Assembly: GCF_000416985.1 (NCBI RefSeq)
Contig: NZ_ATDL01000001.1
Coordinates: 62,001 to 126,000 of the forward strand
Direction of reading: 5' to 3'
Source: Sphingobacterium paucimobilis HER1398
Lineage (GTDB): Bacteria > Bacteroidota > Bacteroidia > Sphingobacteriales > Sphingobacteriaceae
DNA: 64,000 nt
In this document: piece by piece, positions 1-64,000 of the stretch
Numbering within the stretch: the first letter of the stretch is position 1
Layout: each line of letters opens with the position of its first letter
Program-made: the position numbers and the translations under genes
The notes under the pieces: generated by a model
What the model saw: the letters and a program-made list of their open reading frames with translations, nothing else
Told to the model about the DNA's origin: nothing
Databases searched by the model: none

Positions 1-130
1 GTAGTCACGGAAAAGGGCCATAAAATATGATTTTAGGCGCAAAAGATATGAAAAAATGCAGTAGTTGTTATTTGTAGTTTTTACACTACAAGATGTGGCT
101 TAAAAGCTACAGAAATGGGCTGGTTATCCC
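1..130. other. left-edge intergenic stretch, no gene seen
   Basis: No open reading frame of note. It lies downstream of the minus-strand gene that ends at 131. A short hairpin is visible at 72-91 (7-bp stem TTGTAGT/ACTACAA, 6-nt loop), but no T-run follows on either strand, so it is not a convincing terminator. Confidence 0.5.
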
Positions 131-661
131 TTAACGGGTCTCAATACTGTAAAGAACATCGTTAGTAAAAACGACACTTTTGTTTTGTTCGGCATAGCGA
201 ATGAGTTCCTCGCCACCAGGCCCTTGATAAGTCACATCATAGGCGACATCAAATGCAGGTCCAGCTGACGAGATAATCCGTCCACCGACTGTACTTAGCT
301 CACCGGTAGTCAAACTGACCTTTTGACCTGCTGCAACTGGTCTGGCCTTTATCTTTATATGTGGCATAAGCAGTCGGTCGGTCGGTTGTCCCCCTAGCTT
401 TACGAACTCTTCATTGGCAAGCTTGACCTTGACTTCATATGCCCCAGTACTAAAAACAGTCAAATGTGAGTTTTTGACCACCTCAACACCTCTCCTATAA
501 TCCTCCAAATCATTATAGGTCAATGTAACTGCATTCTGCTCGGGATGTACAGTAAGATTTTGCACATGATTAAGGACAATGTTAAGACGGACATTAGTCT
601 GGGCACCGACCGTCCCAACAACAGTTGCAAGAAGTAATATCGTGGTCAATAAAGCTTTCAT
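131..661 (-). CDS. small secreted protein of unknown function
   Basis: A 176-residue protein with a clear Sec signal peptide (about residues 1-20, MKALLTTILLL...VGAQ). The mature part is rich in alternating hydrophobic and polar residues and in Val/Thr, suggesting a beta-sandwich of the kind seen in pilin-like or surface proteins. There are no cysteines and no recognised catalytic motif. It stands alone: the next gene upstream is an AraC-type regulator on the same strand, separated by about 100 bp. I do not recognise the family. A fimbrial-type or surface beta-sandwich role is an inference from composition only. The reading frame itself, with signal peptide and normal codon use, looks genuine. 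Confidence 0.7.
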   Translation of the reverse strand: MKALLTTILLLATVVGTVGAQTNVRLNIVLNHVQNLTVHPEQNAVTLTYNDLEDYRRGVEVVKNSHLTVFSTGAYEVKVKLANEEFVKLGGQPTDRLLMPHIKIKARPVAAGQKVSLTTGELSTVGGRIISSAGPAFDVAYDVTYQGPGGEELIRYAEQNKSVVFTNDVLYSIETR

Positions 662-766
662 AGTATAGCACTTTGTGTAAAAATAACGCTAAAATCAGAC
701 CAAAAAGAATTTTTAACCCATTATTTTATAGACTGTGATACAAATCATAAAATTAAATACGCTTCG

Positions 767-1630
767 CTACTTTTTCCAGTTATTACGATACTTTTTGGGA
801 CTCTCCCCTGCTTCTTTTGAAAAAAAAGCGCTAAAATTATTTTCATCAGTATAGCCAAGTTGCCAAGCGATCTGCTTTATACTGAGCTTTGAATTAGCCA
901 ACAGACGTTTAGCGACACGCACCAATCCATCCGTGATGAGTTCTTTCGGAGTCTTCCCTGCCACCTCTTTGGTATATGCAGCTAGCTTTCTCGGACTTAC
1001 CTTAAGACAGTCGGCATAATAGGACACATGTTTCTCTTTAGAAACATGCTCTATGATAAGCTGTTGAAAACGATTCACAACCATAGCGGACTCACTTTCC
1101 CCCATGAATCTTGCGCTATCCCGATCTCCCAAATAGACTTCCCCCAGTAATAAGATTTGCTTAATGATATTAAATGCCAAAACATGCTGGATGGATTCAG
1201 GACTTTGCTTCCTAGCCATTTCCAGATGCGTACGCACAAATTCATAATAAAAAAGGTATTCATCTGGGACCGACAAAAACCGGTAAGTAGAGCTATCTAC
1301 TGACGTACTGAAGAAATTTTGAAGAAAGTTACAATCCCATTCACTACGACAAAAAAACGATTCTGTAAAATAAATAAGTACAAATTCCCGAGATTCTTTT
1401 GGGTTACTCTTGAGCAAGGTACCGAAAGGAACAAATATTAAGCTATTAGCCGGAAAATCCAAAAGAACCTGATTGAAATAAAGACTACAACCGGCATCCT
1501 TAATAAACAATAAAGTATAATGTTCCTTTTTTAATGCAAGATCATTTGCTTTGGGGCTTAAATCCGCCCCCACAACATATCGTATGCCGTATTCCATTAA
1601 TAATGCTTTTAACAGGTACTGCAAAACCAT
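767..1630 (-). CDS. AraC-family transcriptional regulator
   Basis: DNA-binding regulator. The C-terminal ~100 residues form the AraC/XylS double helix-turn-helix: a first HTH around HVSYYADCLKVSPRKLAAYTKE, then RLLANSKLSIKQIAWQLGYTDENNFSAFFSKEAGESPKKYR, which holds the family signature (I..IA..LGY.....F...F....G.SP..YR). The N-terminal half looks like a cupin-type sensing domain, ligand unknown. The frame opens to 1741, but the first ~37 codons read like non-coding hydrophobic sequence. I chose the Met at 1630 (1648 and 1597 are alternatives). Its targets are unknown; the polysaccharide genes behind it and the secreted protein ahead of it are candidates by position only. Confidence 0.85.
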   Translation of the reverse strand: MVLQYLLKALLMEYGIRYVVGADLSPKANDLALKKEHYTLLFIKDAGCSLYFNQVLLDFPANSLIFVPFGTLLKSNPKESREFVLIYFTESFFCRSEWDCNFLQNFFSTSVDSSTYRFLSVPDEYLFYYEFVRTHLEMARKQSPESIQHVLAFNIIKQILLLGEVYLGDRDSARFMGESESAMVVNRFQQLIIEHVSKEKHVSYYADCLKVSPRKLAAYTKEVAGKTPKELITDGLVRVAKRLLANSKLSIKQIAWQLGYTDENNFSAFFSKEAGESPKKYRNNWKK

Positions 1631-1765
1631 AAAGGCCTTACATAACATAAAAGTAAAAAACTCTTTTAAGTTTAACGAAAACCAAGCGCAAAATGACAGA
1701 AATAAAACCGAGCTGCCGACATACAAGGCGCTTGCCGACATAAAAGCAACAGACCTATCGCCTAT

Positions 1766-3055
1766 CTAGAGCCGCGCATCCACAATCGTGCGATCCAATA
1801 CAGATTTACAATCAAAGACCACTGCTTTATCCGCTAAAAGAGAGCGAACATCCAAGTCCAAGAACTCCGTGTGTGCAACAGCCAAAATAACCGCATCATA
1901 GCACCCTTCGGGTCTAACCAAGAGCTCTATCAAATACTCACGTCTAACTTCTTCTGCATCAGCCCAGGGGTCATACAACATAGGGACGGCTCCATACTCT
2001 TTGAGCTCTTCATAGATATCCAGGACTTTAGTATTACGTACGTCCGGACAATTCTCTTTGAATGTGAGTCCCAGGATCAACACCTTAGCATCTTTGACCG
2101 CAATATGCTTTTGAGACATCAACTTGACTACTTTAGAAGCGACAAACTCCGCCATTCGGTTATTGACCCGCCGTCCAGAAAGGATTACCTCTGGGTGATA
2201 TCCCAACTGTGAAGACTTGTGTGCCAAATAGTAAGGATCCACTGATATACAATGCCCCCCCACCAAACCTGGCTTATATTTAAGAAAATTAAACTTCGTC
2301 GCAGCAGCATCCAGCACATCATGCGTATCGATTCCTATCCGATCAAAGATCAGCGCCAACTCATTGACAAACGAAATATTAACATCCCGCTGTGCATTCT
2401 CGATTGCCTTAGCGGCCTCTGCGACCTTAATTGACGGAGCTTTATATGTACCAGCGCTGATTATGGTACGGTAAAGCGCATCAATCTCTTCGGCTGCTGC
2501 AGGTGTCGAGCCAGAAGTTACTTTTACAATCTGCTTCAAAGTATTGATCTTATCTCCTGGATTGATCCGCTCCGGGGAATAGCCCACAAAAAAGTCGATA
2601 TTAAAACGAAGTTTAGAAGTCTGTTCCAAAATAGGCACACACTCCTCCTCTGTACATCCCGGATACACGGTCGACTCATAGATCACAATATCTCCAGGCT
2701 TCAACACCTGACCAATCTCGAATGATGCCTGTTGTAAAAAGCTAAGGTTTGGAGCATTAAACTCATCTATAGGCGTGGGTACCGTGATGATATAAACTTT
2801 AGCATGCGCTATATCACGCAGTTCACTAGTAGCTTGATAGCCTCGTCTTCCTGGTTGTTCGACAGCTAGCGCTAACATCTCCCGCAGGAGTAGTTCTTCC
2901 ACCTCTAGTGTACGGTCTTTGCCCTGATTGAGAGCCTCTACGCGAGCAGGAGAAATATCGTATCCCAATACCGAATAGTAAGCTGCAAAAGCCAATGCAA
3001 GGGGTAGTCCTACATACCCCTGTCCGATAACGGCTATTGTATCTGGATACGACAT
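1766..3055 (-). CDS. nucleotide-sugar 6-dehydrogenase (UDP-HexNAc dehydrogenase type, TviB/WbpO-like)
   Basis: Cytosolic NAD-dependent enzyme that oxidises C6 of a nucleotide sugar to a uronic acid for surface polysaccharide synthesis. The 429 residues show an N-terminal Rossmann fold (GQGYVGLPLALAFA, about residues 11-24), the middle helix region (KAIENAQRDVNISFVNELALI) and the catalytic loop PGLVGGHCISVDPYYL with the active-site Cys. The C-terminal domain has the LGLTFKENCPDVRNTK motif. The spacing around GGHCI.VDPYYL resembles UDP-N-acetylhexosamine dehydrogenases (TviB, WbpA/O) more than UDP-glucose dehydrogenase, so the substrate is inferred. It lies 5 bp behind the mannose-1-phosphate guanylyltransferase gene, in the same operon. 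Confidence 0.9.
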   Translation of the reverse strand: MSYPDTIAVIGQGYVGLPLALAFAAYYSVLGYDISPARVEALNQGKDRTLEVEELLLREMLALAVEQPGRRGYQATSELRDIAHAKVYIITVPTPIDEFNAPNLSFLQQASFEIGQVLKPGDIVIYESTVYPGCTEEECVPILEQTSKLRFNIDFFVGYSPERINPGDKINTLKQIVKVTSGSTPAAAEEIDALYRTIISAGTYKAPSIKVAEAAKAIENAQRDVNISFVNELALIFDRIGIDTHDVLDAAATKFNFLKYKPGLVGGHCISVDPYYLAHKSSQLGYHPEVILSGRRVNNRMAEFVASKVVKLMSQKHIAVKDAKVLILGLTFKENCPDVRNTKVLDIYEELKEYGAVPMLYDPWADAEEVRREYLIELLVRPEGCYDAVILAVAHTEFLDLDVRSLLADKAVVFDCKSVLDRTIVDARL

Positions 3056-3060
3056 CTAAA

Positions 3061-4050
3061 CTATAACAATGGTGAGGCTCCGTGCTCTAACTCTTCATAC
3101 AAATGTTTGACATCCTGAGAGGCCTGTTTTTTGACCACAAGAAGAGCATCTTCTGTATAAACCAATATGGTATCCTGTACCCCGACAAACGAGACATACT
3201 TGTCCGTTCCTATTACCATATTCCCCGCAGAATCTACAGCATGACCTTTTACTTTAAGATAATCGTACAGTGAGTCGTAAGACCCCATATCAGACCATAC
3301 AAACTGCGAAGGGATAACCTTGATCCGCTCGCTACGCTCCATCACAGCATAGTCTATACTTTTGGAAGGAATCTTTGCAGAAAGCTCCTCTGATAGTACC
3401 CCATGATGCGAGGCTTCAAACACTTCTTTGGAGGCACGAAACACTTTCGGTTCAAAACGGAAAAGCTCCTCCAAGTAAATAGAGGCTTTAAAGCAGAATA
3501 TTCCCGAATTCCACAGAAAATTCCCTCTCTTTAAAAACTCCTTTGCTGTCTCCAAATTGGGCTTCTCCCTAAAAGACAGCACATAATTATCTTCGTATTC
3601 GATATATCCATAACCAGTCTCTGGACGATTCGGCTGTATGCCAAATGTGACCAAATAGTCTTGCTGAGCCATCTCAACCCCTTGCTTCAGTACGGCTTCG
3701 TACTGTGTTTGATTTTCGATAAGATGATCCGAAGGGGTCACAATCAAAATATCATCGGGATTACAAGCAAAAGCAGCAAAAGCAATTGCAGCTGCAGTGT
3801 TACGAGGACTAGCTTCGACAATCGTCTGACTCTTGTGCTCAGGCAAGTAAGGCTTTGCAAGATCCACGTTTTGTATACTACCGACCATAATGGTACGATC
3901 GACAACGCCTTGATTCCGAGCTACAGTCAATTCGAATAAAGACTGCCCCTCAAATAGTGGGATGTACTGTTTAGGGCGTGCCTTACGAGACAACGGCCAC
4001 AATCTAGAACCAACTCCCCCGGATAATATAACATTAATAATACTTGCCAT
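3061..4050 (-). CDS. manC: mannose-1-phosphate guanylyltransferase
   Basis: Makes GDP-mannose from mannose-1-phosphate and GTP, the donor for mannose- or fucose-containing polysaccharides. The 329 residues hold only the nucleotidyltransferase domain: the N-terminal GGVGSRLWPLSRKARPKQY signature (about residues 11-29), ETGYGYIEY, FREKP, WNSGIF and the SIDYAVMER motif. The C-terminal phosphomannose isomerase half of long bifunctional enzymes is absent, as is common in Bacteroidota. It is the first gene of a two-gene polysaccharide precursor operon with the dehydrogenase just downstream, and follows the exonuclease gene by 26 bp. The family is certain; exact sugar flux is not visible here. Confidence 0.92.
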   Translation of the reverse strand: MASIINVILSGGVGSRLWPLSRKARPKQYIPLFEGQSLFELTVARNQGVVDRTIMVGSIQNVDLAKPYLPEHKSQTIVEASPRNTAAAIAFAAFACNPDDILIVTPSDHLIENQTQYEAVLKQGVEMAQQDYLVTFGIQPNRPETGYGYIEYEDNYVLSFREKPNLETAKEFLKRGNFLWNSGIFCFKASIYLEELFRFEPKVFRASKEVFEASHHGVLSEELSAKIPSKSIDYAVMERSERIKVIPSQFVWSDMGSYDSLYDYLKVKGHAVDSAGNMVIGTDKYVSFVGVQDTILVYTEDALLVVKKQASQDVKHLYEELEHGASPLL

Positions 4051-4076
4051 AATCTGATATAAACTATCCCCCTGAA

Positions 4077-4595
4077 CTATAGTAAAAGTGCTGGAGGAAT
4101 AAAATCTTGTTTTAGAAAAAGTAAAGCTGATGCCCGAGCATCAGAAAGAGCATCGTGATGTTCCAAAGGAATTCCCATTAACTCACAACAAATACTAAGT
4201 TTAGTTTTAACAAATCCTTTCTCACGGTAGATATTACTAGTACAAGCCCAAGTCTCTGGAAGCTTGAGTTTTTTATAATCCAAATTATACAGACTCATGG
4301 TCCGTTGTAGGACAGCTCTATCAAAAGACTCGTTGTGCGCAACCATAAATTGCCTAGTGAGCAACGGCTCTAGACTGGGGTACAAATCTAAAAAGCTAGG
4401 CGCCCCTGCCGTATCTTTTGCTTTGATACCATGCACGCGGGTTGTTTGCCACATATACTTGTTCTGAGGCGGCCGCACAAGACTATAAAACTCATTACTA
4501 ATCTGCCCGTCAACGACATTGACGACCCCCACTGCACATACACTCGTATAATCCGAAGTTGCCAACTCAAAGTCAATCGTTGTAAATGTATTCAT
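4077..4595 (-). CDS. DEDDh-family 3'-5' exonuclease (DnaQ-like)
   Basis: A 172-residue exonuclease of the DNA polymerase III epsilon fold, likely acting on DNA or RNA 3' ends. Exo I is TIDFELA (Asp8, Glu10), Exo II lies around VAHNESFDRAVL, and Exo III is HHDALSDARA with the catalytic His and Asp of the DEDDh class. The frame is open to 4712, overlapping rarA, but homology-like sequence begins at MNTFTTIDFE. A perfect -7 box TACTTTTG (4602-4609, minus strand) sits just ahead of this ATG, fixing the start at 4595 and implying a nearly leaderless transcript. It is far smaller than a full replicative epsilon, so I call it a stand-alone exonuclease. Confidence 0.88.
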   Translation of the reverse strand: MNTFTTIDFELATSDYTSVCAVGVVNVVDGQISNEFYSLVRPPQNKYMWQTTRVHGIKAKDTAGAPSFLDLYPSLEPLLTRQFMVAHNESFDRAVLQRTMSLYNLDYKKLKLPETWACTSNIYREKGFVKTKLSICCELMGIPLEHHDALSDARASALLFLKQDFIPPALLL

Positions 4596-4601
4596 CTCTG
4601 A

Positions 4602-4609
4602 CAAAAGTA
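4602..4609 (-). promoter_or_regulatory. -7 promoter box of the exonuclease gene
   Basis: TACTTTTG read on the minus strand matches the Bacteroidota consensus TAnnTTTG exactly. A TTG occurs 24 nt upstream, slightly beyond the usual spacing. The box ends 6 nt before the ATG at 4595, so transcription should start at or next to the start codon. Confidence 0.55.
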
Positions 4610-4632
4610 TAAAGTAATCTGCGAAAATAAAA

Positions 4633-5913
4633 TCAATATCGGTATTTCTCTTTCCATTTCGTCCGCAACGAAAGCCGCAATTTATCTTCAGCAGCATTGT
4701 TTCCAGGCTCATAGAGCTTATTCCCCTGGAGCTGATCAGGCATAAATTCCTGCTCTACAAAATTCCCGGGATACGCGTGCGAATATTTATATTCCGTCCC
4801 ATAGTCCAGTTCCTTCATCAATTTGGTAGGAGCATTACGCAGATGCAGCGGCACAGACAGATCTCCCGTCTGTCGGACCAATGCTTGCGCCTTGTTGATG
4901 GCCTCATAAGATGCGTTACTTTTCGCAGAAGAAGCCAGATAGGTAACCGTCTGCCCCAGTATAATACGAGACTCAGGCCATCCGATTACATTTACCGCTT
5001 GAAAGCAACTGTTTGCCAGTAAAAGTGCATTCGGATTAGCATTACCAATATCTTCCGAAGCCAATATCAGCAGTCGTCGTGCAATAAACGAAGGATCTTC
5101 TCCGCCTTCGATCATTCGTGCCAACCAATACACCGCAGCATTGGGATCAGAACCTCGAATAGATTTGATAAATGCGGATATAATATCATAATGTTGCTCC
5201 CCCGTCTTATCATAGCGTGCCATATTCTGTTGCACCTGTTTAAGCACAAAGTCGTTAGTAATCGGCGTATTATAAGGTACCGCAGCATCCACCACCAATT
5301 CGAAAACATTCAACAGTTTTCGTGCATCCCCGCCCGACAAGCGCAATAAAGCGTCATATTCTTTTATTACGATATTATCCTTTTTAAGGAACTCATCTTC
5401 CGCAATCGCTTTCTGAAGAAGCCCAATCAGATCTTCGGCCTCCAAATTTTCTAAAACATAGACTTGACAGCGGCTCAAAAGTGCTGATATCACTTCAAAA
5501 GAGGGATTTTCAGTCGTAGCACCGATCAATGTCACCAATCCACGCTCCACCGCCCCCAACAGAGAGTCCTGCTGACTCTTCGAAAAACGATGAATCTCAT
5601 CAATAAATAAAATGGGCTGCTCTTGATTAAAATTCATCAATTGATCAGCCTTGTCAATCACCTCGCGAACTTCTTTTACTCCAGATTTGATAGCACTGAG
5701 GCTAAAGAAAGGTCGCCCCAACTCTTTTGCAATCAAATTAGCCAAACTGGTCTTTCCAACACCAGGAGGCCCCCAAAGAATCATTGAAGGAATATTTTTT
5801 CGCTGCAATGCATGATAGAGTACTGCATCTTCACCTATAATATGTTGTTGACCTACATAATCCTGTAATTTACGAGGTCTAAGCCGTTCTGCCAGAGGTA
5901 TTCGTGTTGCCAT
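4633..5913 (-). CDS. rarA: replication-associated recombination protein A (AAA+ ATPase)
   Basis: RarA/MgsA family (426 residues), an ATPase related to clamp loaders that acts at stalled replication forks. Walker A is GPPGVGKT (residues 48-55), Walker B is ILFIDEIHRF, sensor 1 lies near GATTENPSFEV, and the arginine-finger region is ALLSRC. The C-terminal half carries the family-specific tetramerisation region (GSDPNAAVYWLARMIEGGEDPSFIARRL, ASEDIGNANP). The frame extends to 5967, but the canonical MATRIPLAERLRP start is at 5913, with a -7 box (TACCTTTG, minus) at 5934-5941. The downstream exonuclease has its own promoter inside the 3' end of this gene. Confidence 0.95.
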   Translation of the reverse strand: MATRIPLAERLRPRKLQDYVGQQHIIGEDAVLYHALQRKNIPSMILWGPPGVGKTSLANLIAKELGRPFFSLSAIKSGVKEVREVIDKADQLMNFNQEQPILFIDEIHRFSKSQQDSLLGAVERGLVTLIGATTENPSFEVISALLSRCQVYVLENLEAEDLIGLLQKAIAEDEFLKKDNIVIKEYDALLRLSGGDARKLLNVFELVVDAAVPYNTPITNDFVLKQVQQNMARYDKTGEQHYDIISAFIKSIRGSDPNAAVYWLARMIEGGEDPSFIARRLLILASEDIGNANPNALLLANSCFQAVNVIGWPESRIILGQTVTYLASSAKSNASYEAINKAQALVRQTGDLSVPLHLRNAPTKLMKELDYGTEYKYSHAYPGNFVEQEFMPDQLQGNKLYEPGNNAAEDKLRLSLRTKWKEKYRY

Positions 5914-5933
5914 AATCGCTCTATTTTGATCCA

Positions 5934-5941
5934 CAAAGGTA
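5934..5941 (-). promoter_or_regulatory. -7 promoter box of rarA
   Basis: Minus-strand TACCTTTG matches TAnnTTTG exactly, about 20 nt before the rarA ATG at 5913. No clear TTG -33 element is seen at the expected distance, so this rests on the -7 box alone. Confidence 0.5.
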
Positions 5942-6014
5942 CGGAATTTGTAGAAAGGCATAATCATTGCCCTACTTTGACGATTTAACTGTTTTACAAT
6001 CCAAAGAATTTAAT

Positions 6015-6022
6015 TACGTTTG
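6015..6022 (+). promoter_or_regulatory. -7 promoter box directly ahead of the TPR gene
   Basis: TACGTTTG matches TAnnTTTG exactly and ends only 4 nt before the ATG at 6027. If used, the transcript would begin at the A of the start codon (leaderless). No good -33 TTG/TTTG is found 17-23 nt upstream. Confidence 0.45.
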
Positions 6023-6026
6023 AATA

Positions 6027-7133
6027 ATGACACATATATATAACGCTATAAAACTGACATTTCTGTCTATACCCCTACTCGGGACTTTAATAGCGACTCC
6101 GACATTCGCTCAACACAAACCCTTGGATCCTGCCGGCTTCATACTCAAATACGATATTAACTTTGATGGTATCGGACCAAAGGTATACGTACTGCCTCCT
6201 CCACGGACCAAAGAAGAAAAAATAAGAGACAGCTACATGGAGATTGTGAACTTTCAGGACTCTATACAGCGTGCCTTACAGTACCTTAGACTGATCGAGG
6301 CGTGGAAAAGTACATCCAATAATGCCACTGTCCTACAACTGTTGACCCCGATGCCACGAAGTACATCCGACTGGAACACGATAGTCAACCAATATACTGA
6401 ACAAAAGAACTATGCCATCACCACGGGAATCCTCAACGAGTATGCCAAACTACGAGTGCTCAAAAAAGAAACAAGCCAAGCTGTAGGTATATTAGAATCA
6501 GCATTACTACAGGCCTTAGCTCAGCAAAACACCAACGAAGTAGGCATAATACAGTCCAATCTATCATCTTTGCTAGTGTATAACCAAAACTATGTAGAAG
6601 CTGGAGCCCATGAAGAAGCTTATTATAATCAAGCTGTCTTCAATAAAAGCATTGTCGACCAAGCCAGCTCACTGGTTAAGATCGCTTTAATACAGGCTTA
6701 CGACAAAGATTACCAATCCGCCGAAAACACAATCATTCGAAAAGCAGTACCTCTTTTCAATAAAGCCAAGTCTTATGAAGGCAAAACCATTGCGTGGCTC
6801 ATACTGGCTGAAATCTATCAAATGCAGAATAAGCACACTGAAGCACAATGGTTTCTTATTCAAGCCCGCGACCTGGCCGTGAACAAGGAATTTAAAAACG
6901 ATCTGGCCGAGATAGAGTTCATGTTAGCCTCGTCCAAGTATGTACAAAAAAACCTAAGTATCTCCAAGAAAGAACTAGTCTCAGCCTATGAGTTGGCCAA
7001 GAAAGAAGACAACAGATATTTACAACTTGCCATAGTAGAAAAACTGGGGCGAATTAGTTTACAAGAGAATAAAATTGATGACGCTGAAAAACAATTGGAG
7101 CACTATTGGAAGATCAGAAAAGAATTATTTTAG
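6027..7133 (+). CDS. secreted TPR-repeat protein of unknown function
   Basis: A 368-residue protein with an N-terminal signal peptide (about residues 1-28, ending TPTFAQ), so periplasmic or exported. From about residue 130 it is a run of helix-turn-helix repeats with tetratricopeptide character, for example AKLRVLKKETSQAVGILESALLQAL, AWLILAEIYQMQNKHTEAQWFLIQARDLA and LGRISLQENKIDDAEKQLEHYW. TPR domains mediate protein-protein contacts. No enzymatic domain is visible. It is transcribed alone, divergently from rarA, with the C-terminal processing protease gene about 110-150 bp downstream on the same strand. It may assist an envelope process, but no specific partner can be named. Confidence 0.8.
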   Translation: MTHIYNAIKLTFLSIPLLGTLIATPTFAQHKPLDPAGFILKYDINFDGIGPKVYVLPPPRTKEEKIRDSYMEIVNFQDSIQRALQYLRLIEAWKSTSNNATVLQLLTPMPRSTSDWNTIVNQYTEQKNYAITTGILNEYAKLRVLKKETSQAVGILESALLQALAQQNTNEVGIIQSNLSSLLVYNQNYVEAGAHEEAYYNQAVFNKSIVDQASSLVKIALIQAYDKDYQSAENTIIRKAVPLFNKAKSYEGKTIAWLILAEIYQMQNKHTEAQWFLIQARDLAVNKEFKNDLAEIEFMLASSKYVQKNLSISKKELVSAYELAKKEDNRYLQLAIVEKLGRISLQENKIDDAEKQLEHYWKIRKELF

Positions 7134-7282
7134 AAAAGTCACATGCTTTTTACCTTGTTTATAAATTAATTACAGCAATGAGGCCTCCGCTTGTGTATTT
7201 TTTTAACTATTTTTAGCCTTCGCAAGATCTTTACCATTTTTTGCGTTATTTTTTGACGATGAATCTTAATAAAACAATCTAT

Positions 7283-9403
7283 ATGTTTAGAAATTTAATA
7301 ATTGGATTAGCATTGATTTCAGTTGTAGCCTGCGGTTCAAAACCACGCGTACAGCTCGAAGAAGGGGGGATCAAGATCAAACCAACCTTGCAGCATGAGG
7401 TTATTGCAAAAGAAGTGGTTGGTATATTAGAGAACTTTAGTTATAAAAAAGTCGGAGCCAGTGATTCGCTTTCCAATATCGTTTTCAACAACTTGATAAA
7501 AATGATCGACCAGGGCAAAAATTACCTGCTCCAGTCTGATATTGAAGACATTAACAAATACAAAAACACCATTAGTCAAGACATGAAAAAAGGGGATCTT
7601 TCTGCTCCCTTCTATATTTTCAACATTTACTCCCAGCGCTACCTAGATGCTATGGAGTATGCACTGACTCAGGTAGATGTTGTCCATAATTTTGACAAAG
7701 ACGAAAACTATACCAATAATCGGGAAAAACTGAACTGGTTTAAGTCCGACGCAGAACTCAAAGATCAGTGGCGTAAAAGGGTAAAGCTAGACCTCTTGAA
7801 TCTTAAAATGACGACTGCGGATGGGAAAAACGAAGATGACAAACACAAAGAGACACTTCGCAAACGATACAATAATTTGATTTCTCAAGCAAAGAAAACG
7901 AATGCCAATGATGCATTCCAACTGATCATGTCCTCATTTACAGATGCCATCGACCCTCACACCACCTACTACAACCCTTCGTTTGCACAAGCATTCAATG
8001 AAGGCATGTCCAACACCTTGGAAGGAATAGGAGCACGTCTACAAATGGAAAATGAAATGGTCACCATTAAAGAGATCATTGCAGGTGGTCCAGCATTCAA
8101 AGAAAAAACCTTAAAAATGGATGACCGTATTATCGCTGTAGCTCAGGGCAATGATGGTGAGTTTGAAGATATCGTAGGCTGGAGACTAGATGCTGCAGTA
8201 GCAAAGATCAAAGGCTCTAAAGGTACGATCGTACGTTTAAAAATCCTTCCTGCAGGACAAGATATATCGGCCCAACCGACTATTGTAAAGTTGACCCGAG
8301 AAAAAATCGTCTTGGAAGAAGAATCTGCTAAAAAAAGTATTAAAACCGTAAAAGGAGATGATGGCAAAGATTACCGCATCGGGGTCATCAACCTACCTAA
8401 ATTCTATATTGATTTCGAAGGATATCGTAAAGGAGATCCAAATTACAAAAGCACGACACGTGATGTTCGTTTGATATTAGATTCTCTACGTAAAGAGAAT
8501 GTAGATGCTGTAGTTTTAGATTTACGCAACAACGGAGGAGGCTCCCTACAGGAGGCTATCGAACTTACAGGGCTATTCATCGACAAGGGTCCTGTTGTAC
8601 AAGTGCGTAGCACAAACAACCGTGTAGAAGTTGAACAAGACAAAGATCCTGGTGCTATATGGACAGGTCCATTCGGTGTAATCATCAACCGCTTCTCAGC
8701 TTCAGCCTCAGAAATTTTTGCAGGCGCAATCCAAGATTATGGTCGGGGGATTATTCTAGGCTCCACGTCTTACGGAAAAGGAACCGTACAATCCGCGGTA
8801 CAAATGTCCCGCTTTATCAGCCCTACAAATAAGTTGTTATTAAAAGCTGCAGGCGCTGACAAAGATGCAGACACGCCAACAGGCGCTCCCGAATTTGGGC
8901 AGATCAATGTTACTATTGGCAAGTTTTACCGTGTTAACGGAAGTAGTACACAACATAAAGGAGTCGATGCTGATGTCACATTTCCTACCCAATATGGAGC
9001 GGAAAAGTTCGGCGAAAGCTCAGAACCAGCAGCTCTTCCTTGGGATCAGATCAAAGGCACGACATTTAACAAGCTTGCAGACCTGAAAGGCACAACCAAA
9101 CAACTTCAGGATATCCATATGAAACGTATGGAAAAATCTCCAGAGTATAAGTTCTTATTAGAAGATATCGAAGAATTCAACAAATCTGACTCTATAGCGC
9201 AGATCAGCCTGAATCAAGAAAAACTCAAGAAAGAACGTGATGCCAACAAGGTAAAAAACAGAGCGCGTATCAACAAATTATTGGAAATACACAACATGCC
9301 ACTTTGGAAAGAGGGACAGCCACAGCCAAAAGTCGAATTTGATTTCATATTGGACGAGAGCATGAAAGTGATGAAGGATTATGTACAACTTGTAAAAAAA
9401 TAA
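7283..9403 (+). CDS. prc: C-terminal processing protease (Prc/Tsp, peptidase S41)
   Basis: Periplasmic tail-specific serine protease. The chosen ATG gives a lipoprotein signal (MFRNLIIGLALISVVAC, Cys17 in the lipobox); ATG 7259 and TTG 7241 are in-frame alternatives. The order is a helical N-terminal domain, a PDZ domain near FNEGMSNTLEGIGARLQMENE...GGPAF, then the S41 core. The core has LRNNGGGSLQEAIELTG, the serine within NRFSASASEIFAG and the lysine within TSYGKGTVQ (Ser-Lys dyad), and the Tsp-type C-terminal extension follows. About 707 residues is normal for the family. It ends in a strong intrinsic terminator. Likely roles are trimming of envelope proteins and peptidoglycan-enzyme control, by analogy with E. 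coli Prc. Confidence 0.93.
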   Translation: MFRNLIIGLALISVVACGSKPRVQLEEGGIKIKPTLQHEVIAKEVVGILENFSYKKVGASDSLSNIVFNNLIKMIDQGKNYLLQSDIEDINKYKNTISQDMKKGDLSAPFYIFNIYSQRYLDAMEYALTQVDVVHNFDKDENYTNNREKLNWFKSDAELKDQWRKRVKLDLLNLKMTTADGKNEDDKHKETLRKRYNNLISQAKKTNANDAFQLIMSSFTDAIDPHTTYYNPSFAQAFNEGMSNTLEGIGARLQMENEMVTIKEIIAGGPAFKEKTLKMDDRIIAVAQGNDGEFEDIVGWRLDAAVAKIKGSKGTIVRLKILPAGQDISAQPTIVKLTREKIVLEEESAKKSIKTVKGDDGKDYRIGVINLPKFYIDFEGYRKGDPNYKSTTRDVRLILDSLRKENVDAVVLDLRNNGGGSLQEAIELTGLFIDKGPVVQVRSTNNRVEVEQDKDPGAIWTGPFGVIINRFSASASEIFAGAIQDYGRGIILGSTSYGKGTVQSAVQMSRFISPTNKLLLKAAGADKDADTPTGAPEFGQINVTIGKFYRVNGSSTQHKGVDADVTFPTQYGAEKFGESSEPAALPWDQIKGTTFNKLADLKGTTKQLQDIHMKRMEKSPEYKFLLEDIEEFNKSDSIAQISLNQEKLKKERDANKVKNRARINKLLEIHNMPLWKEGQPQPKVEFDFILDESMKVMKDYVQLVKK

Positions 9404-9424
9404 AGTTAAATCTCATTTATAGCG

Positions 9425-9456
9425 AAAAGGGCATTTTCTGAAAATGCCCTTTTTTT
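9425..9456 (+). terminator. intrinsic terminator of prc
   Basis: A perfect 13-bp stem (AAAAGGGCATTTT with AAAATGCCCTTTT), a 3-nt loop, and T-residues continuing to 9456. It lies 21 bp after the prc stop. Confidence 0.92.
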
Positions 9457-9569
9457 ATCGTGTTCTTCTCAACATAACAAATCCATATGACTAAACCCGC
9501 TACAACTACTAGCCAAGTAAATATTGCATCATCTACAATTATATATTTTATTTTTTTAAAAAAAATATA

Positions 9570-9577
9570 TACTTTTG
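9570..9577 (+). promoter_or_regulatory. candidate -7 box for the secreted-protein operon
   Basis: TACTTTTG matches TAnnTTTG exactly about 100 nt before the ATG at 9679. It is preceded by a very A+T-rich, self-complementary tract (9541-9570). There is no clear -33 TTG. Confidence 0.4.
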
Positions 9578-9678
9578 ACAAGGAAAGAAGGTTCCAAAAG
9601 GCAAACAATGAGCATTCCTAGGCACCTATATGAAAAACGTATATTATTAACTACTTCGTTTATTTTTTGAAGAGCGAT

Positions 9679-11235
9679 ATGCAAAGAGTGCGCATATGTA
9701 ATAACTACATGATTATACTTACTTTGCTATTATACGGGCCCCAGATGGGGCGTGGGCAAACAAGAGCGTATTTGACTGGAGCTGTAAACCCTAGCAGCAA
9801 TAGCGGAATATACAACAGCGGCCTGTTAGGCACTGGCGGGGCTAAATTAGATAATCCTGAACATGCTGCCAACGCAACAGAAAATACATATGCATCCTTA
9901 AGAGCAGAGAAGGTGATTGCGTTAGGTTTACCTCTAGGACAAGGTGATGTGAGACTCCATATAAGAAATACAGGTAACAATCATCTACAAATCAATAAGC
10001 CAGTTTATTTTAAGCTGAAGGAAAAACCAACAACACAAGGTCTTTCTATTGACTTGGGTACTTTATTAGGACTCGTCGAAGGGGTTTCAATAAAAGGTGA
10101 ATTATTTGCTGGTGCTACCAACCCTACTTCAGGCATTTTTCCCAACCCTAATTTTGGTACACCTCTGCCAAACACGAAAGATCAACTCTTGATAGATAAA
10201 CATGGTGAATACTATCTATCGGTCATTCCGCCAATGGGACAGACATTTAACGCCGCTCGTCTAAGTGTAGAAATGCCAAATACTGTTCTTACGGTGGTAG
10301 ATATATCATCTACTACACTTAGAGTATACAACGTATTTCAACTTGAAACAGGAACAGTTTGTGATCTTAAACCAATATTCACCGATCCAGGAGAACAAAG
10401 TGGCCTCAATGTTAATTTATCTGCTATAAAACTATTGAATCTTGGTAAAATTCTAACTAATCCATCAAACGCTATTGATGACGATAAAACCTCGTTTTCA
10501 GCATTAACCCCTGGATTATTATCTGTTGGCAACTACGTTTCACAAACTTTCTTTTTCAATCATTTAGCAACTGCTATTGACAAGGTGAGGTTTAGAGTGT
10601 CATTACCAGTAGGCTTGTTGAATGTTGCTCTATTAAATAGCATTAGCTTTCAGGCATACGATGTTGAATCATCAGTTGGATCGCCAATCCAATTAAGTGA
10701 AGATATTCTTGGATTAGACTTGTTGGGTATTCCTGTATTAGGTGATAATTATACCATTCCTATGGAGTTTACTATTAGACCAAATCAGAGGTTTGATAGA
10801 ATAAAAGTCAGATTTAATACAACATTGGACATTGGAGGTGGCATTTTAGCCGGAAGTTTGAGAATCCACGATGTTTCTCTTGCTCCCTCTGCACCAGAAG
10901 TTTCAGGAATGGAATCCGCTCAACCTAAAAACACCACTATATGCGAAGGAGATCAAGCAAAGTTCTCAGTTATTGCTGTCCAAACAGGAGACAGAACACT
11001 AACCTACCAGTGGCAATATTTAAATGAAAAAACTTGGTCAGATATCTCTGGAGCGAATTTACAGGAAGTAACATTGCCTAATGTGTCATTAAGCGATGAT
11101 GGAAGAAGGTACAGAGTAGCAATTACCGGAGGGAATCAAAGTTGTCCGCAAACAATTTACTCCGCTGATGCTGTGCTCAATGTTACTCCCAAGCTAGGCA
11201 AACCGCACGTTACTATAACAAATGTAATAAACTAA
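9679..11235 (+). CDS. secreted Ig-like-domain protein, first of a three-gene surface operon
   Basis: About 518 residues with a signal peptide (hydrophobic MIILTLLLYGPQ then GRGQ). An in-frame TTG at 9667 and an ATG at 9709 are alternative starts. The middle is beta-rich without a recognised enzyme motif. Residues ~410-505 form an Ig-like domain (TICEGDQAKFSVIAVQTGDRTLTYQWQY, DDGRRYRVAI, paired cysteines ICEG and SCPQ) like those in Bacteroidota adhesins. The tail reads LGKPHVTITNVIN, nearly repeated at the end of the next protein. It has no T9SS sorting domain of its own. It lies 29 bp ahead of the next gene. It probably works with the downstream type B cargo protein; the function is unknown. 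Confidence 0.75.
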   Translation: MQRVRICNNYMIILTLLLYGPQMGRGQTRAYLTGAVNPSSNSGIYNSGLLGTGGAKLDNPEHAANATENTYASLRAEKVIALGLPLGQGDVRLHIRNTGNNHLQINKPVYFKLKEKPTTQGLSIDLGTLLGLVEGVSIKGELFAGATNPTSGIFPNPNFGTPLPNTKDQLLIDKHGEYYLSVIPPMGQTFNAARLSVEMPNTVLTVVDISSTTLRVYNVFQLETGTVCDLKPIFTDPGEQSGLNVNLSAIKLLNLGKILTNPSNAIDDDKTSFSALTPGLLSVGNYVSQTFFFNHLATAIDKVRFRVSLPVGLLNVALLNSISFQAYDVESSVGSPIQLSEDILGLDLLGIPVLGDNYTIPMEFTIRPNQRFDRIKVRFNTTLDIGGGILAGSLRIHDVSLAPSAPEVSGMESAQPKNTTICEGDQAKFSVIAVQTGDRTLTYQWQYLNEKTWSDISGANLQEVTLPNVSLSDDGRRYRVAITGGNQSCPQTIYSADAVLNVTPKLGKPHVTITNVIN

Positions 11236-11264
11236 GACATTACCAAACTTCAAAAATAACCCCT

Positions 11265-12368
11265 ATGAAAACAATGAAAATGATTAAAACAGGGCTAGTG
11301 GCTTTGTTTTTATCGACAACAGGTAGCACCTTTGGACAAACAAACAACGGAACAATTGATAAAGGCCCGTTAAAGGTTGGCCCGACATCTCCACACGGAG
11401 CTACTGAAAGAGAAACATTATTAGGATTAAGTGGTAACGCTTCAAATGCAAATTTCACTAATCAAACAAAAAAACAATATGAGGAAGCAAATGCTGTACT
11501 TTTCTATAACCCAAATAACCCTGGCTCGGGATTGACGCTCGTTGCTAGTAGACAGGAAGATTTTACTGGAATTACGCCGGCGCCGACGAGAGCGGCACAG
11601 GATTTTACGCATTATCGTTGGACATATATGGGACAGGATAATAGTGTAATAAAAGATGGAACAACTTATAATGCAGAACTTAATGCAACAGAAGGTTGGC
11701 TGAAAGAATATTTAGCTACAAATGACAACAAACTTTCTGTTACAGGCTTAACACAAGGCTATCATTATTTCAAAGTGCAGGGATATATTGTTCCAGCTGG
11801 AACTACTCTAAATGAAACCTGTATGCAATACTCAGAAACATTTGTAGTATTCGTTCTTCCGCAATTAACAGTTGATGCCAAGCGTGCTGATGGAGGAAAG
11901 GGTGTCTTACAATATTGTGAGACAGAAGCTTCAGACCAAGACAATGTGGAGCTCCAAGCAGATATTAAATATGATGGGTATACTGGCTCTCCTACTTTAG
12001 AAAGCTTCGAATTAAAATATACTTGGTATTCTGTAAAAGCGGATGCTAGAGGAAATTACTCTACCATTGATGCCACCAAAGTTGATCTTGCAGGAGCTGA
12101 ACAACGAGCAAGCAATGATGTTACAAGTATAAGTAATAGCTTCTCTCCTAGCATAGCAGAAGTGGGAAAATATAAATTTTTTGTGGAAGTAGAATACACA
12201 GTAAAAGAAAGGACTTATGATGGGGCTGAAACATCTAATGCTCGTAAACGTACTTATGCACTTTACCGTGGATGGGTCGGTGGGACTGATCAAAATAGCG
12301 CGACCGAAGTATTTGTTACTCCTGCTCCAGGTAAACCACACATTACTATTGAAGCTGTTCAAGATTAA
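11265..12368 (+). CDS. secreted protein of unknown function, second of the surface operon
   Basis: A 367-residue protein with a signal peptide (about residues 1-25, MKTMKMIKTGLVALFLST...FGQ). The mature protein is beta-rich with Ig/PKD-like strands (THYRWTYMGQDNSVIKDGTTY, LTYTWYSVKADARGNYS), and cysteines occur as LNETCMQYS and LQYCETEASD. Its tail PGKPHITIEAVQD closely matches the tail of the preceding protein (GKPH[VI]TI), which suggests paralogy or a shared assembly or recognition element. It sits 29 bp after the first gene and 27 bp before the third. No T9SS domain was found. The function is unknown. Confidence 0.72.
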   Translation: MKTMKMIKTGLVALFLSTTGSTFGQTNNGTIDKGPLKVGPTSPHGATERETLLGLSGNASNANFTNQTKKQYEEANAVLFYNPNNPGSGLTLVASRQEDFTGITPAPTRAAQDFTHYRWTYMGQDNSVIKDGTTYNAELNATEGWLKEYLATNDNKLSVTGLTQGYHYFKVQGYIVPAGTTLNETCMQYSETFVVFVLPQLTVDAKRADGGKGVLQYCETEASDQDNVELQADIKYDGYTGSPTLESFELKYTWYSVKADARGNYSTIDATKVDLAGAEQRASNDVTSISNSFSPSIAEVGKYKFFVEVEYTVKERTYDGAETSNARKRTYALYRGWVGGTDQNSATEVFVTPAPGKPHITIEAVQD

Positions 12369-12395
12369 TACTGCACTTCAATTCTAATTTACTAT

Positions 12396-13349
12396 ATGCA
12401 TCGTCTGTCCTTAATCCTAAACATTTTGATACTGCTATTTTTAGCAGCATCAAAATGCCTTATGGCACAACAAGGACAGACCCTGCGTATTATAAAAGGT
12501 AAAAAAGTAACCCTGCGTGCAGATGCCACACATGCGGCCTCCTTCATCTGGTTCAAAAATGGTGAACCTATAAATGGTTCGCATGACCAGCGTATTATCG
12601 TGACTGATGCCGCTATATATACCGTTATTGCTCTCGGTGAAGACTGCAACTCCGATATTTCCGATCCGGTTGAAATCATCTTCGACCCTACAGAAGAAGA
12701 AAAGCTAGTCGACATCGAGATCCGTAATCTTCCCGACAAGACAACTATATGGAAAGATCAATCCTTCAACCAACAGCTACTAGTGCTGAATAACAGTGAC
12801 AACACCGCCAATGAACTGATTGTTGAATTCGAAATCCCCAAGCAGTTAGTCTATGTGGATGCTTTGTCTGTTCTAGGCACCTCCATTTCTTTCGATAACC
12901 AAAGAGGTCGGTTAGTTTGGAAAATCGATGAGCTCAAAGCTCACGCAGCCCTTAGCCAATGGATACAACTAAAAGGTGTGCAGGCTGGTGAAGCCATAAC
13001 TATAACTAAGGTAAGCGCTAAGCAAAAGGAAGGTAACCTCAACAACAACCAATCACACGCTACTATAAAAATAGTCAATTTCTTTATCCCCAATGTTTTT
13101 ACTCCGAATGGTGATGGCAAAAATGACACCTTCGAGATTATTGGTCTTGAATTGTTCAAAACAGCTGAATTACGCGTTTTTAACCGATTCGGGTTCGAAG
13201 TATATTACGCTCAAAACTACAGAAATAATTGGAACGGGCAGGGATTGAATGATGGAACTTACTTCTATTACCTAAAATTTGAAGATGAAACTAGGCAAAC
13301 CCACATCAACAAAGGATACGTGACCATACTTCGCGATCGATATTATTAA
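12396..13349 (+). CDS. T9SS type B cargo protein with gliding-motility-associated C-terminal domain
   Basis: A 317-residue secreted protein: signal peptide (to about residue 24, CLMAQQ), an Ig-like segment (TLRADATHAASFIWFKNGEPINGS), a DUF11-like repeat around residues 110-225, and at the C-terminus the gliding-associated/CHU_C domain. That domain is recognised by FIPNVFTPNGDGKNDTF, LRVFNRFGFEVYYAQNY, NNWNGQGLNDGTYFYYL and GYVTILR. It directs export by the type IX secretion system and surface attachment in Bacteroidota. As last gene of the trio it may anchor or co-assemble the two proteins encoded upstream (inference). No T9SS machinery genes lie in this window. Confidence 0.88.
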   Translation: MHRLSLILNILILLFLAASKCLMAQQGQTLRIIKGKKVTLRADATHAASFIWFKNGEPINGSHDQRIIVTDAAIYTVIALGEDCNSDISDPVEIIFDPTEEEKLVDIEIRNLPDKTTIWKDQSFNQQLLVLNNSDNTANELIVEFEIPKQLVYVDALSVLGTSISFDNQRGRLVWKIDELKAHAALSQWIQLKGVQAGEAITITKVSAKQKEGNLNNNQSHATIKIVNFFIPNVFTPNGDGKNDTFEIIGLELFKTAELRVFNRFGFEVYYAQNYRNNWNGQGLNDGTYFYYLKFEDETRQTHINKGYVTILRDRYY

Positions 13350-13633
13350 CCTCTCTAAGCGAATCACACTGACAACACATGGCTTCTGACAGAAAGCCAG
13401 ATGGCATTAGAGTCTTATTGAAATTAGCTAAAAGTAGCTGTTAAAACAAAAGAGAGAACTAGCTTAAAGAATCAGTATATACCAATAAGTTTAAAACAAA
13501 AGCTCCAACGCTAACACTTATCACTGGAAAGACATATTCAGGGCTTACCGCCTAACATAACTACTTACGCTGGGTTATGGAAAGGCTTGGACGAAAAATC
13601 CACCGAGGCCCTTTAAAATTAATTTATATAAAA
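13350..13633. other. intergenic stretch between the surface operon and pgi, minor repeats only
   Basis: Convergent intergenic region with no convincing gene. It holds a 6-bp hairpin at 13380-13399 (TGGCTT/AAGCCA), a second at 13555-13578 (CATAAC/GTTATG), and the 12-mer TTAAAACAAAAG twice (13441-13452 and 13491-13502). No stem is followed by a proper T-run, so no terminator is assigned. Confidence 0.5.
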
Positions 13634-15355
<1,722 letters not shown>

Positions 15356-15373
15356 TTAATTACACACCCTCCA

Positions 15374-15408
15374 TTAATCCTTAACCATTAACAATTAATC
15401 CTTACCTT
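15374..15408. repeat. heptameric TTAAnnn repeat in the prfB promoter
   Basis: Five consecutive 7-bp units related to TTAAYCC (the first is TTAATCC, the fourth is an exact copy of it) occupy the -10 to -45 region of prfB and run into its -7 box. Confidence 0.4.
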
Positions 15409-15410
15409 TG
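15403..15410 (+). promoter_or_regulatory. -7 promoter box of prfB
   Basis: TACCTTTG matches TAnnTTTG exactly and ends 5 nt before the ATG at 15416. The predicted transcription start is therefore at or within a base of the start codon. There is no clear -33 TTG. Confidence 0.5.
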
Positions 15411-15415
15411 AATCT

Positions 15416-16499
15416 ATGACCAGAGAACAAATTCAGGACTTGAGGGATAGAGTAACTTCCCTAAGGAGGCATCTTTGACATCGATGTCAAAAAAGCAGAA
15501 ATAACAGATGCCACAGAAATAACATTACAACCAACTTTTTGGGATCACCCAAAGGAAGCAGAAAAAGTGCTTCACGGGATTAAAAACCTAAAAATATGGA
15601 CAGACCATTTTGACCAAGTCTTGGCTTCTGTCGAAGACCTCGGCATTATGTTTGAATTCTTCCAAGCGGGTGATGCCAGCGAACAAGACGTACAAGAACA
15701 ATATGAGATCGCATTAAACAATGTCGAGGAACTCGAGTTCAAGAACATGTTAAGTGCAGACGAAGACCAATTGGATGCCATTCTACAGATTACCGCTGGT
15801 GCTGGTGGAACCGAATCCTGCGACTGGGCCGCTATGTTGATGCGTATGTACATTATGTGGGGAGAAAAACACGGCTGCAAAGTCACAGAGCAAGACTATC
15901 AGGAAGGTGATGTAGCGGGTATAAAAACCGTAACATTGCAGTTTTCCGGCAACTTCGCCTATGGATATCTCAAGGGAGAAAATGGCGTACATCGGCTAGT
16001 CCGGATCTCACCCTTTGACTCCAATGCCAAACGCCACACTTCGTTTGCCTCCGTGTATGTCTATCCTCTTGTTGATGACAACATCGAGATCGACGTAAAA
16101 GACTCTGAGATAGAATGGGACACGTTCCGGGCAGGCGGAGCCGGAGGACAGAATGTCAACAAAGTGGAAACAGCGGTAAGATTACACCACAAACCAACAG
16201 GCATCATCATCAAAAATCAAGAGTCCAGATCGCAGCTACAAAATAAAGAGAACGCTTTTCGTTTACTAAAATCTCAACTCTATGAAATAGAAATGCGAAA
16301 ACGTCAAGAAGCAACCGCTGCTATCGAAGGCTCGAAGAAAAAAATAGAATGGGGATCGCAGATACGCAACTACGTACTACATCCCTACAAGCTCATTAAA
16401 GATCTACGCACCAATACAGAGACATCCAATACACAGGCTGTACTCGATGGTGACCTTGATGAATTCCTAAAAGCTTATTTGATGGAATTTGGAGGATAA
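15416..16499 (+). CDS. prfB: peptide chain release factor 2, with programmed +1 frameshift
   Basis: RF2 terminates translation at UGA and UAA. The gene is in two frames. A 20-codon first part ([20 protein letters not shown]) stops at UGA 15476-15478. The +1 frame resumes at GAC 15477 ([11 protein letters not shown]...) and runs to 16499, for about 360 residues in all. The shift site CTT TGA C is preceded by AGGAGG (15464-15469) at the classic 3-nt spacing, so the frameshift is programmed autoregulation, not a defect. Domain marks are the GGQ loop ([21 protein letters not shown]) for peptidyl-tRNA hydrolysis and the SPF tripeptide ([19 protein letters not shown]) for UGA recognition. It converges with dcd; a shared hairpin follows. 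Confidence 0.96.
15464..15479 (+). promoter_or_regulatory. prfB programmed frameshift site
   Basis: Sequence AGGAGG-CAT-CTT-TGA-C. The internal Shine-Dalgarno-like AGGAGG, slippery CTT and weak UGA-C stop match the known RF2 frameshift cassette. Low RF2 lets the ribosome pause at UGA and slip +1, restoring synthesis. Confidence 0.93.
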
Positions 16500-16500
16500 A

Positions 16501-16536
16501 GATGCGGAAGGATGCTAAAAAGCATTCTTCCACATC
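16501..16536. terminator. hairpin between convergent prfB and dcd
   Basis: A 16-bp stem with two mismatches (GATGCGGAAG... with ...CTTCCACATC) and an AAAA loop. It begins 2 nt after the prfB stop and overlaps the last codons of dcd. Only a weak T-run follows, so it may act as a bidirectional terminator or 3'-end stabiliser. Confidence 0.6.
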
Positions 16537-17051
16537 ATACTTTCCACAGGACGGATCGTCTTATTGTTATACTTAGCATTACCTTTGCTATTGTAGAATG
16601 TTTCTATATCTCCCTCTACAACAAAGTAAATCAGCTGCCCTATAGGCATTCCCGCATAAACGCGGACAGGCTGTGCAACCGAGATCTCTAACGTCCACGT
16701 ATTGCAAAAACCCACATCACCTTTTCCCGCGGTAGCATGTATGTCGATTCCAAGGCGGCCCGTACTTGACTTACCCTCCAAAAAAGGCACATGCCCATGC
16801 GTTTCTGTATATTCTATAGTAACCCCTAGATACAGGGTGCCCGGCTCTAGGACATATCCCTCTTCGGGGATCTCAAAATGAGTAATCTCATTATGCTTTT
16901 TCGCATCCAGCACCGTGTCTTTATAAGTTGCCAAATACTTGCCCAGATGTACATCGTACGAGTTTGTACCCAAACATTTACGATCAAAAGGTTCGATAAC
17001 GATGGTTCCGTTTTCGATTTCCTCTAATATTCTTTTATCCGATAATATCAT
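16515..17051 (-). CDS. dcd: dCTP deaminase
   Basis: Converts dCTP to dUTP and ammonia, feeding dUMP and thymidylate synthesis. The 178 residues match the Dcd/dUTPase trimer family. Recognisable parts are MILSDKRILEEIENG at the N-terminus, FDRKCLGTNSYDVHLG, the FLEGKSSTGRLGIDIHATAGKGDVGF core with the catalytic Glu (LEVSV-like TLEISVAQPVRVYAGMPIGQLIYF follows), and the C-terminal lid. It is a single gene with a textbook Bacteroidota promoter upstream (17090-17120). The bifunctional dCTP deaminase/dUTPase form cannot be ruled out from motifs alone. Confidence 0.95.
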   Translation of the reverse strand: MILSDKRILEEIENGTIVIEPFDRKCLGTNSYDVHLGKYLATYKDTVLDAKKHNEITHFEIPEEGYVLEPGTLYLGVTIEYTETHGHVPFLEGKSSTGRLGIDIHATAGKGDVGFCNTWTLEISVAQPVRVYAGMPIGQLIYFVVEGDIETFYNSKGNAKYNNKTIRPVESMMWKNAF

Positions 17052-17089
17052 ATAGAATTGTCAAACAGTCAGGATTACCGACTGGACAC

Positions 17090-17120
17090 CAAAAATACGG
17101 TATTGCCTGACATCTAGCAA
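17090..17120 (-). promoter_or_regulatory. dcd promoter
   Basis: Minus-strand TTG (17118-17120), 20-nt spacer, TATTTTTG (17090-17097). This fits the Bacteroidota pattern TTG-N17-23-TAnnTTTG exactly, about 40 nt before the dcd start. Confidence 0.7.
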
Positions 17121-17152
17121 GTTTTTTCCGATAGACTTTTACAAGAAGACTC

Positions 17153-17183
17153 TTGCTCTTTATTTTTTTACTTCCTACTTTTG
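17153..17183 (+). promoter_or_regulatory. promoter of the phosphopantetheinyl transferase gene
   Basis: TTG (17153-17155), 20-nt spacer, TACTTTTG (17176-17183), fitting TTG-N17-23-TAnnTTTG. It gives a leader of about 20 nt before the ATG at 17209. Confidence 0.7.
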
Positions 17184-17208
17184 ATTTCTAACCCCTAATT
17201 TTTAAAAT

Positions 17209-17847
17209 ATGGCTTTGGTATATCTCCGTGAATTAGACAGTGCGACAAAGTTTGCAATATGGAAAATTGAGGAATCCGCCGAGGAGCTATTAAGCAAATT
17301 GCAGCTGGATGACAATGAAAAGGAACGCCTCCGCAATTTAAGTAAAGGAAAAAGAACACTACACTGGTTAGCCACGCGTGTATTATTGCGTTACCTTTTA
17401 CAAACCGATGAATATATACATTGTCCCTCAGACTCAAACGGCAAACCCTATCTGCCAGATTATCCGTACAAAGTTTCACTGACGCATTCCTTCGACTATG
17501 CAGGAGTCATGCTCAGTACCAAAGGCGAGTGCGGCATGGACCTCGAAATTGTAAAAGACAAGGTACTCCGTATAAAAGAGAAATTTTTAAAACCAAACGA
17601 ACTGACCTTCATCAGTACAGAGCAGGAAATCTTACAGCTATACGCTTGCTGGTGCGCAAAAGAAGCAGTCTACAAGCTTCAGGGCAATAAAGGAGTATCC
17701 TTTTTGCACGATATGACAATACGCCCGTTCAATTATAAAGCACAAGGGGTAATGACCCTTGATTTACATAAAGACGGTAAGACATCTACCTTTCAGGTAT
17801 ATTACGAACAGTTTCAAAATTATATGTTAGGGTACGCTGTAGGATAG
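17209..17847 (+). CDS. 4'-phosphopantetheinyl transferase (Sfp type)
   Basis: Moves the phosphopantetheine arm from CoA to acyl, aryl or peptidyl carrier proteins. The 212-residue length fits the Sfp/AcpT superfamily. The Mg-binding signature is CGMDLEIVKDKV (GxDxE type), followed by FLKPNELTFI and LYACWCAKEAVYKLQG (the WxxKEAxxK motif); the N-terminal KGKRTLHWLATRVLLRYLL region binds CoA. No polyketide or peptide synthetase cluster is nearby, so its target may be the fatty-acid carrier protein or a distant secondary-metabolite system. Its stop lies 2 bp from the stop of the convergent AI-2E gene. Confidence 0.9.
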   Translation: MALVYLRELDSATKFAIWKIEESAEELLSKLQLDDNEKERLRNLSKGKRTLHWLATRVLLRYLLQTDEYIHCPSDSNGKPYLPDYPYKVSLTHSFDYAGVMLSTKGECGMDLEIVKDKVLRIKEKFLKPNELTFISTEQEILQLYACWCAKEAVYKLQGNKGVSFLHDMTIRPFNYKAQGVMTLDLHKDGKTSTFQVYYEQFQNYMLGYAVG

Positions 17848-17849
17848 GA

Positions 17850-18899
17850 TTACTCTAATCTTTCTTCCAGTATCTTCTTCTGCAGAGATAATCGCTTATT
17901 GGCCTTATATATTCTTACAGCAATCAGAAAATAGGCCAGTAGCAAAGGGCCGTATACCAAGCCCATAATACCAAATAAAGGAATACCAATAATAACACCT
18001 ACAATCGTAATAATAGGATGGATATCCCCAACCCTCTTCGCAATAATCAGACGCAGCACATTATCAATATTGATAACCAACCCAAATCCCCACACCAGCA
18101 TGCCGACCCCTTGCCAGGCGGCTCCCTGAGACCATAAAACCGCAGCCGCCGGAACAAAGATCAATGGTGGTCCTAACAGTGGAATAAACGACAGGATGGC
18201 ACAAATTACACCCCAAAATAAACCATCTTTAACACCAAAAATATAAAAACCTATAGCTAGACAAATCCCCTGTACAATAGCAATAAAAGTCTGACCTATA
18301 ATGTTAGAATAAGTAATATTCTTTAATTCTTCACCAAAGACAGTGGCACTAGCATCATCAAATGGCAGATAATGTATTAAGCTGCTCTCAAATCCCTTGT
18401 AATTCACAAATAAGAAATAAAGTAAGAAATACATGACCGATATCTCCAAAAAAGCATTAGCCGCCCCACCAATAATAGCCGTCAACATCCCTCCAAAATA
18501 GGCCGCACTCTCTTGAATTTGTTCTTTCAAGAAATCAGGTTTCCCCAATTTATCACCCGCAAATGTATTGATCGCATTAATAATATCATTGATCCAAGCG
18601 GGATTCCGTTGCAATTCAAGCGCTTTATTGACCAACATCGTCCCGATCCCAACAAAAGGAAGAACAATAATAAAAACGGATAGTATTATTACGACCACTG
18701 AAGATAATGGCTTCGGCCATTTCCATCGCTCAATCAAAAATATATTCAAGTTACGGAACAGGGTATACATCACCATCGTACCCAATATCGCACCAAAAAT
18801 ACCCTTCATGGCATATAAAATAATCGCACCCAATACGAGTATGATTATTAAAATGATAATATTCCTCTCCTTCTGCGAAAAAACGTCTTTACCAATCAT
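17850..18899 (-). CDS. AI-2E family (PerM-like) membrane transporter
   Basis: A 349-residue polytopic inner-membrane protein of the AI-2E/PerM family (about eight transmembrane segments), with paired N-terminal helices (IIILIIILVLGAIILYAM, IFGAILGTMVMYTLF). The conserved C-terminal part has LSFIPLLGPPLIFVPAAAVL and the final IMGLVYGPLLLAYFLIAV. Characterised relatives are exporters of autoinducer-2 or Na+/H+ antiporters; the substrate here cannot be read from sequence. It is followed upstream by the enoyl-CoA hydratase gene with a 31-bp gap, so the two may be co-transcribed. Confidence 0.88.
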   Translation of the reverse strand: MIGKDVFSQKERNIIILIIILVLGAIILYAMKGIFGAILGTMVMYTLFRNLNIFLIERWKWPKPLSSVVVIILSVFIIVLPFVGIGTMLVNKALELQRNPAWINDIINAINTFAGDKLGKPDFLKEQIQESAAYFGGMLTAIIGGAANAFLEISVMYFLLYFLFVNYKGFESSLIHYLPFDDASATVFGEELKNITYSNIIGQTFIAIVQGICLAIGFYIFGVKDGLFWGVICAILSFIPLLGPPLIFVPAAAVLWSQGAAWQGVGMLVWGFGLVINIDNVLRLIIAKRVGDIHPIITIVGVIIGIPLFGIMGLVYGPLLLAYFLIAVRIYKANKRLSLQKKILEERLE

Positions 18900-18930
18900 T
18901 ATTCTATTCTTTACCGCAAATAATACCTTC

Positions 18931-19707
18931 CTAAAAATTAGGTTTTCTTTTTTCTAAAAATGCTTGAATACCTTCCTTCGCTTCGTCGGTATCGAACGAA
19001 GCTCCAAAAAGTGCTATCTCCTGCTGAAACCCAATTTGCGGCTCTGCTAAACCTGTATTTACAGCCTTGATCACCTTTGCAATCGCTTTGGGAGAACGTA
19101 GATACGTACGTTCCAGTAATGTAAAACATTTTTTGAGAAGCTCTGATTCTTCCGCCACATAATTGACCAATCCATAATTCAGCGCCTCTTCTGCTCCGAT
19201 CATATCTCCCGTCATAATCATTTCAAGGGCTCTCCCCTTTCCAACAAGCTGTGGTAATCGTTGTGTACCGCCATATCCCGGTATCAACCCAAGAGATACC
19301 TCTGGAAGTCCTAGCTTAGCACGGGGACTGGCAATACGTATATGAGCAGCTAGCGCCAGTTCAAGCCCCCCTCCAAGTGCAAAGCCATTAATAGCAGCCA
19401 CAATCGGTTTCGAATAATCAGCAATCTTATTCATTACCTTTTCTTGCCCTTTCGCAGCCAGCTGTACCGCTTGAGATCCGTCCATTCCAACGAATTCCTG
19501 GATATCCGCACCGGCAATAAAAGCCTTATCGCCAGCTCCCGTAATCACAATTCCCCGTACATTGTCTTCTCCTGCCAAGCCATCCAAGGCATCGCTCAAA
19601 TCCGAAAGCGTCTCGGCATTAAGCGCATTAAGCTTGGAAGCCCTGTTTATCGTAATAATTGCTGTATGTCCTTCCTTCTCTACTACAATTGTATTGTAAG
19701 TTACCAT
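18931..19707 (-). CDS. enoyl-CoA hydratase/isomerase family protein
   Basis: Crotonase-fold enzyme (258 residues) that most likely hydrates short-chain 2-enoyl-CoA in fatty-acid or butyrate-type metabolism. The oxyanion-hole region is AFIAGADIQEF, and the two catalytic glutamates lie in GGGLELALAAHIRIAS and LGLPEVSLGLIPGYGGTQRL. The frame extends to 19722, but the normal family start MVTYNTIVVEKEG is at 19707. Upstream, the DUF5686 gene ends 5 bp away, so an operon is possible although the two functions are unrelated. Exact substrate is not determinable from motifs. Confidence 0.9.
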   Translation of the reverse strand: MVTYNTIVVEKEGHTAIITINRASKLNALNAETLSDLSDALDGLAGEDNVRGIVITGAGDKAFIAGADIQEFVGMDGSQAVQLAAKGQEKVMNKIADYSKPIVAAINGFALGGGLELALAAHIRIASPRAKLGLPEVSLGLIPGYGGTQRLPQLVGKGRALEMIMTGDMIGAEEALNYGLVNYVAEESELLKKCFTLLERTYLRSPKAIAKVIKAVNTGLAEPQIGFQQEIALFGASFDTDEAKEGIQAFLEKRKPNF

Positions 19708-19711
19708 AATT

Positions 19712-22240
19712 CTAAAAATCAAAGTTTAAGGATAATTTAAATCTTTCTTTACTTATGCTAGGGTGTTCGCGGTAATTAAAACGGTAGTAATACTGCACCC
19801 GAAATATACTTAAAATATTGTCCAAGCCCACATACCCTTCCCAGTACGGATTCTTACCCAGCACATGTGTCATTGTATGCCCTTTCTTATGAGTATCAAA
19901 ATAAACCACACCATCACCTGTGTAGGGATTATTATCTTTCGATAATTGCCCGTAAAACATACGCGCTCCAAAGATTTCTCGGAACCGCAGCTTTTTAAGC
20001 AATGGTAATTTATTAAGGATGTACCCATTCAACTCATGATCATAAGAAATCTTTAAAAATTGGTCAGCCACAAATTCCATAGAATTGGTCATATCATACG
20101 AAATAGTGTGCCGATCCCTTGTCTCCTGGATATTGGGCATCTCCAATAAAGGGTAAGGCAATACACCCCAGATCTTGCCAGCAGTCATCGTCACATCCCC
20201 AAAACCAAGCTGATTCATAAAGAAACGCTTAGAGACAGATAAGCGTAACGCATCATAATCATATCCAGCTCCAATAAATCCTTTGATTCCTTTATTATAC
20301 TGCAAACTAAATACAGGATAACTTTCTATAATAGTCCTTCGCTGTAGGTTTCTGTAATAAAACTTTTCGAAAGGAGCCCATCTTAAGGTGACTTCTATAT
20401 CACTGGTATTAATCTGCGCTAAGGACTGTGTACTGTCAACAGTCAAAGGGAACCGTAAGTCACCGATTGCTCGCCGTCGCTGGTGCGTAATGTTCGTAGC
20501 CACACTGACATGGTTTCCAAACTCGTACACGTGTCCCAACTTATAAGCCTCCGTCTCCAACCACTTCGTAGGCTTATTGGAAACAAAACTTCGAAAGAAA
20601 CTATCCCCTTTGAGGTATCCAATTGCTTTTCCTGGCTCAAAAATATCGTACTGAGTGGATGCCTCCAGATAATGAGCAGGAAAGGTAGCTACAGACTTCC
20701 CGTTCAAAGCCATAGCTGTACGCAAATAGTACTTAAAACGTTCGTCCCGAAAACCATAGGCAAGATAGCCCTCCATATACACCTTATCGGATAGAGCCGC
20801 AGTAGTACGTCCTCCCAGCCGTAATCGCTGACCTTCCATCTCATTCATGTGATACAAATATTCCAATGGGCCAAATTCAATTTTGCCTACAGGAAAGTAC
20901 CCCTGAGCCAAAAGATAGCCCACAGCCAGTAATGATTTAAACGATTTTAAATCGTTAAGGCTATCAATGTTCGTATAGGTTCGCTGTTCATGTGCATTCA
21001 GTGCAACAGGTCGTCTATCCCGAATGTCTTCGCCTGTAGACAAACGGACCTCGATTGGCGAACCGTTAAACACAGTATCAGGAATCACCCGTTGCGTATC
21101 ATAGCGATATTGCACACTACTTCGTTCGCCAAAAAGCGCATCCACCTTTCCTCGACCAAACACAACAAAAACACGCGAAGTATCCTGCAACATTATCCCT
21201 TCGGCATTCTTAAAATAAGAAAGCGAAATATTAAAATCATTCACCCAAGATATATTCGCCTTTTTGTCAACCTTCAGTTCTACATTTTTCACTGCATAAC
21301 GTCCATCCATAGAAATGACAAGTTGACCATGAAACAGCAAATCGCTACTGTTTCGAGGTTCGAAACGCAACCGGACAAAAACATCCCTTTCCGTTTTTAA
21401 CGTGTCTACAACAAAGTATTTATAATACATCTTCGCATTATCCGCAATAGGGCTCAAGAACAGCTTGTTGAGGAAAAAGATACTCTCATCATATATATCG
21501 ACAGGCTGAAAAAGATAATTGAGATAAGAACTTATATTTGGATTATTCACATAACGGGAATCAAACTCTGTCTTGTGCTGATTGCGAATGATTCGTTTGG
21601 TACGACTCGGCTGTTGCCTCACATAATTGTCCGATATATCCTCCTGCAGGTAGAGTGTCAACAGTTCATGTCCCTTTAACGAGGCTGTATCTACATCTTT
21701 AAAGAAGAAACTCATATCCCCGAGCTTGGTTTTAAATCCTGGCTTAGGATCCACCATCCCAAATTTGATTTTGTCGTATTGTTGAAAGTAAAGACTGTCT
21801 TTCTGAGCGAGCCTATTTTTACGTTTATGCGTTATTACTAAATCGATAAGCTCTGTCGCTGGATTACGATTTTTATATCGTCCTTTCTTAACGATATCTA
21901 CAGTCTCAATCAACTGGTCCTCCTTTTCAAGATACACCATCAGCGCGCTGTCCCCTTCGAGCAGAGCAATACGTCTATTTTGATAGCCCAGCGCAGAGAC
22001 TGTAATCTCTGTAACAGAGGAGTCTACCCGAATATGAAAACTACCACGATGATTTGTTGAAGTACCCTCAGGATGCGCTACACATTTGATACTCGCTCCA
22101 ACAATAGGTCGTTTACTCACCGCATCCCGAACTTCCCCCTGTAAAGAGGTCTGTGCTACCATCGAGTCGATCGACAATAGCATAACGATACAAAGTGCAA
22201 CATGTCTGCTCAATAGCACAATTAATCTTCTCATAATCAA
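19712..22240 (-). CDS. DUF5686 outer-membrane protein with carboxypeptidase-regulatory-like domain
   Basis: An 842-residue envelope protein: signal peptide (about residues 1-29, ending MVAQ), then a CarboxypepD_reg-like beta-sandwich (TSLQGEVRDAVSKRPIVGASIKC...HPEGTSTNHRGSFHIRV, about residues 31-115). A long region typical of DUF5686 follows and ends in a beta-barrel-like C-terminus with terminal Phe (LSLNFDF). This arrangement is common in Bacteroidota and resembles TonB-dependent receptors without a plug. The function is not established; a surface or assembly role is inferred. Two Met codons 6 bp apart make the start uncertain. Confidence 0.82.
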   Translation of the reverse strand: MIMRRLIVLLSRHVALCIVMLLSIDSMVAQTSLQGEVRDAVSKRPIVGASIKCVAHPEGTSTNHRGSFHIRVDSSVTEITVSALGYQNRRIALLEGDSALMVYLEKEDQLIETVDIVKKGRYKNRNPATELIDLVITHKRKNRLAQKDSLYFQQYDKIKFGMVDPKPGFKTKLGDMSFFFKDVDTASLKGHELLTLYLQEDISDNYVRQQPSRTKRIIRNQHKTEFDSRYVNNPNISSYLNYLFQPVDIYDESIFFLNKLFLSPIADNAKMYYKYFVVDTLKTERDVFVRLRFEPRNSSDLLFHGQLVISMDGRYAVKNVELKVDKKANISWVNDFNISLSYFKNAEGIMLQDTSRVFVVFGRGKVDALFGERSSVQYRYDTQRVIPDTVFNGSPIEVRLSTGEDIRDRRPVALNAHEQRTYTNIDSLNDLKSFKSLLAVGYLLAQGYFPVGKIEFGPLEYLYHMNEMEGQRLRLGGRTTAALSDKVYMEGYLAYGFRDERFKYYLRTAMALNGKSVATFPAHYLEASTQYDIFEPGKAIGYLKGDSFFRSFVSNKPTKWLETEAYKLGHVYEFGNHVSVATNITHQRRRAIGDLRFPLTVDSTQSLAQINTSDIEVTLRWAPFEKFYYRNLQRRTIIESYPVFSLQYNKGIKGFIGAGYDYDALRLSVSKRFFMNQLGFGDVTMTAGKIWGVLPYPLLEMPNIQETRDRHTISYDMTNSMEFVADQFLKISYDHELNGYILNKLPLLKKLRFREIFGARMFYGQLSKDNNPYTGDGVVYFDTHKKGHTMTHVLGKNPYWEGYVGLDNILSIFRVQYYYRFNYREHPSISKERFKLSLNFDF

Positions 22241-22328
22241 CTATGACCCTTTATAAAGATACAACTTGTGGCCAAAGTTCAAAACACATTACCATAAAAA
22301 ACATAGTTCTTATGGTCACCATAGCCTT

Positions 22329-22361
22329 AAAAAAACAGAAAGCCCTTAAAAAAGGGCTTTC
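22329..22361 (-). terminator. terminator of the nuo operon
   Basis: A perfect 10-bp stem (GAAAGCCCTT with AAGGGCTTTC, loop of four), followed on the minus strand by TG and seven T's. It lies 20 bp past the nuoN stop. Confidence 0.92.
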
Positions 22362-22381
22362 ATCATGAATTTATAAAACAA

Positions 22382-23764
22382 TTATAACAGTCGAATAATA
22401 CAATCGGGATAAATACCGATTATCAGCGTGAGTAGCATCGTCGTTGCTAAAACAACTTTAAAGGTCCATGGTAAAACGACAGTACCTTCTTCTTCTGCTG
22501 ATTTAAAATACATATGCACCACTACACGCAGATAATAATATACGCCAATAGCCGCATTCACCACCGCCAAAAGGAGCAGAATAATGTGATAATCCTGCAT
22601 CGCTGTATTAAACATCATAAATTTACCGATAAAACCTGCAGTCAACGGGATTCCCGCTAAAGACAGCATTGCTATCGTAATCACAAAGGCTAAAAACGGA
22701 TTTGTTTTTCCCAAACCATTAAATGCGATAAATTGATCTGACCCTTTGGCACGCTTTACCAAAATAAGACCTGCAAATGCAGCCACAGAAGATAGCGAAT
22801 AAGCGATAGCGTAAGTAAAAATGCTAGCCGTTGATGTAGCTCCTAAAGCCACAATTGCAAACAACATATAGCCTGCATGCGAAATACTAGAGTAAGCCAG
22901 CATCCGCTTGAAGCTTGCCTGCATCATTGCTGTAATGTTACCGATGAACAATGTAATAATAATCACCACCAGAAGAACAGGAGTCCAAAAGTCGTGTAAT
23001 GGAACAAACACATAACTAAATAAACGCAAGAAACCCGCAAACGAAGCGACCTTTACCACGGTACTCATATAGCTTGTAATCAGTATCGGAGCTCCCTCAT
23101 AAACGTCTGGCGTCCAAAAATGAAATGGAGCAGCACCGACTTTAAAACACAATCCTATTAATAGCAATAAAACACCCCCATAAAAATAAGGGGATATCTG
23201 CTGCGGATTATCAATCAAATATTGACGCACGCCTGTGATATCGAAGGTCCCAGTAGCACCATAGAGCAGCGTAATCCCAAACAACAAAAATCCGGTAGAA
23301 AATGCCCCCATAAGGAAGTATTTAAGCGATGCCTCATTCGAACCAAAGTCCGTCTTTCTAATACCTACCAAAATATACAAAGCCACCGACATCACCTCAA
23401 TACCAATAAACAGCATCGCAAAGTTATGGTAGGAACTGACCATGAGCGCTCCTGTTAATGAGAACAGAATCAAGCAATAATACTCCGCTACATTATTACT
23501 AATAGAACTAAAATAAGCTTTAGATAGCAACAATATCAATCCTGTAGTAACAATACACAATATAGAAAAAGCAAGCGCAAAATTGTCAAATATTACCATC
23601 CCATTATACAAAGGTTGAGCATCTCCATTCCAAAGCGCGAGCTCAAAACCTAAGGCAATCAACAAGCCGATAAGTGTAACGGGCAGCAAAGCAGACTTTG
23701 CTTTGAACAATCCCAAATACAATACTAAAATCCCTAATAACGAAAGCGTAATAATCGCACCCAT
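22382..23764 (-). CDS. nuoN: NADH-quinone oxidoreductase subunit N
   Basis: Antiporter-like membrane subunit of complex I (460 residues, about 14 transmembrane segments), one of three proton-pumping modules. Seen: the Proton_antipo_M core with FKVGAAPFHFWTPDVYEGAP, the helix-interrupting and Lys-bearing stretch MLAYSSISHAGYMLF, and SLAGIPLTAGFIGKFMMF. It is the last gene of the 14-gene cluster, 22 bp after nuoM, and is followed by a strong terminator. Confidence 0.96.
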   Translation of the reverse strand: MGAIITLSLLGILVLYLGLFKAKSALLPVTLIGLLIALGFELALWNGDAQPLYNGMVIFDNFALAFSILCIVTTGLILLLSKAYFSSISNNVAEYYCLILFSLTGALMVSSYHNFAMLFIGIEVMSVALYILVGIRKTDFGSNEASLKYFLMGAFSTGFLLFGITLLYGATGTFDITGVRQYLIDNPQQISPYFYGGVLLLLIGLCFKVGAAPFHFWTPDVYEGAPILITSYMSTVVKVASFAGFLRLFSYVFVPLHDFWTPVLLVVIIITLFIGNITAMMQASFKRMLAYSSISHAGYMLFAIVALGATSTASIFTYAIAYSLSSVAAFAGLILVKRAKGSDQFIAFNGLGKTNPFLAFVITIAMLSLAGIPLTAGFIGKFMMFNTAMQDYHIILLLLAVVNAAIGVYYYLRVVVHMYFKSAEEEGTVVLPWTFKVVLATTMLLTLIIGIYPDCIIRLL

Positions 23765-23786
23765 AATATATTAACTTATACTTGCT

Positions 23787-25232
23787 TTAAAATTTAACCT
23801 GCTGTAACAGTTGCGCCACCGACGCCTCCGATAAATGCAACAACCCATTTGGGAACACTCCTAAGTACAATACAAACGCCGCGACAACCAACAACAAAAC
23901 AACCTCATGACCTTTGATATCTAAAACAGCATCCTGTGCAGGAGAACCTGCACCCAACATCGTTCGCTGAAATAACCGCAACATATATACCGCTCCAAAA
24001 ATCAGTGTCAATCCACCAAAGACAGCATAGAATATGCCTACGCCGTAAATACCTTTAAGCAATAAGAACTCCCCAATAAAACCATTGGTCAACGGCAATC
24101 CCACCGCACCCATAATAATAAGCAAGAAGAAAACAGCTAGCTTAGGCATACGTTGTGCAAGACCTCCGAGCTCACTTAAGCTACGGGTACCTGTCCGCTG
24201 AGCAATAATATCCAACACGAAAAACAAACCGACAACACTGATACCATGGTTTACCATCTGCATCATTGCGCCCTGCATACCTTCTTGGTTCCAAGCAAAA
24301 ATACCAGCACCGATTAAACCAACGTGAGCAATCGATGAATAAGCCACAAGTCGCTTAGCATCCTGTTGCTTAAATGCAATAATGGAAGCGTAAACAATAC
24401 CTATGATACATAAAATCAGTGCAAGTTGTCCATAAGCAACTACCCCTAGTGGAGCAATCGGAATCAACCAACGAATCAAGCCATACGTTCCCATCTTAAG
24501 CATTATACCTGCAAGCAGCATCGTGCCTGCTGTAGGAGCATTTGTATACGTATCCGGTTGCCAGGTATGAAAAGGAAAAATAGGAATCTTAACCGCAAAA
24601 GCGATAAAGAAAGCCCAGAAGATCCAACGTTGCGTACCGTCCTGAAGCGTCAATGAAGCAAAAGACTGCCATTCGAAATCTTTAGTCGCTGTTTGCTGAT
24701 AAAGATATAAAATAGCAATCAGCATCAATAAAGAACCAAAGAACGTATAGATAAAGAACTTCAGATTAACACGAATACGATCCCCTTCTCCCCAAAGTGC
24801 ACAAATAAAATAGATTGGAATCAAGGCAACTTCCCATCCTACGTAGAAAGAAAAAGCATCCAGTGCTACGAAAACCAAAATCAGCCCTGCCTGCATGAAA
24901 GATACCAAGGCATAAAAATTTCCCTTTAGAGTCTTACTAAAGGTAGAAAGAACAATTAAAGGGATCAATCCATTAGTCAACAGGAGCAAAGGAAGGCTAA
25001 TACCATCCAATCCGATATGGAAGCGAATCCCTAAACTCTTTATCCAATCAAATGATTGCTCAAACTGAATAGTGGCATCGGGTACAAATTGACATAGAAA
25101 AGGAATCGTCAGTGCAAACTGCAACACCGACAAGCTCAAAGCGGCCCACTTGGCAGAAGTCGAAGACTTCACAAATGCTAAAACTAAAGCACTTACAAGC
25201 GGGAGTAACAACAGTATAAATAGGTTATTCAT
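23787..25232 (-). CDS. nuoM: NADH-quinone oxidoreductase subunit M
   Basis: Antiporter-like proton-pumping subunit of complex I (481 residues). Motifs are IRFHIGLDGISLPLLLLTN, FYVGWEVALIPIYFI with the essential Glu, FPFHTWQPDTYTNAPTAGTMLLAGIMLKMGTYGLIR, RLVAYSSIAHVGLI and LPLTNGFIGEFLLLKG. It lies between nuoL and nuoN with 22-bp gaps on both sides, so the three were probably translated from one transcript. Confidence 0.97.
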   Translation of the reverse strand: MNNLFILLLLPLVSALVLAFVKSSTSAKWAALSLSVLQFALTIPFLCQFVPDATIQFEQSFDWIKSLGIRFHIGLDGISLPLLLLTNGLIPLIVLSTFSKTLKGNFYALVSFMQAGLILVFVALDAFSFYVGWEVALIPIYFICALWGEGDRIRVNLKFFIYTFFGSLLMLIAILYLYQQTATKDFEWQSFASLTLQDGTQRWIFWAFFIAFAVKIPIFPFHTWQPDTYTNAPTAGTMLLAGIMLKMGTYGLIRWLIPIAPLGVVAYGQLALILCIIGIVYASIIAFKQQDAKRLVAYSSIAHVGLIGAGIFAWNQEGMQGAMMQMVNHGISVVGLFFVLDIIAQRTGTRSLSELGGLAQRMPKLAVFFLLIIMGAVGLPLTNGFIGEFLLLKGIYGVGIFYAVFGGLTLIFGAVYMLRLFQRTMLGAGSPAQDAVLDIKGHEVVLLLVVAAFVLYLGVFPNGLLHLSEASVAQLLQQVKF

Positions 25233-25254
25233 GGATTACTTCGATTACAAATAG

Positions 25255-27174
25255 CTATACATTCAAAAAACCGTACAAAAGGATAGCAATAACCCCAATG
25301 ACCATCATAAAAATATAAAAACCAACATGTCCAGTCTGCAGTTGACGGATTCCTCGGCCGGAAGACATAAAGAAACTTCCAACACCATTTACAAAACCAT
25401 CTATTCCTGCTTTGTCGACAATACGGTACAAAAATTTAGAAAGCGCATTTAACGGACGGACGAATAAGATATCATATAGCTCATCTACATAAAGCTTATT
25501 ATAAGAAAGCTTATATAAGAACCCCTGTTCTTGGCCATCGGCTCCAGGAATTCTCTTTTTCTTGACATAAGTTGAATAAGCTATAATGGCCATAACCAAC
25601 GCCGCTAGGGCTGAGGCCCCCATCAAAATATACTCCGTATTATGATCAATATGAACCGCTTCTACACGACTATTGCTATAAGCAAATATTGGGCTCAGGA
25701 AATTCGCAAGCCAATTGCCCCCTCCGAGTGCTTCAGGTATATTGAGCATCCCGCCACCTCCCGCAAGAATCGCCAACACCACAAGAGGCAGTAACATCGT
25801 CACAGGAGATTCATGCAGATGACCTTTTTGATGTTCAGTCCCCCTAAACTCACCGAAGAATGTAAGGTACAACAACCGAAACATATAAAAAGCAGTGAAT
25901 AGCGCTCCTAAGAAGCCCAGTCCCCACAATAAAGGATTGGAAACAAATGCATGGGCCAAGATTTCATCCTTAGAGAAAAATCCAGATAAAGGAGGAATTC
26001 CCGCAATAGCTATAGTTCCTATCAGCATCGTAAAGTAGGTTATAGGCAGATTCTTTTTAAGACCTCCCATCTGACGCATATCCTGCTCATCACTCATCGC
26101 ATGAATGACCGATCCCGCGCCTAGGAAAAGCAAAGCTTTAAAGAAAGCATGGGTCAATACATGGAAAAAAGCGTCCGTAAATGCACCAACACCCAATCCC
26201 AAAAACATATAACCAAGCTGAGAAACAGTTGAATACGCTAATACTTTCTTAATATCATTCTGCGTAATAGCAATAAAAGCAGCTACTAGTGCTGTACACA
26301 CACCGATCGCAGCAATGATTTGCATCGTAACAGGTGATAGCGTAAACAGAATATTCGACCGCACAATCATATAGATACCTGCAGTGACCATAGTTGCCGC
26401 ATGGATCAGCGCCGAAACTGGAGTCGGTCCCGCCATCGCGTCTGGCAACCAAGTAAACAAAGGAATCTGTGCCGACTTACCAGTCGCAGCAACAAATAAT
26501 AATAAGGTAATCAACAGGAGTGTAGAGTCACCTATCGGAAAACTGGACGCTTGCTGAAAAATAGCATCAAACTCCAGGGATCCAAATGTAGCAATGATTG
26601 CAAAAACAGCAATAAGGAAACCCAAGTCCCCAATCCTGTTCATCACAAAAGCCTTCTTAGCAGCGCTTGCATAACTTGAGTTTTTATACCAGAAACCTAT
26701 GAGTAGATAAGAACACAACCCCACGCCTTCCCATCCAATAAACATTATCAGATAGTTAGAACCTAGCACCAAGAGCAACATAAAGAAAATAAACAGATTC
26801 AAGTAAGCAAAGAATTTACCAAAACCTGCATCGTGACTCATATAACCTATCGAGTATAGATGGATTAAAAAACCTATACCCGTAATAATAAGCAACATTA
26901 ATGCGCTCAACGGATCAACCAAGAAAGAAAAACTAATATCTAGGCTTCCAACGCGAATCCAATCAAATAAATTATATGCAAAAGCGGACTCTTGTCCTGC
27001 ATTCCGAGCAGCCAAGACGTCACCAAATACCATACAGCTCAATATAAAGGACACCAATACCACACCACTGCCAAATATTCCAATAGCACGCTTAGGGAGA
27101 AAGTTCCGCCCCATTCCATTGACTACAAATCCAATTAGGGGTAGTAAAGGTATCAACCAAATTAGTTCGATCAT
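25255..27174 (-). CDS. nuoL: NADH-quinone oxidoreductase subunit L
   Basis: The largest membrane subunit of complex I (639 residues): an antiporter-like core followed by the long lateral helix that braces the membrane arm. Motifs are SFSFLVDPLSALMLLIITGIG, MFIGWEGVGLCSYLLIGFWY, PLFTWLPDAMAGPTPVSALIHAATMVTAGIYMIVR, KKVLAYSTVSQLGYMFLGLG and IPPLSGFFSKDEILAHAF. The charged region near residue 550 (VKKKRIPGADGQEQGF) precedes the final amphipathic segments. The gaps are 21 bp to nuoK and 22 bp to nuoM. Confidence 0.97.
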   Translation of the reverse strand: MIELIWLIPLLPLIGFVVNGMGRNFLPKRAIGIFGSGVVLVSFILSCMVFGDVLAARNAGQESAFAYNLFDWIRVGSLDISFSFLVDPLSALMLLIITGIGFLIHLYSIGYMSHDAGFGKFFAYLNLFIFFMLLLVLGSNYLIMFIGWEGVGLCSYLLIGFWYKNSSYASAAKKAFVMNRIGDLGFLIAVFAIIATFGSLEFDAIFQQASSFPIGDSTLLLITLLLFVAATGKSAQIPLFTWLPDAMAGPTPVSALIHAATMVTAGIYMIVRSNILFTLSPVTMQIIAAIGVCTALVAAFIAITQNDIKKVLAYSTVSQLGYMFLGLGVGAFTDAFFHVLTHAFFKALLFLGAGSVIHAMSDEQDMRQMGGLKKNLPITYFTMLIGTIAIAGIPPLSGFFSKDEILAHAFVSNPLLWGLGFLGALFTAFYMFRLLYLTFFGEFRGTEHQKGHLHESPVTMLLPLVVLAILAGGGGMLNIPEALGGGNWLANFLSPIFAYSNSRVEAVHIDHNTEYILMGASALAALVMAIIAYSTYVKKKRIPGADGQEQGFLYKLSYNKLYVDELYDILFVRPLNALSKFLYRIVDKAGIDGFVNGVGSFFMSSGRGIRQLQTGHVGFYIFMMVIGVIAILLYGFLNV

Positions 27175-27195
27175 ATAACTAGTTCTACTTAATTT

Positions 27196-27525
27196 TTACC
27201 AACGTAATTTACTCAACGACTCTATATCTACTGATTTCGTATTCCGGTACACCATGATAACAATAGCTAGCCCTACAGCTACTTCTGCTGCTGCCAAGGC
27301 CATGATGAAGAATACGAACACCTGCCCACTGGCATCTCCACGGTAGGCAGAAAATGCAGCCAGCAATAAATTAACCGAATTGAGCATCAGTTCAATCGAC
27401 ATCATAATGATAATAACATTACGACGAATCAACACACCAATAACACCAATTGCAAAAATGACACTGCAAAAAATCAAATAATGATTCAATGGTATCCCTT
27501 GTATATTTTGAATAAGATTATCCAT
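27196..27525 (-). CDS. nuoK: NADH-quinone oxidoreductase subunit K
   Basis: A small membrane subunit of complex I (109 residues, three transmembrane helices) with the two conserved membrane glutamates, in MMSIELMLNSVNLLL and ALAAAEVAVGLAIVI. These belong to the chain of charged residues that links quinone chemistry to proton transport. Its start codon overlaps the nuoJ stop by one base (25-30 aa N-terminal part IPLNHYLIFCSVIFAIGVIGVLIRRN), so the two are translationally coupled. Confidence 0.97.
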   Translation of the reverse strand: MDNLIQNIQGIPLNHYLIFCSVIFAIGVIGVLIRRNVIIIMMSIELMLNSVNLLLAAFSAYRGDASGQVFVFFIMALAAAEVAVGLAIVIMVYRNTKSVDIESLSKLRW

Positions 27526-28022
27526 TATGCTTCTTTCGTTTCTTTTTTAGCCAACAATATAGCTCCGACCATCGCTGTTAACAACAATATGGAGGATAGC
27601 TCAAACGGCAAGAGGAACTCATCAAATAAAACCTTGCCCAGATTCTTCACAAGCCCCACATCCGTATTTCCTGTTACAAATTCATTACTGCTCTCGAGCA
27701 CCTTAAAGGCTCCCAAAAACGTCGCCAGCATACACATCCCTGCAACAGCCCCCATAACCTTTACTACGTTGGACTTCATAGGTTCTATATCTTTATTGAG
27801 ATTGAGCAGCATCAAGACAAATAAAAACAAAACCATAATCGCCCCCATATAGACAATGAAGTTGACAACAGCTAGAAACTGTGCATTTAACAAAATATAG
27901 TGTACCGTAAAGGTGAAAAAAGTGACAACCAAATATAGTACGCTATGTACAGGATTCTTTGTGAAGATCGTCATCAGCGCAAAGAAAATAGACAAAAAGG
28001 CAACAAAATAGAATATAGTCAT
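27525..28022 (-). CDS. nuoJ: NADH-quinone oxidoreductase subunit J
   Basis: Complex I membrane subunit (165 residues, about five transmembrane helices). Family marks are NPVHSVLYLVVTFFTFTVHYILLNAQFLAVVNFIVYMGAIMVLFLFVLMLL and the C-terminal LSSILLLTAMVGAILLAKKE. It starts 4 bp after nuoI ends and overlaps nuoK by one base. Nothing unusual. Confidence 0.95.
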   Translation of the reverse strand: MTIFYFVAFLSIFFALMTIFTKNPVHSVLYLVVTFFTFTVHYILLNAQFLAVVNFIVYMGAIMVLFLFVLMLLNLNKDIEPMKSNVVKVMGAVAGMCMLATFLGAFKVLESSNEFVTGNTDVGLVKNLGKVLFDEFLLPFELSSILLLTAMVGAILLAKKETKEA

Positions 28023-28026
28023 TTGC

Positions 28027-28548
28027 TTAAACGTTTTCTCTGTTTAGTTTCGTAATATCAAATTTGGATTCCACCAATTTATCTTTACCATATATAAAAT
28101 CCCGTCGTAAATACTCCGCCGTCACATGGGGACCATCCAAGTATATCGCTTCTTTAGGACAGGCTTCTTCACAAAGCCCACAAAAAATACAACGCAGCAT
28201 ATTGATTTCATAAACAGAAGCATATTTTTCTTCACGATACAAATGCTCTTCGCCCTTCTGGCGCTCAGCCGCAGTCATGGTAATAGCCTCAGCAGGACAG
28301 GATAGTGCACAAAGCCCACAAGCGGTACAGCGTTCACGGCCCTGCTCATCACGTTTTAAAGAATGCTGTCCTCTGAAATTTTTAGAATAAGGACGTATTT
28401 CCTCCGGGTATTTAATCGTTGGTATCTTCCTAAAAAAATGTTTAAGGGTAATAGATAGCCCCTTGGCAATAGCCGGCAAATACATGCGTTCCCATATATT
28501 CATTGGCTTCTGCTCAATTACCTTCTTTCTATTGCTTAATGATTGCAT
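28027..28548 (-). CDS. nuoI: NADH-quinone oxidoreductase subunit I (two 4Fe-4S)
   Basis: Peripheral-arm ferredoxin-like subunit (173 residues) carrying clusters N6a and N6b that pass electrons from NuoG towards NuoB. The two 4Fe-4S motifs are CTACGLCALSCPAEAI and CIFCGLCEEACPKEAI (CX2CX2CX3CP each). A second in-frame Met (residue 16, MNIWERMYLPAIAKG) is a plausible alternative start. It is separated from nuoH by 79 bp, the largest gap inside the operon after nuoA-nuoB; that gap contains an octameric repeat. Confidence 0.96.
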   Translation of the reverse strand: MQSLSNRKKVIEQKPMNIWERMYLPAIAKGLSITLKHFFRKIPTIKYPEEIRPYSKNFRGQHSLKRDEQGRERCTACGLCALSCPAEAITMTAAERQKGEEHLYREEKYASVYEINMLRCIFCGLCEEACPKEAIYLDGPHVTAEYLRRDFIYGKDKLVESKFDITKLNRENV

Positions 28549-28558
28549 AACTGTTGTT

Positions 28559-28622
28559 TTGTTATCAAGTTATCGTGTTAACTTGTTATCCTATTAACTT
28601 GATAACTCGTTCACCTGATAAC
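28559..28622. repeat. eight 8-bp units, periodic repeat in the nuoH-nuoI gap
   Basis: Sixty-four bases divide into eight 8-bp units related to TTGTTAAC/TTGTTATC (first and fourth units are both TTGTTATC; most of the others end in TTAAC, ATAAC or TTATC). Parts are self-complementary: GTTATCAAGTTA (28561-28572) pairs perfectly with TAACTTGATAAC (28595-28606), a 12-bp stem with a 22-nt loop. A similar octamer run lies at 51430-51461. Confidence 0.7.
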
Positions 28623-28627
28623 TCTTC

Positions 28628-29668
28628 CTAAAAATAAGTATCCTTGACTAATGTAATTACTCCGGTCAGTACAATATTCGCTATAGCTAAAGGAATAAGG
28701 ACTTTCCACCCAAGGTTCATCAATTGATCATAGCGGAAACGTGGTAATGTCCAACGTATCCACATGAAGAAAAATATAAAACCGAATATTTTTAAAAAGA
28801 AAACGATTACACCAATAATAGTAATCCAATTTTCAGACAGACCAAGTTCATACATAAATGGAAAATTATAACCACCAAAATACAATGCAGCCATCAACGC
28901 CGAGGACACAAACATATTGATATACTCCGAGAACATATAAAGTCCCAGCTTCATCGATGAATATTCGGTATGGTATCCGCCCACCAGCTCTGTTTCACAT
29001 TCAGGCAAATCAAATGGCACCCGGTTACACTCCGCAAATGCACAAGTAATAAAAATCAGGAAGCCCAGAGGTTGCACCCATATGTTCCAATTCACGAAGC
29101 CCGATTGTTGCGCTACGATATCCTCCAATTGCAGTGTACCCGTCACCATCAATAAAGCAATCAGAGACAATCCCATTCCAATCTCATAACTGATACTCTG
29201 AGAAGCAGCACGAATAGCACCCATCAAAGAGAATTTGTTATTGGAGGCCCAACCACCAAGCATGATGCCATACACGCCCAACGCAATCACACCAAACATA
29301 TAAAGCACACCGATGTTGATTCCTGAAGCGACCTGTAAAGAGATTACCTTTCCATTAATAGTCAGGTCCTGTCCCCAAGGGATGACAGCCGAACTGATAC
29401 ACGCGGTGATAATAGCGATCACCGGCCCTAGAATAAAAAGAGGTTTGTGTGCACCTGACGGGATGATTTCTTCTTTAAAGAAAAACTTACCGCCATCGCA
29501 CAAAGGCTGCAACAGGCCAAAAATACCAGCTCTGTCCGGACCGTGTCGATCTTGCATAAAACCAGCAATCTTACGTTCCGCGAGAGTAGAATACATCGCG
29601 ATCACCAATGTAATGGTAAACACAATTACTACTAAAATCAATTTTTCTAAAATAAAAGCTACTTCCAT
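28628..29668 (-). CDS. nuoH: NADH-quinone oxidoreductase subunit H
   Basis: Membrane subunit (346 residues, eight transmembrane helices) that forms much of the quinone-binding chamber with NuoB and NuoD. Motifs are AERKIAGFMQDRHGPDRAGIFGLLQPLCDGGKFFFKE and AFAECNRVPFDLPECETELVGGYHTEYSSMKLGLYMFSEY. It begins 7 bp after nuoG ends. All expected charged residues of the loop regions are present by eye. Confidence 0.97.
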   Translation of the reverse strand: MEVAFILEKLILVVIVFTITLVIAMYSTLAERKIAGFMQDRHGPDRAGIFGLLQPLCDGGKFFFKEEIIPSGAHKPLFILGPVIAIITACISSAVIPWGQDLTINGKVISLQVASGINIGVLYMFGVIALGVYGIMLGGWASNNKFSLMGAIRAASQSISYEIGMGLSLIALLMVTGTLQLEDIVAQQSGFVNWNIWVQPLGFLIFITCAFAECNRVPFDLPECETELVGGYHTEYSSMKLGLYMFSEYINMFVSSALMAALYFGGYNFPFMYELGLSENWITIIGVIVFFLKIFGFIFFFMWIRWTLPRFRYDQLMNLGWKVLIPLAIANIVLTGVITLVKDTYF

Positions 29669-29675
29669 CGCTGAT

Positions 29676-30692
29676 TTACTTTAACCGTTCTGTTCTAGCC
29701 AACTGTTCTTCATTGGCTAACTGCAATTTTTTATTTTCATGAATCACCGATGGTGGGTTGAATGCCAAGTAATGATTGGCTCCAATCACCGACTCGTGGT
29801 CTATCGGCGTAGGCTCTTCTAGCGTCCAGTCCGAAGTATGTTTGGTTTCAAAACGGCAAGTATTACAGATAAAGTCTTCTACTTCTCCATATTCATCTTT
29901 TCTGCCCGTAACCCGTAATACCTCATCCCCTTTGTACCAAAGAGTCACTTTGCCAGCACAAGTAGGACAATTCCGATGAGCATCGACAGGTTTTGTAAAC
30001 CATACACGATTTTTAAAACGAAACGTCTTATCCGTCAAAGCTCCCACAGGACATACGTCGATAACATTACCCACAAAATCGTGATCCAATGCCTTTTCTA
30101 TAAAAGTCGAAATCTCTGAATGATCACCTCTATTCAACACACCATGCTCCCGTTCCTCTGTCAGTTGGTTGGCCACGTATACACAACGGTAACATAGAAT
30201 ACAACGATTCATATGTAACTGTATCTTATCGCCAATATCAATACGTTCAAATGTACGGCGCTCAAATTCGTAACGTGTTCCCTCATTACCATGCTCATAC
30301 CCCAGATCCTGTAATTTACACTCTCCAGCCTGGTCACATACCGGACAGTCCAAAGGGTGATTGATCAAGAGCATCTCCACAACTCCTTTTCGAGCTTCAA
30401 CAACATCGGGAGACGTGATATTCTGTACCTCCATGCCATCCATGACAGTCGTACGACAAGATGCTACGAGCTTAGGCATAGGACGCGGATCCTTCTCAGA
30501 ACCCTTAGACACTTTGACCAGACAAGTACGGCACTTACCCCCAGTTCCTTCCAACTTAGAATAGTAGCACATCGCGGGTGGAACAATATCTCCACCGATC
30601 TGACGTGCTGCATTTAGAATAGTAGTCCCAGGATCTACCTCTACAGGTATACCATCGATCGTTACTTTAAATTTTACAACTTCTTCAGCCAT
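29676..30692 (-). CDS. nuoG: NADH-quinone oxidoreductase subunit G, short form without molybdopterin domain
   Basis: Iron-sulfur subunit of the NADH module. The 338 residues contain the 2Fe-2S site N1b (CYYSKLEGTGGKCRTC and a later Cys in ASCRTTV), the N5 site (HPLDCPVCDQAGECKLQ), the N4 site (CILCYRC with Cys in VIDVCPVGAL) and a further four-Cys set (NCPTC and CNTCR). The protein then ends. The large C-terminal molybdopterin-oxidoreductase-like domain found in E. coli NuoG (about 900 residues) is missing. The frame ends cleanly and nuoH starts 7 bp later, so this is a natural short form, as in other Bacteroidota, not a truncation. Confidence 0.93.
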   Translation of the reverse strand: MAEEVVKFKVTIDGIPVEVDPGTTILNAARQIGGDIVPPAMCYYSKLEGTGGKCRTCLVKVSKGSEKDPRPMPKLVASCRTTVMDGMEVQNITSPDVVEARKGVVEMLLINHPLDCPVCDQAGECKLQDLGYEHGNEGTRYEFERRTFERIDIGDKIQLHMNRCILCYRCVYVANQLTEEREHGVLNRGDHSEISTFIEKALDHDFVGNVIDVCPVGALTDKTFRFKNRVWFTKPVDAHRNCPTCAGKVTLWYKGDEVLRVTGRKDEYGEVEDFICNTCRFETKHTSDWTLEEPTPIDHESVIGANHYLAFNPPSVIHENKKLQLANEEQLARTERLK

Positions 30693-30723
30693 CGTTTCTG
30701 CTTTCTACTAGATAATAATCCCT

Positions 30724-32079
30724 TTACTGCATTACAGGTTTTATAGGATCCGCATAGTGTGCCAATCCATAATTCCGCGATTGTGACTCTCCCGAATGAA
30801 GTACATGCCATTCGAATTCATCCCTAAAGTGCCGAATTGCCGCAGCAACAGGCCATGCCGCAGCATCACCTAGCGGGCAAATAGTATTCCCTTCTATTTT
30901 GCGTTGGATATCCCACAACAAGTCAATATCCGCAATAGTGCCTTGTCCGTGCTCGATTTTATACAGCACTTTCTCCATCCATCCTGTCCCCTCACGACAA
31001 GGCGAACATTGTCCACAGCTTTCGTGATGATAGAAGCGCGTAAAGTTCCAGGTATTGCGGACAATACATTGATCCTCATCAAATACAATGAAACCACCCG
31101 ATCCCATCATCGTACCCGTTTGGAATCCACCGTCCGCTAAAGACTCATACGTCATTAAACGGGCATCACCGTTGATCGTCTTACAGATCAGGTTAGCAGG
31201 CAGGATCGGGACGGAAGATCCTCCAGCGACCAAAGCCTTTAACCGTTTTCCATTGGCGATACCTCCACAGTACTCATCCGAGTAAATAAACTCCTCGACA
31301 GGTACACCCAACTCAATCTCATACACTCCAGGATTTTTCACATTTCCCCCCGCGGAGATCAGTTTCGTTCCTGTACTGCGTTCTATACCAATCTTTGCAT
31401 ACTCTTCGCCTCCATCATTTATGATCGGTACAACAGAGGCAATAGACTCAACATTATTTACAACCGTAGGACACCCCCAGAGGCCAGCAACTGCCGGAAA
31501 TGGCGGTTTAATACGTGGATTACCACGCTTACCTTCCAACGACTCCAAAAGAGCCGTCTCTTCTCCACATATATAAGCCCCACCACCCGGCTGTACATAG
31601 ATTTCTAAGTCATAGCCTGTACCGAGTATATTCTTACCTAAAAGTCCTGCAGCTTTCGTCTCGGCTATGGCACGTTCTAAAATTCGAATCTGCGGCATCA
31701 TCTCCCCCCGCACATAGATATACGACGTATTGGCACCTAGCGCATAACTCGAGACAATCATTCCCTCAATTAATGCGTGGGGGATATGCGTCATCAAATA
31801 TCTATCCTTGAAAGTTCCTGGTTCCGATTCGTCCCCATTGCACACCAAGTACCGAGAAACACCTTCTGGTTTTGCCAAGAAACTCCACTTCATCCCCGTA
31901 GGGAACCCAGCGCCGCCACGTCCACGTAATCCAGATTTCTTAACTTCCTCTACGACATCGTCAGGAGACATGTTTTTTAATGCTTTTTCTACAGCACGGT
32001 ATCCCCCTTTTTGGCGATAGACGTCAAAAGTTTGAATACCTGGCTCATTGATATGCTCTAATAATAATTTACGTCCCAT
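30724..32079 (-). CDS. nuoF: NADH-quinone oxidoreductase subunit F (NADH and FMN binding)
   Basis: The electron-entry subunit (451 residues) that oxidises NADH through FMN and cluster N3. Motifs are GLRGRGGAGFPTGMKWSF (NADH/FMN binding), YLVCNGDESEPGTFKDR, GAGAYICGEETALLESLEG-like GGGAYICGEETALLESLEGKRGNPR, and the 4Fe-4S ligands in ESCGQCSPCREGTGWM plus GNTICPLGDAAAWPV. It lies 5 bp after nuoE and 31 bp before nuoG. Confidence 0.97.
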   Translation of the reverse strand: MGRKLLLEHINEPGIQTFDVYRQKGGYRAVEKALKNMSPDDVVEEVKKSGLRGRGGAGFPTGMKWSFLAKPEGVSRYLVCNGDESEPGTFKDRYLMTHIPHALIEGMIVSSYALGANTSYIYVRGEMMPQIRILERAIAETKAAGLLGKNILGTGYDLEIYVQPGGGAYICGEETALLESLEGKRGNPRIKPPFPAVAGLWGCPTVVNNVESIASVVPIINDGGEEYAKIGIERSTGTKLISAGGNVKNPGVYEIELGVPVEEFIYSDEYCGGIANGKRLKALVAGGSSVPILPANLICKTINGDARLMTYESLADGGFQTGTMMGSGGFIVFDEDQCIVRNTWNFTRFYHHESCGQCSPCREGTGWMEKVLYKIEHGQGTIADIDLLWDIQRKIEGNTICPLGDAAAWPVAAAIRHFRDEFEWHVLHSGESQSRNYGLAHYADPIKPVMQ

Positions 32080-32084
32080 ATGTT

Positions 32085-32612
32085 TTAAGCTTGCTGTTTA
32101 GCCTTATTTCGTAAAGCATCGATCAACTCATCGACACTCTCTTCTGTTAAATTCTCGTAAAAGGTATATTCCGGTCCTATCTGCAGTACCGGTCCATAAC
32201 CGCAGGCAGCCATACACTCCACGCCACGCCAAGAAAACAAGCCATCCGTCGTAACTTCCCCTTCTTTCACTCCCAAACGATTCTCAATATGCTGCATAAT
32301 CTTTTCCGCTCCGACTAGGCAACAAGGCCCTGTCCGACACACTTCCAACATGTATTTGCCCTGAGGTCTTAAAAAATACATTGTATAAAAAGTAGCAACC
32401 TCATATACCTCAATGGGCTGGATATGAAGATAAGCTGCCACCTTATCCATACTAGCTGTACTCAACCATCCATACTCCGCTTGCACGAGATGAAGGATAG
32501 GCAACAATGCTGCCTTTTGGCGGCCTTCGGGATATCGAGAAACGATCTCTCCAAACTGCTCTAAAAGTGCCGCAGAAAATTCTACCGGTTGGTTCTCTTG
32601 TATACTAAGCAT
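32085..32612 (-). CDS. nuoE: NADH-quinone oxidoreductase subunit E
   Basis: Thioredoxin-fold 2Fe-2S subunit (175 residues, cluster N1a) that pairs with NuoF. The ligand cysteines are in VCRTGPCCLVGAE and CMAACGYGPVLQI. Its start overlaps the end of nuoD by 8 bp, indicating translational coupling. Length and motifs are ordinary for the family. Confidence 0.96.
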   Translation of the reverse strand: MLSIQENQPVEFSAALLEQFGEIVSRYPEGRQKAALLPILHLVQAEYGWLSTASMDKVAAYLHIQPIEVYEVATFYTMYFLRPQGKYMLEVCRTGPCCLVGAEKIMQHIENRLGVKEGEVTTDGLFSWRGVECMAACGYGPVLQIGPEYTFYENLTEESVDELIDALRNKAKQQA

Positions 32613-33840
32613 CTAATTCTCCCGCTATTACATTTAAACTACTCATATTGATAATCGCATCCGATATCAACATACCGCTACTCATTGGCGCAAACATCTG
32701 ATAATTGATAAACGAAGGCCTTCTGAAATGAAGTCGGTATGGAGTCCTTCCTCCATCGTGTATCAGATAAAACCCAAGTTCTCCGTTCGCCCCTTCTACC
32801 GAATGGTATACTTCAGATTTTGGAGTATCCCATTCACCCATCACGATTTTGAAGTGATAGATCAACGCTTCCATATTATTATACACCTGCTCTTTTGGAG
32901 GTAGATAAAAATCAGGAACGTCTGCATGAAATATACCTTTTGGCTCTTTCTCTATTTTTTCCAATGCCTGTTGGATAATACGCATAGACTGCCACATCTC
33001 CGCGTTACGAACCATAAAACGGTCATAGACGTCTCCATTTGTCCCTACAGGAACATCAAACTCAAACTCTTCGTACGAACAGTAAGGCGCCGTTACACGT
33101 ACATCATAATCTACACCGGTAGCACGCAAAATCGGACCGGACCAACAGTAGTCCAAAGCCTGCTCCGGTGTGACCGCTGCCACCCCCGAAGTCCGTTCTA
33201 TAAATATACGGTTGCGCACAAACAGCTCTTCAAACTCACTCAAAACTGGAGGGTAGCGCTTTAAAAACTCTCTAATTTTATCAAAGGCTACTTCATTGAA
33301 GTCGCGTTCAAATCCACCTATACGTCCAATATTTGTAGTCAATCGAGCGCCACATATTTCTTCAAATATCTCATAGATAAATTCCCGCTCCTGCATGACA
33401 TACAAAAAGCCCGAAAACGCCCCTGTATCAACCCCCAAAATACCGTTACAGATAATATGGTCGGCAATACGGGCTAGCTCCATGACGATAACACGCATAT
33501 ATTGTACGCGTTTAGGGATCTCGATATCCAACAGCTTCTCGACGGTCATATGCCACCCCATATTATTGATAGGTGACGAACAATAGTTCAAACGATCCGT
33601 CAATGTTGTAATCTGATAAAAAGGACGGTGCTCCGCTATCTTTTCAAAAGCACGATGTATATAGCCTATCGTAGAGACACCACTCACGATTCGTTCCCCA
33701 TCGATCTGCAATACATTCTGAAACACACCATGTGTCGCCGGATGTGTAGGCCCGAGATTGAGCGTTATCAACTCATCTTGCGGGTCATTATCAAAAAAAA
33801 CAGGGCTGTTTGGGGTTATCTTGGTTATTCGGTTACTCAT
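32605..33840 (-). CDS. nuoD: NADH-quinone oxidoreductase subunit D
   Basis: The 49-kDa-type subunit (411 residues) that forms the quinone site with NuoB. Typical stretches are LNLGPTHPATHGVFQNVLQIDGE, GYIHRAFEKIAEHRPFYQITTLTDRLNYCSSPINNMGW and the C-terminal EGANGELGFYLIHDGGRTPYRLHFRRPSF. It is separate from nuoC (17-bp gap), unlike the nuoCD fusion of E. coli. The conserved His in the GPTHPATHG loop and the Tyr of the quinone pocket are present. Confidence 0.97.
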   Translation of the reverse strand: MSNRITKITPNSPVFFDNDPQDELITLNLGPTHPATHGVFQNVLQIDGERIVSGVSTIGYIHRAFEKIAEHRPFYQITTLTDRLNYCSSPINNMGWHMTVEKLLDIEIPKRVQYMRVIVMELARIADHIICNGILGVDTGAFSGFLYVMQEREFIYEIFEEICGARLTTNIGRIGGFERDFNEVAFDKIREFLKRYPPVLSEFEELFVRNRIFIERTSGVAAVTPEQALDYCWSGPILRATGVDYDVRVTAPYCSYEEFEFDVPVGTNGDVYDRFMVRNAEMWQSMRIIQQALEKIEKEPKGIFHADVPDFYLPPKEQVYNNMEALIYHFKIVMGEWDTPKSEVYHSVEGANGELGFYLIHDGGRTPYRLHFRRPSFINYQMFAPMSSGMLISDAIINMSSLNVIAGELDA

Positions 33841-33857
33841 CTTATCTACACTTGAAG

Positions 33858-34361
33858 TTAACGGCCAAAATAAAAATCTTTCTTATCTATTCGATTGGGG
33901 TCTTCTAGCGGATATTCTTTCCGCATGGGGAAAACCCCTAAATCGTCCATGTTTAAAATACGCCTCAAATCTGGATGCCCTTCAAAATGAATCCCAAAGA
34001 AATCATAGGTCTCACGCTCCATCCAATTAGCCCCACTCCAGAGGGAGGTAGCCGAAGGTACCGTAGGGTGTTCACCGCCGACAAACACCTTAATACGAAT
34101 GCGTATATTCTGAAAAAGATTATGCAGGTGATATACTATTGCATATTGCTTGTTTTGATTCGGATAATGGACAGCTGTAATATCGGTCAAATAGTTTAAC
34201 CGAAGCATTTCATCATTCTTCACGAATGCAAGCAACTCCAAAATATCAGTAGCCTCCGTCTCTATGGCCAATAGACCGTGCGGCTCACCTAAAAAACGAA
34301 CCCTATCGTTAAAAACAGACTGCAGCCGATCGATTATGACTTGATTATCCAACTTACTCAT
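33858..34361 (-). CDS. nuoC: NADH-quinone oxidoreductase subunit C
   Basis: The 30-kDa-type subunit of complex I (167 residues). Family signature: [35 protein letters not shown]. The C-terminus ([13 protein letters not shown]) reads into the expected boundary with NuoD, which is a separate gene here. Its start overlaps nuoB by 8 bp. Confidence 0.95.
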
Positions 34362-34908
34362 TGTTTGCTTCTATTCCGTACTTCTCTAATAATGCCTTAT
34401 ACTCTGGAGTATTTCTTCGATTTAAGGACTCGCTTTTAACAATTTCTTGAAGCTTCAGCACACCATCTAAAATAGCTTCTGGGCGAGGAGGACAACCGGG
34501 CACATATACATCTACAGGTATGATCTCGTCTATACCCTGCAAAACAGAATAAGTGTCAAAAATTCCTCCGCTAGAAGCACAAGCACCGACAGCAATCACC
34601 CATCGAGGCTCCGCCATCTGGGTATAGACCTGCCTCAGTACTGGGGCCATTTTTTTGGCAATAGTGCCCATCACCAACAGCATATCTGCTTGACGAGGAG
34701 AGAAACTAGGTCGTTCTGCACCAAAACGAGCCAAGTCATAGGTGGAACCCATGGTCGCCATAAATTCTATACCGCAACAAGATGTCGCAAAAGGCAGAGG
34801 CCATAACGAATTAGCTCGAGCCAAACCAATGGCTTTATCTAAGGAAGTGGCAAAAAATCCAGCTCCTTCTACACCCGGAGGCGCTTCGGCTAAGGTAACT
34901 TTGCTCAT
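34354..34908 (-). CDS. nuoB: NADH-quinone oxidoreductase subunit B
   Basis: Carries terminal cluster N2, which reduces quinone (184 residues). The ligand cysteines are the tandem pair in [19 protein letters not shown], the Cys in [17 protein letters not shown] and the Cys in [16 protein letters not shown]. The 92-bp gap to nuoA contains a hairpin (CTCAATA at 34944-34950 with TATTGAG at 34968-34974). nuoB ends overlapping nuoC. Confidence 0.97.
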
Positions 34909-35000
34909 AATTAGTTTATCTTCTTTCCGTAGTTTATTTCTCGCTCAATATAATATTTTTAATCCTGTATTGAGACTTAGGATCGCTATTTAGAACCGTT

Positions 35001-35381
35001 CTAACCCCAGTCGAGTGCTTTCTTTTTGACCACATAGATAAAGCCCAAAAGCAGCATTCCCATAAAGATAAACATCTCTATCAGTCCTTGTATTCCAAAC
35101 TCTCTAAAGTTGACTGCCCAAGGATACATGAAAATAACCTCGATATCAAAAATCACAAACAAGATAGCTACAAGAAAATACTTTATCGAGAAAGGTTGTC
35201 GAGCGTTACCTATAACTTCCACTCCAGATTCGAAAGAAGAAAGCTTCTTTTCGGAACGGACTTTCGGCCCTAAAAGATGGGTTCCAACAATAGTAAGAAC
35301 ACCAAAACCTGTAGCTACTGCTAATTGAATCAGAATAGGCAAATAATCAACTGGCATATTCTCTATTTGTACATTTTCCAT
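35001..35381 (-). CDS. nuoA: NADH-quinone oxidoreductase subunit A
   Basis: First gene of the complex I operon; a three-helix membrane subunit (126 residues) next to the quinone chamber. Signature: KLSSFESGVEVIGNARQPFSIKYFLVAILFVIFDIEVIFMYPWAV. It is preceded by a -7 box at 35409-35416 and the terminator of the upstream TPR gene, so the operon starts here. Confidence 0.96.
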   Translation of the reverse strand: MENVQIENMPVDYLPILIQLAVATGFGVLTIVGTHLLGPKVRSEKKLSSFESGVEVIGNARQPFSIKYFLVAILFVIFDIEVIFMYPWAVNFREFGIQGLIEMFIFMGMLLLGFIYVVKKKALDWG

Positions 35382-35408
35382 GATAAGTTTAAGTCTCAGT
35401 TATATACA

Positions 35409-35416
35409 CAAAAATA
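35409..35416 (-). promoter_or_regulatory. -7 promoter box of the nuo operon
   Basis: Minus-strand TATTTTTG, an exact TAnnTTTG, 27 nt ahead of the nuoA start. A TTTG lies 13 nt upstream, closer than the usual 17-23 nt, so the -33 element is uncertain. Confidence 0.5.
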
Positions 35417-35434
35417 TGAATTTTATCCCCAAAT

Positions 35435-35467
35435 AAAAAGGGGAACTGAATGACAGTTCCCCTTTTT
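35435..35467 (-). terminator. terminator of the TPR gene (end of the Ton-associated genes)
   Basis: A perfect 14-bp stem (AAAAAGGGGAACTG with CAGTTCCCCTTTTT) and a 5-nt loop; T-run on both strands. It separates the TPR gene from the nuo operon. Confidence 0.92.
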
Positions 35468-35486
35468 ATTATTTGTATCTAGAAAT

Positions 35487-37217
35487 TTAACTCTTTAAGT
35501 ATTCCAAATACGCTTGAGCGTTTTCGTCTGCTGGATTGTACTTAACAGCATTCTCCATGTATTCTAACGCTTTTTTATTATCGCCCTTCAAAATGTGGAA
35601 AAAACCAACATTTGTATAGCCATCTGCCAATTTCATTTTGTCATCCTCAGTCAATTCTGCACCAGTAGCCTCTTTATCCTTCAACACCTTGATCAATTGA
35701 TCAAAAGCAGGGACAAACAAACCTTTGCATAGCTCAGGGTGCTCGGTATCAACAACATCCAATTGTAGATTTGCAAAACCTGTCATATACAATGCTTGAA
35801 CTAAATACTCATCATATACTTTTTGGTCATTAGATTTTGCAATAATATCAAATGCTTTAACCGCATCGCTCAATTCTTTGGTTGCATCTTCTTCCTTCTC
35901 TTTCTTAGCAGCGCCGGCACGGAAATTAGCCATACCCAAGAAGTAATTTGCCTCGTAATAGAAATCTGTTCCTGTTTTTTGTGCAGGGATATTGAAGATC
36001 GCTGCGGCTACGTCGTATTTTCCCTGTCCAAAAGCGACCATACCGGCAGAACCGATCTCCGGCATCATTTCCGGATTCATATCTAACGCTTTCTGTAAAT
36101 TAGGAAGACCTTTTTCTACATTACCAGATTCGATATAGGCTAGACCAGAGAAAAGATAATCGATATCAATCAAGCGGTTTTCCTCAGCACCAGCAAATAA
36201 TTTTTCAAAGTATTCAACACCTTTTGCATAATCTTTATCCTGATTGACAGCGATTAAACCTAAATAACGGAATACTTTAGCATCTACCCCCGGTACATTC
36301 GCTAATTTCTCAGCTACTGTCTTTAATTCGTCATATTTCTGTCCATATACCAAGAAGTCAGCATAGCGTACATTCGCTTCTGGTGACATATCTCCCGTAA
36401 CTTGTAGATACTTTTTGTAACTATCCACCGCTTTTGCAACCTGCGCCTCATAAGCAGCTTTTTCCTCATCGGTATTGTCAGGCATACGTTTCGCCATTTG
36501 CAACTGTGTCTCTGCTATTTCGCGATATACCGGACCGTAGTTAGGGTATTCTGATGCAATATTATTATATTGCTCCAAAGCTTCGTCAAAAGCAAATGCA
36601 CGTCGTGTGATTAATGCCTGCTGAACCCTTGCTTTTACCAAGTTAGGATCTACATTTAATGCATCGCGATAGCTAACATATGCTTGGCTATTGTCTTTCA
36701 AACCTAGAAACGCATCACCTAAAGCCACAGGTACCATAGCATCTTTAGCATTTTTAGCTTTGGCCTGAGTCAAATAATCTACTGCTTTTGCATAATCTGG
36801 TTTTGGGGCATCAATATAGGCACGACCGATATAGTATAGTGGCAAATAATCTTTTTTTCCTAAAGAAGCTGTAGCTGCTGCAAATTTCGATTCTGCACCT
36901 GATGTGTTGTCCTTCATCAAATCAACAATACCTAAACCAACACTGTTTAGCTGCTCTTTAGGTGCATTTGTAAGACCATTATTAAAAATAATTGCCGCCG
37001 AATCGACCTTTTCGTTAATCAAATAGATTTGTCCAAGGTAAAAGTAATTCTCACCGTCTTTAGCCTTCTTCTCGACCAAATTTTGCAAAATACCTTTAGC
37101 CTTATCGTACTGCTCGGCATCAATTGCTTCCCGAGCATCCTTCAAACTTTGAGCACTCGCTGTACCAACCACAGCCCCAGCTAGTAATAAACTCAAAAAT
37201 AATTTGCTTTTTGTCAT
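35487..37217 (-). CDS. exported TPR-repeat protein of the Ton cluster
   Basis: A 576-residue protein with a signal peptide (about residues 1-22, ending GTASAQ), then TPR repeats over nearly all of its length: DAREAIDAEQYDKAKGILQNLV, ENYFYLGQIYLINEKVDSAAIIFNNGL and a classical last repeat YTNVGFFHILKGDNKKALEYMENAVKYNPADENAQ. It is likely a periplasmic scaffold. It follows the PstS-like gene by 27 bp in the exbB-exbD-exbD-tonB cluster, an arrangement I know from other Bacteroidota, and closes the transcript before a strong terminator. The partner proteins are unknown. Confidence 0.85.
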   Translation of the reverse strand: MTKSKLFLSLLLAGAVVGTASAQSLKDAREAIDAEQYDKAKGILQNLVEKKAKDGENYFYLGQIYLINEKVDSAAIIFNNGLTNAPKEQLNSVGLGIVDLMKDNTSGAESKFAAATASLGKKDYLPLYYIGRAYIDAPKPDYAKAVDYLTQAKAKNAKDAMVPVALGDAFLGLKDNSQAYVSYRDALNVDPNLVKARVQQALITRRAFAFDEALEQYNNIASEYPNYGPVYREIAETQLQMAKRMPDNTDEEKAAYEAQVAKAVDSYKKYLQVTGDMSPEANVRYADFLVYGQKYDELKTVAEKLANVPGVDAKVFRYLGLIAVNQDKDYAKGVEYFEKLFAGAEENRLIDIDYLFSGLAYIESGNVEKGLPNLQKALDMNPEMMPEIGSAGMVAFGQGKYDVAAAIFNIPAQKTGTDFYYEANYFLGMANFRAGAAKKEKEEDATKELSDAVKAFDIIAKSNDQKVYDEYLVQALYMTGFANLQLDVVDTEHPELCKGLFVPAFDQLIKVLKDKEATGAELTEDDKMKLADGYTNVGFFHILKGDNKKALEYMENAVKYNPADENAQAYLEYLKS

Positions 37218-37244
37218 AATTCTATCTTGTATTCTAGTTGTTTA

Positions 37245-38156
37245 CTAATTTATTTTATCTCTAACTATTATCTCCCTACCTGGCATGGTATAGGGTAACA
37301 ATCCCGATTTCAAAACTATACGTTGCCCTCTATCCCCAGTCATAAAAGCTGAAAAACCGACTCCCAACCCCATATTTGGCTGGTAGTTCAAGACGAAAAT
37401 CTCTCGCTTCAAAGGGTATTCCCCTGTAGCTAAACTCGTTTGAGAAGGCTTGATAAATTTCCTCTCGCCCGACTCTTCGTTAACTACGCTCAAGATACGA
37501 ATTTTATCTTTTTCTGAAAAAGAACTTTTTAAAGATAAAAATTGATTGTAACTAATCAAACCTACTTTTCCTTTATTTTCGGCTATCTCTTTCAGAACTG
37601 CCTCAGCGCCTGCTCTTGCTTCTACATAGGTGTTAGCTGCCTTTTCCATCTTTCCTAATTCTTTAAAATAACGAAAGATACTCGAGTTTAGGTTATCAAA
37701 AACCAGCGAATAATCCTTTACATTATTACCCTTCATCAGTTCTAGAATGTCAGACACATTAACGCTCGTATCCACATCCGCTATATTCCCTACCAAAATA
37801 ATGCCATCATAAGCAACGCTATAAATTCTAGGTGTAAGAGACCTCGCTTTAAACCCGTTCTGCTCCTCTTCTGTCAGCTGCCTGGTCAATACCGCAAACG
37901 CCACATCTCCGTTCAGAAGACTGTTAACCACTTGCACTTCAGGATTGGCATGCTCTTCAATCTTAGCATTATAGTACGAACTCTCAAAAACTTCTTTCTG
38001 CTCCAAAAATAAAGGCAAGACAGTCTCGTCGACAGCAACTTGCAAGACTCCCGTCAGAATATCGTCTTTCTTCTCCTTTTTAGCATTAGAGCAGCCTGTC
38101 AAACCAAGAACGGTCACGCTTATCAACACTGAACAAAAAAACAGTCGTATATTCAT
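37245..38156 (-). CDS. PstS-like phosphate-type substrate-binding lipoprotein
   Basis: A 303-residue periplasmic binding protein. The N-terminus is a lipoprotein signal (SVTVLGLTGCSNAKKEKKD; lipobox Cys at about 22). The rest looks like the phosphate-binding PBP fold: VAVDETVLPLFLEQKEVFESSY, VAYDGIILVGN, FDNLNSSIFRYFKELG and REIFVLNYQPNMGLGVGFSAFMTGDRGQRIVLKSGLLP. The PstCAB permease is absent here, so uptake is not implied. Position in the Ton cluster suggests a sensing or assembly role (inference). The upstream region has a palindrome shared with fabD (38178-38193). Confidence 0.85.
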   Translation of the reverse strand: MNIRLFFCSVLISVTVLGLTGCSNAKKEKKDDILTGVLQVAVDETVLPLFLEQKEVFESSYYNAKIEEHANPEVQVVNSLLNGDVAFAVLTRQLTEEEQNGFKARSLTPRIYSVAYDGIILVGNIADVDTSVNVSDILELMKGNNVKDYSLVFDNLNSSIFRYFKELGKMEKAANTYVEARAGAEAVLKEIAENKGKVGLISYNQFLSLKSSFSEKDKIRILSVVNEESGERKFIKPSQTSLATGEYPLKREIFVLNYQPNMGLGVGFSAFMTGDRGQRIVLKSGLLPYTMPGREIIVRDKIN

Positions 38157-38177
38157 ATGTGTATAATTATTTCATGA

Positions 38178-38193
38178 TCCGTCATCTGGCGGA
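38178..38193 (-). promoter_or_regulatory. palindromic operator candidate upstream of the PstS-like gene
   Basis: TCCGTCA-TC-TGGCGGA, an inverted repeat with one mismatch, 22 bp before the start codon. It shares TGATCCGTCA and the adjacent GTATAATTATTT block with the fabD upstream region. A regulator is inferred, not identified. Confidence 0.4.
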
Positions 38194-38330
38194 TCGATTT
38201 GATTTTTTCTACCAGTATCTCGCCCCGGTTCGTCGGGATGGAATACGCACAAATTTTTGCACTTTACTGCCTATGAGTACTTCAATAAGATTCAAAGATT
38301 AACAGAACGATTAATCATTTGATGATTTTT

Positions 38331-38573
38331 TTAACGCAAAAAATTGTTTTGCCAGAGTCTAGCAAACCGCATAAAAGAATACACGATAAGTAAGCCGCCA
38401 AACATATTTTTATACGTCTTGTCGATTTCTAATGGAAACTCCTTCCAAAAGATAATTAATAGGCCCAAAATAAAGTAAAAGAGAAACATACATAGGCCTA
38501 AAATGGACAGAAATCGCTGTGTCGGCGATTTCTGTCTAAATTTATTGTTTCGTGAGTTGTTGTTCACAGGCAT
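38331..38573 (-). CDS. small two-helix membrane protein
   Basis: About 80 residues from the ATG at 38573, which overlaps the tonB stop as TAATG (translational coupling). A basic N-terminus (NNNSRNNKFRQKSPTQR) precedes a first transmembrane helix (FLSILGLCMFLFYFILGLLIIF). A second hydrophobic segment (FGGLLIVYSFMRFARLW) follows. The open frame reaches 38654, but that part overlaps tonB in another frame. I do not recognise the family; its coupling to tonB suggests an accessory role in the Ton complex. Confidence 0.65.
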   Translation of the reverse strand: MPVNNNSRNNKFRQKSPTQRFLSILGLCMFLFYFILGLLIIFWKEFPLEIDKTYKNMFGGLLIVYSFMRFARLWQNNFLR

Positions 38574-39454
38574 TACATATTTGTTAAGTCCAAACGAATA
38601 GGCAATGTATAAGCAACACGTACGGGGCGTCCGTTCTGAATACCTGGACTCCACTTCTTCGCTTTGGCCAACAATTTCTTAGCCGCATCTCCTGTGCCAT
38701 AGGACAAGTCACGCACTACTTTTATATCTGTCAAAGAGCCGTCTTTCTCCACAACGAATGAAACTTGAACAGTCCCTTTTACGCCTGCATCAATTGCCCC
38801 TGAAGGATACTGATAGTTGTCTCCAATCCACCTACGGAATGCAGCCATACCACCAGGTGGCTCTGGTTGGATCTCTACGGACTCGAAAATCTCTTCACCC
38901 GTACCTGTTCCACCTTCTACACCTTTAGTACTACCTGTAGCTGAACCAGCTACATCTTTAGTACCCCATTTACCTTCTGTCGTAATACTTCCACCCTTCA
39001 TGCCTTTCATTGCAACAGGGCCGATAAGTTTTTTCTTATCTGTAGCTTCCTCTGCAGTTGCTACTTCCTCCTGTACAGCCTTCTCTTTAGGAACAGGCTT
39101 AATCTCAGGTAGAGCTACGACATCCAATGCTGGTTTAGATTCCGCAATTTTAGGAGCTTCCTCTTGCACAGGTGGCTTTTCTTCTTCTTCAGGAAGTTTC
39201 TCTGCCAAATCCTCTAAAGTAACTTCTTCCGTAAAAGCAATTTCCTCTTTAGGAGCCTCCTTACCCGAGAAAAGCTTTAGATTCATTGCCGAAGGAATAC
39301 TGAAAACAGCAACAACTGCCGTTACAATCAGTAACGCGGTGTTGGTCGCTTTCGGTCCCAGCTTACGAAGCTCGTAAGCTCCGTAGGCCTTGTTCCTGTT
39401 CTCGAAGACAACATCAAGCCACTCCTTTCTAAATATATTTAATTTTTCAAACAT
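38573..39454 (-). CDS. tonB: energy transducer TonB
   Basis: Spans the periplasm to couple the ExbB/ExbD motor to outer-membrane receptors (293 residues). A cytoplasmic stretch (RNKAYGAYELRKLGPK) precedes a single transmembrane anchor (ATNTALLIVTAVVAVFSIPSA, about residues 35-55). It continues with a Glu/Pro/Lys-rich linker (residues ~65-140) and a Gly/Thr-rich stretch, and ends in a C-terminal TonB domain (PPGGMAAFRRWIGDNYQYPSGAIDAGVKGTVQVSFVVEKDGSLTDIKVVRDL). It lies 34 bp after the second exbD. Confidence 0.95.
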   Translation of the reverse strand: MFEKLNIFRKEWLDVVFENRNKAYGAYELRKLGPKATNTALLIVTAVVAVFSIPSAMNLKLFSGKEAPKEEIAFTEEVTLEDLAEKLPEEEEKPPVQEEAPKIAESKPALDVVALPEIKPVPKEKAVQEEVATAEEATDKKKLIGPVAMKGMKGGSITTEGKWGTKDVAGSATGSTKGVEGGTGTGEEIFESVEIQPEPPGGMAAFRRWIGDNYQYPSGAIDAGVKGTVQVSFVVEKDGSLTDIKVVRDLSYGTGDAAKKLLAKAKKWSPGIQNGRPVRVAYTLPIRLDLTNM

Positions 39455-39488
39455 ATTAATTCTGTTTTATGATAACTATATGTGGCGA

Positions 39489-40040
39489 CTAGTCGTTATA
39501 TAAGTTATCTTTTTTCAATAGCTCAACTTCATCGTTCATGATACGGTTAGATATCATATAACGTTTAACATCTACGATCTTCATCTCGTCCAACGCATCT
39601 ACGATATTTCTAGTTACTGATTTTTCACTAGGACGTATCACTACAATCATATCTTTACCACCTGCCTGCTGAGGAACTGTTTGTTTCATCTTAATAAGTA
39701 CGGCACGTAGACCATCTTTACTATAATCAACAACTGTCGGTCCTTGAAGCGGCTTTTTGACATCACCCTGATACCAGATAAGCTTGTCATCAGAACCCAA
39801 TACTAAAGTCACACTACGATGCTCATCCACATCTACATCTGTCTGTTTATCGGTCTCGACATTTTTATCAGGCATAGCGACATCCATCGCTTGAGGCTTA
39901 TTCAAGGAAGTGGTCAACATAAAGAACGTAATCAGTAAGAACGCCAAGTCAACCATGGCTGTAAGATCGACCTTACCACCATCTTTCTTGGTTCTCCCTT
40001 TTTTACTTTTCTTACCAGAGTCTTGATTTAATTCTGCCAT
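39489..40040 (-). CDS. exbD: ExbD/TolR-type biopolymer transport protein (second copy)
   Basis: Proton-motive-force motor subunit, 183 residues. One N-terminal transmembrane helix with the essential Asp (DLTAMVDLAFLLITFFMLTTS), then a periplasmic domain (VIRPSEKSVTRNIVDALDEMKIVDVKRYMIS). It sits 15 bp after the first exbD. Two tandem ExbD proteins per ExbB are usual in Bacteroidota, where hetero-pairing has been suggested. A Lys/Gly-rich cytoplasmic tail (GKKSKKGRTKKDGGK) precedes the helix. Confidence 0.93.
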   Translation of the reverse strand: MAELNQDSGKKSKKGRTKKDGGKVDLTAMVDLAFLLITFFMLTTSLNKPQAMDVAMPDKNVETDKQTDVDVDEHRSVTLVLGSDDKLIWYQGDVKKPLQGPTVVDYSKDGLRAVLIKMKQTVPQQAGGKDMIVVIRPSEKSVTRNIVDALDEMKIVDVKRYMISNRIMNDEVELLKKDNLYND

Positions 40041-40055
40041 TTGTTTCTATTCTAT

Positions 40056-40712
40056 TTAATCAGCTTTAAGACCAGTTACGAAACTGAACTTGTTTTGCTT
40101 CTGATTACGTAATGTTTCAATTATTAAATTCAAACTAGGAAACTTCTCATCAGCATCTGCCTTGATTGCTACGGTCATTAGCTCAATATCATCCGGATCG
40201 CCACCACTTTCAATAGCTTTATCTCTCAATATTTTTGCTGATGCCAATCTAGCCTGTTTTACCCATGATGACAATTCATTTGATGCATTTGTCGTCGAAT
40301 CTACAGGGATACCTTTTTGCTTATCTGCCGTTCTATCGCCTGATTCTGCAGCCAACAATGTTTTCATTGTTTTCATTGACACCCCAAAATCTTCCATCGA
40401 TTTGAATTTACCGTATTCCTCTGGTGTAAATTCAATGCCATACAACGCACCCATTTGCTGTAACGCTTGTACGCGTACGTTTTGGTCTGACATATGAAAG
40501 AAGACTTTCCCTTCATCACCTACTGTGATCATCGCTACGTTTCCATCAGGCAATTTTGCTTCCGAATACGAGTGTGGTGCGTCAACTATCAGTGACTCTT
40601 GTTGTCTTGCGGTTGCTGTAAGAACGAAGAACGTAAGAAGCAAGAAAGATACGTCACACATCGCCGTCATATCGATCGATGTACTGGCTCTTTTTACTTT
40701 TGCTTTACCCAT
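40056..40712 (-). CDS. exbD: ExbD/TolR-type biopolymer transport protein (first copy)
   Basis: Motor subunit, 218 residues, longer than typical ExbD (~140). The transmembrane helix carries the conserved Asp (SIDMTAMCDVSFLLLTFFVLTATA). The periplasmic part has an insertion (about residues 85-150, GIEFTPEEYGKFKSMEDFGVSMKTMKTLL ... NASNELSSWVKQARLASAKI) before the usual core (TVAIKADADEKFPSLNLIIETLRNQ). It lies between exbB (95-bp gap) and the second exbD. Confidence 0.92.
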   Translation of the reverse strand: MGKAKVKRASTSIDMTAMCDVSFLLLTFFVLTATARQQESLIVDAPHSYSEAKLPDGNVAMITVGDEGKVFFHMSDQNVRVQALQQMGALYGIEFTPEEYGKFKSMEDFGVSMKTMKTLLAAESGDRTADKQKGIPVDSTTNASNELSSWVKQARLASAKILRDKAIESGGDPDDIELMTVAIKADADEKFPSLNLIIETLRNQKQNKFSFVTGLKAD

Positions 40713-40807
40713 TTTCTTTAATCTTTTTTAATTAACAACTCTTCTTTACTTAATGATGCTTACATATTTCAATTTCCATAAAAAAATTGAAATTTACTCA
40801 AAGCATC

Positions 40808-41638
40808 TTATTTGTGGTTAGCCGCGTACGTTTGTACGATAGAGAAACCAGCCTCGTCGATAGAGTAAGTTAATTTGTCGATTTTTGCAGTCAAGATGTT
40901 GTACATTACAATCGCAAATGTAGATGTAGCGATACCTGTAGCTGTATTGATAAGGGCCTCGGAAATACCGTTTGCTAATTTAGCTGAATCCGGAGCACCA
41001 CCTGTTGCCAACGCCGAGAAGGCCTTGATCATACCTGTTACCGTTCCCAATAGACCAGTCAATGTACCGATAGAAACCAACGTAGCCAATACGTTTAAGT
41101 TTTTCTCCAACATAGGCATTTCTAATGCTGTAGTCTCTTCAATTTCTTTTTGGATAGCCAAAGCCGATTTTTCTGAATCCAAGCCTGGGTTAGCTTCAAC
41201 ATCTTTGTATTTTAACAAGCCTGCTTTGATCACGTTAGCAACTGATCCTTTTTGTTTGTCACACTCTGCGATAGCTGTATCGATACTTCCTGTTTTTAAT
41301 AAGGACTGTACTTTTCTTACAAAGTTACCTACATTACCAGTACCTGAAGCTTTTCCGATAACGATAAAACGCTCAATAGCGAATACCCATACCATTAAAA
41401 ATAATCCCAATAGAACAGGAACTACATAACCAGCATGATAAACCATACCACCATAGTTACCTGGAAGTGGTTGATTTTCCTGTTTTCCATCAATAAAGTT
41501 TGACGGATTACCCATCACATATTCCCAAATCAAATAACCAATGATAAAACAAATAACGATAGATAAGCTCGCAAATAAGTTACCTGAATTGCCACTCTCT
41601 TGTTTTGCTGGGCTAGTAGTTTTTGGTGCGTTTGCCAT
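40808..41638 (-). CDS. exbB: MotA/TolQ/ExbB proton-channel protein
   Basis: The pentameric channel subunit of the Ton motor, 276 residues with three transmembrane helices (about residues 26-46, 78-100 and in ALATLVSIGTLTGLLGTVTGMIKAFSAL). The conserved core LPMLEKNL-like MLEKNLNVLATLVSIGTLTGLLGTVTGM and ISEALINTATGIATSTFAIVMYNILTAKI are present. It is the first gene of the operon, with a canonical promoter (41733-41762) and a perfect inverted repeat at the expected transcription start. Confidence 0.94.
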   Translation of the reverse strand: MANAPKTTSPAKQESGNSGNLFASLSIVICFIIGYLIWEYVMGNPSNFIDGKQENQPLPGNYGGMVYHAGYVVPVLLGLFLMVWVFAIERFIVIGKASGTGNVGNFVRKVQSLLKTGSIDTAIAECDKQKGSVANVIKAGLLKYKDVEANPGLDSEKSALAIQKEIEETTALEMPMLEKNLNVLATLVSIGTLTGLLGTVTGMIKAFSALATGGAPDSAKLANGISEALINTATGIATSTFAIVMYNILTAKIDKLTYSIDEAGFSIVQTYAANHK

Positions 41639-41714
41639 TTTTACTAAATTTTAGATTTTACTGTTGTTTAATTATTTATGTTTAATTCAATTTTCTGCAA
41701 TACTTGCCGCTTCA

Positions 41715-41732
41715 TTTTGACGTCTGTCAAAA
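41715..41732. promoter_or_regulatory. inverted repeat at the exbB transcription start
   Basis: TTTTGAC-GTCT-GTCAAAA, a perfect 7-bp inverted repeat with a 4-nt spacer, lying directly after the -7 box on the minus strand. It could be an operator or a 5' hairpin. Confidence 0.5.
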
Positions 41733-41762
41733 CAAATATACTATTTTGTTACAAAAGTCAAA
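41733..41762 (-). promoter_or_regulatory. promoter of the exbB-exbD-exbD-tonB operon
   Basis: Minus-strand TTTG (41759-41762), 18-nt spacer, TATATTTG (41733-41740). Both boxes match the Bacteroidota consensus exactly. The 5' leader is about 90 nt. Confidence 0.8.
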
Positions 41763-42038
41763 TTTTTTAGCATTTAATTTTATACTCTTTTTAATGTGCT
41801 TGACGGATGAGCATCAGCGGCAATCATATCCTCAATACACATATAAATTAAATGTTTCCATCTTGTGAATATTATGCAATAAAAACTATTTTTTTTTTGA
41901 TATGCAAATTAATAAATAGTTAACTGAAAAAAATAAGTAAGCTATCACTTACTTTACTTGTTCCAACATATTTGCGTGTTACTGCATTTTAAGCTCCTAA
42001 GCTCCTTGTAGTAACGCATTTATAAAGCAAAAATTGCC

Positions 42039-42386
42039 CTACCCACCAACCTGTTTGACAGAATAGCCACCAGAGATCAGTATATCAAAAACTTTCTGCT
42101 TAAAATCTCCTTGTATCAAAATTTCGCCCTCTTTGGCAGATCCCCCCACCCCACATTTCTGCTTTAACAATTTAGCGAGTTCCTGTAAATCGCTGTCTTT
42201 CCCGACAAAACCTTCTACAACAGTGACGACTTTCCCTTTACGGGATTTACGGTCCAAAAGGACCTTCAACCTTTGCTTCTCATTCGGTAGCGTGTCTGTT
42301 TCTAAATTCAGACCCTCCTCATAACTAAAGGAGCTATCCGTCGAATAGACAATACCTTCGTAACGCTGTTTTTTTTGCTTTGACAT
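42039..42386 (-). CDS. SUI1/YciH translation initiation factor homologue
   Basis: A 115-residue protein of the eIF1/SUI1 fold; in bacteria YciH can discriminate start sites on some mRNAs. Features: a charged N-terminus, RLKVLLDRKSRKGKVVTVVEGFVGKDSDLQELAKLLKQKCGVGGSAKEGEILIQGDFKQKVFDILISGGYSVKQVGG. This includes the basic loop RKGKVVTVVEGF and the CGVGGSAK core signature. It is a single gene on the minus strand, 66 bp from the lipid kinase gene. Confidence 0.93.
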   Translation of the reverse strand: MSKQKKQRYEGIVYSTDSSFSYEEGLNLETDTLPNEKQRLKVLLDRKSRKGKVVTVVEGFVGKDSDLQELAKLLKQKCGVGGSAKEGEILIQGDFKQKVFDILISGGYSVKQVGG

Positions 42387-42452
42387 TTTTATTTAAAAGT
42401 TATAGAAGTTATAAAAGTGGTTTTACAGCTTCGCGATCTTGCTCCTCCTTTA

Positions 42453-43331
42453 TTAACATATTATTTTCAATGAACTCGGTTTTACTTCTATCTGTAAATT
42501 GCCAGGGAGCGCTAATGGTTCGCCATCCACATGCACTGGTCCTGCATCATCGCGCTCAATCAATATATTTCTACCCGGAATAATCTCAACATACTCAGAC
42601 TGGTCTGCCGAGCGGTTGAAAAGGTGATATACCATCATAGGCAGGATATAGAGAGGAAACTTATGCACGATACATACGTCCAGCACACCATCGTTGACAG
42701 ATGCATTAGGGGCGATATAGGCATTATTCCCATATTGAGGAGAGTTTGCAACAGATATCATAAATGCTTCACGCTCGTATTTTTTCCCGTCGATTGTCAA
42801 ACTATAATGGCAGGGCTTGTATTTACTCAATACATTGATCACAGATCTCAAATACCCAATAGGACCTCGTATAGAGTCATTAGCAAAGCGGTCACTCACC
42901 GAAGCATCAAACCCAAGCCCAGCAATATTGAAAAAAGGCTTACCATTCACCGTCCCGCAATCGACATCCGTTGTTTCGAATCGATTCAGCCGGCGAATAG
43001 CTGCAGTCTCATTCATAGGAATCCCCAGGTATAGCGCCAAACCATTCCCAGAGCCCTCCGGAATAATTCCCAAAGGAATTCCTGAACCTACCAATGCTGC
43101 CCCCAATTCGTTGATCGTCCCATCCCCCCCCACAGCAATGACCGCATCGTATTTGTCTTCTATTGCCTTTTTACCCAATTCATAAGCATGATTGGGCTTT
43201 GTCGTCTGTTGAAAAGTTGGATTAAACTTCTTTAAATCAAGAACTTCCAAAACCTTCTTATTGAAGGCCGTTTTCTTTTTCCCCCCCGAAATAGGGTTTA
43301 TCACAAAAAGTATCTTTTTTTGATCTTCCAT
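42453..43331 (-). CDS. diacylglycerol/lipid kinase family protein
   Basis: Lipid kinase of the DagK/YegS family, phosphorylating a lipid such as diacylglycerol at the inner face of the membrane. From MEDQKKILFVINPISGGKKK (start 43331; 43340 is an alternative, the frame opens to 43376), the ATP-binding motif is VGGDGTINELGAALVGSGIPLGIIPEGSGNGLA. The second domain shows NIAGLGFDASVSDRF and YGNNAYIAPNASVNDGVLDV. It is divergent from metK; the shared 300-bp region holds the metK promoter and leader. Confidence 0.9.
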   Translation of the reverse strand: MEDQKKILFVINPISGGKKKTAFNKKVLEVLDLKKFNPTFQQTTKPNHAYELGKKAIEDKYDAVIAVGGDGTINELGAALVGSGIPLGIIPEGSGNGLALYLGIPMNETAAIRRLNRFETTDVDCGTVNGKPFFNIAGLGFDASVSDRFANDSIRGPIGYLRSVINVLSKYKPCHYSLTIDGKKYEREAFMISVANSPQYGNNAYIAPNASVNDGVLDVCIVHKFPLYILPMMVYHLFNRSADQSEYVEIIPGRNILIERDDAGPVHVDGEPLALPGNLQIEVKPSSLKIIC

Positions 43332-43437
43332 AAAATGCATACTGTCACGTCTGTAAAGATATAGATTACATTGCAATTAATAATCGTCCAAATCTTGGAA
43401 TAACTAAAATTAGCTTTTAATAGTTATAAAAGAGTTG

Positions 43438-43445
43438 TAGCTTTG
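43438..43445 (+). promoter_or_regulatory. -7 promoter box of metK
   Basis: TAGCTTTG, an exact TAnnTTTG. The predicted start near 43450 is about 10 nt before the riboswitch-like structure at 43459. No clear TTG -33 element. Confidence 0.55.
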
Positions 43446-43458
43446 TCCCGTCAAAAAA

Positions 43459-43530
43459 GGTGGACTGATTTGCATTTTACTTGAACAGTAAAAAGGGAGA
43501 TTGCAACCACAGAAAAAAAGTGCTAAAACC
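43459..43530 (+). ncRNA. SAM-II-like riboswitch candidate in the metK leader
   Basis: The order of elements follows the SAM-II (metX-type) consensus. A P1 strand GGTGG comes first, then CTGATTT, an enlarged loop, TTGCAA, P1' CCAC, an A-rich linker, and GTGCTAAAACC (compare GCUAAAAAGG). The enlarged loop holds a 7-bp hairpin (TTTTACT, 43475-43481, with AGTAAAA, 43487-43493). Its position directly upstream of SAM synthetase fits negative feedback. SAM-I also has GCAACC and GTGCTAA, but its P3 hairpin between them is absent here. Fold not computed. Confidence 0.68.
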
Positions 43531-43557
43531 ATTCATTTACTCGTTTTTCACTTCTAC

Positions 43558-43592
43558 CTGTATTGCTTTTTTCTAACTAAGGTACAATACAG
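43558..43592 (+). promoter_or_regulatory. second hairpin in the metK leader, possible expression platform
   Basis: CTGTATTG (43558-43565) pairs perfectly with CAATACAG (43585-43592) across a 19-nt loop. It is about 40 nt before the ATG. No T-run follows, so it is not a terminator; a role in translation control or mRNA stability is inferred. Confidence 0.45.
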
Positions 43593-43632
43593 TTCCCACA
43601 AGGTAATATTATACAAAAACAACTATTGTAAT

Positions 43633-44886
43633 ATGGCATATTTATTCACATCCGAATCGGTATCGGAAGGCCATCCAGACAAAATTGCGGATCAAATATC
43701 TGATGCATTAATTGATAACTTTCTAGCGTGGGACGAAGATGCCCGCGTGGCTATCGAAACTTTGGTCACTACAGGTCAAGTCGTATTAGCCGGTGAAGTG
43801 AAATCTAAGATATATTTGGATGTTCAGAAAATAACACGAGCAGTCATTGAAAAGATCGGCTATACGAAATCGGCATACATGTTCGAAGCGAACTCATGCG
43901 GTGTATTATCAGCCATTCACGAGCAATCTGCTGATATCAATCAGGGAGTAGACCGTAAAACGAGGCAAGAACAAGGCGCAGGAGATCAAGGGATCATGTT
44001 TGGTTATGCAAACAATGAGACCGATAACTATATGCCATTAGCGCTGGATTTATCCCATCGCTTACTTTATGAATTAGCCGCTTTACGTCGCGAAAACAAA
44101 GAAATCTCTTATTTACGCCCCGACGCCAAATCGCAAGTTACCTTAGAATATAGCGACGACCATAAACCCTTGCGTATCGACACCATTGTAATCTCTACAC
44201 AGCATGATGATTTTGACAACGAAGATACTATGCTTGCAAAAATTACAGAAGACATCAAAAACATTTTGATTCCTCGGGTCAAAGCACAGTTGAAACCGGA
44301 GCTACAAGCATTATTCAACGATAATATAAAATTCCATGTCAATCCTACGGGTAAGTTTGTAATCGGTGGTCCACATGGAGATACCGGATTGACAGGGCGT
44401 AAAATCATCGTGGATACCTATGGTGGTAAGGGAGCACATGGTGGTGGAGCTTTTTCAGGAAAAGATCCTTCAAAAGTAGACCGTTCGGCGGCCTATGCAA
44501 CACGGCATATTGCCAAAAACCTAGTAGCTGCTGGTGTTGCAGACGAAATACTAGTTCAGATTTCGTACGCTATCGGTGTAAAAGATCCTATGGGAATCTA
44601 CGTAAATACATACGGAACAAGTAAGGTGAAATTCTCAGATTCTGAAATTGCAACGAAAATTTCTGAAATTTTCGACATGACACCATACGGTATCGAAACA
44701 CGCCTGGGGCTGCGCAATCCTATATATTCCGAAACTGCAGCTTATGGACATATGGGACGGACACCAAAGACCGTCACGAAAACATTTGAAAGTTCTAATG
44801 GCGAAACCAAAACGGTGGAAGTAGAGCTGTTTACTTGGGAAAAACTTGACTACGTGGATAAAGTCAAAACGGCTTTCGGAATTTAA
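43633..44886 (+). CDS. metK: S-adenosylmethionine synthetase
   Basis: Makes SAM from methionine and ATP. The 417 residues begin at [28 protein letters not shown] (the GHPDK ATP/Mg motif). The other signatures are [25 protein letters not shown], and [44 protein letters not shown] (methionine and phosphate binding). The frame is open to 43501, but that upstream part is the riboswitch leader. The C-terminus is slightly longer than in E. coli MetK (about 384). It ends in a strong terminator. Confidence 0.97.
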
Positions 44887-44900
44887 ACTGTAAGCATACA

Positions 44901-44935
44901 AAACAGCACTCGAAAAATTGAGTGCTGTTTTTTTT
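44901..44935 (+). terminator. terminator of metK
   Basis: An 11-bp stem (AAACAGCACTC with GAGTGCTGTTT), an 8-nt loop and a run of eight T's, 14 bp after the metK stop. Confidence 0.93.
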
Positions 44936-44936
44936 C

Positions 44937-45188
44937 GCCATCCGTATCTTTGATAGTGTAAACCTTGTAAACAAGTACAGCTATCTAAGAGATGAGACAT
45001 ACAAAAAGGCCCTTGAATCCATGTTGAGTCCGAGTCCTCTCCGTGTTGGCAGCGAGTAGTCCCCGGCACCAATTCGCTCCAATCTAGCAAGCAGGTCGCA
45101 CACAGTCACCTTCTTAATAGGATCTCAACTACAGCGATACTATATCTATACTGAAGTTCTCGGCACTAGAACGTCACCAAAACGTAGC
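44937..45188. other. intergenic stretch with promoter box and G+C-rich island
   Basis: After the metK terminator there is an exact -7 box TATCTTTG (44945-44952, plus) and a short palindrome CTTGT-AA-ACAAG (44964-44975). A block of visibly higher G+C content follows at about 45007-45110. It has no tRNA cloverleaf and no protein match I recognise; on the minus strand it could encode a ~40-residue peptide (MTVCDLLARLERIGAG-like). It may be an unknown small RNA or a relic. Confidence 0.3.
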
Positions 45189-46517
45189 TTATATCAAACC
45201 TCTTGCTTTAACCTCTAGATACTTATTAATCGCATTGATGCTCAAATCCTCAGGTGCAGTATATATCGTCTGCAATCCATTACGGGCGAGCTCTTGAATA
45301 ATCAGGTTTTTCTCATAGACAAACTTCTCAGCTATAATCTTATTGTAGATATCAATTGTTTTGACAGCCTCGTCCCGAGCCATTTCCAGCAGCTCCGTAT
45401 TCTTAAAGACAACCACCACCACGATATGGCTTTTGTTCAACATCCGTAAATAAGGCAGCTGCCTATCCATCGCCTCTAGCGTTTCGAAATTGGTGTAAAT
45501 AAAAATAAGCGAACGCTTATTGATATGTTTTCTAGCAAAGGCATACAAACCGCCAAACTCGGACTCTTCAAACTTTGTGGTGATACCATACAACTTGTCA
45601 GAGATCAGCTTCATCTGCTTATTGTTCTTCTCCGCAGGAATATGGTTACCTACTTCTTTGGAGAAGGTTAACATCCCTGCCTTATCCTGTTTGAGTATCG
45701 CCGCACTGGAAAGGACCAGAGTGGCATTGATGGCATAATCCAATAAGGTCATTTCCTGAAAAGGCATACGCATGACACGCCCCAAGTCAATAAAGGAATA
45801 AATCGGTTGGGATTTTTCTTCTTGATACTGGTTTATCATCAGCTTATTATGCTTGGCAGAAGCTTTCCAATTCATGTGTCGATATTCGTCCCCTTTTACA
45901 TACTCCCGTATATGGTCAAACTCCATCGTAGTTCCTATTCGACGGATCCGCTTAACTCCCATCTCTACGAGCCTATCCGTCGTAGCCAACAGTTGGTATT
46001 TGTGCATTTGTATAAATGACGGATAACAGGGAACATCAAGCATACCTTCCAACACAAATTTTCGCTCAAAAAGCCCCAGATGACTGACCAGCACATTACA
46101 CTTTCCAAAAGAATATATACCTCGGCTTTTAGGACTTAGTTCAAAATCGATGAGATGTTCTTTATGAGGCACCAATCGCAATAAAAACTCATTCTGTCGC
46201 ATCTGCAATTGCACCGGCATCTCTTCTAATACTCGGGCTTTCATCCCGATAATATAACGACTGGCAACAAGCAGGGAAAATGTATTGATATCCCCATTAG
46301 ACATTTTTTCGGGATACCTACGCTCGATGGAAATAGGCTTTTTGGGCAAAAACAGAAATAACAAGTCCCAAACGCATACAAGCAATAACACCCACAAAAG
46401 AACGGTACATAAGATACGTAAAGGTTCCACGTAAAACGACAACGCAAAGCCTCCTGCTAATCCTAAGAGCAGAAAGAAAAACAGGTTCTTAACATATAAC
46501 CGTTTTATCCAGTTCAT
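45189..46517 (-). CDS. DUF58 domain-containing membrane-anchored protein
   Basis: A 442-residue protein with two N-terminal transmembrane helices (LFFFLLLGLAGGFALSF and CTVLLWVLLLVCVWDLLFLF). A DUF58 domain follows with the typical motif GDEYRHMNWKASAKHNKLMINQYQEEKS and a vWA-like C-terminal part (SRGIYSFGKCNVLVSHLGLF, TFSKEVGNHIPA). DUF58 proteins are partners of MoxR-type ATPases. Its start overlaps the moxR stop by one base. The function is poorly characterised; stress or envelope roles have been suggested for relatives. Confidence 0.85.
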   Translation of the reverse strand: MNWIKRLYVKNLFFFLLLGLAGGFALSFYVEPLRILCTVLLWVLLLVCVWDLLFLFLPKKPISIERRYPEKMSNGDINTFSLLVASRYIIGMKARVLEEMPVQLQMRQNEFLLRLVPHKEHLIDFELSPKSRGIYSFGKCNVLVSHLGLFERKFVLEGMLDVPCYPSFIQMHKYQLLATTDRLVEMGVKRIRRIGTTMEFDHIREYVKGDEYRHMNWKASAKHNKLMINQYQEEKSQPIYSFIDLGRVMRMPFQEMTLLDYAINATLVLSSAAILKQDKAGMLTFSKEVGNHIPAEKNNKQMKLISDKLYGITTKFEESEFGGLYAFARKHINKRSLIFIYTNFETLEAMDRQLPYLRMLNKSHIVVVVVFKNTELLEMARDEAVKTIDIYNKIIAEKFVYEKNLIIQELARNGLQTIYTAPEDLSINAINKYLEVKARGLI

Positions 46518-47521
46518 TATCGCGGAATTTCTACAGACTCTACCAATTGGCGAATAATATAATCGGCAGAAAATCCTTCCATTTCTTTTTCCGGGGTCAG
46601 CTGCACACGATGGCCTAAGATTGCTGGCGCCACATATTTCACATCCTCTGGTGTCACAAAGTCCCTACCTTGCAAAGCAGCAGATGCTTTTGAAGCTTCT
46701 AATAAAGCTATGGTCGCCCTAGGTGATGCGCCTAAACTCAAATTGGGATTACTGCGTGTCTGCACCACGATCTGTGCCATATACTGCAACACGTCATCAT
46801 GGACATACACCAACTTCACCAGTTTCTGAAAATCAACTATTTCTTCTTTAGACAATACCGTCTGGACAAGATCCTCCTTATTGCCGTCCCGTTGCAAGTG
46901 ATGTTCCTTTAAGATATTCAACTCTTGCTCAAATTCGGGATAATGAACATCAATCTTAAATAAAAAGCGATCCAACTGAGCTTCGGGCAACCGATACGTA
47001 CCTTCGTGCTCAATGGGGTTTTGTGTAGCAAATACAATAAACGGGCTGGTCATTTTGTACGTGTGACCATCAACAGTTACCTGCTCTTCACTCATACATT
47101 CAAACAAGGACGCCTGTGTTTTTGCGGGAGCCCGATTAATCTCATCGATTAAAATAATATTCCCGAATATAGGTCCTTTTCTAAACTCAAACTCATTGGT
47201 CTTCAAATCCAGAATAGAAGAACCTGTCACATCCGAAGGCATTAAGTCTGGTGTAAACTGAATCCGCTTAAAATCGCTAGCTATTGTCTTCGCAATAAGT
47301 TTAGCGGTTAATGTTTTGGCAACCCCAGGAAGACCTTCGATCAATGAATGTCCGTCCGCAAGAATCGATATCAATAACATATTAATCACACGGTCTTGTC
47401 CGACGATAACTTTCTTAATTTCCTGTCTTACGGCATCTAACTGCTGCTGTAGGGCAGACAAATCAATCCGATTTTCGAAATCCGGCAAATAACGGTTTGT
47501 TACATGATCTTGTTCGCTCAT
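46517..47521 (-). CDS. MoxR-family AAA+ ATPase
   Basis: A 334-residue AAA+ ATPase of the MoxR class, thought to act as a chaperone in maturation or assembly of the vWA-domain/DUF58 partners. Walker A is IEGLPGVAKTLTAK, Walker B is NIILIDEINRAPAKTQ, sensor 1 FATQNPIEHEGTYRLPEAQLDRF carries the conserved Asn, and sensor 2 is LGASPRATIALLEASKA. It is the centre of a six-gene operon; it overlaps its upstream neighbour by 4 bp and the DUF58 gene by one base. Confidence 0.93.
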   Translation of the reverse strand: MSEQDHVTNRYLPDFENRIDLSALQQQLDAVRQEIKKVIVGQDRVINMLLISILADGHSLIEGLPGVAKTLTAKLIAKTIASDFKRIQFTPDLMPSDVTGSSILDLKTNEFEFRKGPIFGNIILIDEINRAPAKTQASLFECMSEEQVTVDGHTYKMTSPFIVFATQNPIEHEGTYRLPEAQLDRFLFKIDVHYPEFEQELNILKEHHLQRDGNKEDLVQTVLSKEEIVDFQKLVKLVYVHDDVLQYMAQIVVQTRSNPNLSLGASPRATIALLEASKASAALQGRDFVTPEDVKYVAPAILGHRVQLTPEKEMEGFSADYIIRQLVESVEIPR

Positions 47522-48729
47522 ATCAAATTGGCTTTACTTTTAAATTCTTCTATTTTTCTATTAACATCTCTAACATCTTCTATGGAAAAACTATGCTGTT
47601 CGCGACACCTATGAAGAAAAGAGAATAATGCGGTGGTCTCCTCTAAATTCACTGCAGATTTAAGCGATAGCTGCCGCAGAAATTTACGATCTAAAAGATC
47701 CATCGTTTCCAAATGGTAACTGTGTCTTATGGCATAAAGAAAATAATCAATCTTTTTATGGACAATATTTCCAGGATCTCCATTTTCATAATACAACGTA
47801 CCGATAGTCTTTGCAAACTCTTTGGAAAGATTAGGCTCAGGTCGTACAATTTTTACTGCGCGTTGCTCCCGCTTACTTTTAAACACAAGCAAAACAAACA
47901 GACCAAACAACAACAAATACCACGCTTGGTTAAAACCCGGACTTGTCAAAATAACACGTAAAGGCGTAGCTGATTCCCCAGATTTGAAATAATAGTCAGA
48001 AAACAATATCTTCTTGCTTTTAATCTGTTCTAGAGCTCTTGCCACGTATTCATATCCATCTTGCTGTAATAGGTGATAATTCGTAAACACTTCGGGGAGC
48101 AAATGCAAATATAGACTTCCTTCTCCATGAGACACACGTATGAAATTGGGGATGGCTCGCCCTCTCGCATGTAACTGTCCCAGAATCGTGCAGGTCCTTG
48201 CATTAAGCTTAGAGAATACATTGAAATCATTTATCCTATCCAAATGAAGTCGCGCTGTATCCTGTCCCAAGGAATAGCTGACGTTTTTGTCCGTAGGTAC
48301 AAACAGTTTATACTGTAAAGACTCTGCTTTTATCCCTAGCGTATCCAATAATTGCTTACCAATATAGGTAGAAGCTATAAATACCTCGCCTCCTCGATCC
48401 ACAAAATCCAATATTTTCTTAGCATCGGAATCACTATAACTAACTTGTTGGTATACGTCTAGGAGTGCCGTTTCGTAACCTTTAACGCTATCTAGACGGT
48501 CCACCAATTCGTATATAGTCTCTCCGAAATCTGCATATACACGGTCAGCTCCCAATATATGCGGCACCTCATTGCGAAAAACAAATAAGCCGTAGGGTAT
48601 CTTATCCCTGAAGTTATAAGTCTTCGTCCAATTTATAGGACGCTTTGCTCCGGCATCTATCAGCGCAATGCCAATAGCAACACTCAGCACCAACAAAAAT
48701 CCTATCCATATACTTTTTTTCAAGACCAC
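47518..48729 (-). CDS. DUF4350-type membrane protein
   Basis: A 403-residue protein: one N-terminal transmembrane helix (IWIGFLLVLSVAIGIALI), then a periplasmic region resembling the GATase-like DUF4350 domain (IPYGLFVFRNEVPHILGADRVYADFGETIYEL, DAKKILDFVDRGGEVFIAS). A second helix (YLLLFGLFVLLVFKS) and a cytoplasmic tail follow. It overlaps the genes on both sides (4 bp with moxR, 10 bp with the DUF4129 gene), so the operon is tightly coupled. Biochemical function is not known. Confidence 0.78.
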   Translation of the reverse strand: MVLKKSIWIGFLLVLSVAIGIALIDAGAKRPINWTKTYNFRDKIPYGLFVFRNEVPHILGADRVYADFGETIYELVDRLDSVKGYETALLDVYQQVSYSDSDAKKILDFVDRGGEVFIASTYIGKQLLDTLGIKAESLQYKLFVPTDKNVSYSLGQDTARLHLDRINDFNVFSKLNARTCTILGQLHARGRAIPNFIRVSHGEGSLYLHLLPEVFTNYHLLQQDGYEYVARALEQIKSKKILFSDYYFKSGESATPLRVILTSPGFNQAWYLLLFGLFVLLVFKSKREQRAVKIVRPEPNLSKEFAKTIGTLYYENGDPGNIVHKKIDYFLYAIRHSYHLETMDLLDRKFLRQLSLKSAVNLEETTALFSFLHRCREQHSFSIEDVRDVNRKIEEFKSKANLI

Positions 48730-49457
48730 CTCCTTTGAAATTGGACAAAACGTTCTTCATACTTAGCATAGGAGCTCTCCGTAACTTCAAAACCTCCAAA
48801 CCATACATAATCAAATAACGAAGCACAATCTAGAAAATCATTCTTTAGCTCGGCATTCTCAACTTCTTCCATCAGTTCACCATTCGTCTTGGATTGATTC
48901 CACTCTACAATTCCTTTTCGGCCCAAGAGCTGAATATTCATCAGATGCAGATAGCGGATAGCCAATGCATAATTCTTTTGCTCCAATGCCACTGACAGAT
49001 AAGCGTCTACATCTATCTGCATGAGGTTTCTTTCTACAAAGTCTACCTGTTGCACTTCTTCCTCTTCAACTTGGTGATGTATATAAACTCGATTTCGAGA
49101 CATAATAAATTTGTAGACCAAAAAAACAAAGATGATGCCACCTACTATCGCTAGGATATTAAAAATCCCTTCATTAAAATCGGTTTTTGGAGCAGGAAAC
49201 AAGCTCGAGAAAAAAGCTTCTATCTGGTCAAATAACTTGTCAAAAAAACTCAACTTGTCTGAAATACTCTCTGCATATTCAAACTCTTTGCTTTGATACC
49301 GAGCCAACATAGCGTCAAAGGAAGAGATCGTATCCAAAGCTATCATCTTGGCCTTTGGAATAGAGTCATAGTAGCCCGATTTCCAATATTCGTAGCTAGG
49401 CGCATCAGCTGCAATAACAACCGTATCAGTAAATACCTCTCGTAGATTACTAGACAT
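48720..49457 (-). CDS. DUF4129-type membrane protein
   Basis: A 245-residue protein with one clear transmembrane helix (IFNILAIVGGIIFVFLVYKFIM, about residues 105-125). The C-terminal region (EQKNYALAIRYLHLMNIQLLGRKGIVEWNQSKTNGELMEEV ... LFDYVWFGGFEVTESSYAKYEERF) matches the DUF4129 pattern found with MoxR/DUF58 clusters. It has a hydrophilic N-terminal stretch predicted to face the periplasm. It overlaps its upstream neighbour by 8 bp. The function is unknown. Confidence 0.75.
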   Translation of the reverse strand: MSSNLREVFTDTVVIAADAPSYEYWKSGYYDSIPKAKMIALDTISSFDAMLARYQSKEFEYAESISDKLSFFDKLFDQIEAFFSSLFPAPKTDFNEGIFNILAIVGGIIFVFLVYKFIMSRNRVYIHHQVEEEEVQQVDFVERNLMQIDVDAYLSVALEQKNYALAIRYLHLMNIQLLGRKGIVEWNQSKTNGELMEEVENAELKNDFLDCASLFDYVWFGGFEVTESSYAKYEERFVQFQRRWS

Positions 49458-50367
49458 TATCCCTCCTTCCTATCCTGTGGATTCTGTCAAAAACATCTTC
49501 TCCGAAACGAAGCTCCTTGGCTGTTTCATAGATAATGCCATAACTGATTACCGACAACATGTAGTATATAATAAAAAACACAGTCAACACTGTACTCCCA
49601 AAGGTTACTAATATCTTTCCGATATAGGTTTCAAAAAAATCATTGTTGAAACCTACATAATTATAAGCAACTAAACCTATGATGATAAAGGGGACTACAC
49701 TCGTCAAAGTGATCAGTGACCGAAACAAGAAGGTAACCACATAAGAAGCCAATCCATATTCGCCTATCTTTTCCTTCAGCAGTGAAAAAGCTGACGTATA
49801 AGTATCGAATAAGTCATAGTAATTCTCTCTGTATAACATAAAAGCTGTAAAAAACCACAATCCTAATATGGAGAAAACTATTCCTACAGCAATCGACCCA
49901 ACAAGAGGTATCAACGCTGAAATAAATATTGCAAATCCAATTGGAATAAAGAGAATCACCCCAACCACGATGCTCGCCAGTAAAAAACGTATATACTTGT
50001 TACGCTGATCTATAAATGATCGCCATATGTCTTTATAGGAAAACAGGAGATCCCGCCTATTTCTCAGAAGGATAAAATACTCGATGGTAAATCCAAATGC
50101 CAGCACTCCGATCAGCAACATAAAAAGTCCGGCAAAACCAAAAATAACCAACATGTCTACAATTTCGCCAGAACTGTAATCGACATTTAAATTTAATTGG
50201 GTTGAAATGTAATAACCGACAAGCATCATCATACACAAAGGCCCTACCAACAGACGAAGTAACTCCCGTGTCATATGCCCCCAGATGATTTTGAGCAAAT
50301 TGATAAAGTCCTGTACAAACTCTCCAACCTTGCGCTCTCGCTTAAATTCGAATTCGCTTAACTCCAT
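49450..50367 (-). CDS. multipass membrane protein of the MoxR cluster
   Basis: A 305-residue protein with about six transmembrane segments (for example LLVGPLCMMMLVGYYI, MLVIFGFAGLFMLLIGVLAFGF, FLLASIVVGVILFIPIGFAIFI and FRSLITLTSVVPFIIIGLVAYNYVG). It has no catalytic motif that I recognise. The position between spoIIM and the DUF4129 gene, with 10-bp and 8-bp overlaps, ties it to the same complex or process. Confidence 0.75.
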   Translation of the reverse strand: MELSEFEFKRERKVGEFVQDFINLLKIIWGHMTRELLRLLVGPLCMMMLVGYYISTQLNLNVDYSSGEIVDMLVIFGFAGLFMLLIGVLAFGFTIEYFILLRNRRDLLFSYKDIWRSFIDQRNKYIRFLLASIVVGVILFIPIGFAIFISALIPLVGSIAVGIVFSILGLWFFTAFMLYRENYYDLFDTYTSAFSLLKEKIGEYGLASYVVTFLFRSLITLTSVVPFIIIGLVAYNYVGFNNDFFETYIGKILVTFGSTVLTVFFIIYYMLSVISYGIIYETAKELRFGEDVFDRIHRIGRRDNV

Positions 50368-51320
50368 TTATACCTAAGTGCTAGTTGTCGCGGTCTAATG
50401 ATGTAACAATAAATAATAGCAATCGCCGAAACCAAGATAATACATGCACATAGCCAAATAGAAACTTGGTAATAACGGGTCACGAACCCCTCCAATGTAC
50501 CTGCGATAATGAAAAAGGGCACCGTACTGATCAGAACTTTTGCAGCCTGCTTTGTCACAGCTTTGAAAGAATCCAATCGACTATAGGATTTAGGAAATAG
50601 GATGCTATTGCCCATAGCTAGACCGCAACCTCCTGCAATGACGATGACAGAAAGCTCTATTGTACCGTGTATCCATATTGCGGATACCGCCTCCTGTAAT
50701 ACATCGTACTTGTGAAACAGATAATGAAAGGTTCCTACCATAATTCCATTGCTGAATAGAATATAGCCTGCACCCAAACTAAAAAAGGCTCCGAATATAA
50801 AAGCATAAAAGGCTACTTTCACATTATTAATGGTTATAGCCAGTGCTCCCCCCCAGTTGCTTCCATCCTGGTAGACACCGGCAGGATTGCCGGCTTTAAT
50901 ATTTTCGATCGTCATATTGACATAGTGATCTCCTAAGATAAGACGGACAAACCCTTCGTCATATTGAGCAGAAACAAAACCAATGAGACTGGCAAATATA
51001 AAAATCAAGAGAGAATACAATAAAGGCCGCCGAATAGACCAAATAGCTTCGAATACTTCAACCTTAAAAAAATGGGATACTTTATTATTCGATGACTTTT
51101 GATCCTTGTAGATCAGTTGATGCGCACGAACAGAAAGCTCATTGAGATATTGCCTGGTCTTACTTTGGGGATAAAAGGTCTGCGCATATGCCAGATCATT
51201 CGTCAGTTCGATATAGTTAGACGCTAACGTATCGGGATTGACATCACCTTTATTCGTCAAATTATTTTCTATTGACAACCATTTTTCTTTATTTCGTTCT
51301 ATAAAGGATGCTTCTCGCAT
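50358..51320 (-). CDS. stage II sporulation protein M family membrane protein
   Basis: A 320-residue protein of the SpoIIM/DUF95 family: a soluble N-terminal ~90 residues, then several transmembrane helices (PLLYSLLIFIFASLIGFVSAQ, FYAFIFGAFFSLGAGYILFSNGIMVGTF, IWIHGTIELSVIVIAGGCGLAMG). The HG-IE motif in IWIHGTIELSVI is typical. The organism does not sporulate; in non-sporulators this family occurs with MoxR and RDD genes and has no firm function. It is the first gene of the operon. Its promoter carries the motif shared with pgi. Confidence 0.86.
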   Translation of the reverse strand: MREASFIERNKEKWLSIENNLTNKGDVNPDTLASNYIELTNDLAYAQTFYPQSKTRQYLNELSVRAHQLIYKDQKSSNNKVSHFFKVEVFEAIWSIRRPLLYSLLIFIFASLIGFVSAQYDEGFVRLILGDHYVNMTIENIKAGNPAGVYQDGSNWGGALAITINNVKVAFYAFIFGAFFSLGAGYILFSNGIMVGTFHYLFHKYDVLQEAVSAIWIHGTIELSVIVIAGGCGLAMGNSILFPKSYSRLDSFKAVTKQAAKVLISTVPFFIIAGTLEGFVTRYYQVSIWLCACIILVSAIAIIYCYIIRPRQLALRYKWS

Positions 51321-51343
51321 AAACTTAAGATTACAGCTCGCTA

Positions 51344-51375
51344 TAAACTTAGATAAAATGCTTGGTATTCTCGAA
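51344..51375 (-). promoter_or_regulatory. spoIIM-operon promoter with bipartite motif shared with pgi
   Basis: Minus strand TTCGAGAAT, 6 nt, CATTTTATC, then TAAGTTTA (7 of 8 to TAnnTTTG). Identical blocks and spacing are found at 15307-15338, and the distance to the start codon is the same. Confidence 0.55.
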
Positions 51376-51429
51376 CACTAAAAAAAATTAATCTGTCAAA
51401 ATCTTGTAATGACACAAAATAAATCACCC

Positions 51430-51461
51430 TATATAACCGAGTAACTTTATAACTCCGTAAC
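51430..51461. repeat. four 8-bp units ending in TAAC upstream of the RDD gene
   Basis: Thirty-two bases made of four octamers, each ending TAAC (for example CGAGTAAC and TCCGTAAC), finishing 11 nt before the ATG. The same 8-bp period and TAAC ending occur in the nuoH-nuoI gap. Confidence 0.6.
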
Positions 51462-51472
51462 TTCATGTCGCT

Positions 51473-52204
51473 ATGAACAGATTATTAATCAATACTCCCC
51501 AAAACGTAAATTTCGAGTATAAGCTCGCGTCTGTCGGTTCACGCTGTATTGCGTTTGGCCTAGATTATGGAATTATGATACTCTATGCAATCTTTACGAT
51601 CACACTTCTTTCCAAAACGGGCGTATTCAACTCGGCGGATCCTTGGCTTAGTTGGGGAGTCACTTCCTTTGCTACCTTGCCTATATTTCTGTACCCGCTC
51701 CTACTGGAAACGCTAATGGAGGGACAGACTATCGGAAAACGGATTATGAAAATAAAAGTTGTTAAGATCGATGGCACTCGTGCTACTTTCTATCAATATT
51801 TTATACGTTGGGTCTGTAATGCAATCGACATATTCATGAGTATGGGAGGTTTAGGACTCACGAGTATCATCCTAACACAAAAAAGTCAGCGTATTGGAGA
51901 TATTGCCGCTGAAACAGCCGTCATCAATATTAAAGAGGATATTGGCTTAAAAGAAACACTATTTGAAGAAATTACGGCTACCCACGCTATCGTATATCCT
52001 GAAGTAATCAAACTGACCGATCGGGATATCAACGAGATTAAAGAAATATACCATACCGGATATCGCAGAAAAAATTATATTATTATCCAGGCTTTAGCTG
52101 CCAAAGTGGAAATCCTACTGGGTATAAAAGCAACTATACACCCAGAGGATTTTATAAGTCAAGTCGTAAAGGATCACTACTACATGTTCAAAGAACAGAG
52201 TTAA
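51473..52204 (+). CDS. RDD family membrane protein
   Basis: A 243-residue protein with the RDD signature in YKLASVGSRCIAFGLDYGIMILYAIFTITLL (Arg and Asp residues at the first helix), then IFLYPLLLETLMEGQTIGKRIMKIKVVKIDG and an IRWVCNAIDIFMSMGGLG helix. It has about three to four transmembrane segments and a soluble C-terminus (~90 residues). RDD proteins have been proposed to be transporters; here the gene is divergent from the spoIIM/MoxR operon, a frequent pairing. The upstream ATG at 51465 is out of frame. Confidence 0.88.
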   Translation: MNRLLINTPQNVNFEYKLASVGSRCIAFGLDYGIMILYAIFTITLLSKTGVFNSADPWLSWGVTSFATLPIFLYPLLLETLMEGQTIGKRIMKIKVVKIDGTRATFYQYFIRWVCNAIDIFMSMGGLGLTSIILTQKSQRIGDIAAETAVINIKEDIGLKETLFEEITATHAIVYPEVIKLTDRDINEIKEIYHTGYRRKNYIIIQALAAKVEILLGIKATIHPEDFISQVVKDHYYMFKEQS

Positions 52205-52243
52205 TGATTAAATCTGCCTAAACTTTTCACCAATTACTTGCCA

Positions 52244-53134
52244 CTAGTCATTGATAACCGCAGATGAAGTTTGCACCTGTCTATCGACCTTTTTCACAAG
52301 CCCTTGTAAGACATTTCCTGGTCCAACTTCTACGAATGCCTCAGCACCATCGGCCAGCATATGCTGGACAGTCTGTGTCCATCTCACGGCTCCTGTTAAT
52401 TGAGCAATTAGATTTTCTTTGATCTTGGCAGGATCTGTATATGGCTTGGCATCTACATTCTGATAAATTGGACAAGTTGGAGCGTTAATAACCGTAGCCT
52501 CAATAGCAGCCTGCAACTCTAACTTTGCGGGCTCCATCAATGGAGAGTGAAAAGCTCCGCCCACATTGAGTTTCAATGCGCGTTTTGCTCCAGCTTCGGT
52601 CAATAAGGCACAAGCCTTGTCTATTCCAGCAATTGATCCTGAAATCACCAACTGCCCAGGACAATTGTAGTTAGCGGGGACAACAACATCTTCTACCTGC
52701 GCACAGATTCGCTCGACGGTCTCATCATCCAGGCCAAGAATTGCAGCCATAGTGGATGGCTCGACTTCACAAGCTTTTTGCATCGCGTTTGCTCGTTGTG
52801 CCACCAGCTTTAAACCATCCTCAAACGATAAAGCTCCTGCAGCAACCAATGCCGAAAACTCACCTAAAGAGTGTCCTGCTACCATCGCTGGTTTAAAACT
52901 ATCGCCTAATGCCTTTGCTAGAATTACAGAGTGCAAAAATATCGCTGGCTGTGTTACTTTCGTCTGTTTAAGGTCTTCATCTGTACCGGAGAACATAATG
53001 TCCGTAATACGAAAGCCCAAAATATCGTTTGCCTGCTCAAACAGTGCTTTTGTTTCCGCATTCAGGTTATAAAGATCTTGTCCCATTCCAACAAATTGGG
53101 CTCCCTGACCAGGAAAAATATAAGCTGTGTTCAT
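52244..53134 (-). CDS. fabD: malonyl-CoA:ACP transacylase
   Basis: Loads malonyl groups onto acyl carrier protein to start fatty-acid elongation. The 296 residues show the N-terminal FPGQGAQFVGMG, the nucleophile motif VAGHSLGEFSALVAAGAL (Ser in GHSLG), a catalytic-His region (GGAFHSPLMEPAKLEL) and the C-terminal EVGPGNVLQGLVKK. The gene stands alone, convergent with the RDD gene, and downstream of the M16 peptidase gene. A palindrome shared with the pstS-like gene lies 44 bp ahead of its start. Confidence 0.97.
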   Translation of the reverse strand: MNTAYIFPGQGAQFVGMGQDLYNLNAETKALFEQANDILGFRITDIMFSGTDEDLKQTKVTQPAIFLHSVILAKALGDSFKPAMVAGHSLGEFSALVAAGALSFEDGLKLVAQRANAMQKACEVEPSTMAAILGLDDETVERICAQVEDVVVPANYNCPGQLVISGSIAGIDKACALLTEAGAKRALKLNVGGAFHSPLMEPAKLELQAAIEATVINAPTCPIYQNVDAKPYTDPAKIKENLIAQLTGAVRWTQTVQHMLADGAEAFVEVGPGNVLQGLVKKVDRQVQTSSAVIND

Positions 53135-53177
53135 ATTATGTATAATTATTTATGAGTATTTGATGTCGATCTTGTGA

Positions 53178-53193
53178 TCCGTCAAATGACAGA
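53178..53193 (-). promoter_or_regulatory. palindromic operator candidate upstream of fabD
   Basis: TCCGTCA-AA-TGACAGA, an inverted repeat with one mismatch. Together with the sister site at 38178-38193 it gives the consensus TCCGTCA-N2-TGACGGA. A likely -7 box TATCTTTA (7/8) lies just upstream at 53206-53213. Confidence 0.4.
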
Positions 53194-53216
53194 CCTGTTG
53201 ATATGATTAAAGATAG

Positions 53217-54449
53217 TTACTTTTCGGGCATAAATTTTAAAGAAACCAAATGCTTATCATCGAAGAAAATATTTGACAACTCGAAGAGATCCGCTGTAGT
53301 GACCCTATCGATGCTGTTCAACACGTCATCCAAAGAAATAACACGACCATAATCAATAATATTTTTGGCCTCGGCAATAACCATGCTCATTCTATTTTCT
53401 TCAGCCAAAGCGATCTGTCCTTTAAACTTCTGCTTTGCCCGCGTGAGCTGATATTCGGAAATCGGCGTGCTTTTCAACTTTCCTAGTTCCTTAAACACCA
53501 ATGAAACAGCCTTGTTCAACTTCTCCTCATCGGTTCCCAAATAAATACTAATACTTCCCGTATCTTTATACATCGTAAAATTGGACTCGATAGTATAAGC
53601 AATACCATATTTTTCGCGAATACCTAGATTAAGTATGGAGCTCATACCGTATCCTCCAAGCATATTGTTAAGCAAAAGAAGCGCTGTCTTCCGTTCATCA
53701 TAAACACCAAAGGTCTGGCCTCCCAGCATATAATGCGCTTGATTGATCGGCTTTTCGACAACCTGATTAATCTCGGTCACAGCAGGCACCACCTGTGTAG
53801 CTACTTCCAACAAGTTTGGCTTTATTTTTCCAAAAATACGCTCTGCCAATCGCTTAACCTGGTTTAAAGAATAGTCTCCCGAGATAGCGATAACCATCTC
53901 AGATGTATCATAAGTCTCTTGCATAAAGCGAAGAATATCCGACTTCGTGATGGTTTTTAAATCTTCTTCTAAACCTAATATATTATGTCCCAACCCAGAC
54001 CCCTGAAACAAAAGATCTTCAAAATCATCCATTATAGACTCTTCGGGACTATCCAGGTAAGAGGCAATCTCATCCAAAACAACCCCTCTTTCTTTCTCAA
54101 TTTCTGCCTCAGGAAAGGTCGAGTGGAATAAAACGTCTTCAAAAAGATCTAATGCCCGTTCTAGATAAGGATTAAGGAACGAAGCGTGCAAGCAGGTGTA
54201 CTCTTTGGTCGTATAAGCATTCAGATCGCCTCCAACGTGTTCCAGACGATTGAGAATCTGATTGGTCGACCGTTTTTCAGTACGCTTAAAAACAAGGTGT
54301 TCAATAAAATGAGCCATCCCAAACTTACCCTCTTGCTCATTTCTAGATCCGGTATTTACGAGAATACAGCTATGGGTAATAACTGACTTTTGAAAATGTA
54401 ATAATACACGTATACCGTTATCCAATTGGATAAGATTGTACTCCTTCAT
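53217..54449 (-). CDS. M16 family zinc peptidase (insulinase/pitrilysin-like)
   Basis: A 410-residue metallopeptidase with the inverted zinc motif HFIEHLVFK (HxxEH, about residues 47-51) and the downstream Glu in the EIEKERGVVLDEIASY region (third ligand). A first domain precedes a non-catalytic second half (PINQAHYMLGGQTFGVYDERKTALLLLNNMLGGYGMSSILNLGIREK). There is no signal peptide, so it is probably cytoplasmic. It is a single gene, with a -7 box (54477-54484) after the upstream terminator. Confidence 0.93.
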   Translation of the reverse strand: MKEYNLIQLDNGIRVLLHFQKSVITHSCILVNTGSRNEQEGKFGMAHFIEHLVFKRTEKRSTNQILNRLEHVGGDLNAYTTKEYTCLHASFLNPYLERALDLFEDVLFHSTFPEAEIEKERGVVLDEIASYLDSPEESIMDDFEDLLFQGSGLGHNILGLEEDLKTITKSDILRFMQETYDTSEMVIAISGDYSLNQVKRLAERIFGKIKPNLLEVATQVVPAVTEINQVVEKPINQAHYMLGGQTFGVYDERKTALLLLNNMLGGYGMSSILNLGIREKYGIAYTIESNFTMYKDTGSISIYLGTDEEKLNKAVSLVFKELGKLKSTPISEYQLTRAKQKFKGQIALAEENRMSMVIAEAKNIIDYGRVISLDDVLNSIDRVTTADLFELSNIFFDDKHLVSLKFMPEK

Positions 54450-54476
54450 TCAGATGGATTTTTTAAATAATGAATG

Positions 54477-54484
54477 CAAAGTTA
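54477..54484 (-). promoter_or_regulatory. -7 promoter box of the M16 peptidase gene
   Basis: Minus-strand TAACTTTG, an exact TAnnTTTG, 27 nt before the ATG at 54449. The closest TTTG is 14 nt upstream. Confidence 0.5.
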
Positions 54485-54491
54485 CATAATT

Positions 54492-54535
54492 AAAAACACA
54501 AAAGGCGCTCCAGAATACTTGAACGCCATTTGTGT
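54492..54535 (-). terminator. terminator after the outer-membrane barrel gene
   Basis: On the minus strand, ACACAAA-T-GGCG pairs with CGCC-T-TTTGTGT (one T/T mismatch, 16-nt loop) and is followed by TTTTT. The 8 bases AGGCGCTC in the descending arm can alternatively pair with GAGCGCCT at 54570-54577. Confidence 0.8.
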
Positions 54536-54601
54536 ATGTACGGATCACAGAAGCCCATCGTGTGGATCAGAGCGCCTGTTTTGTAATGTTTCGAAGCACT
54601 T

Positions 54602-57412
54602 CTACATCCTTGGTGGTCGCATCCCTCCATGTGAGCCACTATTGCCTTCCATCGGATTCACACCAGAAAATTTCTGTAGTTTGAATGTGAAAGTCAGCAT
54701 AAAGTAACGCGCTAAGCGATTGGTACGGCTATCTGTCAGAATATCATCCACTGTACGATTAATATTGGTCTGTTGATTTAGCAAATCAAATCCCTGAAAG
54801 CGAATGGTTCCTCGCTGTCCTTTCATAAATTTCTGCTCAATATAACTATTGATAATAAATGGGTTGACATTATCACGATATCCACTATTAAACTCTTTGG
54901 AAAGGTCTGCCCCAAAAATCGTAGTCGGAGTAATATTCACAGACCCGATTAAAGAAGGTGCTATCTTCGTCGTATTGGGCTGCGAATTAAAATCTGGAAG
55001 TGTCGATTTGGTAATGTTGTAAGTATATCTCACCCCAGGGTTAATTTCTAGGTTTTCTGATGGATTATATCTAAAAAACAGCATTTGGAAGATATTGGTA
55101 TTATTTGTAACATTTTTATCAAATACACCTCCAGTTTCTTCTTTGTTGATATAGGAAATGTTCTTCGTAAAGCCGACTCCCCCTCCGTACATAATGTTAT
55201 ACGTTTTCTCCTTTAGCGATCTGCCCCAGTGATAAAAGGAATTAATGGAATAAACGGGATCAGATTCATTTTTATAGCCAACCTCGTTAACATTACCCAG
55301 CCCTGAACTCAGATATCTTCTGTTCATAGACACAATCTTATCTGTTGTTAACTCGGCTCTAAGCATCGCAAAGAAGCTCTTTCCTTTCTGAAAATCTCCA
55401 GTGCGGAAACGCATCCTTGCAGAGTGTCTAAATTCAGGATCTAGGTCAGGGTTTCCAATAGTCGTCATCGTTTCACTAGTGGACTCAGGAAATGGAAGAA
55501 TCTGGGATACCGACGGCTCCGAGGACTGTCCAGAATACTGGAAGGTTACATTGGACTGCCTAGAAAACTTGTACTCAAACCGAGCAATCGGAATAATATT
55601 GAAGTTCTTCCGGTTGATTGTTGCCGATTCGGCTACACTAAATGCGTCCCCTTTCAACGTGGATGGTTGAACCGCAGCCCCAAGAGAATATTTCACCTTA
55701 TCATTATCAAACATAAAACTCGTCCCCAATCGATGTGTGGTAAACGCATAGTCGTAATCATACTTATAATTCAGAACATTGGTTCCTGTACTACCTCTAG
55801 ACTCTACTAAATCTTGCTGATTGTGATTGTCATAATCATTAGTATTAAAATCATAAGTAAACTCCAACTTGCTTTTTTCGGAAAGAGGCTCGATATAAGA
55901 AACCGAAGCTCCTGCATTCCAACTTTTATTCTCCACTTCACGATAGGTCTTTTCGTATATTTCTGCTGCTGGTCGATCGGCATTTCCTGGATCTGTGAGC
56001 CAGCGCTCCAAAACTTGGTTATACTCATTCTCTGTAACAGAATTATCGTAGTTGAAATTGAAGAATATATTCCGTCCCTTTTTATCAAACTTGTGATTAT
56101 ACAAGCCTGAGAAATTATACCTGGGAGCAGTCGCCGTCGATCCATTATTTAGCTCTTGAAGATTATCAAAAACTCCAGAGGAAAGAAATTTTGAGGCTGA
56201 AAAATTGTCCGTTGTATTGTCATTGAATCCAATCTGAGGAGTAAACTTAATATAATCTTTGTCTGAAATATTCCACTCTAAATTACCCTCAAAGCGATGA
56301 TTCGCTCGTACACTATTGTTGTTTTTTTCAGATTCTTCCGTCAATTGCTGACCTATATATTCTGAAAAGGAGTTCGTCAATGTGCTATTGTCATCCCGTC
56401 CATAAGAATAACTACCATACACTTTCAATTTATCAGAAAAATCATGGCGAATATTCACACCAATCGAGCCCGTATTGGTAATACCTTCCGAGCCACCAAA
56501 CATACCACCAGGGCCTCGTCCGCCACCGCCTCCTTGTCGCCCTCTAGCCCCTCCACCCATAGCATTAAAATCAAAGAGATTGGCATTCATATTATTTAAA
56601 TTGCCCAATACAGACACTTGGGATTTGTCTTTAAAGCCCATAAACATACCTGTGGTCTGGTAACGCTCTTCGGTACCACCTCCAACGCGTAAAGTAGTTG
56701 CATAACCTTCATTATACTTTGGGTCTATCTGTATATTCAACACCTTTGTAGATTCTCCAGATTTATTACCCGTGAGATTGGCCATGTCTCCAAAGTCATC
56801 CACAATCTGCATCTTTTCGATGATATTAGCAGGAAGATTCTGCGTTGCTGTTTTAACATCACCTCCAAAAAAATCCTTTCCGTTAATACGGACACGAGTT
56901 ACCTGCTCACCCTGAGCAGTCACATTTCCATCTTTATCCACCTCTACTCCCTGCAATTTCTTTAGGGCATCTTCTGCAACAGATCCTTCTCGCAATTTTA
57001 AATCCTTAGTCGAATACTCTACGGTATCCCCTTTGACCTGAATCGTAACAACACCGTTGATAACGACCTCTTCCAACATATTGGGAATACCTACGAGGAT
57101 AATGTTAGGTACTAACATCCTATTATCCTCAACAGGAGTAAATGTGTAGTTTTTCTCAAACGGCTCAAAGCCCAAACTGGAAACTTTAATCTTGAAAGAT
57201 TGATCCTTCAGATTATTAAAGGTATAGATCCCACCAACCGAAGAGCTGGTCTTTAGCGTATCTGTTCCTGCAATATAATGCACCGATGCTCCTGCCACAG
57301 GCCTTGACAACGAATCTCTAAGAAATCCCTGCACCACCTTATTAGATTGCGCCTGAACTGAAAAACTAACGAATAGGATCAGTGCCACGATCCTTGCCTT
57401 TAAAAAATCCAT
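54602..57412 (-). CDS. outer-membrane beta-barrel protein (TonB-dependent-receptor-like)
   Basis: A 936-residue protein: signal peptide (residues 1-22, SVQAQ), a CarboxypepD_reg-like domain (VVQGFLRDSLSRPVAGASVHYIAG..., about 25-110) and a plug-like region (VEYSTKDLKLREGSVAEDALKKLQGVEVDKDGNVTAQGEQVTRVRINGKDFFGGDVKTATQNLPANIIEKMQIV). A long beta-barrel of the OMP_b-brl_3 type follows, with the C-terminus rich in alternating strands. A Gly/Arg-rich stretch (residues ~284-306) interrupts the barrel near its start. It probably depends on TonB. It lies 15 bp after the CBM9-like gene. Confidence 0.87.
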   Translation of the reverse strand: MDFLKARIVALILFVSFSVQAQSNKVVQGFLRDSLSRPVAGASVHYIAGTDTLKTSSSVGGIYTFNNLKDQSFKIKVSSLGFEPFEKNYTFTPVEDNRMLVPNIILVGIPNMLEEVVINGVVTIQVKGDTVEYSTKDLKLREGSVAEDALKKLQGVEVDKDGNVTAQGEQVTRVRINGKDFFGGDVKTATQNLPANIIEKMQIVDDFGDMANLTGNKSGESTKVLNIQIDPKYNEGYATTLRVGGGTEERYQTTGMFMGFKDKSQVSVLGNLNNMNANLFDFNAMGGGARGRQGGGGGRGPGGMFGGSEGITNTGSIGVNIRHDFSDKLKVYGSYSYGRDDNSTLTNSFSEYIGQQLTEESEKNNNSVRANHRFEGNLEWNISDKDYIKFTPQIGFNDNTTDNFSASKFLSSGVFDNLQELNNGSTATAPRYNFSGLYNHKFDKKGRNIFFNFNYDNSVTENEYNQVLERWLTDPGNADRPAAEIYEKTYREVENKSWNAGASVSYIEPLSEKSKLEFTYDFNTNDYDNHNQQDLVESRGSTGTNVLNYKYDYDYAFTTHRLGTSFMFDNDKVKYSLGAAVQPSTLKGDAFSVAESATINRKNFNIIPIARFEYKFSRQSNVTFQYSGQSSEPSVSQILPFPESTSETMTTIGNPDLDPEFRHSARMRFRTGDFQKGKSFFAMLRAELTTDKIVSMNRRYLSSGLGNVNEVGYKNESDPVYSINSFYHWGRSLKEKTYNIMYGGGVGFTKNISYINKEETGGVFDKNVTNNTNIFQMLFFRYNPSENLEINPGVRYTYNITKSTLPDFNSQPNTTKIAPSLIGSVNITPTTIFGADLSKEFNSGYRDNVNPFIINSYIEQKFMKGQRGTIRFQGFDLLNQQTNINRTVDDILTDSRTNRLARYFMLTFTFKLQKFSGVNPMEGNSGSHGGMRPPRM

Positions 57413-57427
57413 ATGTTTATTCTCTCT

Positions 57428-58162
57428 CTATTTTATATTACCCAGGAGCCAGATCATGGTCTCCTCTTTGTACGAGTTTTTGATCACAGGCCCTGTTGGA
57501 CTTGCCCCATAAATCTGTACATTGCTTGGTCTATTTCGCGAATCCACCAACTTTTTCATCTGAAAAAACTGTGTGTTAATCCCTAGTTGGACCGCAATTT
57601 TATCACTTTTAAAATGTATTAAATCCAATGGTATTTCGGATTCATACACTAATTCATTTTTATCATCAAAATGAGCTACGGCATGGATACCATAAGTATT
57701 GTCGAACGACAAAAGCCCATCAACAACCCTACTAAACCCTGAAATCTGGTACCCTCGAACACTATTCAGTAACTCGTTTTTTATATTATGCACATTCAGG
57801 TCTTCATCCTGACCTAATGCCCGCAGCCGTTCCCTATCCACAAATGGAAAAAGAAGCTTTGCCCCCTCTTTCTTCTTCTCGTTATAGCTGACATTTACAA
57901 ATATCCCGTTACGCAATGCCTCTCGTTGCAACATATCATCTTTAATACGCACCGCAACATATAACTTGACTCCATCTGTACCGACACCAAAAGACCAAAA
58001 CTCACTCTCTGGATTATACAATTTGTCTTTCCATTCGGTCAGAGATCCGTCCAAAGCTATTTTGTCAACCTTTTGGATGGTATAGTCTTGTTTTTTCTTT
58101 TTTTGTGCCACTAACACGAATGGGCACAAACAGATTAGAAAAAGGATATTAAATTTATTCAT
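57428..58162 (-). CDS. secreted CBM9-like (DOMON-type) protein
   Basis: About 244 residues from the ATG at 58162: signal peptide (MNKFNILFLICLCPFVLVAQ), then a beta-sandwich resembling family 9 carbohydrate-binding domains (KIALDGSLTEWKDKLYNPESEFWSFGVGTDGVKLYVAVRIKDDMLQREALRNGIFVNVSYNEKK). The frame opens earlier (58192), but the first ten residues are unlikely. It precedes the 936-residue barrel gene by 15 bp, so a soluble or surface partner of the barrel is plausible. Ligand unknown. Confidence 0.72.
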   Translation of the reverse strand: MNKFNILFLICLCPFVLVAQKKKKQDYTIQKVDKIALDGSLTEWKDKLYNPESEFWSFGVGTDGVKLYVAVRIKDDMLQREALRNGIFVNVSYNEKKKEGAKLLFPFVDRERLRALGQDEDLNVHNIKNELLNSVRGYQISGFSRVVDGLLSFDNTYGIHAVAHFDDKNELVYESEIPLDLIHFKSDKIAVQLGINTQFFQMKKLVDSRNRPSNVQIYGASPTGPVIKNSYKEETMIWLLGNIK

Positions 58163-58305
58163 CAGCAATTTATGTTTACTTTTACAACACAAAGAGATAC
58201 AAAAGTTTCTTTAAATTGTCAATATCTTTACAAAAAAATGAAGAAGTTGTGTAAATAAGTGTTAACATAGCGATATCACAGATAAGTTACACACCTAATT
58301 AAAAT

Positions 58306-58905
58306 ATGCTTTTATCCCAATTTCAAAATGATCTCATAGAGGCCGGCTGCGATGAGGCTGGTCGCGGATGCTTGGCAGGCCCCGTATTTGCCGCAGCAGT
58401 GATCTTTCCCAAGGATTACTACAATCCTATTCTAAATGACTCCAAAAAGCTCTCCGAGAAAAAGAGAAACGAACTTCGCCCTATAATAGAAAAAGAAGCA
58501 TTAGCCTTTGCCGTATGTAGCGTGACCCCACAGGAAATAGATAAAATCAACATCCATAACGCTTCGTATAAAGCGATGCACCTTGCGTTAGACGCCTTAA
58601 GTGTAACAGCAGAATTTTTAATTATCGATGGCAATAAATTCATCCCCTATCAAGAAGTACCTCATACGTGCATTGTAAAGGGAGATGGCAAATACCTCTC
58701 CATCGCGGCAGCCTCAATACTCGCTAAAACATACCGTGATGAGTACATGGACAACATCGCTGACGAGTTTCCTCAATATGAGTGGCGATCCAACAAAGGA
58801 TACCCTACTATAGTACACCGAAAAGCGGTATTGGAGTATGGACCGACCATACATCATCGTCGGACCTTTCGTGTCACAGACCCTCAACTCAAATTAGCAC
58901 TATAA
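58306..58905 (+). CDS. rnhB: ribonuclease HII
   Basis: Removes RNA from RNA-DNA hybrids and single ribonucleotides from DNA. The 199 residues include EAGCDEAGRGCLAGPVFAAAVIFP (catalytic Asp and Glu), LNDSKKLSEKKRNELRPII, FLIIDGNKFIP (second Asp), and IVKGDGKYLSIAAASILAKTYRDEYM (further catalytic Asp). The gene is divergent from the CBM9-like gene and ends at a bidirectional terminator. Confidence 0.97.
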   Translation: MLLSQFQNDLIEAGCDEAGRGCLAGPVFAAAVIFPKDYYNPILNDSKKLSEKKRNELRPIIEKEALAFAVCSVTPQEIDKINIHNASYKAMHLALDALSVTAEFLIIDGNKFIPYQEVPHTCIVKGDGKYLSIAAASILAKTYRDEYMDNIADEFPQYEWRSNKGYPTIVHRKAVLEYGPTIHHRRTFRVTDPQLKLAL

Positions 58906-58938
58906 AAAAGGCTACTTAAAAATTAAGTAGCCCTTTTT
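58906..58938. terminator. bidirectional terminator between rnhB and the YfhO-type gene
   Basis: A perfect 10-bp stem (GGCTACTTAA, 58911-58920, with TTAAGTAGCC, 58924-58933) flanked by A-run and T-run. It serves the plus-strand rnhB and the convergent gene on the minus strand. Confidence 0.9.
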
Positions 58939-58959
58939 GCTTTTTGAATTTACTTGCCA

Positions 58960-61419
58960 CTAGGCAACTTTCTTCTTTTTTCTCGATACCACTATAACTC
59001 CAACTAGACCAAGAACCAAAATAATGGAACCTATTAGTGAAACAATATTAGAAACTTTCATGGTCTGTGGATCAAAAACAAATTCTATTTTGTGATTCCC
59101 ACCAGGCAACTGTAAACCTCTTAAAATATAATCGGCTCTTATAATCGGAACTTCTTCTCCGTCGACATACGCTTTCCAACCTTTGTCATAGTACACTTCA
59201 GAGAAAACAGCAAACACATCATTAGGTGCTGTATATTCGTACTCCATCTTATCAGGATGATAGGATGTCAACTTAATTTCTGCATTATTAGGACGCCCCA
59301 ATCGATTGGCATCAAGTTTTCCTTTAAATTCTTCATGTACAAAAGCCTCTTTAGCAGGATCGAAACTGCTAATAGCCTGCATCTCCTGTGCATTATCTTT
59401 AACAAAAGTCACCTTATCGACAAACCACACGTTTCCAGTGGCGGTGGATCTCCTCTGAATGCGCTCTGCCCCATTGTCCTGATCACGCGTGATGACATAG
59501 CGAACATTGAACATATCTAAAACATCCTCATTGATAGCTCCGTTAAATTGGTGCTCCAACAGTTCTTGGAAGCGCATCAACTTAGCCGCATGATACCCAC
59601 CCAGACTTTTATGGAAATAAGATGCTTTAGCATCAGAGAACGGATTTGTTGTCAGGTCAAGTACACGATAGTGCGGATCTTTGTCCATACGGATCAACTG
59701 ATCAACCTCACGCTCTTGAATAGGATTTTTCGTCATGCTTTCGCTAACAAAAGTATCATTATTCAAATAGCGCTTGTCTACCGTCCACAGGTCCAATAAA
59801 GTAATAAGTCCGACCCCTATTACAAGGACATTTGCCGACAGCTTCTTTTTGACAAAAAACCAAGTCAGGGCGAAAACAACAAGTACGATACCTAGAGAAC
59901 GCCAAGCATCTGCTGATGCAAGATCTGCACGGTCCTTAATCAATTCGGCCGAAAGTTGATTAGCAAGGTTAGCATCTCCAAAATTCTGCGTCAACATACT
60001 GATAAATTCCTGATGTGTGGATGTTTTAAAAGCTAAAATATTAGGCATCAAAGCCACCACTAAACAAATAGCTGCAACGATACCGAAACTATAGAGCACT
60101 TTTTTATCCAACTGAACAATCTCACTCCCCCTATTTATTAACTCATTGACAGCCATTACCGCTAATAATGGGATCAATATAGATGGGATAATCAGAATAG
60201 ACTCTACTGCCCTAAACTTATTATACATCGGGAAGTAGTCGAAGAACAAATCTGATACGAAAGGAAAGTGTCGACCAAATGATAAAAGTATAGTAAGTCC
60301 TATAGCAGAAAGTATCCACCATTTCAGTCGATCCTTAACCACGAAAATACCTAAGACAAATAAAAAGATAATGCCAGCTCCAAAATACCAAGGTCCAGAA
60401 GTAAAGCTTTTCTCCCCCCAATACGTGGGCAGGCTCTGTGCCATCTGTAGGGCTTGACTTTGGGGAGCTCCCAATCCGACAAAAAACTTTACAACATGAG
60501 AGTCGGCTCCCAAAACACCTTGCGTCTTGCCCCCATAGGCGTTGGGTATCAAAAAGGTAATATTCTCTCCCACACCTTGACTCCAAGCATAAGCATATTC
60601 CTTGTCTAACCCTCCACTTTTACCGCCTTCTTCCACCTTGACTATATTTGCTTTTCCACGGGTTGTCAGCTTGCTATACTCGTAAGTAGGAAATAATACA
60701 GTAGCATTAACCGCAACCGCAATAGCCATAGCTCCTAATTGTAGTCCGGTAGCTTTAGCAAAAGCAGGGACCTTTTTGTCTCGAATTGCGTAATACAATT
60801 CAAATCCAACGAAAACCAACAGCGCAATAAACAGATAATAGGTCATCTGCACGTGATTGGTACGGATTTCCAGCGCAAGGAAAACGGCCAACAAAATAGG
60901 TCCCCAGAGCTTACTACCTCGATAACAGAGTAGAACAGCTCCTATAATCGGTGCCAAGTAAGCAATGGCGTAAGCCTTGTTGACATGTCCGGCTTCAATA
61001 TAGATGAAGTTGTACGATGAAAAGGTGATAGCAATAGCTCCTACTGCAGCCAGCCAGGGCTTAATACGGAGAACACATAACAGAAAATAGCTTCCTAAAA
61101 GATAGATCAACACCACATCCGCAGGAGAAGGGAAAACAGTCTTTATAACGCGGCTGAGATAAGTCGTCACATTGGTCGTGTGTTCATACCAAATCTGATA
61201 GGTTGGCATTCCCCCAAACATCGAATTGGTCCATTGTGGAGCATGACCATCCTGGGCTTTATAATCGAAAAGCTCCTTTTGGCTTCCCATAGCCTGCATG
61301 ACGTCATGTTGCGACAATGCTTTTCCCTGCCACACTGGAGAGAAGTAAAAAAACACTAACACAAAGAATATCGCAGTAACAATCAAATGCGAAGAATTCT
61401 CTTTAAACCAATTTTTCAT
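58960..61419 (-). CDS. YfhO family polytopic membrane protein
   Basis: An 819-residue inner-membrane protein with 12 or more transmembrane segments and a C-terminal periplasmic domain (RIQRRSTATGNVWFVDKVTFVKDNAQEMQAISSFDPAKEAFVHEEF, PDKMEYEYTAPNDVFAVFSEVYYDKGWKAYVDGEEVPIIRADYILRGLQLPGGNHKIEFVFDP). The YfhO/GT-C-like pattern starts with a HDVMQAMGSQKELFDYKAQDG loop (acidic, as in lipid-linked glycosyltransferases). In Bacillus relatives YfhO is linked to lipoteichoic-acid glycosylation. The substrate here is unknown. Confidence 0.88.
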   Translation of the reverse strand: MKNWFKENSSHLIVTAIFFVLVFFYFSPVWQGKALSQHDVMQAMGSQKELFDYKAQDGHAPQWTNSMFGGMPTYQIWYEHTTNVTTYLSRVIKTVFPSPADVVLIYLLGSYFLLCVLRIKPWLAAVGAIAITFSSYNFIYIEAGHVNKAYAIAYLAPIIGAVLLCYRGSKLWGPILLAVFLALEIRTNHVQMTYYLFIALLVFVGFELYYAIRDKKVPAFAKATGLQLGAMAIAVAVNATVLFPTYEYSKLTTRGKANIVKVEEGGKSGGLDKEYAYAWSQGVGENITFLIPNAYGGKTQGVLGADSHVVKFFVGLGAPQSQALQMAQSLPTYWGEKSFTSGPWYFGAGIIFLFVLGIFVVKDRLKWWILSAIGLTILLSFGRHFPFVSDLFFDYFPMYNKFRAVESILIIPSILIPLLAVMAVNELINRGSEIVQLDKKVLYSFGIVAAICLVVALMPNILAFKTSTHQEFISMLTQNFGDANLANQLSAELIKDRADLASADAWRSLGIVLVVFALTWFFVKKKLSANVLVIGVGLITLLDLWTVDKRYLNNDTFVSESMTKNPIQEREVDQLIRMDKDPHYRVLDLTTNPFSDAKASYFHKSLGGYHAAKLMRFQELLEHQFNGAINEDVLDMFNVRYVITRDQDNGAERIQRRSTATGNVWFVDKVTFVKDNAQEMQAISSFDPAKEAFVHEEFKGKLDANRLGRPNNAEIKLTSYHPDKMEYEYTAPNDVFAVFSEVYYDKGWKAYVDGEEVPIIRADYILRGLQLPGGNHKIEFVFDPQTMKVSNIVSLIGSIILVLGLVGVIVVSRKKKKVA

Positions 61420-61540
61420 CTGTAAATAATTTGTTCTTTAATGGCCATAATGGAATATCCAGATTCTTTCCCTTGGTTATGAGCTTTGCAATCCTGGACA
61501 TTTCATCAAATATTTTTTCTTTTAAAGGTAATGAACCCAT
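61403..61540 (-). CDS. possible 45-residue small ORF overlapping the YfhO start
   Basis: ATG at 61540; stop TAA at 61403-61405, 17 bp into the YfhO gene in another frame. The peptide MGSLPLKEKIFDEMSRIAKL and following ITKGKNLDIPLWPLKNKLF looks protein-like (helical, Lys-rich, then aromatic). The frame extends further upstream without a Met to about 61570. I see no known family. It may be coupled to YfhO translation, or be a chance frame. Confidence 0.25.
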   Translation of the reverse strand: MGSLPLKEKIFDEMSRIAKLITKGKNLDIPLWPLKNKLFTDEKLV

Positions 61541-61750
61541 TGTAAGCGTACTCAAAAGCTCACCATGTATTCATGAATAAGTTAGAGGTTATGCCTTTTA
61601 TTTAAAGCTCAAACCTACATAAATTCATTTTTATATGCAATATAATTACAGTGCATGTAAAATGATTTTAATCGGATTCATCCGCACGATCGAACGATTT
61701 CGCAAAGAAGAAAGCCAATGAGGTCAAGAGAAAACTTTTAAACTCCGCTG
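61420..61750. other. intergenic stretch between the ktr pair and the YfhO-type gene
   Basis: Holds most of a possible small ORF on the minus strand (61403-61540) and an A+T-rich segment (61600-61680). No terminator with a T-run is seen after the ktrA stop and no exact TAnnTTTG promoter before the YfhO gene. Otherwise nothing recognised. Confidence 0.4.
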
Positions 61751-62437
61751 TTAGTTCGCCTTCTCAATAAGCTTTTTGATATCGGACAGCTCTCCAAAGA
61801 GCACCAATAAATCATTCTCGCGGAGCATCGTATCAGACTTCGCAATGCCAGAAGCTTCTTTATTTTGAATACTTTTTCCTTTATCGACTCCATCTGTCAC
61901 CGTAACAGTCGTTAAGACTATGACGCGGTATTTATTGGTCAAATCAGCTTCTCGCAAAGTCATCCCTACATATTTAGAAGGCACTCTCGTCTCTATAATA
62001 CTATATCTATCCGACACTTTAAAGGAATCAACAATATCGATATTGTCCAATCGCATAGCTAACCGCTCTGCTGCCTCTTCCTCTGGCATAATATACTCAT
62101 CGATCTGCATAGCCTCCAAAACGGTCTTCTGTAAAGCGGAGACGACACGCCCAATAATTCGTTTCACACCGAGCTGCTTTACTAATGCTGTCGTGAGCAA
62201 GGAAGCCCCTTCGTCCTCGCCAATTGCCACAATTACAGCATCACTATCTTTAAGAGGAAGAGAAGAGACCGCTTCTCGGTCAGTGGTATCTAGACAAACC
62301 GTGTGGGTAATCTTATCTTTCAACTGTTCGACAATCTGTATTTTCAAATCAGCTCCTATGACCTCATGGCCCAACTCGGTAAGGTGTATACCCAATGAAC
62401 GACCAAAATGTCCCAAGCCTAAAACGATATACTTCAT
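61751..62437 (-). CDS. ktrA: TrkA/KtrA-type potassium uptake regulator
   Basis: A 228-residue cytosolic regulator of K+ transport. The N-terminal RCK_N Rossmann fold binds nucleotide (MKYIVLGLGHFGRSLGIHLTELGHEVIGAD, GxGxxG), followed by SDAVIVAIGEDEGASLLTTALVKQLGVKRIIGR. The C-terminal RCK_C domain (RVPSKYVGMTLREADLTNKYRVIVL ... LRENDLLVLFGELSDIKKLIEKA) senses ligands. It lies 20 bp after the transporter gene, in one operon with it. Confidence 0.92.
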   Translation of the reverse strand: MKYIVLGLGHFGRSLGIHLTELGHEVIGADLKIQIVEQLKDKITHTVCLDTTDREAVSSLPLKDSDAVIVAIGEDEGASLLTTALVKQLGVKRIIGRVVSALQKTVLEAMQIDEYIMPEEEAAERLAMRLDNIDIVDSFKVSDRYSIIETRVPSKYVGMTLREADLTNKYRVIVLTTVTVTDGVDKGKSIQNKEASGIAKSDTMLRENDLLVLFGELSDIKKLIEKAN

Positions 62438-62457
62438 CTTTGCGTCTATTTAATGCT

Positions 62458-64000
62458 TTAAAACAGAAGTTTTTCTGTTGGATAAATATAACTCTTGTTT
62501 CTTGTATTCTTAATAAATGCAACCAATAACGTCAACATGCCAACGCGTCCGACAAACATGGTAAATATAATAATCATCTTACCTGTCGTGCTCAAGGATG
62601 GAGTCACCCCCAAGCTTAACCCACATGTTGTATAGGCAGATACAGACTCAAACAAAAGAGCCTTCATCGGCTTGTCTGCATCAGAAAAGTTAAGGAGCAC
62701 GAAAGAAAAAGTTATCGTCAACACGGACAGGACAATAATCGCAAAAGCTTTGTTGATGGATTCTCCTGCAATCTTTCTCCGAAAAAGCTCAATAGAGTCC
62801 TTACCTCGTGCCAACGAAAAAATATTCATAAAAGCGATAGCAACCGTCGTCACCTTGACACCTCCACCCGTAGAACCTGGAGAGGCACCCACCCACATCA
62901 GGGTAGTCAACATAATCAAGGTCGGCGTACTTACAAAATTGACATCTACGCTATTAAAACCTGCAGATCTAGAAGCATTGGCCATAAAGAGAGACGTAAC
63001 CCATTCTCCAAATACACTGCGATCCGGAACCAATGTATTATGCCGCTCCATAAGAAAGTAGGATCCTGTAGCCACGACAACCACAATAGCATTGCACAAG
63101 AGTATAAACTTGGTGTTGAAACTGAAAGGCTGTGCTTTATACTTATATTTCTTTTTTAAGAACAATATACAGACCACTGCATTCAACTTCCCTTTGATAT
63201 AGGTATAAAAATTATATACAGTGCCGAACCCTAATCCTCCTAAAATAAAAATCAATACCAAGACAATCTGGAAATGGTAATTGTAGCGATAGCCCGGATT
63301 GCCGATTCCATCTGAAAGAATAGAGAATCCGGCATTACAAAAGGAAGAGATCGCATGAAATGCAGAGAAAAAGATACGCTCAGCCGAACTTTCAAAAAGT
63401 ACGGAGTCTAATGTAAAATATATAAATACACCGCCAATGAATTCAAAAAGTAAAGTGATAAATATAATAGTCAATAAGGTGGAAACAACATCATTGAGTT
63501 TATTCTCACCTAAAATTTCTCCAAACATCAGTTGGTTTTTAAAAGAAAAACCTCCTGAAAAGAAATAACCAAAGAAACCGGTAAATGTCATGATTCCCAA
63601 TCCACCAACCTGTATCAACAACATAATAATGGTTTGTCCAAACAAGGAAAAGTTAGTAGAGATATCGGTTACCGAAAGACCAGTAATACACACAGCACTA
63701 GTAGCCATAAAAAAAGCATCCACAAAACTAAGTGGCGCTTGCAAAGTGGTCCTCGGCAACATCAAAAGTACGGTACCAATAAGAATCAATCCGATGAAAC
63801 TAATCACGAATAGTATGGTGGGATTGAAATAAAAGTTATCGAAAAACAAGCTGCTCTTTGATAACTCTGAAAGAAAGACAGCTCCGATTCCAAAATAAAT
63901 CCACTCGTCCTTTGCAAAATATGCTAACCAAGAGGCACCGGATATACGCGATAGAGCGATTACTAAAAAATAAGAAACAACGACAAGTCCAGAATAATGA
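62458..64000 (-). CDS. ktrB: KtrB/TrkH-type potassium transporter, 5' end beyond the window
   Basis: K+ translocating subunit with repeated helix-pore-helix units; filter loops are near SAVCITGLSVTD, FCNAGFSIL, SRSAGFNSVD and YTTCGLSLG. The frame runs open past 63849 (a TTG inside the gene) to the right window edge. The extra N-terminal residues read YSGLVVVSYFLVIALSRIS and then GASWLAYFAKDEWIYFGIGAV, so further membrane helices precede the part usually aligned. The gene is therefore incomplete here: at least 513 codons are visible. It works with the RCK protein encoded behind it. Confidence 0.93.
   Translation of the reverse strand, partial: HYSGLVVVSYFLVIALSRISGASWLAYFAKDEWIYFGIGAVFLSELSKSSLFFDNFYFNPTILFVISFIGLILIGTVLLMLPRTTLQAPLSFVDAFFMATSAVCITGLSVTDISTNFSLFGQTIIMLLIQVGGLGIMTFTGFFGYFFSGGFSFKNQLMFGEILGENKLNDVVSTLLTIIFITLLFEFIGGVFIYFTLDSVLFESSAERIFFSAFHAISSFCNAGFSILSDGIGNPGYRYNYHFQIVLVLIFILGGLGFGTVYNFYTYIKGKLNAVVCILFLKKKYKYKAQPFSFNTKFILLCNAIVVVVATGSYFLMERHNTLVPDRSVFGEWVTSLFMANASRSAGFNSVDVNFVSTPTLIMLTTLMWVGASPGSTGGGVKVTTVAIAFMNIFSLARGKDSIELFRRKIAGESINKAFAIIVLSVLTITFSFVLLNFSDADKPMKALLFESVSAYTTCGLSLGVTPSLSTTGKMIIIFTMFVGRVGMLTLLVAFIKNTRNKSYIYPTEKLLF

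Follow-up and report, generated by a model that had tools for sequence, protein, structure and literature searches.

Background

Riboswitches published as SAM-II act through intrinsic terminators or through masking of the Shine-Dalgarno sequence (PMC1273637, PMC9373788, PMC6061858), and some of them carry a Shine-Dalgarno sequence in their tail (PMC9373788). As far as these accounts go, the known SAM-II mechanisms rest on proteobacterial or marine examples of these two kinds. The membership of Bacteroidetes in the family RF01726 was published in 2010, in a table row that reads Bacteroidetes, marine (Weinberg et al., PMC2864571). The main text of that paper gives SAM-II this one row and one sentence, and no description of an expression platform for the long-loop form was found there. 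Within the open-licence literature, it is the sole paper that we found to join SAM-II, riboswitch, metK and Bacteroidetes. No paper joining SAM riboswitch, Sphingobacteri- and metK was found in the same literature, a restriction that makes this absence weak evidence. The accession RF01726 itself is mentioned in two papers there.

Here we describe an element that precedes metK in a 64,000-nucleotide stretch of the Sphingobacterium paucimobilis HER1398 genome; this whole stretch is called the window below. Its aptamer is of a class already described; what is less known is a clade-specific hairpin in the first loop, L1, and a leader that is complementary to the ligand pocket. Downstream sequence able to pair with the pocket of the sensor may be how the switch is thrown.

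The aptamer

In a cmscan search, positions 43454-43536 of the forward strand match Rfam family RF01726, which Rfam describes as SAM-II long loop, scoring 53.3 bits where the gathering score is 44 (E 2.2e-7 in a search over the whole window). No other Rfam match in the 64 kb exceeds its gathering score; the weaker matches near the element, RAGATH-34 and HOTAIRM1_3, lie far under cut-off and were discarded. Judged by its sequence, the element truly belongs to SAM-II (RF01726), a riboswitch family already known. A first-pass annotation had proposed a SAM-II-like riboswitch with an enlarged loop and had mentioned that long-loop forms were described; both points agree with the Rfam result, a check that it had itself proposed, and every part that it listed is found in the proposed order and place (Table 1).

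Table 1. Features of the metK locus, numbered from the first nucleotide of the window
Feature	Position	Strand	Basis
TAgcTTTG promoter-like box	43438..43445	+	sequence; similar box recurs in relatives by eye
SAM-II riboswitch aptamer, RF01726	43454..43536	+	cmscan 53.3 bits
P1 5' strand GTGG	43460..43463	+	invariant in 26/26 aligned Sphingobacterium sequences
CTGATTTG	43465-43472	+	sequence
7-bp hairpin inserted in L1	43475..43493	+	4 bp or more in 33/33 distinct L1 inserts
P2 5' strand GGGAGATTGCA	43495..43505	+	GAGATTGCA invariant in 26 aligned sequences
GGG	43495-43497	+	sequence
GGGAGATTGCAA	between L1 hairpin and A-rich linker	+	sequence
TTGCAA	43501-43506	+	sequence
P1 3' strand CCAC	43507..43510	+	sequence, alignment
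Predicted anti-aptamer stem alpha, 5' strand (AAGTG + AAAAC)	43518..43529	+	MFE folds
P2 3' strand / SAM pocket GTGCTAAAACC	43520..43530	+	GTGCTAA invariant in 26/26
C-rich, G-poor leader between aptamer and metK	43531..43632	+	C 19.6%, G 8.8%
Predicted anti-aptamer stem alpha, 3' strand (GTTTT + CACTT)	43543..43553	+	predicted; GTTTTTCCACTT-like motif common in genus
Further predicted anti-aptamer arms	43558..43574	+	MFE fold of window leader
Predicted arm CTGT with ACAG	43558-43561 with 43509-43512	+	MFE fold
Predicted arm TTGC with GCAA	43563-43566 with 43503-43506	+	MFE fold
Predicted pairing of T-rich run with AGGGAGA	after TTGC arm	+	MFE fold
metK, S-adenosylmethionine synthetase	43633..44886	+	TIGR01034 502.7 bits, cut-off 309.4

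P1 consists of four Watson-Crick pairs between GTGG and CCAC. The 5' strand had been annotated as GGTGG; these four pairs stand, but the first G (G43459) faces A43511, a non-standard pair in the Rfam alignment. Conservation was read from an alignment of 26 of the 33 same-genus sequences, in which P1, GATTT, GAGATTGCAACCAC and GTGCTAA are invariant and the A residues that come next are nearly so. Conservation of the P1 pairs and of the GCTAAAA segment in relatives had been named as a check, and in the genus both are kept, the trailing A residues nearly always. The P1 stem and the invariant pocket strands that characterize RF01726 (GATTT, ATTGCAACC, GCTAA) are all present, there is an A-rich linker ahead of the GTGCTAAAACC strand, and the element leads a SAM gene, metK at 43633. 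Since P1 and the pocket never vary within the genus, no covariation can come from them there.

The reading of SAM as the ligand comes here from the sequence; one could imagine that the aptamer senses a SAM relative (SAH, for example) or binds nothing. This seems to us very improbable: the strands of the pocket fit the SAM-II model and do not vary, the SAM-II aptamer of A. tumefaciens discriminates more than 1000-fold against SAH (PMC1273637), and the downstream gene is that of SAM synthetase.

The distal part of the pseudoknot helix P2 covaries outside Sphingobacterium. Among 46 distinct sequence pairs from outside the genus, a G lies opposite the first C after GCTAA in all 46. Standard pairs are found at the second distal position in 33 of them, where shuffles average 25.1 (p 0.0005), at the third in 27 (p 0.005) and at the fourth in 18, a count without significance. 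Sphingobacterium breaks this register, with a standard second pair in 2 and a standard third pair in 3 of 15 distinct strand pairs. The GG of the P2 5' strand may instead pair with the CC of the tail, GG(43496-43497):CC(43529-43530). The GG that this needs occurs in 13 of the 15 distinct Sphingobacterium strand pairs and is absent in the other 2, and GG:CC was rejected as a general distal helix of the genus. The tail itself reads CTAAAACC and contains no Shine-Dalgarno-like sequence.

By eye, boxes similar to TAgcTTTG stand before P1 in relatives, and TAnnTTTG-like boxes are found within about 70 nt of the ATG in nine metK leaders that have no aptamer. We take boxes of this type to be Bacteroidota -7 elements, and on this reading transcription would start at about 43450-43453. 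A sigma-70 promoter scan gave no match. Small open reading frames were looked for in the SAM-II leader, and no convincing one was found.

The extra hairpin

The enlargement of L1 is, as annotated, a perfect 7-bp hairpin, TTTTACT/AGTAAAA (43475-43481/43487-43493). A long L1 insert occurs in 39 of 98 sequences, and 33 of these inserts are distinct. All 33 form at least 4 bp, with a mean z of -1.37 and p<0.05 in nine; the hairpin of the window taken alone is not significant (z -1.02, p 0.146). It also folds in 28 of 28 additional Sphingobacterium sequences.

In the sequence alignment of 26, the share of paired cells stands out and the count of double changes does not. Hairpin cells are paired in 63% of cases, and the figure with P1 included (75.6%) was equalled in 6 of 500 shuffles, while slid versions reached at most 58.2%. 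Changes on both sides are seen at 7 of 8 pairs, compared with 5-7 pairs in slid versions and an average of 6.0 in shuffles. These figures come from an alignment that is not ideal, because the hairpin is shifted by one base in some species.

Seven of 27 discovery sequences from other families have a hairpin in L3 instead, between P1 and GCTAA. The Rfam alignment treats the L3 insert of one such sequence (L096) as an ordinary insertion and passes over the Sphingobacterium L1 hairpin as a local end. This suggests that the L1 form is not represented in the RF01726 seed. The likely role of the L1 hairpin is to cap the loop at a site away from the pocket, and it would have no part in SAM binding.

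Distribution and co-occurrence with SAM-I

Matches to RF01726 at E<=0.001 were found in 189 of 201 genomes of the family sample, with 153 passing the cut-off, and in 63 of 395 genomes of a Bacteroidota-wide sample, with 57 over the cut-off. In the genus itself the element is present in 33 of 35 genomes, the one described here included. The association with metK, which the first-pass annotation had wanted checked for this group, turns out to be general: metK lies 3' of the aptamer in 138 of 139 fetched hit loci (71/71, 28/28 and 39/40). The sole locus without metK (L160) has a match of 31.9 bits, under the cut-off, and was dropped from the leader tests. A gapped pattern of the genus motif retrieved 56 named records, of which 54 are titled Sphingobacterium and the others are Rhinopithecimicrobium faecis and Sphingobacteriaceae bacterium DW12. 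The motif is followed by metK in 54 of the 56, and in the remaining two the match lies less than 200 bases from the end of the fetched stretch.

Twelve family genomes have no match. Nine of them contain a full-length metK, one a fragment and two none. The aptamer pattern is absent from all nine metK leaders, and a search for SAM-I, positive in 15 of 15, found it in every one of the nine. In one metK leader (L080, genome G090), compared by eye with L055, a natural deletion has removed everything of the aptamer beyond the P1 5' strand, together with part of the leader, so that this strand is followed directly by the leader's end; the promoter-like box is retained. This would be a ready-made comparison strain for metK regulation.

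The own genome contains four SAM-I riboswitches and one SAM-II, the latter before metK. Judged by eye from translations, the SAM-I copies precede a metY/metZ-like gene, metE, an OsmC-like gene and metF. By a hand tally of the Bacteroidota-wide sample, 57 of the 63 SAM-II genomes are also positive for SAM-I, the others being G351, G424, G432, G540, G544 and G558. The distribution given in a 2007 survey had no species with both SAM-I and SAM-II (PMC2258182). In one Flavobacteria-like locus (L096, matches 1501-1587 and 2992-3087), a SAM-I match lies about 1.4 kb downstream of SAM-II on the same strand, just beyond metK. Short open reading frames stand right behind two SAM-I riboswitches of one genome: one of 36 codons, 10 nt after the aptamer and ending in STRMR (L112), and one of 32 codons, 9 nt after the aptamer and ending in YYHRMYMRVC (L114). 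Neither has an NCBIfam match, and they are possibly leader peptides.

A leader complementary to the pocket

The leader that follows the aptamer is rich in C and poor in G. Its C/G skew of +0.38 is reached by 6% of 183 control leaders taken from 464 kb of the same genome. C exceeds G after the aptamer in 33 of 33 same-genus leaders and, among held-out leaders, in 37 of 38 and 28 of 28. This skew may be a by-product of complementarity to the aptamer, as described below.

The leader was tested for complementarity to the 3' half of the aptamer, with dinucleotide-shuffled leaders as the reference. These fold tests omit L107 and L166, which the motif pattern missed although both have aptamer and metK; L082, a metK fragment, was dropped. 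The mean z is -1.65 for the 33 same-genus sequences and -1.98 for 65 others. In 38 held-out leaders it is -2.93, with 37 below zero and 21 with p<=0.05, though 17 of the 38 come from one genus (g29) and are therefore not independent; for the 14 held-out leaders of the own family it averages about -1.6. The signal is weaker in a further 28 held-out Sphingobacterium leaders, where z averages -0.81 and is negative in 19, and p<=0.05 is reached in 4. If the entire aptamer is used and not only its 3' half, these sets of 33, 65, 38 and 28 have means of -1.34, -2.11, -3.04 and -1.08. When the 183 control leaders serve as the yardstick, 16 members of the same-genus set of 33 rank within the top 5%. 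The leader of the window itself shows no significant excess, with a shuffle p of 0.16 and 8% of the controls doing equally well.

The excess falls on particular strands. Within the genus, the P2 5' strand shows it in 32 of 33 sequences, the tail in 31 and GTGCTAA in 30; in other families, too, the two P2 strands are favoured. The remaining genera of the family differ: there TTGCAA, the linker and the P2 5' strand carry the excess, GTGCTAA pairs no better than in shuffles (20 of 38 above them) and the tail pairs less (higher in 9 of 38). Exact complements of single 6-mers are enriched, those reported being the ones with at least four occurrences and more than 2.5 times expectation among 28 positions per group. 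Among 51 flavobacteria-like leaders, 29 contain a CTAAAA-type complement where 3.0 would be expected; for the GATTGC-type the family leaders give 10 of 52, with an expectation of 0.5. In Sphingobacterium, complements of GATTTG occur in 9 of 30 (1.5 expected) and of GTGCTA in 6 of 31 (0.2 expected).

The flavobacterial stems were compared in 27 of the 51 leaders, those with a TTTAG motif, after removal of identical stretches and exclusion of L158, where TTTAG lies elsewhere. In these stems 92.5% of cells pair, a share reached in 5 of 500 shuffles, with slid versions at 66.9% or less. Five cells, all at one pair, have the double change of A-U for G-C, which no shuffle among 500 produced. Where the motif is present in the discovery sequences, AAAA tails have T before TTTAG (5 of 5) and AAAG tails have C (7 of 7); the motif is absent in 15 of the 27. 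Held-out leaders with AAAG tails have C in 17 cases, T in one and G in one, and the motif is absent in 5 of 24.

One might argue that the complementarity arises merely as a by-product of base composition and common descent and is no true platform. The signal is indeed weak in held-out Sphingobacterium, the S. multivorum-like group shows no pairing excess even with the whole aptamer, and related sequences do not count as independent events. On the other hand, the signal survives dinucleotide shuffles, held-out families and 6-mer counts, and one pair of the flavobacterial stems exchanges G-C for A-U on both sides. We consider the by-product explanation unlikely, and we regard a leader complementary to the pocket strands as a supported, clade-wide tendency.

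In whole-leader folds of ten same-genus sequences listed, the 3' half of the aptamer is in most cases predicted to pair with the 50-60 nt that follow it, giving a single long hairpin of nested stems; L037 is among the exceptions. Stem alpha was tried as a universal platform and reaches p<0.05 in 21 of the 98 leaders. When pairs are counted, the genus averages 9.8 against 5.7 in shuffles, and 3 of its 30 sequences pass that level. The stem is therefore not universal. A small hairpin, CTATC/GATAG, directly follows stem alpha in a subset of species (L033, L042, L051 and others). Leaders on their own show no stable structure (mean z -0.39 and -0.14).

How the switch might work

An anti-aptamer expression platform is probable, and we hold with moderate confidence that the SAM-II element in the metK leader represses SAM synthetase at high SAM by means of such a fold. 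Without SAM, the leader would pair with the pocket strands and dismantle the pseudoknot. One pairing, alpha, would join AAGUG..AAAAC with GUUUU..CACUU; another, beta, would join GGAGA/UUGC/ACAG with CUGU/UUGC/UCUCC-like sequence. SAM would keep the pseudoknot shut and thereby free a C-rich, G-poor and weakly structured strand. Rho-dependent riboswitches exist, and the likeliest OFF step would be that Rho loads on the freed strand and halts transcription before metK.

Neither of the classical SAM-II platforms, an intrinsic terminator or a Shine-Dalgarno sequence in the tail, was found at this locus. Intrinsic termination could take two forms: a terminator formed with SAM, or one of opposite sign formed without SAM from the predicted GCAA:TTGC arm and the TTTTTT run that follows it at 43567-43572. 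The first has precedent in the many alpha-proteobacterial SAM-II elements with putative terminators (PMC1273637, PMC2258182), and since six T follow the predicted arm, the second might operate in this one species. Yet a crude scan of the 45 nt upstream of T runs, which misses longer hairpins, gave terminator-like sites in 1 of the 98 leaders, and among stems with loops of 3-8 there is none in the stretch of the window scanned. Moreover, two leaders resembling that of the window (L186 and L197) have CCCTTCCCC at the T run, which by inspection is complementary to GGGAG. Termination of this kind appears quite improbable to us.

Control of translation, with the start region of metK covered in the SAM-bound RNA or the freed strand annealing close to the AUG, is a little less improbable, though still unlikely. 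SAM-V and the metX SAM-II riboswitch are described as working in this way (PMC6061858), and in L033 and L051 an AAAAAC before the AUG could, by eye, pair with freed GUUUUU. Modelled accessibility of the region from -20 to +13, however, is equal in the two states over the 98 leaders (0.563 free, 0.557 bound); in the bound state it is more than 0.05 lower in 22 leaders and higher in 15. Masking of the start codon by the SAM-bound fold was rejected for this reason. The tail CC is also some 100 nt from the AUG, in a tail with nothing like a Shine-Dalgarno sequence.

If the preferred account is true, a leader that is complementary to the pocket and then Rho would offer a testable account of small pseudoknot riboswitches in such a phylum. 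A broader speculation is that the SAM-II of Bacteroidota is a switch type of its own, with a leader that evolves as a complement of the pocket strands and with neither terminator nor Shine-Dalgarno sequence. It would gate Rho or another reader of single strands at metK while SAM-I runs methionine synthesis, and two lineages would have stabilised the pseudoknot by hairpins, in L1 in Sphingobacteriaceae and in L3 in the Flavobacteria-like relatives. As a whole, this proposal is tentative and rather doubtful.

Comparison with known systems

The classical SAM-II family RF00521, the metA element of Corbino et al. 2005 (PMC1273637), shares with the present element a single stem P1 and a pseudoknot P2, a likely transcription start just before P1 and an association with SAM-related genes. 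It differs in that many members are described with putative terminators and some with a Shine-Dalgarno sequence in the tail, neither of which was found here, and in that the gene here is metK. A search of the genome with RF00521 gave no match; control genomes were equally without one, so the missing match does not amount to absence.

SAM-I (RF00162) has the same ligand and four copies elsewhere in the genome, but its fold is unrelated and it does not precede metK in this genome. SAM-V is in Rfam, and it is absent from the Rfam matches up to E 5. It resembles the present element in its pseudoknot and in a pocket nearly identical to that of SAM-II (PMC6061858). As described there, SAM-V has a hairpin, P3, before the strand that enters P2, apparently on the L3 side used by the Flavobacteria-like relatives; the hairpin of the window is in L1, on the opposite side of the pseudoknot. 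Closest of all is RF01726, from the same phylum and with the same P1, pocket strands and A-rich linker. The difference lies in the hairpins, since its model has a place for a Flavobacteria-like L3 insert as an insertion and handles that of Sphingobacterium L1 as a local end.
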